A DNA stretch of 35,597 nt from a virus. A model generated the notes under the pieces. The model was given only the letters and a program-made list of their open reading frames with translations, was not told the DNA's origin and did not search any database. This document shows positions 1 through 35,597 of this stretch, in pieces. Numbering within the stretch: position 1 is the first letter of the stretch; every line of letters begins with the position of its first letter. Location of the stretch: positions 1 to 35,597 of IMG/VR virus record IMGVR_UViG_3300035698_001535; one strand, 5' to 3'. Position numbers and translations under genes: made by a program.

Positions 1-28
1 ACACATACCAATAAGTGCGGAGGATAAA

Positions 29-343
29 ATGTTAGATTTACAAGTAACAGTTTCAAACGAAGATGGCAGTATCTTATTTGAATGGACTCACCCATCAGTT
101 AATAATGTGCATTTTGAAGATGACGTTGTTGGTTATTTCAAGACTTGCGATAGACTTTGTAAGGGAATGTATATTTTTGAGAATACAAACAATGCTACTA
201 ATTTTAGAATCAGAGCATCAAATGGTCAATGGGAGAATTGGGTAAATGTTGATGTACCTAATCCTATTCCCGATAGTTCTGAACTAAGAAGTCATTTAAT
301 CACAGCACTAAACTCAATAGAAGCTGCATTGGATTTGTTATGA
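29..343 (+). CDS. Hypothetical protein, 104 aa
   Basis: I do not recognise a family. The start follows a strong ribosome site (GGAGG, 6 nt before ATG). The protein is soluble, acidic and Asn/Asp-rich, with alternating hydrophobic residues suggesting beta strands and a helical C-terminus from about residue 80. Its end overlaps the next start by 4 nt, so it belongs to the lysis operon. If the genome is circular it lies just after the tail fibre, so it could be a fibre accessory protein or part of the lysis cassette. Confidence 0.75.
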   Translation: MLDLQVTVSNEDGSILFEWTHPSVNNVHFEDDVVGYFKTCDRLCKGMYIFENTNNATNFRIRASNGQWENWVNVDVPNPIPDSSELRSHLITALNSIEAALDLL

Positions 344-711
344 AGAAATTACTAATAATCGTATTTCTGTTTGGTGGAATCTATGCACAGGATTTGATTC
401 AACCTGTACCTGCAACCAATGTCATTTGGGCAGACTACAATGTCACAGATGTTTCATCTTCAATAAGTGATGCTGAATTGTTCTTGCAAGATATATCAAA
501 TGAAGCGTTAGCCAAAGACGAAAAAAAACCTATGACTTGGGCTACATTTAATGTCACAGATGATTCAATAAGAGTTAGCGAAGCTGAATTGTTCTTGCAG
601 GATATTTCAGACAAGGCGATTGCTAAAGATAAAAAGAGAAAAGAATTTAAAATGGATATGCTGACTATCGCTGTGGTGTATCTAATTATAGATAAATTAT
701 TCATAAAATAA
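340..711 (+). CDS. Exported protein with duplicated repeat and C-terminal TM; spanin-like
   Basis: The 123-aa protein begins with a Sec signal peptide (residues 1-16, cleavage expected after IYA before Gln17). Two related units of about 37 residues follow, each ending in an AELFLQDIS-type helix and a Lys-rich stretch. A hydrophobic segment at about 106-120 is followed by KLFIK. It sits just before a holin candidate and the endolysin. N-terminal export signal plus C-terminal membrane anchor is the topology of a unimolecular spanin, but there is no lipobox Cys, so the assignment is inference. It could instead be an unrelated envelope protein. Confidence 0.7.
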   Translation: MKKLLIIVFLFGGIYAQDLIQPVPATNVIWADYNVTDVSSSISDAELFLQDISNEALAKDEKKPMTWATFNVTDDSIRVSEAELFLQDISDKAIAKDKKRKEFKMDMLTIAVVYLIIDKLFIK

Positions 712-721
712 GGAAAATAAA

Positions 722-973
722 ATGGACTGGATTAAATCAATTCTCGAAGCAGTGTTAGGTTCTAACTTTGCTTGGGGTGTTGTAATCGTATTAATACTTG
801 CAAAGGTATTACCAAATACGACATTACAGAAGTTTTTTAATGGACTTGGAACTGCCTGTACTTTATTTCTATCAAAGAAATGGTCAGGTTGGAAGAAAGT
901 TGAAGTGTGGCTAATAGATGGATTAGCAGTATCAGTTACAGCTTTCATCGAAGGATTACGTTCAGATAACTAA
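722..973 (+). CDS. Putative holin, 83 aa membrane protein
   Basis: A short protein with one clear transmembrane segment (about residues 16-31, FAWGVVIVLILAKVLP) and a second weaker hydrophobic or amphipathic helix near 63-78. The ribosome site is AAGGAAAATAAA. It overlaps the endolysin start by one base, the usual holin-endolysin arrangement. The call rests on size, topology and position, not on a recognised family signature. Confidence 0.6.
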   Translation: MDWIKSILEAVLGSNFAWGVVIVLILAKVLPNTTLQKFFNGLGTACTLFLSKKWSGWKKVEVWLIDGLAVSVTAFIEGLRSDN

Positions 974-1278
974 TGAGTCTGAATGCGCTCCAATTTCGAT
1001 TTACGAAAATGACAGCCTTGCTGATTCAATATGCTGACTTACTTGGTTATACTTTAACCTATGGAGATGCTTACTCTAAAGTCGATTACGGAGCGCACAG
1101 TTATAATTCATATCATTACAAAAGACTTGCAGTAGACTTTAACTTGTTTATAGATGGTGAGTTCCAAACCACCACTGAAGCACATAAAAAGTTGGGTGAA
1201 TTTTGGAAACTAATTGGTGGAAGTTGGGGTGGAATTTGGAATGATGGGAACCACTATAGTTACGGAGAAGGAAAATGA
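973..1278 (+). CDS. Endolysin, M15-type peptidase
   Basis: Expected to cleave peptide cross-links of the host cell wall at the end of infection. The 101-aa protein shows the M15 zinc-peptidase pattern: S46-x-H48, six residues, D55 (HYKRLAVD), then Trp-rich sequence and a C-terminal NH94Y. His48, Asp55 and His94 fit the zinc ligands. It is one compact catalytic domain without a cell-wall-binding domain or signal peptide, so it needs a holin for access. It overlaps its neighbours by 1 and 4 nt. Confidence 0.85.
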   Translation: MSLNALQFRFTKMTALLIQYADLLGYTLTYGDAYSKVDYGAHSYNSYHYKRLAVDFNLFIDGEFQTTTEAHKKLGEFWKLIGGSWGGIWNDGNHYSYGEGK

Positions 1279-1523
1279 ATGCTAAAGATATAGAAGAATT
1301 TAAAGATATGCAAAGAGATGTTAAGGCTTCTACTACGATTCTTTTAAGAATAGATAGAACCTTAAATGGTGATCCTGACGATAGACATGATTTAGGTCTT
1401 GTTGGGGATGTTAGAAATAATGTAAGATGGAAAACTAACGTACAAAGAATGTTGTCTGCACTAGGAGTTGGCGTTGTTACCTTATGGGTTAAAACCCTAT
1501 GGGGATTTGTTACTAAAGGATAA
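1275..1523 (+). CDS. Small membrane protein, holin or XhlA-like candidate
   Basis: An 82-aa protein with a charged, probably coiled-coil N-terminal half and one C-terminal membrane segment (about residues 58-79). The pattern NGDPDDRHDLGLVGDVR followed by a TM anchor resembles small proteins found beside phage endolysins. It overlaps the endolysin gene by 4 nt. It could be a second holin, an antiholin or a membrane anchor for the endolysin. Confidence 0.65.
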   Translation: MNAKDIEEFKDMQRDVKASTTILLRIDRTLNGDPDDRHDLGLVGDVRNNVRWKTNVQRMLSALGVGVVTLWVKTLWGFVTKG

Positions 1524-1526
1524 AAT

Positions 1527-1955
1527 ATGACAGAAGAAAAGAAACCGAGAGGTAGACCAAGAAAGTATACAAAAGGTAATCATCCTAATACCTTAAAAGC
1601 TACTGAACCGTATCGTTTTAAAAAAGGTCACGTTCAGAATCCTAAAGGTAGAGAAATAAAAAATCCTAAGAAACCATCTATGGATTCTATTGTAAATAAA
1701 ATCGGTAATGAGAAAATTAGGATACAGGTTGATGGTGTTAAATATACTATAACTAAGTTTGAAAAGTTAGTTAGAAATTTATTTAAAGATGCGATTGAAG
1801 GTAAACCTACTGCACAAAAAGAATTAGTTGAAAGAGTTTGGGGTAAATCTCCTACTTCGTTGGATGTTAATATAACAGAACGGAAAGAGTACAAAGGTAA
1901 AGATGCTAAAAAATATGTTGAGGAAGCACTAGCAAAGGACTACGCTAAAGCATAA
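1527..1955 (+). CDS. Terminase small-subunit-like protein (DUF5681-like)
   Basis: 142 aa, very basic at the N-terminus, with an AT-hook-like RGRPRKY near residues 8-14 and the signature FKKGHVQNPKGR near 31-42, which is typical of DUF5681 proteins encoded next to large terminases. The C-terminal part is helical and charged. It abuts the large terminase (TAA directly followed by ATG). The likely role is recognition of phage DNA and handing it to the packaging motor; the DNA-binding role is inferred from charge, motif and position. Confidence 0.75.
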   Translation: MTEEKKPRGRPRKYTKGNHPNTLKATEPYRFKKGHVQNPKGREIKNPKKPSMDSIVNKIGNEKIRIQVDGVKYTITKFEKLVRNLFKDAIEGKPTAQKELVERVWGKSPTSLDVNITERKEYKGKDAKKYVEEALAKDYAKA

Positions 1956-3455
1956 ATGAAAAAACTCTACCCAAAAGAAATGCACAGCAATTATGACTTC
2001 AGAGCAGGAGTTCTATCCAATGTTTCAAAGGATAAAGAATTTGAATCTGCTATTTATGATATGTGCAAAAAGGACTGCCTATTTTGGCTGAACACTTTTG
2101 GTTGGGTTTACGAGCCTCGTAAAGAACAATATACTAAATTGGGTTACGAAGGACCACATCTTTTATTCTTAACTTGGCCATATCAAGATGACTTTGTTAA
2201 ATGGTTAGTTAAGAAAATCACATTAGGACAGGATGGACTCTTAGAGAAATCTAGGGATATGGGTGCATCTTGGTTAGTCTTAGCTGTATATTTATGGTTT
2301 TGGTTATTTGGTGGTCCGGGCAATGACTTTATCGTAGGTTCTCGTAAAGAAGAATTTGTAGATAAGTCAGGTGTTATGGATGCTCTATTCCCTAAAATAA
2401 GATATTTACTCTATAGACAGCCTAAATTCTTAATGCCTATCGGATTCAATAAGAGAAAACATGATACCTTTATGCGTTTGATTAACCCGGAAACAGGTTC
2501 ATTCATAAAAGGTGAAGCTAATAATAAGAATTTCGGTACGGGCGGGAGGTATAAAAGTTCCTTAATGGATGAATTTGCCAAATGGGATTTTACAGATGAA
2601 CAAGCATGGCAAAGTCTTTCAGATGCTACCCCATCTCGCATCGCAGTATCATCAGCTAAAGGGACTACTAATCATTTTTATAGAATCAGAAGTGGTGAAG
2701 CAGGTTCAGGGATAGAAGTCTATACTTTGATATGGAAACTACACCCTTTAAAAGACCAAGAATGGTACGAGAAGGAGCGTAAACGGAGAACGACAGAGGA
2801 TTTAGCAGCAGAGGTAGACATTGACTATACAGCCTCGATTAGAAGCCCTGCGTACCTATTTAAACGTTCACTTCACGTTATGGAAGTTCCTTACAACAAG
2901 CATTGGCCTATCGAAATGACTTGTGACTTCAATGTCAATCCGATGTGTTGGGCTTTAGCACATGACAGAGAGGGAATAAGTTTATATTTTGATGAACTTG
3001 TTATAAAACATAAAACAACTACATCAAAGACTATTGAAAAATTTTGTAACACATACAAGAATCATGCTGAAAAAAAACTATATGTCTATGGTGATGCTTC
3101 CGGTGGGTATGGAGATACTAAATCTAAAGAATCAGATTATGACATCATTAAAGACATAGCTAGGCATCATGGTTGGGAAGTTGTTATGCAAGTTCCCAAA
3201 AGAAATCCATCAATAAGAGACAGGTTAAATGCCACAAATAAAAGATTCCAGAATCCTGAAGATGAATGGAAACCTCAGATAAAGATAGATCCTAAATGTA
3301 AGATGGTTATTCAATCTTGCGAACAGACACAATCTAAGGATGCAGGTATTGACAAATCGCAGAACATAGAACACATGAGCGATGCAGTAGGTTATAGGGA
3401 AGTCTATAAATACCCCGCAAGAAAACAAAACATAGGTGAGATTAATCTATACTAG
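1956..3455 (+). CDS. terL: Terminase large subunit
   Basis: ATP-driven packaging motor and headful or site-specific nuclease. The 499-aa protein has a terminase-type Walker A (KSRDMGASW, residues 98-106), a Walker B with catalytic Glu (SLMDE, ending Glu206) and an RNase H-like nuclease domain with acidic residues at Asp324 (CDFN), Asp380 (YGDASGG) and Asp476 (EHMSDAVGY). The length is normal for the family. It is followed by the portal gene after 8 nt. Confidence 0.95.
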   Translation: MKKLYPKEMHSNYDFRAGVLSNVSKDKEFESAIYDMCKKDCLFWLNTFGWVYEPRKEQYTKLGYEGPHLLFLTWPYQDDFVKWLVKKITLGQDGLLEKSRDMGASWLVLAVYLWFWLFGGPGNDFIVGSRKEEFVDKSGVMDALFPKIRYLLYRQPKFLMPIGFNKRKHDTFMRLINPETGSFIKGEANNKNFGTGGRYKSSLMDEFAKWDFTDEQAWQSLSDATPSRIAVSSAKGTTNHFYRIRSGEAGSGIEVYTLIWKLHPLKDQEWYEKERKRRTTEDLAAEVDIDYTASIRSPAYLFKRSLHVMEVPYNKHWPIEMTCDFNVNPMCWALAHDREGISLYFDELVIKHKTTTSKTIEKFCNTYKNHAEKKLYVYGDASGGYGDTKSKESDYDIIKDIARHHGWEVVMQVPKRNPSIRDRLNATNKRFQNPEDEWKPQIKIDPKCKMVIQSCEQTQSKDAGIDKSQNIEHMSDAVGYREVYKYPARKQNIGEINLY

Positions 3456-3463
3456 GAAAAAAT

Positions 3464-4846
3464 ATGGATAAAATAACAGATTTAATCAAAGGAAGTCGAA
3501 TAGCGTTTCAACAAATGGAAAAGGATAGTTGGATTCTCAGCAGAGATATTGCTCTCGACTATCTTCATGCTAGGACAAAAAAGTACACCACAGCAGTAAA
3601 GTATTACAAAGAATTTATCAAAAAGAAAGTTCCACCTGATAATAACAATGTAACAAAAAGAGTTATAGATAGAACAAGTTTAGTTTATATGCAACCACCA
3701 TATAGAGAGATAGGCAAAGATAGTCAAAAAGAAATCAGAAAAGAGTACGAAGAACTTACTAAAGGTAAAGATGGTAGGATGCACAAAGCTGAGAAGTATA
3801 CCAATCTTTTAAACCTTATTGCTCTCCACCCTGCACCTAGAAATGGTCAGTTAGAGTATGACATTATAACAGATTTTGAACCTCACTTTGATGACGATGA
3901 CCCGATGACTCCAATAGGTATTTCGTATCCACTTCATGTAAGTTCTGAAGTTAAGAATACAGACCCTATCAAATGGGCATATTGGGATAAAGAAATTCAT
4001 GTTATTTACGATGCTGCAACCAATAAAACAATTAGTGTTGTTGATAACAAATATGACCTTCTACCATTCTTGTTTATTTTTACCGATAAACCTGAAACCT
4101 TTTTTATGGATGTAGACCCTGCTAATGATTTAGTTGATATGAATTTAGTGGTCAATGTTTTAGGAACTGATGCTACTTTAAATATGAGATACGGTGCGCA
4201 TGGTCAATACTACGGTACAGGATTTAGAGAAGAAACTAAAATTAAACTAGAAATTGGTAGTGATAAAATGTGGACATTACCTGATGGTGCTTCAGCAGGA
4301 GTGTTGAACCCTGCAGATATGTTTGATTCAATGAGTGGAGGAATCAAAGATAAAATCAGAGTAGTAACAAATAACTATCATCTACCTCAAGGATTCATTG
4401 AGGGTGATCAAGCACAGCCTGAAAGTGGTACTGCTTTGCGCATTAGGAATCAAGAATTAACTGATGAACGAATTGGTGACATAAAACGGTGGAGGTTGAT
4501 TGAAAAAGAATTATATAAAATCGAAAAGGTTATTGTCAAAGTTGAATTTAAAAAGGCTCTCCCCGACTTATTCGCAATCGACTATAGGGAGCAGGAACAG
4601 ATACTCACACCTGAAGAATCAATCGAAAAGGATGAGTGGGATTTGGCTCACAATCAAACGACTGAAGCTAAAATTCTACTTAGAGATGATCCTGATAAGT
4701 ACAAGACACTCGCAGAAGCGGAAGCTGAAATCAAGAAGAATAAAGACCAAAATGCTGTCAAGGGTGAAGAAGATAAAAGTGTTTCTGAAAGACTGTTTCC
4801 AAAGGTAGAACCTGTACCACAACCTGCACCTAAACCTGCACTATAA
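3464..4846 (+). CDS. Portal protein (SPP1 gp6-like)
   Basis: 460 aa. It should form the dodecameric portal ring at the unique capsid vertex through which DNA enters and leaves. The N-terminal region with NVTKRVIDRTSLVYMQPP, the central beta region with a conserved YDLLPFLFIFTDKPE and the later clip/stem region followed by QPESGTALRIRNQEL fit SPP1 gp6-type portals. The C-terminal tail is Pro-rich (PVPQPAPKPAL). Position after terL supports the call. Confidence 0.9.
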   Translation: MDKITDLIKGSRIAFQQMEKDSWILSRDIALDYLHARTKKYTTAVKYYKEFIKKKVPPDNNNVTKRVIDRTSLVYMQPPYREIGKDSQKEIRKEYEELTKGKDGRMHKAEKYTNLLNLIALHPAPRNGQLEYDIITDFEPHFDDDDPMTPIGISYPLHVSSEVKNTDPIKWAYWDKEIHVIYDAATNKTISVVDNKYDLLPFLFIFTDKPETFFMDVDPANDLVDMNLVVNVLGTDATLNMRYGAHGQYYGTGFREETKIKLEIGSDKMWTLPDGASAGVLNPADMFDSMSGGIKDKIRVVTNNYHLPQGFIEGDQAQPESGTALRIRNQELTDERIGDIKRWRLIEKELYKIEKVIVKVEFKKALPDLFAIDYREQEQILTPEESIEKDEWDLAHNQTTEAKILLRDDPDKYKTLAEAEAEIKKNKDQNAVKGEEDKSVSERLFPKVEPVPQPAPKPAL

Positions 4847-4859
4847 ATGATTGACACTA

Positions 4860-4970
4860 ATGGGTTACTACCCCTATAACGAAAAATATAATGAACATAA
4901 AAAAAAGAATGAACAGATGGTAAAATATAAAAACAGCTCAAATTATATTTTATTAAAGATCAAGTTATGA
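4860..4970 (+). CDS. Small ORF between portal and gpF-like gene, 36 aa
   Basis: A short, basic, Lys/Asn/Tyr-rich peptide beginning MGYYPYNEKYNEHKKKNEQ. Its stop overlaps the start of the next small ORF in an ATGA junction, and that one overlaps the gpF-like gene in a TAATG junction. The chained overlaps are the main evidence that it is translated. No clear ribosome site precedes it, so it may depend on coupling to portal translation. Function unknown. Confidence 0.45.
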   Translation: MGYYPYNEKYNEHKKKNEQMVKYKNSSNYILLKIKL

Positions 4971-5059
4971 CAAAAATGACCTACAATGGAAATACCTTGA
5001 GCCACAAAAGGGATAATATGCTAGTTAAAACCGTCATTAATGGGATAATATCGAGTTAA
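4967..5059 (+). CDS. Small ORF coupled to gpF-like gene, 30 aa
   Basis: A 30-residue basic/polar peptide starting MTKMTYNGNTLSHKRDN. It overlaps the preceding small ORF by ATGA and the following minor capsid gene by TAATG. Its best-supported role is translational coupling across an otherwise empty 212-bp gap; whether the peptide itself does anything cannot be judged. Confidence 0.4.
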   Translation: MTKMTYNGNTLSHKRDNMLVKTVINGIISS

Positions 5060-5781
5060 TGATAGATACCACCCCATTTGAAGTTGAGTTAAAACTCGTA
5101 GAAGCTAGATTCTTAGCAGAGGTTGATGGTCTTTTGAAAAGACTAGGATCTCTGTCTAAAGAGGAAAAATTAATTCTATTAAGAGAAATAGACTTCTTAG
5201 AAAGACTTAATACAAATGGGATTAATAAGGTTGTAAGTGGGATGTCAGCTTCTATGACTAAAGAAATAAAGTCATTAAGAAAACTATATTCTGCTGAGGG
5301 ATTAATCGTTACTTCAACCCTTACCCCATTGACTGCTTTAGTCCAAGAGGATTTAACCTTATTTATGAGTCAATACACAGGGTATTCTTCTGCTATTAAG
5401 CAGAATGTTATACAAGGAGTTGTAGCGGGAACACCTAATAATGTTTTAGCTAAACAACTGACTGCATTGACTGTTGGTAATCTTTCAGGTAGAGATGCAA
5501 GTTTTTTAATGGAAGAAACTTTCTCAAGATTTGATGGTGCTATTAAAGCTGATGCTTTTGCAGGTAAGGAAAAAATTGCAAGATGGGAATATGTTGGCGA
5601 TTATGATGAAAAGAATAGGGATGCGTGTAGAGCAGTTTTAGATCAAGGAGGTACTTGGACTATAGATGAAATCAATAATGGAGATGCACACCCCGGAGTA
5701 GATTTTGTTAGTCGTGGTGGATTTAACTGTAGGCACACTTGGGAGTTAGCAGACGAACAACCTGATGGAACTTATGAATAA
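5059..5781 (+). CDS. Head morphogenesis / minor capsid protein (Mu gpF-like)
   Basis: 240 aa. The C-terminal domain has the gpF/SPP1 gp7 pattern: WEYVGDYDEKNRDACRAVLDQ near residues 175-195, HPGVDF, then RGGFNCRHTW near 219-228, with the paired Cys and His typical of this putative metal-binding module. The N-terminal two thirds are helical. Proteins of this family sit next to the portal and associate with it inside the procapsid. The start is TAATG-coupled to the upstream small ORF. Confidence 0.85.
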   Translation: MIDTTPFEVELKLVEARFLAEVDGLLKRLGSLSKEEKLILLREIDFLERLNTNGINKVVSGMSASMTKEIKSLRKLYSAEGLIVTSTLTPLTALVQEDLTLFMSQYTGYSSAIKQNVIQGVVAGTPNNVLAKQLTALTVGNLSGRDASFLMEETFSRFDGAIKADAFAGKEKIARWEYVGDYDEKNRDACRAVLDQGGTWTIDEINNGDAHPGVDFVSRGGFNCRHTWELADEQPDGTYE

Positions 5782-5938
5782 AAAAGAAATAGAGATAAAT
5801 GGAACTGTTTATAAAATTCCTGAGATAGTTCTCAAGGAAATGAAAAAGATGGAAAGAGAAAACAAAGAATATTTTGAATTTACAGAGGAACTTAAACTGT
5901 ATATTTACAATTACTTGGGTACTAACGCAAAAGCCTAA
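5774..5938 (+). CDS. Small charged protein, 54 aa
   Basis: Begins MNKKEIEINGTVYKIPEIV and is rich in Lys and Glu, mostly helical. It overlaps the gpF-like gene by 8 nt and is joined to the next gene by TAATG at 5936-5940, so coding is likely. I recognise no family. Confidence 0.6.
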   Translation: MNKKEIEINGTVYKIPEIVLKEMKKMERENKEYFEFTEELKLYIYNYLGTNAKA

Positions 5939-6414
5939 TGCCTGTAATTTCAAAGAAATCAGTAATTGGACTTAAGGGATTACCTCAAATTTTGCCTGAA
6001 CAATGGAAGAAAATAGGGATTGGTTTGATAGGTAGGATAAGAAAAGACTGTCAAAAAGGATATAGTCAAGATGGTAATAAACCTCATTTTGAAGAATACT
6101 CCGAAAAATATGCTCAAAAAAAGAGAGGGGGCTATGCTATTAAAAAGAGGGCTATAAGCACTCAAACTAATCCACCAAATTTAAAACTAACGGGTAAGAT
6201 GTTAAAAACCATGTGGGTTAAAAGACCTACTCGCTCAGGATTTATTCTACAATATAAAGAGGGTCAGAAGGTTTTATACAACAGAGATAAAGATGGTAGA
6301 GATATATTTGATTTAAACATTGCTAATTGGAAATTCTTAACTGATGAGGTTATGAAAGTATTCCATAAGAATGCAAAAATGTTAAAAAGTATTAAAATAA
6401 AGATAGGAAAGTAA
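5938..6414 (+). CDS. Putative virion morphogenesis / tail-completion protein, 158 aa
   Basis: A basic protein containing LKLTGKMLKTMWV near residues 80-92 and a later beta-rich part. The 'L-TG-M' segment resembles phage virion morphogenesis and HK97 gp10-like proteins, which often lie in head modules. The start is translationally coupled to the preceding ORF. The repeated promoter begins right at its stop codon, so it ends a transcription unit. The family call is tentative. Confidence 0.6.
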   Translation: MPVISKKSVIGLKGLPQILPEQWKKIGIGLIGRIRKDCQKGYSQDGNKPHFEEYSEKYAQKKRGGYAIKKRAISTQTNPPNLKLTGKMLKTMWVKRPTRSGFILQYKEGQKVLYNRDKDGRDIFDLNIANWKFLTDEVMKVFHKNAKMLKSIKIKIGK

Positions 6415-6461
6415 CAAAAGATACTTTATCACTTGCTATTGTGGTAAATGTTTCGTATGAT
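6408..6461 (+). promoter_or_regulatory. Repeated phage promoter, copy 1 (before scaffold/capsid genes)
   Basis: A -35 box TTGCTA (6433-6438), a 17-bp spacer beginning TTGTGGT and a -10 box TATGAT (6456-6461). ATACTT begins exactly 12 nt before the -35 box. A gap-free block of more than 50 bp, including the upstream GTAACAAAAG, recurs at 18856-18909, and a third copy of the core is at 24269-24309. Transcription would start near 6468, about 40 nt before the scaffold gene. Confidence 0.75.
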
Positions 6462-6506
6462 ACATTTTGAAAGTTTTTATAAGGCAACCAAAAGGAGCAT
6501 ACTCAG

Positions 6507-7100
6507 ATGAGTAAAGAAGCGATCTCTAAAATTAGAGAAGCACTAGGGGAGGATTCCTCTAAAGTAGAATCAATGTTGGTAGAAATCAACAGCGATTATA
6601 GCGAGTTTCAACGTAAACTAGATGATCAGCAAGAAACGATTAAAAGCGTTAATACTGAATCTAAAGGTCGTAAACTCGAAATTCGTGAGTTAAAAAGCAA
6701 TCTTGATGATGAAAAAGAGAAGATAGAAAAACTCGAAGGACAGGATAAGTCTGCAGAGTTAAAGGACTTAACTGAAAAGTTGAAAGTCTTTACGGATACT
6801 GAAACGGAACAAATCAAGACTAAGGCTAAAGGATTCATTGACAAATACGACAAACTCAAAGTCCATGCAGATTTTGATTCTTGCAAAGGCAAGTTCAAAC
6901 TGCCCGTTGAGAAAGACGGAAAATTGGATTGGAGTGAGGTGGATGTTAATGATGTAGCTAAGAATGCTGATGGACTCACAGAATATATAGGTATAGGGAA
7001 ATTTGGTGAAGCCGACCCTGGTTCTGAAGATAGAAACAAGGGTGGTGGATCTCCAACAGGTAAAGAACCTGAGAATCCCTATAAAGGACAATTTCATTAA
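6507..7100 (+). CDS. Capsid scaffolding protein
   Basis: 197 aa, highly charged. A long coiled coil occupies about residues 15-110, followed by a more polar C-terminal part rich in Gly, Pro and Glu. Size, composition and position directly before the major capsid gene are those of phage scaffolds, which guide procapsid assembly and leave afterwards. It has a good ribosome site (AAAGGAGC) and is first behind promoter copy 1. Confidence 0.85.
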   Translation: MSKEAISKIREALGEDSSKVESMLVEINSDYSEFQRKLDDQQETIKSVNTESKGRKLEIRELKSNLDDEKEKIEKLEGQDKSAELKDLTEKLKVFTDTETEQIKTKAKGFIDKYDKLKVHADFDSCKGKFKLPVEKDGKLDWSEVDVNDVAKNADGLTEYIGIGKFGEADPGSEDRNKGGGSPTGKEPENPYKGQFH

Positions 7101-7121
7101 TAAAATTTAAAGGCTAAAATT

Positions 7122-8099
7122 ATGGCACAGATGACACTTCGTGCTTTGGCTGTTAAGCAAGGTTGGGCAAATGCCCCATCTATTGACTCTTTGACTGTAA
7201 AGTCGGGGTTGCTAACCGCAGGGGGAGCGATAGCTGCTTCCCATTTGTATAAGCACAAACATAAAAGACTAGACGCTTTACCTGCTCTCACATGGAGAGA
7301 TGCCGGTGGATCGCAAGGTAATGTGACCACTAATTCAAATCTGTTTGAAACACAGTTGAAGATAGTTGGTGGCTTACAATCGGAACCTGCCGATATTACT
7401 ACAGATTGGCCGGGTGGAGCAGATGCTTATTTCGCAGAACAAAAACCTTCATGGCAAGAGGCTTTCGGGCAAGCTGCTTCAGTTGGTTTAATCTACGGAA
7501 CTGACTCTACTCATGGTGATGCAAAAGCACCTGTAGGTATACATCAATACGCTGTTGCTGCAGATAACACGATACAAAATTCACAAGCAGGTGATACAGG
7601 TTCAACGACTAGTATCATAGCGATTAAATTCAGACCGGGCATTGATGGTTGTGGTATTCTTTATGATCCACAAGTAACTGCTGCGGGGAATTTAATGACT
7701 TCAGAAGTACTTAATGGCGGTAACAAAGTAGCCATGACGATAAGTACGACTGGACCAACTGCACAGCTTGTTTATCAAGTAGAACACACTGGTAAATTAG
7801 CATTTTTAACAACTTCAACAAAAGACATCGCAATCTATAATAGGATTCAAGACGCTTCAAGCGAAAGACCTACTGCTGCAAAGATGGATGAATTGATTGA
7901 TGCTGTTGAATTTGACGAGAGAACGGTTCTGTTTATGAACTCTACGACTCGTAGAATGTTAAACTTACTAAACGATTCAAAATTGAATACAACTCCAATC
8001 ACGACTGATTACTACAGTTTTCAGACTTCTTGGAATGGTGTACCAATTATGATTGATAACAATATTTTATCAACCGAAGCTAATACATTGTGGACCTAG
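7122..8099 (+). CDS. Major capsid protein (HK97-type fold expected)
   Basis: 325 aa. The N-terminal arm MAQMTLRALA is followed by a region with LPALTWRDAGGSQGN near residues 53-67, an internal Gly/Thr-rich beta region, and a C-terminal NGVPIMIDNNI with TEAN just before the end, the typical P-domain/A-domain ending of HK97-type coat proteins. It lies between scaffold and a probable decoration protein. The fold is expected from family resemblance, not shown here. Confidence 0.9.
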   Translation: MAQMTLRALAVKQGWANAPSIDSLTVKSGLLTAGGAIAASHLYKHKHKRLDALPALTWRDAGGSQGNVTTNSNLFETQLKIVGGLQSEPADITTDWPGGADAYFAEQKPSWQEAFGQAASVGLIYGTDSTHGDAKAPVGIHQYAVAADNTIQNSQAGDTGSTTSIIAIKFRPGIDGCGILYDPQVTAAGNLMTSEVLNGGNKVAMTISTTGPTAQLVYQVEHTGKLAFLTTSTKDIAIYNRIQDASSERPTAAKMDELIDAVEFDERTVLFMNSTTRRMLNLLNDSKLNTTPITTDYYSFQTSWNGVPIMIDNNILSTEANTLWT

Positions 8100-8108
8100 G
8101 AGGTAATC

Positions 8109-8600
8109 ATGGCAAAAAGATATGGTAAAAATATAGTTGATGTAATGTTAAGCGATGCTCAAACATTACCCTCAAGTTCAGGTGCTGAAGATTCAACTAA
8201 CATGGCTTATGTTGGTGGACCAACAGGTGGAAAACTGCGTTTAGCAATATACGCTAGTTCGGCAATAGCGATTGCTGATGCACAGAGTTTCATAATTGAA
8301 CTTCAAACTTACTCTGCTGATACTGCTGCAAGTGCTATCTCGCCCTTCTCTAATGTGAATGGTGGGGCACAGGCTCCCGGTGGAAGTGGAACATCTCACG
8401 ATGTTGCTCATTTCTATCCGTTTCACATGAGTAATACTGAAGGTGCGGTTGCATTTAGTGCAGGTGATTTGATAGTTGATTTTGGACTACCGGAGGCTAA
8501 TATGGCTCTGTTAGGACATGACTATGTTCAACTTGTTTATAATGTAACGGCAAATGAAGGTTCTGAAACCGTAGATGCTTTCGTCTACGATGCCGGATAA
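8109..8600 (+). CDS. Probable capsid decoration or accessory head protein
   Basis: 163 aa, Ala/Ser/Gly-rich and apparently all-beta, with few Lys or Arg. It starts 9 nt after the capsid stop with an AGGAGGT ribosome site, implying high expression. Composition and location match head decoration proteins that stabilise the expanded capsid. I see no specific family motif; a second coat-like protein is an alternative. Confidence 0.65.
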   Translation: MAKRYGKNIVDVMLSDAQTLPSSSGAEDSTNMAYVGGPTGGKLRLAIYASSAIAIADAQSFIIELQTYSADTAASAISPFSNVNGGAQAPGGSGTSHDVAHFYPFHMSNTEGAVAFSAGDLIVDFGLPEANMALLGHDYVQLVYNVTANEGSETVDAFVYDAG

Positions 8601-8614
8601 ATAGATCGAAACTT

Positions 8615-8644
8615 AGAATGGGGTGGGCTTTCCTGCCCCATTCT
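8615..8644 (+). terminator. Strong 9-bp stem-loop after the capsid genes
   Basis: AGAATGGGG (8615-8623) pairs perfectly with CCCCATTCT (8636-8644) around a 12-nt loop in which GGG and CC can pair further. There is no T-run after it, so it looks like an attenuator, a processing site or an mRNA 3'-protecting hairpin rather than a classic terminator. It separates the highly expressed capsid genes from weaker downstream genes. Confidence 0.6.
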
Positions 8645-8664
8645 ATAATAAAAGGAATTTAAAC

Positions 8665-8829
8665 ATGGGAAGATTAAAAGATACTGACATACTTGGTGAG
8701 GTTTATGATCCTATCAATAAATCACTAAGAGAAAATGTTAGATTGTCAGAACTCAGAGAATTTTTATTTGGGATAAAAGCAGAACCTAAAGAAAAACCGA
8801 AGGTAAAGGCAAAGAAAGATGAAAAATAA
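8665..8829 (+). CDS. Small charged protein, 54 aa
   Basis: Begins MGRLKDTDILGEVYDP and ends in a Lys/Glu/Pro-rich tail. The ATG at 8665 follows AAAGGAATTTAAAC; an upstream GTG at 8623 lies inside the stem-loop and is less likely. It overlaps the next gene by 11 nt. Its place between capsid and connector-type genes suggests a minor head role, but no family is recognised. Confidence 0.65.
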   Translation: MGRLKDTDILGEVYDPINKSLRENVRLSELREFLFGIKAEPKEKPKVKAKKDEK

Positions 8830-9565
8830 AATTTTAATAATAATAGCTTTAATGATAGGAATTAGCTTTTCCCAAAAGCCGACATCAAGGGTTCCTGCGA
8901 GTACAGATTGGGTAAGAATACTAGATACTTCTTCAATGAGTTGGGATCATACCCTATCTCAAGTTTTTAGTGCAGGACTAGATGCGACATTTGGAACTAC
9001 TACTTTGGGTACTGCTACAATTGGTGCTAGTACGCTTACTTCCGTTACTATTGACGTAGGTGAAACCCTTTCGTCAGTAACAGGAGTGTCTGGTGTGACT
9101 ACATCGGCAGCATTAAACCAATCAGTTATAACTTTAACAGATTATCAAATGGTGATTACCGATTCTGAAGGGTCAGGTGGTCATGGTACTCTGAAGCTAG
9201 TAGACTTCCCCATAGGAATGATTTATGTGGTTGGGGTAGTTGCTGATATGGCTGTTGATTCAGTTGATGGCTGTGCGAATAACAGTGCCTTTGATATGGC
9301 ATTAGGTAGTGCTACTACTTTAACTGATGCTGAAACTTTAGGTAATGCAAATGTAGATTTTGTGGCTAAAGTTGATGGAACTTTAGTTGCTGAAGTTGAT
9401 ACTATTGACTTACTTACTAATACTCCACAGACTGAAGATGGACACACTACAGCAACTGATGTTTGGTTGTGCGTAGCTGTTGCTGATGCTAATATGACTG
9501 CTACAGGGTTTATGGCAATTACCGGTACTGTTACGATTAGTTGGCTTAATACAGGGGATTACTAA
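8819..9565 (+). CDS. Exported structural-type protein, 248 aa
   Basis: Starts with a clear Sec signal peptide (MKNKILIIIALMIGISFSQ, cleavage predicted before Gln19). The mature part is Thr/Ala/Gly/Val-rich and beta-repetitive, with GTTTLGTATIGASTL-like sequence that resembles fibre proteins. It sits in the head module with overlapping neighbours. An export signal here is unexpected because heads assemble in the cytoplasm. It could be a head fibre, or a secreted or surface protein transcribed with head genes. Confidence 0.75.
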   Translation: MKNKILIIIALMIGISFSQKPTSRVPASTDWVRILDTSSMSWDHTLSQVFSAGLDATFGTTTLGTATIGASTLTSVTIDVGETLSSVTGVSGVTTSAALNQSVITLTDYQMVITDSEGSGGHGTLKLVDFPIGMIYVVGVVADMAVDSVDGCANNSAFDMALGSATTLTDAETLGNANVDFVAKVDGTLVAEVDTIDLLTNTPQTEDGHTTATDVWLCVAVADANMTATGFMAITGTVTISWLNTGDY

Positions 9566-9672
9566 TGAAGAAAAGTAAAAAAGGCTCATGCGGTAGAAAT
9601 CCTAGAGTTGGTAAAAAGGGAGATCCTAAGCCAACTAATAGGATGGGAAGGAATCGCAGAAAAAAGATTTGA
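9565..9672 (+). CDS. Tiny basic protein, 35 aa
   Basis: Begins MKKSKKGSCGRNPRVG and is almost entirely Lys, Arg, Gly, Asn and Pro. It is joined to the preceding gene by a TAATG overlap and is the last gene of the head transcription unit. The composition suggests nucleic-acid binding; function unknown. Confidence 0.55.
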   Translation: MKKSKKGSCGRNPRVGKKGDPKPTNRMGRNRRKKI

Positions 9673-9687
9673 CTTTAATATAATATA

Positions 9688-9703
9688 CCCCTAACTTTAG
9701 GGG
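9688..9703 (+). terminator. GC-rich hairpin ending the head module
   Basis: CCCCTAA (9688-9694) is complementary to TTAGGGG (9697-9703); a realistic hairpin pairs the outer five or six bases. It is followed by an interrupted T-rich stretch (TTGCTATTTT). It lies 15 nt after the last head-module stop codon. A weak promoter-like copy overlaps its right side. Confidence 0.45.
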
Positions 9704-9732
9704 TTGCTATTTTAAAAATAATATAGGATTAT
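9692..9732 (+). promoter_or_regulatory. Weak fourth copy of the repeated promoter
   Basis: TAACTT begins 12 nt before TTGCTA (9704-9709), matching the spacing in the other copies, and TTGCTATT is shared. The TTGTGGT element is lost (TTTTAAA) and the -10 is only GATTAT (9727-9732). If used, it would start transcription inside the left arm of the next stem-loop. Possibly degenerate. Confidence 0.3.
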
Positions 9733-9800
9733 CGGCTACTCAAGCCTTTCAATGTCTTTTCATTGTTTATCTTGTTTAACTATTATCTTGGGTAGCCGAT
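9731..9800 (+). promoter_or_regulatory. 5' leader stem-loop before exonuclease gene
   Basis: A 14-bp stem, ATCGGCTACTCAAG (9731-9744) with CTTGGGTAGCCGAT (9787-9800), holds one G-U pair. The loop contains a smaller CAATG/CATTG hairpin (9750-9765). The stem ends exactly 7 nt before the ATG at 9808, and there is no ordinary ribosome site. Similar leaders precede 11572, 14847 and 19019/19031. Confidence 0.65.
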
Positions 9801-9807
9801 TTCATCT

Positions 9808-10710
9808 ATGAAAAAACAATGCCCCTTTTGTGATTCATTTCACACCGTTAAGAGAGGAACTCGGAATAAGAAACAGAGAGCAAAGTGTTTGGATTGTGGT
9901 AAGTGGTTCTCTATTGGTGATTCCGTTCCATCTAAAGCTAAAATTCTAATCTTTGACATCGAAACTGCTCAAATGCAGACTAAGGTGTGGAGTTTAAAAC
10001 ACAATAATTTCATTCAACCTCATAGAATAGTTAAAGACTGGTTTATGTTGTGTTGGACAGCTAAGTGGCTATACTCTAATGAGATAATGGGAGAGTGTGT
10101 TACCCCTAAAGAAGCTAAAAAAAGGGATGACAAAAGAATAGTTGCTCCAATGTGGAAACTACTTGAAGAAGCTGATATAGTAGTAGGTCACAACGTAAAG
10201 AATTTCGATTTAAGAAAGTTAAATGCTAGATTTTTAGATCATGGATTTACCTCACCACCTTTATCTTATGTTATCATAGATACCTTATTACAATCTAGGG
10301 GAACCTTTGATTACAGTTCTCATAAACTTGATTACATTACTAAATTTTTAAAGTTACCTCACAAGTTAGATACTAATATCGGTTTGTGGGATGACTGTGA
10401 AGATGGTAACCAAGAAGCCTTAGATAGAATGTTTGAATACTGTGGTAACGATGTAAAAATCAACGAAGAAGTTTATCTGTTAGAAAGAGCATGGATGAAG
10501 AATCATCCTAACATTCCTTTATACGGTGACTTAACTGAAATGAGATGTCCTTACTGTAATAGTACAAAGCTAACTCAACAAGGTCACTATGTTACTCCCA
10601 TGAACAAATATAATACTTATCGTTGTGAGTGTGGTGCTATCTCTAGGGCAAGAACTGCTAAGTTAAGTCCTGATAAAAGGAAAAATCTAATAAGGAGTGT
10701 TGCAAGATGA
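9808..10710 (+). CDS. DEDDy 3'-5' exonuclease flanked by two zinc ribbons
   Basis: 300 aa. The core is a DnaQ/RNase H-like exonuclease: Exo I FDIETA (Asp50, Glu52), Exo II VGHNVKNFD (Asp134) and Exo III Y211CGND215V, so the DEDDy class. The N-terminus is a transposase-type zinc ribbon (Cys5, Cys8, Cys27, Cys30, with QRAKCLDCGKWF). The C-terminus carries another ribbon (Cys247, Cys250, Cys273, Cys275). No polymerase domain is attached. The role could be trimming of replication or recombination ends, nucleotide salvage from host DNA, or a nuclease in an accessory system. It is coupled by ATGA to the phosphatidyltransferase. Confidence 0.85.
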   Translation: MKKQCPFCDSFHTVKRGTRNKKQRAKCLDCGKWFSIGDSVPSKAKILIFDIETAQMQTKVWSLKHNNFIQPHRIVKDWFMLCWTAKWLYSNEIMGECVTPKEAKKRDDKRIVAPMWKLLEEADIVVGHNVKNFDLRKLNARFLDHGFTSPPLSYVIIDTLLQSRGTFDYSSHKLDYITKFLKLPHKLDTNIGLWDDCEDGNQEALDRMFEYCGNDVKINEEVYLLERAWMKNHPNIPLYGDLTEMRCPYCNSTKLTQQGHYVTPMNKYNTYRCECGAISRARTAKLSPDKRKNLIRSVAR

Positions 10711-11315
10711 AAGATGTAGAACTTTACGCTAAAATTTTCAGACCAATTTCAAAACATATAACTAAAGTCTTAGTCAAAATTGGCATGACAGCCAATGAGG
10801 TAACTATCTTACAGGGTTTATTTGGAGTGGTAGGTGCTATCTTATTTGCCTATCAACAATACCTATTGGGTTGCCTATTCCTACAAATAGGATTTATCTT
10901 AGATTTATGCGATGGTGAAGTAGCAAGACACTTCGGAGAAGAGACCGTTTCCGGTGAATATTTAGATAAAATACAACATCGGATCGTGATTCCTTTATAT
11001 TTCTTTTGCTTAGGAATTGGTACAGGCCACATCATCTTTGGATTCCTTGCAGGATTATTTAGTCAGAAGTTTGTTAGCCTCAGTCAAGGTAAATCAGGTA
11101 AACAGGGAATCAAGTGGTTCTTCCTGTATCCCGGTTCTATGGTTATAATCACCATAGCATCGTTCTTTGGGGGTATAGAGGCACTAATAATGTTCTATGG
11201 AGTAACGATACCTATTGGTAGATTCGTGCAGATTTACAAGACATTTAATTCTTTTGATTCTCCCAATAAAACTACGTTAAGATTTCACAGTAGAGATGAG
11301 GTAATTGGGATATGA
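10707..11315 (+). CDS. CDP-alcohol phosphatidyltransferase-family membrane enzyme
   Basis: 202 aa with about five or six hydrophobic segments. The family motif D-x2-D-G-x2-A-R-x8-G-x3-D-x3-D is present as D66-LC-D69-G-EV-AR, G83, D87, but the final Asp, expected at 91, is His (DKIQH). Family enzymes move a phosphatidyl group from a CDP-lipid to an alcohol in the membrane, making phospholipids. The substrate cannot be predicted. Phospholipid-synthase-like genes are unusual in phages. The gene is translationally coupled to the exonuclease and followed by a tiny membrane peptide. Confidence 0.85.
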   Translation: MKDVELYAKIFRPISKHITKVLVKIGMTANEVTILQGLFGVVGAILFAYQQYLLGCLFLQIGFILDLCDGEVARHFGEETVSGEYLDKIQHRIVIPLYFFCLGIGTGHIIFGFLAGLFSQKFVSLSQGKSGKQGIKWFFLYPGSMVIITIASFFGGIEALIMFYGVTIPIGRFVQIYKTFNSFDSPNKTTLRFHSRDEVIGI

Positions 11316-11392
11316 ACATTTATATAATCGCTGCTATAATATTTGTAGTGTTATTTGGATTACCCCTTGTATATATATTTATCAAAAAATAA
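11312..11392 (+). CDS. Tiny membrane peptide, 26 aa
   Basis: A single hydrophobic helix (IYIIAAIIFVVLFGLPLVYIF) ending KK, joined by ATGA to the phosphatidyltransferase gene. The coupling and clean transmembrane pattern suggest a small partner or regulator of the enzyme. There is no family to compare with. Confidence 0.5.
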   Translation: MNIYIIAAIIFVVLFGLPLVYIFIKK

Positions 11393-11489
11393 AGTTAAAT
11401 ACTTTATACTAATATTCGTTGCCCTATCTTATATTTACTGGGGCTTGAATATAATCTTCTTATGGTATTGGCAACCCCCCACGTTCTAA
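11355..11489 (+). CDS. Possible membrane peptide in overlapping frame, 44 aa (TTG start)
   Basis: In the +1 frame relative to the previous peptide, an open frame from a TTG gives a polar start and then a Trp/Tyr-rich hydrophobic segment (ILIFVALSYIYWGLNIIFLWYW). There is no good ribosome site and it would overlap the upstream gene by 38 nt. Listed only because it fills an otherwise empty stretch with a convincing membrane-helix pattern. Confidence 0.22.
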   Translation: MDYPLYIYLSKNKVKYFILIFVALSYIYWGLNIIFLWYWQPPTF

Positions 11490-11507
11490 ATTAATTTCAA
11501 ATAGTTC

Positions 11508-11536
11508 TTGACTTTTATGCTATAAACCCCTAAACT
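11508..11536 (+). promoter_or_regulatory. Promoter before replication/recombination block
   Basis: Two overlapping readings exist. TTGACT (11508-11513), 17 bp, TAAACT (11531-11536) is one. The other is an extended -10, TG-C-TATAAA (11518-11526), without a good -35. The bases before TTGACT (TAGTTCTTG) match promoter copy 2 of the repeated family. The extended -10 would place the following hairpin at the 5' end of the transcript. Confidence 0.45.
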
Positions 11537-11564
11537 CTCTTAACGATTTACTTAAAAAAGAGAG
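11535..11564 (+). promoter_or_regulatory. 5' leader stem-loop before gene 11572
   Basis: CTCTCTT (11535-11541) pairs with AAGAGAG (11558-11564), and the flanking CTAAA (11530-11534) can pair with TTTAG (11567-11571) past a GC bulge. The right arm carries a GAGAGG ribosome site, so the fold would hide it. The stem ends 7 nt before the ATG. Confidence 0.55.
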
Positions 11565-11571
11565 GCTTTAG

Positions 11572-11772
11572 ATGAATGTTAAACGAGAGATTGAAGAATT
11601 TGTCCACCACCAACCACCATCACTAAGCTGTCACTACTATAACCACACAGCAGAGTCGGTTCCCGAATCCTACAATAAAGACAATATTATTTGTCAATTT
11701 ATCATAAACCACCACACTAAAAGACAGTGTTCTGATAGTGTTCGTGGTAATCAATACTATGAGGTAAAATAA
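11572..11772 (+). CDS. Hypothetical protein, 66 aa
   Basis: First gene of the recombination/replication block, His/Asn/Ser-rich (MNVKREIEEFVHHQPPS at the start), with several His and Cys residues but no ordered metal motif. It overlaps the next start by one base. The leader hairpin in front suggests regulated translation. Function unknown. Confidence 0.6.
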   Translation: MNVKREIEEFVHHQPPSLSCHYYNHTAESVPESYNKDNIICQFIINHHTKRQCSDSVRGNQYYEVK

Positions 11773-12044
11773 TGCTAACAATAATAGCTAAATGTAATCA
11801 CTGCGGTAAAGAGAAGGGATTCTGTAGTTCTTCTGTACTTCCTGAACATCCCTCTATAATCAATATGCTTAAAAAGATGGGTTGGATTGTCACTGATATT
11901 TGCCACTTCTGTTCTGTTAAATGCGAGGAAGATTACCAATTACAATGTGAACACCATGTGGTTAATCACGATGGCTATACTCAATGTATCGCCTGTGGTA
12001 AAGTATGGCAACCTGATTACGACTTAGAAAGGGAAGGTAAATAA
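11772..12044 (+). CDS. Small multi-zinc protein, 90 aa
   Basis: Contains three Cys pairs: CNHCGK near residues 8-13, CHFCSVKCEE near 44-53 and CIACGK near 75-80, with His residues between. It probably folds around two zinc ions. Such proteins in phage early regions often bind nucleic acid or host proteins. Overlaps both neighbours by one base. Confidence 0.7.
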   Translation: MLTIIAKCNHCGKEKGFCSSSVLPEHPSIINMLKKMGWIVTDICHFCSVKCEEDYQLQCEHHVVNHDGYTQCIACGKVWQPDYDLEREGK

Positions 12045-12226
12045 TGGACTTTTTAATACTGTGGGCAAAAGGACTGGCAGCAGTTTTATTTGCTATCTCA
12101 ATAGTTTTTTCAGTGCTATTTGCGTTTGAAGGTAGTAGGTGGGATTTAGCTTCAATTATAAGTGCTGTATATTTCTTATTGTCTGTTAGTCTTGTAGTTG
12201 CAATGTTTTTAAGTGGTAGAGACTAA
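12044..12226 (+). CDS. Small two-TM membrane protein, 60 aa
   Basis: Two hydrophobic helices (about residues 8-27 and 35-55) around a short polar loop with EGSRWD. Overlaps the zinc protein gene by one base. It may alter the host membrane during early infection; no family recognised. Confidence 0.6.
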   Translation: MDFLILWAKGLAAVLFAISIVFSVLFAFEGSRWDLASIISAVYFLLSVSLVVAMFLSGRD

Positions 12227-12403
12227 ATGAAGAAATCTAAATACAATATCAGTTGTTGGAATAGTAAATTCTCTGACTTTGGGAAATATAGCTTGGTTGA
12301 GTTCTACAGAGAAATACTTAAAAATGGTATTGAATTGGGTAAGCCTTGTGTTGGTATCAGAAAAAGACTTGCACAAATAACTAAAGAAGTTTGGAGGTTT
12401 TAA
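12227..12403 (+). CDS. Small protein, 58 aa
   Basis: Starts MKKSKYNISCWNSKFS, basic and helical toward the C-terminus (GIRKRLAQITKEVW). It fills the gap exactly: the previous TAA ends at 12226 and the next ATG is at 12404. Charge suggests DNA or RNA binding. Family unknown. Confidence 0.6.
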   Translation: MKKSKYNISCWNSKFSDFGKYSLVEFYREILKNGIELGKPCVGIRKRLAQITKEVWRF

Positions 12404-12604
12404 ATGAAAGACAGGTTAAAGAGAACCGCAAAAACTGTTGTTGATATGATTTTTGAAACAAAACTATTTAATGAGTTAATGACAAGAGATATGATTAATG
12501 AGTTTGAGAATATAATGGGTGATTTACTGGTATTTGAATACGAATCATACGAAAGGGTTAAAAAACTCGTTGCTAAAATGGATAAGTTGGAGAACAAAAA
12601 ATGA
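12404..12604 (+). CDS. Small charged helical protein, 66 aa
   Basis: Alternating acidic and basic helices without hydrophobic segments. Preceded by TGGAGG and coupled by ATGA to the Gp157-like gene, which suggests a role with the recombination proteins. Not recognised. Confidence 0.65.
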   Translation: MKDRLKRTAKTVVDMIFETKLFNELMTRDMINEFENIMGDLLVFEYESYERVKKLVAKMDKLENKK

Positions 12605-13083
12605 AACCATTATGGGAACTCTCAAAGGAATACCAGTCACTTCAAACATTAGATGAATCTGACGAAGCTATCCAAGATACTTTGGAGGGATTAAAAGGTA
12701 CTATAGAAATCAAAAGTACCAACGTAGCTAAATATATCCAAAATCTATTCGCTTCAGCAGATGCTATAGATACTGCTATTAAACAAATGACAGCCCGTAA
12801 AAAGGCATTGACGAATAAAGCTGATCGAATTAAGAAGTACCTTAAAGACAATATGGAAGTGAACAGGATAACTCGAATCGAGTGTCCTGAATTTGTCATT
12901 AAGATAGTGAATAATCCACCGAAAGTTGTGCTTAGTGACGAAATTGACCTAATTCCGGCAAAGTTTAAAGAAAAGAAAGTTACCATTACAATTAACAAAA
13001 ATGAAATTAAAAAGGTGTTAAGTAGTGGCAAGGCTGTTAGTGGCTGTGCCTTACTTGACTCAACAAGGATAGAAATAAAATGA
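12601..13083 (+). CDS. Siphovirus Gp157-like protein
   Basis: 160 aa. It starts MKPLWELSKEYQSLQTL and has a long helical stretch with KQMTARKKALTNKADRIKKYL near residues 61-81, then a beta C-terminal part with NPPKVVLSDE..IPAKF and TITINKNEIKKVLSSGKAVSGC. This is the order seen in Gp157-family proteins, usually encoded beside phage annealing proteins; a link to phage resistance has been suggested for the family. It overlaps the ERF gene by 4 nt, as expected for that pairing. Confidence 0.85.
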   Translation: MKPLWELSKEYQSLQTLDESDEAIQDTLEGLKGTIEIKSTNVAKYIQNLFASADAIDTAIKQMTARKKALTNKADRIKKYLKDNMEVNRITRIECPEFVIKIVNNPPKVVLSDEIDLIPAKFKEKKVTITINKNEIKKVLSSGKAVSGCALLDSTRIEIK

Positions 13084-13826
13084 ATCTAAATCAAAAACTA
13101 ATCGAGATAAGGAAAGAGTTGCCTTATCTGCAGAAATCAACCACAGGACATCAATACAAATATGTTAGTGGTACTGAAATCCTTTATAAGATACAGACTA
13201 AAATGAATGAGTTGGGGGTGTTGTTATATCCTGAACTGACTGACTGTATTTTAGAAAGACACGACTTCTACCAAGCGATGAAAAGCAATAAGGGTGAAGA
13301 ATACGAGAAATTCAGACAGGAAAGATTCACCGTTTCTAATGGGTTTTATGTTTGGGAAGATGCTGAAAAAGATGAGATCAAAAAGGTTGCATGGGTATTT
13401 GTTGGTGAGATGGATGATACCTCTAAGGCTTTAGGTAGTGGATTAACCTATAGCGAAAGATACTTCTTAATGAAGTTCTTTAACGTACCGACCGATGAAG
13501 ATGATCCTGATAGATTCCAAAAGAAAAACAAGCCTATTCCACCTGTAGTTCCTAAGGTTGTCAAGCCAATGACTAAAGTTCAGAAGATTGCTTTAGAAGA
13601 TTTAGCCAAAGAGTTGCCCATTAAAGAGGCTGGTCAATTAAATAAGTGGTTAAAAGGTGATAAGACTAACTTTGAATCAGCTAAGAAGTCTATTGACCAT
13701 TACAAAACTTTCCTTCAGGATTTAAAGGAATCTCTAGCTAAAGAAGAAAGTAAAGAAGTAGATAGGGAGTTTAAGAAGGTTATCGATGAGCAAGTAAAAG
13801 AAGTACAAAAGGACTTGCCCTTCTAA
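13080..13826 (+). CDS. ERF-family single-strand annealing protein
   Basis: 248 aa. ERF signature in the N-terminal half: YKYVSGTEILYKIQTKMNE and SKALGSGLTYSERYFLMKFF followed by DEDDPD near residues 140-145. It should anneal complementary single strands for phage recombination and possibly for forming concatemers. The last residues are QKDLPF, resembling the acidic tip of SSB proteins (this phage's SSB ends DDLPF). It sits between the Gp157-like and NinB-like genes. Confidence 0.9.
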   Translation: MNLNQKLIEIRKELPYLQKSTTGHQYKYVSGTEILYKIQTKMNELGVLLYPELTDCILERHDFYQAMKSNKGEEYEKFRQERFTVSNGFYVWEDAEKDEIKKVAWVFVGEMDDTSKALGSGLTYSERYFLMKFFNVPTDEDDPDRFQKKNKPIPPVVPKVVKPMTKVQKIALEDLAKELPIKEAGQLNKWLKGDKTNFESAKKSIDHYKTFLQDLKESLAKEESKEVDREFKKVIDEQVKEVQKDLPF

Positions 13827-14249
13827 ATGTTTTACGATCTCGCAGTCCCACTCGATTTGAAAGAAGCAGAGGCTAGATTCTCTTACTTAGCGAAAAATGG
13901 CAAGATGATAACTCTTGTAGAAAAACGTAAGAAGAGAAGCTACAGCCAAAATCGCTATCTTCACTTAATAGTGGGACTGTTCGCCGTATCCACAGGTTAC
14001 ACTTTAGCAGAAGCTAAGTTACTTTATAAACTGCAGTATAAATCGGTTTACTGTTATACTAAAAGAAATCAAAAATTTATCAGAAGTTCAGCAGATTTGG
14101 ACACGAAGGAAATGGCTGAGAGCATTTCTAGGTTTCGTGATTGGTCAAATTCTGAAGCAGGGATTTACCTTCCATCTGCGAATGAAGAACATTTGTTAAA
14201 CAGCATTGAGAGAGAACTTGAAAAATATGAAAATAAAGTATACATATAG
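13827..14249 (+). CDS. NinB-like recombination protein
   Basis: 140 aa. Motif RSYSQNRYLHLIVGLFA near residues 38-54 followed by EAKLLYKLQYKSV, then a region with LDTKEMAESISRFRDWSNSEAGIYLP. This order is seen in NinB/Orf-like proteins that act with annealing proteins and SSB in phage recombination. It begins directly after the ERF stop. Assignment by motif pattern. Confidence 0.65.
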   Translation: MFYDLAVPLDLKEAEARFSYLAKNGKMITLVEKRKKRSYSQNRYLHLIVGLFAVSTGYTLAEAKLLYKLQYKSVYCYTKRNQKFIRSSADLDTKEMAESISRFRDWSNSEAGIYLPSANEEHLLNSIERELEKYENKVYI

Positions 14250-14257
14250 GAGAGACA

Positions 14258-14503
14258 ATGGAAAAGATTGATTGGAGGATAGAGGGAACAATTTATAAAA
14301 AGGTAAGAGGACATACGGCAGTTCACATTAAGAAACCTGATGGTGCTGAAGCTATTTTATTTGATTATACTGTTGATTTTAAAAAAATGACAGACGATGA
14401 TAAGGTTTTTGATTATAACCGTATGTATAAGACTGCAAGGAAAGCACGCAAGAAAGATGACATTGAGATTATTTACTTAATTGGTTTCGGGAATATAAAA
14501 TAA
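14258..14503 (+). CDS. Hypothetical protein, 81 aa
   Basis: Good ribosome site (AGGAGAG). Mixed beta and helical protein with a basic stretch TARKARKKDD near residues 58-67. No family recognised; it lies between recombination and replication genes. Confidence 0.65.
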   Translation: MEKIDWRIEGTIYKKVRGHTAVHIKKPDGAEAILFDYTVDFKKMTDDDKVFDYNRMYKTARKARKKDDIEIIYLIGFGNIK

Positions 14504-14507
14504 CAGA

Positions 14508-14747
14508 ATGATAAACTTCAAAAAAGAAGCAGAAGATATACTCTCTTTTATAGATGGCAATAACAAAGAAAAAAGCATTATTTTTATAAATGATATGATA
14601 GTATCCATACTAAAAGATTGTGATACCTACGAAACCCTATTATATATGGATAAAAATATGGAAAAGTTGATTAAATCAGTACAGGCACAAGACAGGGTTT
14701 ACAAGTATCTTGAATCTAAATATAATAAAGAAAATAATAAAGATTAA
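14508..14747 (+). CDS. Hypothetical helical protein, 79 aa
   Basis: Charged and helical, no membrane segment, begins MINFKKEAEDILSFID. No obvious ribosome site; the start is 4 nt after the previous stop. It ends the first recombination unit, followed by a 99-bp leader with a stem-loop. Confidence 0.6.
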   Translation: MINFKKEAEDILSFIDGNNKEKSIIFINDMIVSILKDCDTYETLLYMDKNMEKLIKSVQAQDRVYKYLESKYNKENNKD

Positions 14748-14781
14748 TATAATGACTAAAATGATTTGTTTGCTTGTTCAG

Positions 14782-14839
14782 AACCCCCACCGAGTTTCTG
14801 TTTCCAACCGGTCACTCTCTATCGGTATAGGTGGGGGTT
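14782..14839 (+). promoter_or_regulatory. 5' leader stem-loop before replication gene
   Basis: AACCCCCACC (14782-14791) pairs perfectly with GGTGGGGGTT (14830-14839), a very stable 10-bp stem in an AT-rich genome. ACCGG/CGGT pairing is possible inside the loop. The stem ends 7 nt before the ATG at 14847, and its G-run is the only ribosome-site-like sequence, so the fold would hide it. Confidence 0.65.
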
Positions 14840-14846
14840 GCCTCTA

Positions 14847-15629
14847 ATGGCTAGAGGAAGAATGCTACCAAAGTGGATTGCTACTGATGGTAAGTATAAC
14901 AAACTAACTGAAAGACAAAAGTGGTTATGGATGAGTTTGCTACCATTTGCCGACGATCAGGGTAGACTTCCAGGTGATTTAATCGAGTTAAGGTTAATGT
15001 GCATTCCCGGTTCCACCATTAATAATGCTGACATAGAGGACTTCTTATCAAAGATGGATGAATTGGAACTAATTTACTACGACAAATTTAGTGTTATAGA
15101 ATACCGAAGGTGGAGAGAATTTCAGACATTCAAGTATAAACCTGCTAAATCTACCTACCCTACCCCTTCGGCTTATGCTAAGACTAAGGAACGACACCCT
15201 GAAGCGATAGAAGTACCTGAAGAAACTAATGAAGCTAACCTTGAGAATATCCTATTAACCTTTGAAGATTTTTGGGATTTAGGATTTAGGAAAATCAATC
15301 GTAAAAAGTGTATTGAGAGATGGGATGCTATCCCTATTGAAGAAAGACAGGCTGTAATCGCCTATGGTAAACGATACGTTAAAGGTAAAAAGGGTTTAGC
15401 TTATCCTTTAGTCTATCTCAATTCTGATGTTTGGAAGAATAAATCCCACTCTAAAAACATCAAAGATTATACCAATATTTCCGATACTGTATTTAGAGGG
15501 TACTGTTCAGCTTGTTCAAAAGAGATATTTTTCGGGGAAGAAAATATGAATGATGTAACTCAGTGTTGCGATGCTGAGATTTCACCGTATCAAATAGTAA
15601 AGAAACTAATCAAAAGGAGTACAAGATGA
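14847..15629 (+). CDS. Phage replication initiator-like protein with C-terminal zinc ribbon
   Basis: 260 aa. The N-terminal 100 residues (LPKWIATDGKYNKL..WMSLLPFADDQGRLPGD) fit the winged-helix domain of phage replisome-organiser proteins. A middle helical domain follows. The C-terminus has CSAC and CC pairs (about residues 223-244) that may bind zinc. The ATG at 14847 is preferred over an upstream ATG at 14766 because the region between forms the leader stem. It probably binds the origin or loads the helicase with the DnaC-like protein. Confidence 0.75.
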   Translation: MARGRMLPKWIATDGKYNKLTERQKWLWMSLLPFADDQGRLPGDLIELRLMCIPGSTINNADIEDFLSKMDELELIYYDKFSVIEYRRWREFQTFKYKPAKSTYPTPSAYAKTKERHPEAIEVPEETNEANLENILLTFEDFWDLGFRKINRKKCIERWDAIPIEERQAVIAYGKRYVKGKKGLAYPLVYLNSDVWKNKSHSKNIKDYTNISDTVFRGYCSACSKEIFFGEENMNDVTQCCDAEISPYQIVKKLIKRSTR

Positions 15630-16102
15630 GTCAAAATAAAAAATCGTGTAAAGTTAAGGGGTGTTATGCAAAACGTCACGCAAGGGGATACTGCGTAACA
15701 CACTATGCAATACTATGGAAACAAGGTAAAATCAAACCATTGGAATCTTATGGAGAAAATGCTGAAGATAGAGATTTGAAAGGTAGATTTTTGCCAAAAG
15801 AAGAAAATCAAATACCAATAAAAGAAATGGTAACTGAGCCTGTTACAAAAACGATACAAATATCAGTTAGACTTGATAGTGATTTACATCAAGAGTTAAA
15901 GGCGGTATCTTATGAAACCAACAAGAGTATACAAAATATTTTTATGGAATCGCTGAGACCATACTTAAAAAGTCAAATAAAATATCAATCTTTTGCAACA
16001 AGACTGACTCCCGGTAACATAAATAAGTTAGAATACCTTAGTAAATCGACAGGAGAATCTAAGCAAGATGTTCTAAATAACTTAATAAAAAATGACAAAT
16101 AG
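15626..16102 (+). CDS. Putative DNA-binding protein: zinc knuckle plus ribbon-helix-helix-like domains
   Basis: 158 aa. The N-terminus shows CKVKGCYAKRHARGYCVTHY (residues 8-27), a short C-x4-C-x8-C-x2-H metal motif common in phage proteins. The C-terminal half has ISVRLDSDLHQELKAVSYE and a second LTPGNINKLEYLSKSTGES unit, both like ribbon-helix-helix segments. This suggests a sequence-specific DNA-binding regulator. Overlaps the previous gene by 4 nt. Confidence 0.65.
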   Translation: MSQNKKSCKVKGCYAKRHARGYCVTHYAILWKQGKIKPLESYGENAEDRDLKGRFLPKEENQIPIKEMVTEPVTKTIQISVRLDSDLHQELKAVSYETNKSIQNIFMESLRPYLKSQIKYQSFATRLTPGNINKLEYLSKSTGESKQDVLNNLIKNDK

Positions 16103-16114
16103 AAAGGATAGAAA

Positions 16115-16351
16115 ATGAAAAGAAACAAATCAATAGAATGTGATGAACACCTCCAAGACTTGATGGAAGATGTAGAAGTTTGTGCATACGAACTCGAATT
16201 GGCTCAGGCTGAGTACAAACAGCAGAACTATCTGCGTAATGTTCTTGGTGATACTACTTATTTTTATGCAGTTATAGAGGGTCGTGGTGGCGAAACTGCA
16301 ACACAAACACTATTGCTACAATGGAAGGAAGAAGAAAATGCAAAAAGGTAG
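16115..16351 (+). CDS. Hypothetical acidic protein, 78 aa
   Basis: Glu-rich helical protein with a Gly-rich turn (EGRGGETATQT) near residues 55-65. Ribosome site AAAGGATAG. Its 3' end overlaps the SSB gene by 14 nt, giving translational coupling. It may regulate or accompany SSB; no family recognised. Confidence 0.65.
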   Translation: MKRNKSIECDEHLQDLMEDVEVCAYELELAQAEYKQQNYLRNVLGDTTYFYAVIEGRGGETATQTLLLQWKEEENAKR

Positions 16352-16736
16352 CTTAAATAAAGCTCAATTAATCGGCCACGTTGGAAACGATCCTGAATCC
16401 AAATTCACTAAATCCGGTAATGCTGTTACTAATTTCAGTTTAGCCACTAACGAATCTTGGAAAGACAAGAATGATGAAGTCCAAGAGCGAACTGAGTGGC
16501 ACAGAATAGTCATGTTTGGTAAGATGGCTGAAACAGCAGGGGAGTATCTTACCAAAGGACAGTTGGTATACGTTGAGGGTCGTATCAAAACGGACAGTTG
16601 GGAAACTGATAGCGGTGAGAAAAGATACTCAACCTCAATTACTGCTGATGTTTTTACGATGTTAGGGAAGAAGGAACCTAAAAACAGCAACGATGCTGAA
16701 CGTGAGGCTGCAAACGAGGATGATTTACCGTTCTAA
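16338..16736 (+). CDS. ssb: Single-stranded DNA-binding protein
   Basis: 132 aa. A complete OB fold: SLNKAQLIGHVGNDPE at the start, FSLATNESW, TEWHRIVMFGKMAE, LVYVEGRIKT and ADVFTMLGKKE, then a short linker and the acidic tip NEDDLPF that recruits replication and repair partners. The ATG at 16338 behind GGAAGAAG is chosen over an in-frame ATG at 16284, because typical SSBs start a few residues before the first strand. It protects single-stranded DNA during replication and recombination. Confidence 0.95.
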   Translation: MQKGSLNKAQLIGHVGNDPESKFTKSGNAVTNFSLATNESWKDKNDEVQERTEWHRIVMFGKMAETAGEYLTKGQLVYVEGRIKTDSWETDSGEKRYSTSITADVFTMLGKKEPKNSNDAEREAANEDDLPF

Positions 16737-16750
16737 CTAAAGATAAATTT

Positions 16751-16948
16751 ATGGATTCTTACGCATTAGCACAACGGGAGTACCCTCTAGGGGTTGGAAT
16801 AGGAAAGACAATGAGAATTAAGAAGCGTGTCCTCTCAAAGTACCACTTGGCAAGTGACTCCTTTCTCTACGATGCTCCCGATAATGTCTTGGATGAAATT
16901 TTAACCGCTATTCGAGCAGAATGGCACAGAATGGAGAGGAAGGAATGA
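16751..16948 (+). CDS. Hypothetical protein, 65 aa
   Basis: Starts MDSYALAQREYPLGVG and ends in an acidic/basic helix. No ribosome site better than AAGATAAATTT. Overlaps the next gene by 4 nt. Not recognised. Confidence 0.5.
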   Translation: MDSYALAQREYPLGVGIGKTMRIKKRVLSKYHLASDSFLYDAPDNVLDEILTAIRAEWHRMERKE

Positions 16949-17082
16949 GAGTAATCTACGTTACACCAAAAGGGGAAGCGATTCCCTGTAAGGTTGGTAA
17001 AGATTTAATCGTACCACAAGTTAAGGGTGGCTATAAAATACTTAGATTGTCAGGATTTCCAATAAAGAGGAAAGTAAAATGA
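16945..17082 (+). CDS. Small beta protein, 45 aa
   Basis: Begins MRVIYVTPKGEAIPCKV; short beta-strand-rich basic protein. Ribosome site GAGAGGAAGG; ATGA overlaps on both sides (16945-16948 and 17079-17082). Function unknown. Confidence 0.6.
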   Translation: MRVIYVTPKGEAIPCKVGKDLIVPQVKGGYKILRLSGFPIKRKVK

Positions 17083-17363
17083 AAAAAATACCCGCATTCC
17101 CCGTAACAAGATACACAAGCAACATAGCAGGAGTACAGGAGTTAGCAACCGATGATGGAATGACATTGTTGGATTACTTTGCAGCAAAAGCATTTAATAG
17201 TATTTTATCAAATGAATATTATGTTAAAACTATGATAGATGGTGGTAGAGAAATTGCAGAAATTGATGTAAAGATTTCTGATATAAACAACATTATCGCA
17301 TCTGCTTCCTATGATTATGCCGAAGCTATGCTCGAAGAAAGAGAAAAACGTGAAAACCGATAG
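17079..17363 (+). CDS. Conserved phage hypothetical protein, 94 aa
   Basis: Contains IPAFPV near the start and GMTLLDYFAAKAF near residues 27-39, a pattern common in small early-region phage proteins of unknown function. The rest is acidic and helical. Overlaps the 45-aa gene by 4 nt and the NinG-like gene by 14 nt. Confidence 0.7.
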   Translation: MKKIPAFPVTRYTSNIAGVQELATDDGMTLLDYFAAKAFNSILSNEYYVKTMIDGGREIAEIDVKISDINNIIASASYDYAEAMLEEREKRENR

Positions 17364-17778
17364 ACAACGTGCCATTAAGACAGCAGATACTTGGTTCAGC
17401 AGATATATCCGCATTTCCGATAAGCACAATCAGATCAACGGTAAGGATATTTACTGTAAGTGTTTCACTACGGGTAAATACTACCACATCCTTGAAATTC
17501 AGTGTGGCCATTTTGTCACTCGTGGTCATTTTAGCACTCGTTGGGATTTTAATAATGCTCGACCTCAAGGAGTCTATGCTAACCGTTATAAATCGGGTAT
17601 GCCATTAGAGTTTGAATCCCATTTAGTCGAGCAAATAGGTATCAAGGCGGTCGAATCTCTCAAGGTTAAGGGAAGTTTACCCATGAAATATAATGTAGTC
17701 GAAATTCGGCAGATAGCTAAGGTGTTTCGTTTAATGGTTAGAGATTTTGAAAAGAATCTAGGTTGCAAAATATGGTAA
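17350..17778 (+). CDS. NinG-like recombination nuclease
   Basis: 142 aa from the GTG at 17350 (KTDRQRAIKTADTWFSRYIR). It contains YCKC near residue 36, then QCGHFVTRGHFSTRWDFNNARPQ, the pattern of NinG/Rap proteins that resolve or cut branched recombination intermediates. The usual second Cys pair after PQ is missing (PQGVYANRY), so zinc binding may be incomplete. It follows the ERF/NinB/SSB recombination genes. A start at 17311 is possible but would overlap the previous gene by 53 nt. Confidence 0.75.
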   Translation: MKTDRQRAIKTADTWFSRYIRISDKHNQINGKDIYCKCFTTGKYYHILEIQCGHFVTRGHFSTRWDFNNARPQGVYANRYKSGMPLEFESHLVEQIGIKAVESLKVKGSLPMKYNVVEIRQIAKVFRLMVRDFEKNLGCKIW

Positions 17779-18386
17779 ATAAAGTACATAACACAGACTG
17801 CCTTCCTGCAATGCGAGAGATGAAGGATAATCAATATGATTTGGCTATTGTAGACCCGCCTTATGGGATAGGAATTACCAAACAACAATTATGGAGAGAG
17901 AAATTAAAGGGTGGCGAGTGGGATTCTGAGATACCCGATAAAGATTATTTTACTCAATTAATGAGAGTGTCTAAAAACCAAATAATTTGGGGTGGTAATT
18001 ATTTTATTGAATATCTTAGAAATACAAAATCAATGGTGGTTTGGGATAAGATGAATGGCACTAATGATTTGGCTGATTGCGAACTTGCGTGGACATCTTT
18101 TGATATTCCTGTTAGGAAGTATTCATTGCATCATTTTTCAAGGGGTTATGACAATACCGTAAAAATTCATCCGACCCAAAAACCGATACTACTTTACAAA
18201 TTTTTAGTAACTAACTATGCAAAGGTTAGTGACACAATCTTAGATACTCACGTTGGAAGCGGAAGCAGTAGGATAGCTTGTTGGGAAATGGGATTTGATT
18301 TCACAGGTTACGAAATAGACAAAGACTATTGGATTGCACAAGAGAAGCGATTTACAGTAGTCAAAAATCAAATAAAGATATGGTAA
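17772..18386 (+). CDS. DNA methyltransferase 1 (N6-adenine or N4-cytosine, beta class)
   Basis: 204 aa. The catalytic motif IV DPPYGIG is near the N-terminus (Asp28) and the S-adenosylmethionine-binding motif DTHVGSGSSRIA is near the C-terminus, the beta order. HPTQKP precedes motif I. There is no clear target-recognition domain, so specificity cannot be predicted. No restriction enzyme lies nearby, so it is an orphan enzyme, plausibly protecting phage DNA. A paralogue lies at 19717. The start overlaps the NinG-like stop by 7 nt. Confidence 0.9.
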   Translation: MVNKVHNTDCLPAMREMKDNQYDLAIVDPPYGIGITKQQLWREKLKGGEWDSEIPDKDYFTQLMRVSKNQIIWGGNYFIEYLRNTKSMVVWDKMNGTNDLADCELAWTSFDIPVRKYSLHHFSRGYDNTVKIHPTQKPILLYKFLVTNYAKVSDTILDTHVGSGSSRIACWEMGFDFTGYEIDKDYWIAQEKRFTVVKNQIKIW

Positions 18387-18547
18387 ATAGACTCGACATC
18401 CAAGCCACCACTAAACAGACGGAGTTAATTCGTGACCACATCATCGAGTTCTGTGGTAGACAATCAATAATTTGTGTGCAAGTCAGGGTAAGCGACAAGG
18501 AGAGGGTAATCGAATTAAAGAATGAACTAGAGAGGTTAGCAAAATGA
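18380..18547 (+). CDS. Small helical protein, 55 aa
   Basis: Starts MVNRLDIQATTKQTELIRD at the ATG overlapping the methyltransferase stop by 7 nt (ATGGTAA), the same junction as at 17772. Contains C-x6-C (FCGRQSIICVQ). The end overlaps the next start by 4 nt. No family recognised. Confidence 0.6.
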   Translation: MVNRLDIQATTKQTELIRDHIIEFCGRQSIICVQVRVSDKERVIELKNELERLAK

Positions 18548-18744
18548 GAGATACCTACGAATATATGCTTAATCGTGATTATAATACCATAGATGACTAT
18601 TTTTATATAATGGATAGGGGATTGGTGTTAGAGTTTAAAGACTTCGCTATCTGTGGTACAGTAGCAGGTGATAATGTTCCTACTATTCCACATGAAGAAC
18701 AAATCGACTATCTATCAATGAGGTTAAACAATGAAACTCCATAG
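18544..18744 (+). CDS. Hypothetical acidic protein, 66 aa
   Basis: Acidic, Tyr/Asp-rich N-terminus (YEYMLNRDYNTIDDYFYIM). The end overlaps the next membrane gene by 14 nt. Not recognised. Confidence 0.55.
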   Translation: MRDTYEYMLNRDYNTIDDYFYIMDRGLVLEFKDFAICGTVAGDNVPTIPHEEQIDYLSMRLNNETP

Positions 18745-18862
18745 AATCTTCAACGTAATCATCCTCGCCCCAATAACCCTAATCTTAGCAGTAATCTCAG
18801 TTACTATAATAGTTACGGGGATAATGGTTATGGATTTAATCGGGTGGATAACACGAAAGTAA
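18731..18862 (+). CDS. Small membrane protein, 43 aa
   Basis: One long hydrophobic stretch (ILAPITLILAVISVTIIVTG) between a basic N-terminus and ITRK. Its stop codon lies within the repeated promoter block. Last gene of its unit. Confidence 0.5.
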   Translation: MKLHRIFNVIILAPITLILAVISVTIIVTGIMVMDLIGWITRK

Positions 18863-18909
18863 CAAAAGACACTTTAGTTCTTGCTATTGTGGTCAAAATG
18901 TCGTATACT
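18856..18909 (+). promoter_or_regulatory. Repeated phage promoter, copy 2 (before replication block II)
   Basis: -35 TTGCTA (18881-18886), 17-bp spacer beginning TTGTGGT, -10 TATACT (18904-18909). The upstream GAAAGTAACAAAAGA and ACTTTA elements match copy 1 at the same spacing without gaps. Transcription starting near 18916 would include the following stem-loop in a leader of about 110 nt. Confidence 0.75.
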
Positions 18910-18948
18910 ATACACATGTTTAAAATCTATTGTATAAATTCAATAATG

Positions 18949-19011
18949 GTCGAGTTGTCTGCTATCGTGAGGTACAGAGGGTTCCTAATAGATACCCAAC
19001 ATCAACTCGGC
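18949..19011 (+). promoter_or_regulatory. 5' leader stem-loop of replication block II
   Basis: GTCGAGTTG (18949-18957) pairs with CAACTCGGC (19003-19011) with one G-U pair, around a 45-nt loop. The stem ends 7 nt before an ATG at 19019; the likelier gene start is the in-frame ATG at 19031. It lies downstream of promoter copy 2. Confidence 0.55.
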
Positions 19012-19030
19012 TATTTTTATGGTGGGAATA

Positions 19031-19720
19031 ATGGCTAAAGAAATACCTTATTTCAGATTCACAGCACAAGAATGGCAGAATGGCAATGTTAGTTTAGAGT
19101 CTTATGAACTAAAAGGACTGTTCGTTGATGTTTGTGCATACTACTGGGTTCGTGATTGTAGCATTACTAGAGCAATGCTTGAAAAGAAGTTTAGTAATGA
19201 TAAAGAACTGCTAAAACAACTCATTAATTTAGATATAATCCAAGAGGAAAATGGGGATGGATTTGTTAAAATAACCTTTTTAGATGTCCAATTTGACATG
19301 TTATCAGAACGTAGACTTAGACGACAACAGGCAGGTTCTATAGGTGGAAAAAAGAAGTCTAGCAATGCTAAAGCAAAGCTAAAGCAAAGCTCTAGCTATA
19401 AAGATAAGGATAAAGATAATAATAAAGATAAAGAAAAGATAAAAGAAGTAAAAGAATCTGCACTCCCTTATTTTAAAGAATGGATGGCTTATAGAAAAGC
19501 TATTAATAAACCTATGGTTGTTTATTCTACTATAAACAGGTTGGTTAATAGATTTAATTCAGAAACTACTGATAAAATAGAATGGGTAGTTAATCATTCT
19601 ATAGAAAACAACTATCAGGGGTTATTTTGGGATAAATTCCCCAAAACAGTTAGCAGTAATAGGGGTACTCGTAGACAGGGGGTTGTATTAACTGAGGAGC
19701 AAAAGGAGCAGTATAGATGA
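19031..19720 (+). CDS. Replication initiator-like protein (DUF4373-like N-terminus)
   Basis: 229 aa from MAKEIPYFRF. The first 100 residues (FRFTAQEWQNGNVSLESYELKGLF) match the N-terminal domain of phage and plasmid proteins related to Lin1244/Lin1753 and DnaD-type initiators. A Lys/Asp-rich linker (about residues 117-140) follows, then a helical domain and a basic tail. The ATG at 19031 has GGTGGGA upstream; the ATG at 19019 would add four residues. It is probably the partner of the DnaC-like loader two genes downstream. Confidence 0.7.
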   Translation: MAKEIPYFRFTAQEWQNGNVSLESYELKGLFVDVCAYYWVRDCSITRAMLEKKFSNDKELLKQLINLDIIQEENGDGFVKITFLDVQFDMLSERRLRRQQAGSIGGKKKSSNAKAKLKQSSSYKDKDKDNNKDKEKIKEVKESALPYFKEWMAYRKAINKPMVVYSTINRLVNRFNSETTDKIEWVVNHSIENNYQGLFWDKFPKTVSSNRGTRRQGVVLTEEQKEQYR

Positions 19721-20376
19721 TTAACGTAGTCCACAATTCTGACTGTTTACCTGCTATGAGAGAAATGGCTGACAATCAATTTGGTTTGGCGATTGTGGAC
19801 CCGCCTTATGGAATTGGAGAATTTGCACAAAGAAATCATTTTGGGGATAGACCAACGGCTAAATGGAAGAATCCCAACAGTCAGAAATACAAAACATTCA
19901 ATGACAACAATCCGCCTGAAAAAGAATATTTTAGCGAGCTGTTTAGGGTTAGTGAAAATCAAATAATTTGGGGTTCTAATAATTTTACAGAATTTTTGCC
20001 AAAATCAACAGGATGGATTGTTTGGGATAAAAGGGTTAATCCTAAAGAGCATTTAGCAATGTGTGAATTGGCATTTAGCAGTTTTGACAGAAGGTGTTTA
20101 AAATTTGAATATTTGTGGGCAGGATTTAAGAAACAAGAACAGGTTGTAAGGATACACCCAACTCAAAAGCCAGTAGCATTATACAAATGGCTACTTAAAA
20201 ACTACGCAAAAGAAGGTATCACAATCTTGGACACCCACGTTGGCTCTGGCTCGAGTAGAATTGCTTGTTGGGAAATGGGGTATGATTTCACAGGTTACGA
20301 GATTGATAAGGATTATTGGGAAGCACAAGAAAAACGATTTATGGTAGTTAAAAATCAACAGAGGTTATTTGTATGA
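19717..20376 (+). CDS. DNA methyltransferase 2, paralogue of the 17772 gene
   Basis: 219 aa with the same architecture: NSDCLPAMREMADNQ, DPPYGIG, HPTQKP and DTHVGSGSSRIACWEMG then DFTGYEIDKDYW, nearly identical to methyltransferase 1 at the C-terminus. It carries an extra 15-20-residue stretch after motif IV and a diverged middle, where specificity probably lies. Beta-class N6-adenine or N4-cytosine enzyme without a restriction partner. ATGA-coupled on both sides. Confidence 0.9.
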   Translation: MINVVHNSDCLPAMREMADNQFGLAIVDPPYGIGEFAQRNHFGDRPTAKWKNPNSQKYKTFNDNNPPEKEYFSELFRVSENQIIWGSNNFTEFLPKSTGWIVWDKRVNPKEHLAMCELAFSSFDRRCLKFEYLWAGFKKQEQVVRIHPTQKPVALYKWLLKNYAKEGITILDTHVGSGSSRIACWEMGYDFTGYEIDKDYWEAQEKRFMVVKNQQRLFV

Positions 20377-20882
20377 AAATCCCTAAACGCTACCTAAATG
20401 CTACTATTGACAAATCAATCAAACTTGAATTTAACAACTCTTGGTACTTATTTGGTGTTCCGGGAACAGGTAAGACTTATTTCACTTGGGCTTATAGAAT
20501 AGATCGCCACAATAAGCTAACTAAGAAGTCGGAAGAATCGCCTAATTTAGTATTCGATAAGTTATATGTAAAGAATTGGGCAATGTTTTGTAGTCAATTA
20601 AGATACTCAGCTTTTGATAAGCGGGAACCGATAATAAAAGATTTGATTGGTGTTGATATGCTTATAATTGATGACATTGGAAGTGAAGTTAAGACTGATT
20701 TCTCGGATGATATTCTATTTCAAATTCTAAACGAAAGATACGAGTGGGAAAAGTTTACAGGATTTACTTCTAATCATGATATAGCAGATTTACAATACGA
20801 TGGAAGAATTATATCAAGGATAGCAGGGATAGTCGGGGATAACAAATTTCAGATAACAGGAAAGGATAGGAGGATTAAATGA
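20373..20882 (+). CDS. DnaC-like helicase loader ATPase
   Basis: 169 aa. AAA+ signatures: Walker A GVPGTGKT (residues 28-35), Walker B DMLIIDDIG (95-103), sensor-type TSNHDI near residues 133-138 and an Arg-rich ending RIISRIAG. It lacks a large N-terminal helicase-binding domain, so it is short compared with DnaC. No helicase gene is seen in the window, so it may load the host helicase. It is overlapped by the methyltransferase and by a tiny ORF. Confidence 0.85.
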   Translation: MKIPKRYLNATIDKSIKLEFNNSWYLFGVPGTGKTYFTWAYRIDRHNKLTKKSEESPNLVFDKLYVKNWAMFCSQLRYSAFDKREPIIKDLIGVDMLIIDDIGSEVKTDFSDDILFQILNERYEWEKFTGFTSNHDIADLQYDGRIISRIAGIVGDNKFQITGKDRRIK

Positions 20883-20935
20883 AACTACAAAATCAATCTA
20901 CAATAGACAGCATTTCAAAGATAATGGGAGGGTAG
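20879..20935 (+). CDS. Possible 18-aa peptide
   Basis: MKLQNQSTIDSISKIMGG, with a strong AGGAGGATTAA ribosome site and an ATGA overlap with the loader gene; the next gene starts 2 nt after its stop. Translation is likely, function doubtful; it may just couple translation. Confidence 0.35.
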   Translation: MKLQNQSTIDSISKIMGG

Positions 20936-20937
20936 TT

Positions 20938-21444
20938 ATGAACTATTGGATAACCACAGATACTCATTTTGAACACAAAGCAATGACAGAAAGGTTCGGT
21001 AGACCAATAGGATTTGAAGAAAAAATAATTAAAGGGTTTAATCAAATCACGAAAGATGATATTTTAATACATCTTGGAGATGTTGCTTTTGGTAATGAGA
21101 AAGGTTGGTGCTTGCTGATGGGTGAGTATGGTTATAAGAGATGGTTAATAAAGGGCAATCACGATAAAAGAAGTTACGCTTGGTATCTTAATAATGGTTT
21201 TGATTTCGTTGCCGAATCTATTACTTTAAATTACATGGGTAAAATTGTTAAACTATCTCACATGCCAGTTAAAGATGATGGTTATGATATAAACATACAT
21301 GGACATTTTCACGATGTTGATTTAGAAAGATGTTGGTCTTTTGATGATTTGTTGCCAATTAAGAATGACAAACAACATTTATTAATGTTGGAACATCATT
21401 ATAAATTGGTGAGTTTGGAATCTATTTTAAAGAATAGCAAATGA
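20938..21444 (+). CDS. Calcineurin-like metallophosphoesterase
   Basis: 168 aa with all metal motifs: D8-x-H10, G47D48, G73NHD76, H108 and H121-G-H123-F-H125. These ligate two metals for phosphoester hydrolysis. Small phage enzymes of this type act on nucleotides, DNA ends or RNA; the substrate cannot be judged. Ribosome site GGGAGGG. ATGA-coupled to the next small ORF. Confidence 0.9.
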   Translation: MNYWITTDTHFEHKAMTERFGRPIGFEEKIIKGFNQITKDDILIHLGDVAFGNEKGWCLLMGEYGYKRWLIKGNHDKRSYAWYLNNGFDFVAESITLNYMGKIVKLSHMPVKDDGYDINIHGHFHDVDLERCWSFDDLLPIKNDKQHLLMLEHHYKLVSLESILKNSK

Positions 21445-21542
21445 AACACTCCAAAACTACCGCTACACAGGCAAATCACACGATTTTTAACACAAAACAA
21501 GGTAGAATTGACGATATTTTACCGCTATGGAGGGAAGAATGA
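21441..21542 (+). CDS. Small ORF, 33 aa
   Basis: MKHSKTTATQANHTIFNTK followed by an acidic end. ATGA overlaps with both neighbours support translation. The overlap with the 21539 start places that gene's GGAGGGA inside its last codons. Confidence 0.45.
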   Translation: MKHSKTTATQANHTIFNTKQGRIDDILPLWREE

Positions 21543-21871
21543 CTTGGCAAGACATATATTTAAAGTACAAAGATACTGAATTGATGAAAGAATTTGGCGA
21601 ATATGTGGGTGACAACGACAATTTCCCCGCTGAAGTAGATGAAAACTATTTATGTGATGACAACATTAAGGATATTTGGGGATATTTAATCTGCTTTGCT
21701 GAAACGAAAGGAATCTTGATAAACATTATTAGCACAAAGATAGATTCTACTAAACACTTTTGGGTTAATACGATTGACATTAGAGAGGCTATTATTCAAA
21801 ATGAAGCAGACAACGTTGAACAAGCAATGCTATGGTGTGCCGATAAATTCTTTGAGGTAAGCACTAATTAA
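21539..21871 (+). CDS. Acidic hypothetical protein, 110 aa
   Basis: Starts MTWQDIYLKYKDTELMKEF behind a good GGAGGGA ribosome site; the upstream in-frame ATG at 21527 is less likely. Acidic, with a central hydrophobic core and Trp residues in the C-terminal half. Resembles small hypothetical phage proteins only in general; could be a DNA mimic by charge, which is speculation. Confidence 0.65.
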   Translation: MTWQDIYLKYKDTELMKEFGEYVGDNDNFPAEVDENYLCDDNIKDIWGYLICFAETKGILINIISTKIDSTKHFWVNTIDIREAIIQNEADNVEQAMLWCADKFFEVSTN

Positions 21872-21888
21872 CGATAAGAGGATATAGT

Positions 21889-22101
21889 ATGAAAACAACA
21901 AGTAAGATAATAATAGCTACTCCCGGTTATTCTGATACTGTAGTTCGGATCTACGATACCACAGAGAAGATAACTATTACAAGGGGTGCTGCTATAATTT
22001 ACGAAGGTCCCGCAGATACCCTGATTAGGCGATTACAGTTTATGCGGGATTTTGTTCACAATAATAAAGTAGATAAAGAATATAAGGATTGGAGGCACTA
22101 A
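21889..22101 (+). CDS. Hypothetical beta protein, 70 aa
   Basis: Short beta strands in the first 45 residues and a helix at the end (TLIRRLQFMRDFVHNNK). Ribosome site GAGGATATAGT. Unknown. Confidence 0.6.
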   Translation: MKTTSKIIIATPGYSDTVVRIYDTTEKITITRGAAIIYEGPADTLIRRLQFMRDFVHNNKVDKEYKDWRH

Positions 22102-22269
22102 ATGAGTAGACTGAATAGACTAAAAAAGTGGATTAGCTTCAGGCTAAAAGTGTGGAAATTCAAATCTGAGATGGATTGGTTTATATCAGATTATTTCAAT
22201 AAAGTGTGGTTTGGTGAAGATGGTAAAAGAAAGGATCACTCTGAAGGTTTTAGGAAGTATACGAAATGA
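22102..22269 (+). CDS. Small basic Trp-rich protein, 55 aa
   Basis: Starts MSRLNRLKKWISFRLKVWK; amphipathic, with many Arg, Lys and Trp. Abuts the previous gene and is ATGA-coupled to the winged-helix gene. May be membrane-associated or RNA-binding; unknown. Confidence 0.6.
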   Translation: MSRLNRLKKWISFRLKVWKFKSEMDWFISDYFNKVWFGEDGKRKDHSEGFRKYTK

Positions 22270-22568
22270 CCCGACTAACTTCCCGTCAAGTTTACACAGA
22301 AATAATCCAAAATGGAACTGTAAACAATCAGGAGAGGGTAATACTTGATTTTCTGCATTTTCAAGGTGCTAATAAGACTTTAAAGGAAATATCAAGAGGA
22401 ACTGACATCGAAATCAACGCAGTATCCGGTAGGGTTAATTCTTTAAAGAAGAAATTACACAAAGGAGTTACAGTTTTAAAAGAGTTTCCAAAGAGAAAGT
22501 GTACGATCTCAGGGATGCTAGTAACTCCGGTGGGAATAAACGAAATAGGACAAGGAGAATTGTTTTGA
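22266..22568 (+). CDS. Small winged-helix DNA-binding protein, 100 aa
   Basis: Residues 5-60 show the helix-turn-helix pattern TLKEISRGTDIEINAVSGRVNSLKK, with a likely wing near VLKEFPKRKCTIS. It resembles small phage regulators controlling early or middle transcription. Last intact gene in the block; followed by a broken ORF. Confidence 0.7.
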   Translation: MTRLTSRQVYTEIIQNGTVNNQERVILDFLHFQGANKTLKEISRGTDIEINAVSGRVNSLKKKLHKGVTVLKEFPKRKCTISGMLVTPVGINEIGQGELF

Positions 22569-22795
22569 GAGAATTTGAAAAATATGTAGATGATGTATTT
22601 CAACCATTAATTGATGCTGACTATAAAAATGTGCTAATCAATTAAGCATATTTAGATACGAGAGATAACATTATTCTCATGGCAAGGGGTGAAGTTGAAC
22701 AAGTAAGAAATGATTGTGCTGATTATGTGGATGGTTGTACCTATCTTGGTGAACATATAACAAAACCAATTTCCAATGCAATCCGAGAAAAGTAA
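22565..22795 (+). pseudogene. ORF interrupted by an in-frame TAA
   Basis: A TTG start at 22565 overlaps the previous stop (TTGA) behind AAGGAG. The frame reads 26 residues (REFEKYVDDVFQPLIDADY..) to TAA at 22643-22645, then continues open for 49 codons (AYLDTRDNII..EHITKPISNAIREK) to a second TAA ending at 22795. The simplest reading is one small gene broken by a nonsense mutation. Alternatives are two peptides (26 aa, and 38 aa from the ATG at 22679) or an assembly error. Confidence 0.5.
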
Positions 22796-22848
22796 TCGAC
22801 ATCCATCGAGATTCAACTATACCAATTTAGTATAATATAGGATAAACA

Positions 22849-23451
22849 ATGAAACTTCTACAATCAGATTTTAAAAAGATAAACGAAACAATGAAAACAA
22901 TAGGGGTGTCTCCACTTGGAACTGTAAAAAAGACAACTAGAAAATTCTTGATTAATCTATATAGAAGTTGTCTTATAAAGGGGAATAGTGAAATAGAGAT
23001 AGCACCTAAAGAATGGAATACTCTATATGCACCAATAAAAGATAAGATGATAAGTAAAAACATAGTTAAACAGATAGACAATGACACATATCAGATTCCG
23101 TTTGTTGATATATCCGGTAGAAAGTGGAAGTACGATACACTAAGAGATAATAGAAAAAAATGTTTTAATATGGACAAATACAAAGGTGATGGTATGGTTT
23201 ATCTTATAATCTGTCGGAACTTTGTTAAGATAGGATATACAGCAAGGAGCGTTGTTGAAAGACTAATGGGGCTACAAGTAGGATCACCATACGAACTTAG
23301 CTTGTGGGGTACTGTAGGCGATATAAACGAATCATTTGAGCATAAGTTACATCAGAGATACTCAGCATTTAGAGTAAGGGGGGAATGGTTCGAGATAGAA
23401 GTTTTATCGTATATAACTAAAGATATACCTATTGCCTATATCAGTAGATAG
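22849..23451 (+). CDS. T5orf172/MUG113-type GIY-YIG-like protein, 200 aa
   Basis: The C-terminal half (from about residue 116) matches the T5orf172 type: MVYLI, FVKIGYTARSVVERLMGLQ, GSPYELSLW, FEHKLHQRY and VRGEWFEI. This is a GIY-YIG-like nuclease fold. The N-terminal half looks like a helical DNA-recognition domain. A TATAAT lies just upstream (22831-22836), but its -35 is poor. It has its own position in front of convergent minus-strand genes, like a mobile or accessory gene. A homing or host-DNA nuclease role is inference. Confidence 0.8.
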   Translation: MKLLQSDFKKINETMKTIGVSPLGTVKKTTRKFLINLYRSCLIKGNSEIEIAPKEWNTLYAPIKDKMISKNIVKQIDNDTYQIPFVDISGRKWKYDTLRDNRKKCFNMDKYKGDGMVYLIICRNFVKIGYTARSVVERLMGLQVGSPYELSLWGTVGDINESFEHKLHQRYSAFRVRGEWFEIEVLSYITKDIPIAYISR

Positions 23452-23456
23452 AATCC

Positions 23457-23540
23457 CTATTTAAGATAACCCATAAACGTATCTATAAGCACATATCCGA
23501 TAGCTGCGTATATCAATACTATTGCTATAAGGTACTTCAT
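23457..23540 (-). CDS. Tiny membrane peptide, 27 aa
   Basis: On the minus strand, MKYLIAIVLIYAAIGYVLI followed by DTFMGYLK: one transmembrane helix. It begins 1 nt after the stop of the minus-strand gene upstream of it and ends 5 nt from the convergent T5orf172 gene. Tight spacing supports translation. Confidence 0.5.
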   Translation of the reverse strand: MKYLIAIVLIYAAIGYVLIDTFMGYLK

Positions 23541-23541
23541 C

Positions 23542-23775
23542 TTATAACTCATCAATCGTAATTAAGATATATAGTCCTACCATACCGGTGATACACATAC
23601 TGGTTAAGCCATATACACCAATTAGTCTAGCTGTACTGTTAAGGCCCGTATATGTCTCATATATCAAGGCTGATAGAAAGACCATAGCACTTAATATGGC
23701 TATGGTGAATAGTATGTTACCCACTAGTTTCAACATCTTATGATTCCTTATCTTGTTAGTTAGTTGTTCTCTCAT
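23542..23775 (-). CDS. Two-TM membrane protein, 77 aa
   Basis: Starts MREQLTNKIRNHKMLKLVG; two hydrophobic segments, ILFTIAILSAMVFLSALIY and TSMCITGMVGLYILITI, separated by a short polar loop. A GTG immediately before the ATG is also possible. With the 27-aa peptide it forms the only minus-strand unit. A role in superinfection exclusion or the host membrane is a guess from size and topology. Confidence 0.6.
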   Translation of the reverse strand: MREQLTNKIRNHKMLKLVGNILFTIAILSAMVFLSALIYETYTGLNSTARLIGVYGLTSMCITGMVGLYILITIDEL

Positions 23776-24047
23776 CACATAAGAAACTACATCTTATAAT
23801 TAAGAATACCTAATCATTTGTTCGTTCATTTTTAATGGTGAATATGGTGCGATTTACACATACCATTAGTATAAACTACTATACCATAGGTAGATACAAC
23901 TGTCATAATCAATGTTCAACTTGAGCTTATATTACCCTTAATTTAACTTAACTATAAGAGGTCGAACAAGCACAGATCAACAGCAGATCCAAAGGATACA
24001 AGCTGCCACTTGATCAAGATGGAATTGAGCAAAGGATATAAGATACC

Positions 24048-24168
24048 GGGAGGATGGGCAAGATTTCTCCCACTCAATCGCCCTCTCATTCACCACCGAC
24101 GACAAAACGTACTCTGTCGGATAGTCAGACTATACGGAAGGGGGGACCCTTTATCAGGTGAGATTGGG
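24048..24168 (+). ncRNA. Candidate structured RNA
   Basis: In this AT-rich phage the stretch is unusually G+C-rich. Pairs visible by eye: GGGAG/CTCCC (24048-24052, 24067-24071); CTCAATC/GATTGGG (24073-24079, 24162-24168), extended by CACC/GGTG (24091-24094, 24157-24160); inside these CCGAC/GTCGG (24096-24100, 24116-24120) and ATAGT/ACTAT (24121-24125, 24129-24133). Strand and function unknown; it might equally be DNA structure at an origin. Confidence 0.35.
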
Positions 24169-24209
24169 TTATACCCCTCCCTCTGCCTAGAATTGTATTT
24201 TTCATTTAC

Positions 24210-24267
24210 ATTAAAGTATGCTCTAAGTACCTCTGTGGTAGTAGTTTACAGCAGTCTATACTTTAAT
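24210..24267. repeat. Perfect 10-bp inverted repeat
   Basis: ATTAAAGTAT (24210-24219) and ATACTTTAAT (24258-24267), 38 nt apart, just upstream of promoter copy 3. Candidate operator pair or origin element. Confidence 0.5.
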
Positions 24268-24268
24268 C

Positions 24269-24309
24269 ATACTTAATAGTTTGCTTTTGTGGTGTTAATG
24301 CCTTATATT
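24269..24309 (+). promoter_or_regulatory. Repeated phage promoter, copy 3 (before connector/tail module)
   Basis: -35 TTGCTT (24281-24286), 17-bp spacer beginning TTGTGGT, -10 TATATT (24304-24309). ATACTT begins 12 nt before the -35 as in copy 1; the GTAACAAAAG part is not kept. Drives about 11 kb of connector and tail genes, with a leader near 180 nt. Confidence 0.65.
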
Positions 24310-24333
24310 GTATTGTTAATTTACAGAGTAGAG

Positions 24334-24360
24334 TAAACTATACTGATTTAATATAGTTTA
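24334..24360. repeat. 9-bp inverted repeat in leader of tail module
   Basis: TAAACTATA (24334-24342) and TATAGTTTA (24352-24360) with a 9-nt loop, about 25-50 nt after the -10 of promoter copy 3. Could be an operator or a transcript hairpin. Confidence 0.5.
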
Positions 24361-24496
24361 AATAATATGAGTTTTGGGATTTGGAATTGAGTTTAAAAAA
24401 TTATGATTTTTATATTTTGAATTAGGAAATAAGGTATTTGAACGAAAGTGAATATAAATTTGAATGAAAAAGGGTAAAATTTGAACGGAGTAGGAT

Positions 24497-25492
24497 ATGA
24501 GTAGCAGAATGGCAACATATTGTAATATTACTACAGATTTATTTGAAGTAGATCCTGACATTGAGGTACATGATCAGAAAAGGGTAATACGGGGATGGGA
24601 AACGGTGAGTGGTAATATCTGTGCTGCTAACAATGTTGGTTATATCGGAGTTTTATTTGCTTCAGGGGAAGATTTGGGCGATGCTGAAGATGCAGTAGGC
24701 GATGTCAATGCAGAGGGAGAGTGGTTCTATGATGCTGATGAAGATAAGGTAACTTACTACGGTGCGACCTCTGCTACTACGATTGTGATGGAAGGTGGAG
24801 AGGATTGGGTAACTCTTAAGACTCGTGCGGTACAACGTGCCTCTGAAGTAGTTAAATCCTTTATAAACCGCCCTATTCTTAAACGAACAGGTACAGGCCA
24901 ACAGACTGCCGACTCTAGGGATTACGATTGGGTAATATCTCATGCTACTGCTGTAATTGCAGTTTCTCTTTTGATGCGTGACAAGAGTTTAGCTAGAGAA
25001 GTTCGTAAAGAGGCTATTAACCCTAATTGGGGTGAAGATGTTGGTGAGAGTCCGGGTTGGTTAGACCAAATCAAGAATGGTACTATTAAACTTTGGAATG
25101 AAATAGGCTTAGCTGAAAAAGAGGGTGATGTTAGGGAAGTTTCTATAGATTCAGATTCTACCGGAACTGTTATAGATACTCATGTTGGGAGTGGGGGAAT
25201 TACTACAGCTTGGGATGTTATTGAACTTAAAATAGATACAGGTGGTACTGTTACTGAAGGTACGGTTAATGAAACAGTTACTTTTACCTCTAAGGTATCA
25301 AATGGTACAATGATCAAGTATACCACAGTTGCAAGTGAGGCTTATATCCAATTAGACTATCAACATATCGGTTGGAACGTTTATGTCAGATTCGGTCCGG
25401 GAGTTTATACAGCAGACGACGAATGGGAAGTAGAAGTATCCTCAATGGATGAGGAACATGGTAAAATGAGTTCAATTACCCTAACAAGATGA
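24497..25492 (+). CDS. Head-tail connector / adaptor-like protein, 331 aa
   Basis: Begins YCNITTDLFEVDPDIE; a helical stretch RAVQRASEVVKSFINRPI (near residues 112-129) followed by DYDWVISHATAVIAVSLLMRDK recalls Mu gp36/DUF1320-type connectors, but with a beta insertion near residues 25-105 and a beta-sandwich C-terminal extension from about 215. Good GGAG ribosome site. First gene of the tail module and followed by small connector genes, which supports the role. The family match is by pattern. Confidence 0.65.
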   Translation: MSSRMATYCNITTDLFEVDPDIEVHDQKRVIRGWETVSGNICAANNVGYIGVLFASGEDLGDAEDAVGDVNAEGEWFYDADEDKVTYYGATSATTIVMEGGEDWVTLKTRAVQRASEVVKSFINRPILKRTGTGQQTADSRDYDWVISHATAVIAVSLLMRDKSLAREVRKEAINPNWGEDVGESPGWLDQIKNGTIKLWNEIGLAEKEGDVREVSIDSDSTGTVIDTHVGSGGITTAWDVIELKIDTGGTVTEGTVNETVTFTSKVSNGTMIKYTTVASEAYIQLDYQHIGWNVYVRFGPGVYTADDEWEVEVSSMDEEHGKMSSITLTR

Positions 25493-25632
25493 AGAATTTC
25501 GAGATACGAGATCATTTCGTTGAAGATAGGGTTTATAGGATGGTTAAACTGTATATGTATTTAGACCACATGGGTTTAGTCGATAAATCCCACAAGAGAG
25601 CAAAATTTTTAAAGAGTAAGATAATTCTATGA
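25489..25632 (+). CDS. Small basic protein, 47 aa
   Basis: MKNFEIRDHFVEDRVYRMVK.. helical and basic; ATGA overlaps with both neighbours. Unknown role in the connector region. Confidence 0.6.
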   Translation: MKNFEIRDHFVEDRVYRMVKLYMYLDHMGLVDKSHKRAKFLKSKIIL

Positions 25633-26153
25633 CAGTTTATACTGCTATAACTTACGAAGATGTTTTTAATGATAGGTTTATAGAACCTTTTCAGGAACTT
25701 CTTAGAAATGAGTTTCACATTAAAGAATTTTCAATGGATACTAAGTTTCAAGAACGTGGTTCCCATTGGTTCAATCTTACCTTAGAACCTGATGCACATT
25801 CTAGTATGCGTTCTTCAGGTCAGCATCGAGAGTATAATGTCAAATTAAAGTATTATGAGTTCTATAAGAACGAAAGAGATAGGACTTGGTTTAAGTATAT
25901 GATGGAAATAGGTGAAAGACTTAAGCGTCTTATCGCTAATAACTCTAACTTTACAGTTCAGAAAGACTGGGTGGACCACACAGGTACTTGGGGAGAAACG
26001 ACTATAACATGGTCAGAAAGTGAAGATACTCATTGTTGGTTTGGTATGCAAATTGATATAGACTACGACCCTGAACGTGCAGAAGAAGAAGTCGTAGATA
26101 AACTTGGTATAATAGATTTTGATATAACATTTAAAATAGAGGAGGTTTATTGA
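25629..26153 (+). CDS. Putative tail terminator / tail-completion protein, 174 aa
   Basis: Starts MTVYTAITYEDVFNDRFIEP and has alternating strands and helices, with a central RYYE-like strand (NVKLKYYEFYKNERD) and a C-terminal DITFKIEEVY. Size and position between connector and tail tube fit a tail terminator that caps the tube and joins it to the head. No sharp motif is present. Confidence 0.55.
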   Translation: MTVYTAITYEDVFNDRFIEPFQELLRNEFHIKEFSMDTKFQERGSHWFNLTLEPDAHSSMRSSGQHREYNVKLKYYEFYKNERDRTWFKYMMEIGERLKRLIANNSNFTVQKDWVDHTGTWGETTITWSESEDTHCWFGMQIDIDYDPERAEEEVVDKLGIIDFDITFKIEEVY

Positions 26154-26359
26154 CCTTTATAAAAGATGGATTTAGAGACTGTTGTGATGATTTTGAATCA
26201 GCTACTTTATCAGATGGGATGATAAATGAAGATGAATGGGATTATGATAAATGGAAGAAAGAAACCGGTAAGTTAGATTATGCTATTGGAGAGAAAGAAC
26301 AAATGTCAATGGCTACTAAAAGTGTTAAGATTTTTGCGAGTATAAGAAATGATATTTGA
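26150..26359 (+). CDS. Small acidic protein, 69 aa (TTG start)
   Basis: The TTG at 26150 overlaps the previous TGA and follows AGAGGAGG at ideal spacing. The protein is acidic (DCCDDFESATLSDGMINEDEWD) with a basic end. Role in the tail region unknown. Confidence 0.6.
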   Translation: MTFIKDGFRDCCDDFESATLSDGMINEDEWDYDKWKKETGKLDYAIGEKEQMSMATKSVKIFASIRNDI

Positions 26360-26486
26360 ATTTGTAAATAATGATGAAACAATAAAAATAATAGAGGTGG
26401 ATGACAAGTTAGTCACCACTTCGTACATAGATTTAGAATACGAGGAGAATGATGAAGATAAAACTGAAATCGAAGAAGAAGATTAG
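26349..26486 (+). CDS. Acidic protein in overlapping frame, 45 aa
   Basis: MIFEFVNNDETIKIIEVDD.. ending in a run of Glu/Asp. Overlaps the previous gene by 11 nt and the next by 38 nt. Without it there would be a gap of about 90 nt. Translation is plausible. Confidence 0.45.
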   Translation: MIFEFVNNDETIKIIEVDDKLVTTSYIDLEYEENDEDKTEIEEED

Positions 26487-26643
26487 TAGGTCAAGTTCTT
26501 ACGGAGGATTTACTTGCGAAATTTGGGCTATTTTAAATTCGGGGGAAATAGCTGAAGTAAAGGAAATTCCCGAAATTTCAAAAGACTTGGTTGAACTTGT
26601 AACAGTTGCCGGGTTAAAGAAGGAGATAAAAAATGGCGATTGA
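26449..26643 (+). CDS. Small basic protein, 64 aa
   Basis: MMKIKLKSKKKISRSSSYGG.. then a beta/acidic part (SGEIAEVKEIPEI). GAGGAG ribosome site; an ATG at 26452 is an alternative start. Overlaps the tail tube gene by 11 nt. Similar short proteins precede tail tube genes in other siphoviruses; function unknown. Confidence 0.6.
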   Translation: MMKIKLKSKKKISRSSSYGGFTCEIWAILNSGEIAEVKEIPEISKDLVELVTVAGLKKEIKNGD

Positions 26644-27646
26644 CCCACAAGTATATTCATTTAGTGACTGGCAAATGGGCGTACTGACATCTCTCACAAC
26701 AATAGGAACTGCTGCTGTTGATCCTGTCTCAGCAGTGACATTAGTAGACATAGATGGTCCTGCTACATTTACTCCGGGTACTTTTATGAGAACTGATATT
26801 CGTTCAGGTACTCCCGGACAGATAGCGGGTAATGCAGATGTTCTTACTTGTGATAAAGGTGTTTTAAACGAAGTTAGTTTTTCATGTATTTATGATACCA
26901 CTTCAGGTGCTATCATGCTACCAACATTGTTTGGTTCTTTAATAGGTACTAGTCCTGCAGGTTATGGACACGCTTATAATTGGACTTCACCTGATATGGC
27001 TCATGGTGGTACAGTAGGACTAAATATCGGAATGGACCTAACTTTAATACATCCCGAAGCTAGTAAGTCAATATCTTTAATTAGTGGAGTTTTAACTACA
27101 GGTACTATAAGCGGAGATGTTGAGGAAGATAATGGTCAGATCAAAATGAGTGCTACTTATTCTACAGGGTATAAACCTGTTTACGATCAAGGTACACCGA
27201 CAACACGAAATGTTTATGGTACGACAAAAAGATACATTACTGATGCAGATACTACTCATACAGTAGCGGGTTGTTCAAATGCGGTAATCAAATCGTTTAG
27301 TTTAACGGTTAATAACCCTGTTAAGTATCTTGGTTTTCAAGGTGCGAATGGTGATCCTGAAGCTGCAGTAAGAGGACTACCTGAAGTTGAAGTACTTTTA
27401 GATACCACAATTAAGGTTGATACTAATACAGCATCGTTACATTCTGCGTGGGCTACAAATAGTGAAGTTGCTACTGAGATTTCAGATAATGCAACTTGGG
27501 GTTCAGCTACTACATTTGGATTTAAAGGTGCTTATGGTAGAATCATAGATGTTAAGGAAAATGATGTTGGTGCAGGTTATTACGATGTAAGCCAGAAGTT
27601 TTTTGCACACACTACAGATACAGAAGTAGACGAGTTAATAATATAA
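26633..27646 (+). CDS. Major tail tube protein
   Basis: 337 aa, Thr/Gly/Ala-rich and mostly beta, with Asp-rich turns. It lies immediately before the tail chaperone pair and tape measure, the standard place for the tail tube gene in long-tailed phages. It forms stacked hexameric rings of the DNA conduit. The length is above average, suggesting an added surface domain in the C-terminal half. Confidence 0.8.
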   Translation: MAIDPQVYSFSDWQMGVLTSLTTIGTAAVDPVSAVTLVDIDGPATFTPGTFMRTDIRSGTPGQIAGNADVLTCDKGVLNEVSFSCIYDTTSGAIMLPTLFGSLIGTSPAGYGHAYNWTSPDMAHGGTVGLNIGMDLTLIHPEASKSISLISGVLTTGTISGDVEEDNGQIKMSATYSTGYKPVYDQGTPTTRNVYGTTKRYITDADTTHTVAGCSNAVIKSFSLTVNNPVKYLGFQGANGDPEAAVRGLPEVEVLLDTTIKVDTNTASLHSAWATNSEVATEISDNATWGSATTFGFKGAYGRIIDVKENDVGAGYYDVSQKFFAHTTDTEVDELII

Positions 27647-27647
27647 G

Positions 27648-27674
27648 TCTCGAAAGAGAATGTCAAGAAAGACA
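27648..27674 (+). terminator. Two small adjacent hairpins after the tail tube gene
   Basis: TCTC-GAAA-GAGA (27648-27659, GNRA tetraloop) and TGTC-AAGAAA-GACA (27661-27674), followed 3 nt later by TGTTTTAAAA. Stems are only 4 bp, so at most a weak attenuator that could lower expression of chaperone and tape measure relative to the tail tube. Confidence 0.35.
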
Positions 27675-27697
27675 AAGTGTTTTAAAAAGGAAAATAA

Positions 27698-27967
27698 ATG
27701 AAAGTTAATGCTTTAGAAAAAGATTGGGAAGTTAAACCGGTTAATACTAAGACTCAACAGAGGTTGTATGTTTCTTTTATGAGTTGTCAATCAGATGAAC
27801 AGACAATGAAAGAGAAAGAACAAATGTATAATTTATTCTTTGAATGTATAGACCTTTCGGGTATTGAAGAATTACCTGAGTCTCTTGTAGATAAATCGGT
27901 TTTAGGTATGGCAATTCTAACTGAATATTGTGGTTTTGATAAAAAAAAATTATCAGAGCAAAAATAG
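27698..27967 (+). CDS. Tail assembly chaperone, short form (lambda gpG-like)
   Basis: 89 aa in the zero frame, ending FDKKKLSEQK. Starts after a good AAGGAAAATAA. It binds the tape measure during tail assembly. In long-tailed phages most ribosomes finish this short form, and some shift to make the longer one. The last codons span the nine-A slippery run. Confidence 0.8.
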   Translation: MKVNALEKDWEVKPVNTKTQQRLYVSFMSCQSDEQTMKEKEQMYNLFFECIDLSGIEELPESLVDKSVLGMAILTEYCGFDKKKLSEQK

Positions 27968-28359
27968 GCGGTTGGTTAGCAGTATTTCCGAAAAACGAAG
28001 TAAAGACTTTCCCTTATAATGCTTTGTCTCCATCGCTTAATAAGATGGTTACATTCAATTCGATGGATGATATTTGGGATGAAGTTTACAGACGAGTTAA
28101 AGAAGTCGAAGGTAATACCAAGTTCACTCTTGGACAAAACCTTTGGGTTGAACTTTCGCAATACTGTTCACCCAATATGCTTGTCGATGAGGAAACTATG
28201 TCTTTAGTTCAAGAAGTAATCTATTGTATGAGTTGGGATATGGCTCCCTTTTCTAATTTGGATGAAGCTGATGCTGTCAAGTTAAAGCTAATGACCTCGA
28301 TCAAAGAAGAAATACAGACAGCACAAACCTACAAGGCTAATAAAGATGGCAACAAATAA
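27698..28359 (+). CDS. Tail assembly chaperone, long form by -1 frameshift (lambda gpGT-like)
   Basis: Reading through the AAA AAA AAA run (27941-27949) with one base repeated joins the first 84 codons to an open -1 frame (IIRAKIGGWLAVFPKNEV..) running to 28359, giving about 220 aa. The -1 frame has no own start until an ATG at 28045 without a clear ribosome site, and its end overlaps the tape measure start. This is the classical G/GT arrangement; the fused C-terminal domain would contact tape measure and tail tube. Confidence 0.85.
27941..27950 (+). promoter_or_regulatory. Slippery sequence for -1 frameshift
   Basis: Nine A then T (27941-27950); contains the heptamer A-AAA-AAA in the correct phase. 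No strong pseudoknot is evident by eye downstream. Polymerase slippage on the A-run could give the same product. Confidence 0.8.
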
Positions 28360-30487
28360 AGAAGTAATTGAACTACAAGTAAAAGGTAAGGGAATAACAC
28401 TTACCACTTCTCAATTTAAAAAACTTGAGAAAGAAGTTGCCAAAGTTGGTGCGAAAGCGAAACAGACAGGCGATAAAATGGATTTCATGCGGATTAAAAC
28501 TTCAGGTGTCCGCAGAACTCTTGGTGCAATAAGGAATCAATTACTTGTAGTTGTCTTTGCTTTCGGTGGATTAATTCGTGTATTAAATAAATCTTTTGAA
28601 GCATATAAAAAACAACTCGAAGCTGAACAACAATTAACTGCAGGACTTAGAAATGTAGCGGGTACAACTAGGGCTGCAACTCAAGAACTAATTAGATACG
28701 CAGGTATTCTACAAAAAGCTACCACTTTTGGTGATGAAAACATCATTAGTGGAATGGCAATGCTTTCTACTTTCCAACTTAATTCTAAGGCCATAAAACA
28801 AATCACTCCACGAATGATTGATATGGCTGCTGCTGCTAAACAAGCAGGTGCCTCAGAGAATGATTTAAAATCAATAGCGATAGCTTTAGGTAAGGGGCTT
28901 ACAGGTCAAGTAGGCATCTTAGGTAGATATGGTGTAGTCATTGATAAGGTTGGACTTGAATTGGCTAGGTCTAAGGGCAAGACTGCCGAGTTTAATTTTA
29001 TCTTAAAAGAACTAGATAAAAATTTTAAAGGTATTGCTGAAGAACTGAAAAATTCCACTATCGGACAGATTACTCAAATGGAAATGAAGATTGGCGATTT
29101 GTCTGAAGAAGTTGGAAAGGCATACACCCCGATTAAACTTCTATTTGCACAAATGAAACTTGGCGCAACCAACGCTTTTGTAAGTATACTAAAACTTGGC
29201 GGTGCAATACAAACATCGTCTAATGCAATAGTAAATAGCATCGAAGATGAAAGGGTTACTTTTGTTGCTTTAATTAAAACACTTCAAGATGTTAGTAGTC
29301 ATGAGGTTGAGAGAAAGAATGCCATTGACGAATTACAACTTAATTATAGTGGATACATAGGAAACATTGATCTTGAGACAGCATCAAATGAGGATTTACT
29401 TAAATCTATTAGAGATGTTAATAAGGCGTATGAAACAAAACTTGAATTAGCTTATTTTGAAATTGAACTTGCAGACATAAGAGCAACGAGAGATGCCTTA
29501 GTACAAGAACATATTGATTTAAGAAAAGAGTTAGAAAATGTATACAAGCCCAAAGAGAGTGGTTTTGTAGGGTTAATTCCAACGATTGAATTAGATAAAC
29601 TTGTAACCGATGCTAAGGCTATAGAGTTAAGAGATAGAATAGAAGGGGTAACTGCTGACATTCATGCCCTATCAATAGAGATGTTTGATTTAAAAGAGAA
29701 CTTTCTAAAAGGTGGGGGTATCTTAAAAGAATTAGGTAAGGGATTAGATGTTTCTAAACTAAAGACTCAAGCAGAACTGATAAAGAAGATAAATGATGAA
29801 CATAAAAGAGAAATTGCTAATCTAACAAATAAAGCCCTATTGAATGATGGCATTATAGATAAGGCTGAGAAAATCAAGATTATCAATCAAGAATTGGTTA
29901 GGCTCGGAGAGTTGTTGGAGATAGATGCAATAACTGCGTTTGAACTTGAAACGGCAAAATTGGAAATTGCTAATAAGATTTTACAGATAAAAGAAAAAAC
30001 TGCGAAAGTTGAGACAGATAAACCCGTTGCTGAAATTCCAGAAGGAATCCAATCACAAATTGATTTAATCACACAGCTTGGAGATGCGATGGCTCAGGCT
30101 GCGATAGATGGGCAAAGTATGGGTAAGGCAGTAGTTTCTGCAATTAAGGCGATTGCGGCTCAAATACTCGCTCAGTTGGCTATCTTCGCATTAGCATCAG
30201 CATTTGGTTTAGACTTATCGTTGTTAATGGGTAAGGGGAAATCTGCCTCTGCAAATGTAGTGGGTGGTGTTTTTAAAAGTTTGGGTATTGGCAAATTTGA
30301 TGATTTTATATGGAGAGCAGGTCAGGACCCGATTGCAATATCTCCACAAGATAATATCGTAGGCACGAAGTCTACTGAGGGAGTATCATCTTCGCCTCCG
30401 ATAAACATAACAGTAATCGGAAACTTAGATGATTCCGCAGCACGAATAATTTTAGATGCAACAGATAGGGTAAAGTATAATGCTTAG
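28346..30487 (+). CDS. Tail tape measure protein
   Basis: 713 aa. Sets tail length and probably helps DNA passage. Coiled-coil and helical regions alternate with a hydrophobic patch near residues 65-80 (NQLLVVVFAFGGLIRVL) and Ala-rich hydrophobic segments near 590-640 (AVVSAIKAIAAQILAQLAIF). The region around ENIISGMAMLSTFQLNSKAI matches typical tape measures. By the rule of about 0.15 nm per residue the tail would be near 105 nm. Overlaps the chaperone by 14 nt. Confidence 0.92.
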   Translation: MATNKEVIELQVKGKGITLTTSQFKKLEKEVAKVGAKAKQTGDKMDFMRIKTSGVRRTLGAIRNQLLVVVFAFGGLIRVLNKSFEAYKKQLEAEQQLTAGLRNVAGTTRAATQELIRYAGILQKATTFGDENIISGMAMLSTFQLNSKAIKQITPRMIDMAAAAKQAGASENDLKSIAIALGKGLTGQVGILGRYGVVIDKVGLELARSKGKTAEFNFILKELDKNFKGIAEELKNSTIGQITQMEMKIGDLSEEVGKAYTPIKLLFAQMKLGATNAFVSILKLGGAIQTSSNAIVNSIEDERVTFVALIKTLQDVSSHEVERKNAIDELQLNYSGYIGNIDLETASNEDLLKSIRDVNKAYETKLELAYFEIELADIRATRDALVQEHIDLRKELENVYKPKESGFVGLIPTIELDKLVTDAKAIELRDRIEGVTADIHALSIEMFDLKENFLKGGGILKELGKGLDVSKLKTQAELIKKINDEHKREIANLTNKALLNDGIIDKAEKIKIINQELVRLGELLEIDAITAFELETAKLEIANKILQIKEKTAKVETDKPVAEIPEGIQSQIDLITQLGDAMAQAAIDGQSMGKAVVSAIKAIAAQILAQLAIFALASAFGLDLSLLMGKGKSASANVVGGVFKSLGIGKFDDFIWRAGQDPIAISPQDNIVGTKSTEGVSSSPPINITVIGNLDDSAARIILDATDRVKYNA

Positions 30488-32777
30488 TTTTACCACAGCA
30501 TTAAAAAACGCATATCGTAAAGACTACGGTGCTTCTTATTGGATACTTCGATTATACTACGGTGATGAAACTGCATTTACAGGATTCTCAGTTAAACCTC
30601 GAACAGTTGATAGCCATGTTTACTACGAAGCAATTAGTTTTGGATCGGTAGGACAGAAAGGTGACATTGATGCTTTTACAGTATCAAATGGAACAGTTTC
30701 AGTAACAGTTCCCAATACTCCTAAAGCAGTTGAGGGTTATCGTTTCTCAGATTTATTTGAAACGAGAACTTATACTAATAGAAAGTGGCAAATCTACCAA
30801 TGCCGAGAAGATGTAGCCTTTTCTACTGACAATCTTTTGGCTGCCGGAATAATAGGTGCTGAGTTTAATTACGATGATTTAGAGTTTCAGCTTTACTTAA
30901 ATGATCAATGGGCAAAGTATGACATAGAACTTCCATCAAGAACAGTAACAAGCGCATTATATGCTAATGCTCCCGAAAAAAATCTTAATGTACCAATACC
31001 AATGTGGTATGGGGATTACCAAACAGACAATTTAACTGCTTCCCTCAATACTTATGAATTTCAAAAATATAAAGTTCCCGCAATAGTAACGAATAAATGG
31101 AATGATGATGAAACCGGATTGACAATTCATCCCGACATAGAAACGGTAGATGAAATAACAAATGTATTTATGTATGATAATGGTATATGGGCAGTTGCCG
31201 AAGATTCTCCTGTTGTTACTAATCCATCTGCTACTTTTAAAGGTTCTACATTTAGTGCTTTCTACCCATTAACTGCACACGAAGATATTGTTAGTAATGG
31301 TACTTGCCCTGATTATACACAAGCATTTGATGGAGATGGAGATACTGATGCAACGTGGAATATCGCAGGTACTTCTGCTCCGGGTGGTTATATTGCGTTT
31401 AGCATTCCTGATGTTGTACTTAAAGGTCTTGGTAAAAACATATCTGCTGTTACTGTAAAGTTATGGGGTTCTTTAACGGGTACTGTAACTGATGCTATCT
31501 CTATGTTTACTTCTTACGATGGTGGAGATTCTGAACAAAACACAATTACTATTTCAGCAGGGTTGAATGAGTATGATATAACAGGTGACTTTTCTGCTGA
31601 CGAGTTGGCTGATTGGACTTTTAAAAAAGATGTCTTAACAATCCAAGTTTCAAATGTTGTAGACATGGTTATGTATATCAACGAAATAGGCATTGAAGTA
31701 ACTTATGAACCTGACAAGTCATATTTAAAAACATACCAAACAGAGATAGAAGTGGATGATCGTTCTTCTGCTGTCATCGGACAGGGATATGGAGCTGGTG
31801 GTTCAAGAATTTCAACAAGAGTAAGTAGGTCTATTGGTGACATAGAAACTGTATACGTTACAGGACAAGGCAGAGAATATGGTTCATGGATAGATATAAT
31901 AGATGGAAATGCTAGAGCAGCGTATACGGGTGAAACAGATCCGGGATATACTGCTGCTGCTGCTATGATAGAAAATCCTGTTTATATCATAGAAGATATT
32001 TTAAGAAACGAATTAGGTCTTGATGAAACAGAAATAGATTGTGCTTCGTTTGATGTGGCGGGGAATACAACTGATGGAACTCTTGGACAGGTATTCAATG
32101 CTGCGGTATCTACTGTAAAATTTGCATTAAGTGTATACAAATTTACAAATGCTAAAAAGTTAATTCGTAAGATTTGTGCTTTAAGTGGATTATATTTCTA
32201 TTGGAGTGGGGGAAAAGCTACTATCAAGGCAAGAGACCCATCGTACTCGGCAGTAGTAGGAGCGATTGATACAAGACATATTGGTTATCCATCTCCTGAA
32301 GCGAATATCGGTAAACCTGAAATGTCAATGACACCTTTTGATGATGTTGTCAATTATATCACAGTTGAATATGCTTATGATTATGGTTCAAATCAAACCA
32401 TTGAATCAAGCACTCCAGATGATAATGCTTCTTTAAAAAGCGATGCATCAAGAACAATCTATGATGTTGATGACACCACCTACAGTAAAGCTGTAATAAG
32501 TTTTGATTTTACTTTAGACTCTACAACTGCTGAGAATTATGGTATTGCTCAGATAGCTTATTTAAAAGACAGGAAACCGATTATCAGTTTTGAGATTACC
32601 AAAGCAATATACAATCATTATGAAATAGGCGATGCGGTTAATATAACTAATTTTCCAACTTCATTAAAACTGTTTGGTGATGCTTTAACTTCGAGTTTAG
32701 TCTTTCTGATAATGGAAAAGAGAGCAACTTATAACGGTGTTTATTTTGAACTAATCTTAGTTCCGGGAGCAGTATAA
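30480..32777 (+). CDS. Tail tip / baseplate hub-type protein, 765 aa
   Basis: Overlaps the tape measure gene by 8 nt. The N-terminal part (SFTTALKNAYRKDYGASYWI..) looks like a distal tail domain. A beta-rich central part with GDGDTDATWNIAG (about residues 280-290) resembles carbohydrate-binding sandwiches. The C-terminal third, with KKLIRKICALSGLYFYWSGGKATIKARDPSY, resembles tail-hub domains. It may combine Dit-, Tal- and receptor-contacting functions in one chain. Function by position and pattern. Confidence 0.7.
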   Translation: MLSFTTALKNAYRKDYGASYWILRLYYGDETAFTGFSVKPRTVDSHVYYEAISFGSVGQKGDIDAFTVSNGTVSVTVPNTPKAVEGYRFSDLFETRTYTNRKWQIYQCREDVAFSTDNLLAAGIIGAEFNYDDLEFQLYLNDQWAKYDIELPSRTVTSALYANAPEKNLNVPIPMWYGDYQTDNLTASLNTYEFQKYKVPAIVTNKWNDDETGLTIHPDIETVDEITNVFMYDNGIWAVAEDSPVVTNPSATFKGSTFSAFYPLTAHEDIVSNGTCPDYTQAFDGDGDTDATWNIAGTSAPGGYIAFSIPDVVLKGLGKNISAVTVKLWGSLTGTVTDAISMFTSYDGGDSEQNTITISAGLNEYDITGDFSADELADWTFKKDVLTIQVSNVVDMVMYINEIGIEVTYEPDKSYLKTYQTEIEVDDRSSAVIGQGYGAGGSRISTRVSRSIGDIETVYVTGQGREYGSWIDIIDGNARAAYTGETDPGYTAAAAMIENPVYIIEDILRNELGLDETEIDCASFDVAGNTTDGTLGQVFNAAVSTVKFALSVYKFTNAKKLIRKICALSGLYFYWSGGKATIKARDPSYSAVVGAIDTRHIGYPSPEANIGKPEMSMTPFDDVVNYITVEYAYDYGSNQTIESSTPDDNASLKSDASRTIYDVDDTTYSKAVISFDFTLDSTTAENYGIAQIAYLKDRKPIISFEITKAIYNHYEIGDAVNITNFPTSLKLFGDALTSSLVFLIMEKRATYNGVYFELILVPGAV

Positions 32778-33467
32778 ATGAAATTTATTTATCCAATAGA
32801 TATAGATGCAACATATTCAGTAGATAATGGTACTATTACAAATGATTATTTAATCAACGATGGTGCGATTGATACAGCAGCAACAGTTAGCAATGGTGAT
32901 AGAGTACAGTTTGATTTTAGTTCAAGTGTTAATCCAACACAAATAGTTGTTTATCTTAATAGTGGTTCGGGGAGTATAGTAGTTAAAAGAACTTCAAGCA
33001 AAACATTGGTAAGCACAACTGCAATTAGCACAGCAGGTTGGACCATTATAGACATAAGCAGTACCGCTTCTGATGAATGGTATTGTGAATTTACTGTTCC
33101 TGCGGCTATGACAATATCTGAAGTGTTCTTTGCACATACTTTTACTTTCCCCTATCAATATGATTTAGGTAACACTAAACAATATCAGTTCGGAGTTGAT
33201 TTAGCAATGGGAATTGGTGGTGGAGAGTTTGCTAATAAACGACACGATGCTAAGACTTTAAGGGATTGGAATAGTACAAGTTACTCGGGAACAAACGTAA
33301 CTGCTTATGAAACAATGCTAACTGCGATAGGTGGAACTTATGCTAAGTTGTTATGGTACGATGACACTTCTTACCACTATATCAGACTAAAAGATACCCC
33401 TGTATTTTCAGAAGAAACTTACGATAGATGGGGATTCGGTCAAGGAATAAGGACACAATTACAATGA
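32778..33467 (+). CDS. Tail-tip associated protein, 229 aa
   Basis: Begins right after the hub stop. Ser/Thr-rich beta protein; the first 120 residues look like a jelly-roll or carbohydrate-binding-type domain (YPIDIDATYSVDNGTI.., VYLNSGSGSIVV), the rest contains KTLRDWNSTSYSGTNVTAYE. Probable component of the distal tail. Four-nt overlap with the next gene. Confidence 0.65.
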   Translation: MKFIYPIDIDATYSVDNGTITNDYLINDGAIDTAATVSNGDRVQFDFSSSVNPTQIVVYLNSGSGSIVVKRTSSKTLVSTTAISTAGWTIIDISSTASDEWYCEFTVPAAMTISEVFFAHTFTFPYQYDLGNTKQYQFGVDLAMGIGGGEFANKRHDAKTLRDWNSTSYSGTNVTAYETMLTAIGGTYAKLLWYDDTSYHYIRLKDTPVFSEETYDRWGFGQGIRTQLQ

Positions 33468-33742
33468 GATGGATTATAATATTTTTAATCAGTTTTACAA
33501 TCGCACAAGACTATAATACACTTGAAGATAGAAGTTATATTTGTAAAGAAAGAGGTCACGTTATGACAGGTGTTATGTTTACAACTGCTATGTATTGTCC
33601 ACCTTATGTTATTGACGAAGATGGTGTAAGCTATATGGTATATCCTGCTTGTAATTCAACAACGTATACTTGCGGAAGATGTGGCAAAGAGATAACTGAA
33701 ACAGGTGAAGAAACGAGAGTAATTATTTGGGAAAAACAATGA
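33464..33742 (+). CDS. Exported Cys-rich protein, 92 aa
   Basis: From the ATG at 33464, which overlaps the previous TGA, the protein starts MRWIIIFLISFTIAQ, a short Sec signal with Gln after Ala14. The mature part has six or seven Cys, ending in CGRCGKE (a C-x2-C knuckle), so it may form disulfides or bind zinc in the periplasm. An in-frame ATG at 33428 is disfavoured because it would place nine polar residues before the signal. It lies between tail-tip and fibre genes. Confidence 0.7.
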   Translation: MRWIIIFLISFTIAQDYNTLEDRSYICKERGHVMTGVMFTTAMYCPPYVIDEDGVSYMVYPACNSTTYTCGRCGKEITETGEETRVIIWEKQ

Positions 33743-35597
33743 GATATTTTTTAAGTATACTATTTTTAATAAGTTACGCATACGGACAAACTGACCATTT
33801 AGGATCACAACATTTATCAAACACCTACGACCAGATTCTACACATCGGGAACAACGATGAATTTGGTAATGGACTTCATATAATAGAACGTTCAGATGAC
33901 GATAAAACTACAGTAGATTCTTCTGCTTTTGTTATAGGAGATTCTTTAGCAGGTACAAGAGCAACAGGAATGTATCTACTCCAAGAGGGTGTTGCGATTA
34001 CTGCTTCTGCTGCTGATTTAAACCTTTTAGAAGGACACTCAACTCATTCTTTTTTATATGATTCAAGTGGTGTGTTTGTTAATGCTCCGAGAACAATCTA
34101 CGGATGGTCGCACACTATGGTTTTCTCAGCTACCGACTATAATACAATAGAGTGGACTTCAGGACATTTTATATATGCTGATGGTGATTCGTTTGCGATT
34201 GATGCAGGGAACACGGGCAACATTTCTGCTATTAGTTGGATTTACTTCGATGAAAATGTTTCAGCTACAGTTTTACAAACTACAAGTTCAGGTGGTGCTG
34301 CAGTGGGTGATAGCAGGGTAGTCGTTTGTGTCGCAGATAATAACGATGATGTAGCTAAAGATGCTACCTATCAAGTATTCGGTAGTGAGGGTAGTGGTGT
34401 TACTATTTTTGCAGACAATATAGCTGCGAACACAATTACAGGTAATGAGATACTTGGTAACACACTTACTATTAGTGAAATTAATTTTAGTACAGTTCCC
34501 GGAGATTCTGTAATCGGTGTAATTAATGTTGGTGGTGGAAATTTATTTATAACTGCTGATGTTATTAATGCACTTAGTAGTTCTGCTGCTGGTCAAAGAA
34601 TAGTGATAGACCCAACATTGAACCAATTAAAAATGTATGCAAGTGACGGAGATAATGGGAGTATATTTTATAATGCTGCTGATTTCTTTGATTTTAGCGA
34701 TGGGATTCGAACTGCTCAATTTTTAAGCACATCAGGTTATGTGGAAGTTGATGATATTGTAGACCCATCACAGGGAGGCTATAATAGGATATATGCCAAA
34801 ACAAGCACAACTCCACAAGAATTATGGATGCACAATAATAACGTAGGTGTACCAGCACAGTGGCAATTTGCATTTCAAGCAGATGCCACAGTTGAAAGAG
34901 ATGTAAGATTTACTGATTTACAGATTGATGGTACATTAAATGATGCAAGTGGAGATGCGGGTACAAATGGGCAACTTTTATCATCAACAGCTACAGGAAC
35001 AAACTGGATAGCTGCTTCCGCAGGCGGTAACATAAGTAATACGGGTACTCCTGTTGATAATCAAATAGCAGTCTGGACTGATGCCACCACAATAGAAGGG
35101 GTAGTCGGTCTTACTTTTGATGGGACTAATTTAGCTGTCGCTGCCATAAATACAGGAGAGGGTAATAACGAATTATTTGACATGAACCAAAATGTCTTAA
35201 CAACCTCAACTCCAAGTTTTGCACAAATAACAGTAGATAATCTTGTAATGAATGCAAATACAATTAGTTCATCAACTGGAGATATATATTTAGACCCTGA
35301 CGGCAGTGATGTCCAATTAGGTGCAAGTAATCTTGTGACGAGTGGAAACGTAGATGGAGTAGATGTTAGTGCTTTAAATACAACTGTTGGTGGACATACT
35401 ACTGCAATAGGTTTAAATACTACTCACAGAACTTCAACTGGTGTAGACCATTCATATATAGACCAAGCAGTATTGACTACAAGTCTGCCTACTTTTGCAC
35501 AAATAACAGTAGATAATCTTGTAATGAATGCAAATACAATTAGTTCATCAACTGGAGATATATATTTAGACCCTGACGGCAGTGATGTTGATTTTTC
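33739..35597 (+). CDS. Tail fibre-like protein with Sec signal peptide (partial, no stop in window)
   Basis: ATGA overlap with the previous gene; the frame is open for 619 codons to the window edge. The N-terminus is a signal peptide (MRYFLSILFLISYAYGQ). The rest is Gly/Ser/Thr/Asn-rich with repeated fibre-like segments such as TPSFAQITVDNLVMNANTIS, GDIYLDPDGSDV and a GVDHSYIDQAV unit. The 92-residue unit starts a second copy near the edge. Position and composition say tail fibre, but an export signal is unusual for it; a cell-surface adhesin carried by the phage is an alternative. Confidence 0.75.
   Translation, partial: MRYFLSILFLISYAYGQTDHLGSQHLSNTYDQILHIGNNDEFGNGLHIIERSDDDKTTVDSSAFVIGDSLAGTRATGMYLLQEGVAITASAADLNLLEGHSTHSFLYDSSGVFVNAPRTIYGWSHTMVFSATDYNTIEWTSGHFIYADGDSFAIDAGNTGNISAISWIYFDENVSATVLQTTSSGGAAVGDSRVVVCVADNNDDVAKDATYQVFGSEGSGVTIFADNIAANTITGNEILGNTLTISEINFSTVPGDSVIGVINVGGGNLFITADVINALSSSAAGQRIVIDPTLNQLKMYASDGDNGSIFYNAADFFDFSDGIRTAQFLSTSGYVEVDDIVDPSQGGYNRIYAKTSTTPQELWMHNNNVGVPAQWQFAFQADATVERDVRFTDLQIDGTLNDASGDAGTNGQLLSSTATGTNWIAASAGGNISNTGTPVDNQIAVWTDATTIEGVVGLTFDGTNLAVAAINTGEGNNELFDMNQNVLTTSTPSFAQITVDNLVMNANTISSSTGDIYLDPDGSDVQLGASNLVTSGNVDGVDVSALNTTVGGHTTAIGLNTTHRTSTGVDHSYIDQAVLTTSLPTFAQITVDNLVMNANTISSSTGDIYLDPDGSDVDF
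35217..35312 (+). repeat. 96-bp direct repeat, copy 1
   Basis: Identical over 96 bp to 35493-35588, spaced 276 bp (92 codons), so in frame within the fibre gene. It encodes the FAQITVDNLVMNANTIS..DPDGSDV part. Confidence 0.9.
35493..35588 (+). repeat. 96-bp direct repeat, copy 2
   Basis: Second identical copy. After it the sequence diverges (GATTTT versus CCAATT in copy 1). The window ends 9 bp later, so more copies may follow. Confidence 0.9.

Follow-up and report, generated by a model that had tools for sequence, protein, structure and literature searches.

Which product is made from the short stretch between the tail tube-like gene and the tape measure gene of this uncultured phage, two short proteins as reported by ORF calling or one gene that is read in two frames? 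The sequence analysed here, called the window, is the whole stretch of 35,597 nucleotides (IMGVR_UViG_3300035698_001535, positions 1 to 35,597), and all positions refer to it. Our analysis indicates that positions 27698-28359 are very probably a G/GT-type tail assembly chaperone gene in which a -1 slip leads to a 220-aa G-T fusion. The original prediction of a -1 frameshift joining a tail chaperone pair is supported by 42 further distinct sites, by the gene order and by T homology that starts at the slip site.

Two reading frames probably joined at a run of nine A's

The G-like ORF starts with ATG and ends with GGT TTT GAT AAA AAA AAA TTA TCA GAG CAA AAA TAG, so that the A9, the longest homopolymer anywhere in the window, occupies its codons 82-84 in phase (Table 1). 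The slip site A_AAA_AAA is located near the end of G and is followed by five sense codons and the stop. After a -1 slip, the next codon is ATT (27949-27951) and the -1 frame extends without a stop from the A run to the TAA at 28357-28359. The ATG of the tape measure protein (TMP) gene at 28346 is thus located inside the T ORF, with an overlap of 14 nt, and the predicted length of the G-T fusion is 220 aa. Since a TAA is present in the -1 frame directly upstream of the A run, the shift is only possible inside the run. ORF calling splits the locus into the 89-aa ORF and a TTG-started ORF of 111 aa at 28024, thereby missing the fusion and removing 25 codons from the beginning of the -1 domain. 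All this agrees with what had been predicted: a nine-A run in the phase of an 89-codon ORF, a -1 frame open as far as the tape measure start, a fused protein of about 220 aa and a fusion overlooked by ORF calling.

Table 1. Features of the G/T locus and its neighbours in the window.
Feature	Position	Strand	Basis
Upstream ORF, 337 aa, probable tail tube / major tail protein	26633..27646	+	homology in relatives (phmmer)
AAGGA, Shine-Dalgarno-like, 6 nt 5' of G start	27687..27691	+	read in sequence
G-like ORF (0 frame), 89 aa, predicted tail assembly chaperone	27698..27967	+	ORF and homologous G ORFs
-1-frame TAA immediately 5' of A run	27940..27942	+	sequence; shared by about 28 of 43 distinct loci
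Slippery heptamer A_AAA_AAA inside A9 (27941-27949)	27943..27949	+	sole in-frame X_XXY_YYZ of G ORF
T-like domain, -1 frame (ATT ATC AGA ... TAA), 136 codons	27949..28359	+	open frame, homology, Ka/Ks
Candidate 3' stimulatory stem, 27954-27960 paired with 28020-28026	27954..28026	+	RNA folding, weak
Tape measure protein (TMP), 713 aa	28346..30487	+	PHROG 27166

A chance origin of the long -1 frame is excluded. Dinucleotide shuffling of 27949-28356 was repeated 20,000 times, and the frame was interrupted in every case. In addition, a scan for in-frame X_XXY_YYZ heptamers in 32 window ORFs (7,932 codons) yielded 47 slippery heptamers, and behind 46 of these the -1 frame is stopped after at most 32 codons. 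The A_AAA_AAA at 27943-27949 is the only one that opens a long -1 frame (136 codons, with 32 as the next best).

Conservation of the arrangement in relatives

Neither the 220-aa fusion, used as query against viral contigs and 50,697 phage records, nor the probable tail tube protein, used against viral contigs, found a match. Relatives were reached via the TMP: a search with this protein led to L001, and an alignment of both TMPs to 38 loci, the closest of which show 46-52% identity over about 200-220 aa. A scan of genome contigs added a single locus, L049, which covers the same range as L018. For L012, L013, L015 and L019, the T domain could be aligned with that of the window at about 30%, and searching IMG/VR with these domains identified 59 loci, 43 of them distinct at the slip region. 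One of these, L096, ends before the slip site and was left out, resulting in 42 relatives and, together with the window, 43 distinct sites.

The arrangement is the same in all of them. The slip site is A_AAA_AAG in 40 of the 43 distinct sites and A_AAA_AAA in three (the window, L070 and L107). In a typical relative it reads NNT AAA AAA AAG, followed by 0-1 codons and a stop (five codons in L101-L105), and the 0-frame stop is found 0-5 codons past the heptamer in all 42 untruncated relatives. Complete 0-frame G genes encode 86-95 aa, and the -1 frame encodes 134-143 aa in the 42 relatives and overlaps a long downstream ORF. Identity to the window proteins is 18-32% for G and, over the full length and for 22 relatives, 24-35% for T.

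The neighbouring genes are conserved as well. In every locus, the last 7-49 nt of T overlap with the long downstream ORF, and phmmer detects a similarity of this ORF to the window TMP in 37 of the 43 other rows. The window TMP itself matches PHROG 27166, tail length tape measure protein (1.7e-8). Upstream, an ORF of 328-416 aa is present wherever the contig extends far enough, and 30 of these ORFs match the 337-aa ORF of the window (phmmer). The latter has no significant family match of its own; the upstream ORF of L050 matches PHROG 290 (tail, 'minor tail protein', 3e-8), as does the ORF in the same position of the more distant L001 (5e-40). Thus, according to PHROG 27166 and the tail-family homology in the relatives, G and T are located directly between a tail tube-like gene and the TMP gene.

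In many distant TMP relatives, too, a slippery site lies in phase within a 0-frame ORF just upstream of the TMP, and a -1 ORF terminates close to where the TMP begins, among them L001, L017, L018, L020, L023, L025, L034, L035, L038 and L040-L045; their G and T are mostly unalignable with those of the window. In five further distant relatives (L026-L029 and L046), the -1 ORF in the same place seems to be preceded by T_TTT_TTT and not by an A run. In L014 the canonical heptamer is absent, and in L021 and L022 no T was found.

Variation of the slip site itself was also observed. In about 28 of the 43 distinct loci, T is the last base of the codon preceding the A run, which places a -1-frame TAA just upstream of the slip site; ribosomes that have shifted too early may be terminated at this stop codon. 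Run lengths vary: A9 is also found in L070 and A10 in L001, and the shortest site of the family is present in L090 (around 3996-4010, AAT GTA AAA AAG TAA), which has six A's followed by G.

Probable slippage mechanism and alternative readings

Most ribosomes would synthesise the 89-aa G and terminate at 27967. A minority would move one base back on A_AAA_AAA and proceed in the -1 frame, resulting in the 220-aa G-T fusion, whose stop codon lies just inside the tape measure gene. We consider ribosomal -1 slippage the likeliest mechanism and regard it as probable. Throughout the family it is the ribosomal heptamer that persists, including the A6G of L090, and in E. coli A_AAA_AAG is slipperier than A_AAA_AAA and other such heptamers (PMC5009743). 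Furthermore, strong hairpins were found a few nucleotides downstream of the site in L084 (-24 kcal/mol, z -6.7), L063 (z -5.1) and L093 (z -5.0), and additional 3' hairpins in L069, L080, L081, L085 and L092 have z values of about -5 to -6. With A_AAA_AAG, a close 0-frame stop and often a 3' hairpin, the relatives resemble the E. coli dnaX cassette, which differs in gene and purpose; in addition, the window family has no clear Shine-Dalgarno stimulator upstream, since the search for such a sequence 5' of the slip site gave no consistent result. In the window, a candidate stem 4 nt downstream of the slip site has a folding energy of -18.4 kcal/mol with a z of -2.2, 4 of 200 shuffles being equally good; as this 80-nt fold was picked among several lengths tried, it is a weak indication.

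The hairpins at L063:4008-4040, L084:4008-4070 and L093:4008-4070 differ between subgroups, and a hairpin common to the whole family was not seen. A comparison of L084 with L081 by eye revealed one double change from A-U to G-C in the inner hairpin.

The same fusion could be generated without a ribosomal shift if RNA polymerase slipped on the A9 and added an extra A, since an mRNA with 10 A's would be read into the -1 frame. On nine A's or T's, bacterial RNA polymerase slips efficiently in vivo (PMC5009743), so the run in the window is long enough, as in the known cases of transcriptional slippage in Thermus dnaX and Shigella spa13 (PMC5009743), and L070 (A9) and L001 (A10) likewise contain long runs. 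The window also lacks the A_AAA_AAG form of its relatives. Because of the A9, the missing trailing G and the modest fold, polymerase slippage is a live reading for the window. The family as a whole argues against it: most relatives have A8G, several have hairpins at the spacing of ribosomal stimulators, and in L090 just the ribosomal heptamer was kept. This A6G is below the run lengths known for transcriptional slippage, yet it is a canonical ribosomal site. Altogether we regard polymerase slippage as unlikely. It might also be that the family uses ribosomal slippage on A_AAA_AAG with lineage-specific hairpins, and that the lineage of the window has shifted partly or wholly to transcriptional slippage, a scenario that we consider quite unlikely. 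The natural series of A6G, A8G, A9 and A10 sites, with and without hairpins, allows a comparison of ribosomal and transcriptional slippage, for which L090 is a useful natural control against the latter.

We also looked at whether T could be a separate gene, started on its own at TTG 28024, where the ORF caller reports its 111-aa ORF, or by coupled re-initiation. In the alignment of 23 T domains, homology begins at the KK of the slip site and covers the segment before any start codon, including the W11, FPY and SP motifs, and the first ATG, GTG or TTG of the T frame in the relatives can be located anywhere from codon 3 to codon 89. T is under purifying selection: for its first 28 codons, Ka/Ks was below 1 in 10 of 10 pairs of relatives (range 0 to 0.54; seven pairs below 0.2), and for the remaining T and for G it was below 1 wherever computable. 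Homology and selection thus extend to codons upstream of 28024, a position that is not preceded by a Shine-Dalgarno-like sequence. Since both begin at the slip site and the first possible start varies, a conserved independent start of T, named beforehand as the observation that would speak against a fusion, is excluded. Two separate genes are accordingly a very improbable reading. The least probable one is an error of sequencing or assembly, to which homopolymers are prone, the A9 being the longest of the window, concealing either an uninterrupted ORF (A10) or a pseudogene; this is very unlikely because the arrangement is conserved in the relatives, 42 other distinct sites keeping two frames, usually with the 0-frame stop right behind, and most having A8G, which is less subject to length errors.

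A predicted chaperone family without a named relative

The precedent for such a gene is gpG/gpGT of lambda (Levin 1993; Xu, Hendrix and Duda 2004, 2013, 2014, as cited in PMC5009743). Both systems have the order major tail protein, G, T in the -1 frame and tape measure, a slippery heptamer shortly before G ends, and a T that has no start of its own and ends at the tape measure gene. They differ in the slip site, which is A_AAA_AAA (A9) in the window and A_AAA_AAG in the relatives, and in sequence, as the window family has no detectable similarity to named chaperone families. They also differ in size, the window having a smaller G (89 aa) and a fusion of 220 aa. The lambda GT is longer than 220 aa. 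The proposed likeness to lambda G/GT consequently holds for the layout but not for the length of the fusion. By analogy with lambda, G would bind to the TMP, and recruitment of the tail tube subunit would be the task of the T part.

The original prediction suggested comparing the -1 product with GT proteins; no convincing sequence similarity to named tail chaperones was seen. Neither G nor T convincingly matched a named chaperone family in Pfam or PHROGs, and G and T of single relatives had no match in the 50,697 phage records. When 23 members each of G and T were scanned against Pfam and PHROGs, only scattered weak matches were obtained, one member of the T alignment matching PHROG 9001 'tail assembly chaperone' weakly (0.011). 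No match to G was present among PDB sequences. The structural model of G (pLDDT 72) consists of two strands followed by helices, and its fold weakly matches viral proteins (E about 0.5), some of which are annotated as tail assembly chaperone; the model of T (pLDDT 55) is too poor for a fold search. Fold searches with G gave nothing convincing, the best VIA Z being 4.9, to a PICI protein whose function is unknown.

That the gene encodes a tail assembly chaperone is therefore concluded from its position and from the conserved -1 arrangement. Since neither half convincingly matches Pfam, PHROGs or phage records, this is an unnamed sequence family with a known job. New are the sequence family, which adds a tail chaperone family without a named relative in the libraries searched, and the range of slip-site variants; the kind of gene is well known and the general picture is unchanged. 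Gene callers will split or truncate such chaperone genes, and the shared heptamer together with the adjoining tape measure gene provides a simple annotation rule for uncultured viruses.

Matches were also obtained for some other parts of the window. The ORF at 10707-11315 (+ strand, 202 aa) matches CDP-alcohol phosphatidyltransferase (Pfam PF01066, 7e-11) and contains the motif DLCDGEVAR-x8-G-EYL-D-KIQ-H, in which the last usual D is H. Judged from its sequence, it would encode an enzyme of the phospholipid-synthesis type in a phage; it had no match in the phage collection. Two weak matches below the Pfam cut-off were found at 5059-5781 (Mu F-like protein, 3e-5) and 7122-8099 (GP7-type major capsid protein, 9e-4). 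Shortly upstream of the late tail genes, the ORF at 22849-23451 contains a T5orf172/MUG113 domain (Pfam PF13455, 6e-9).
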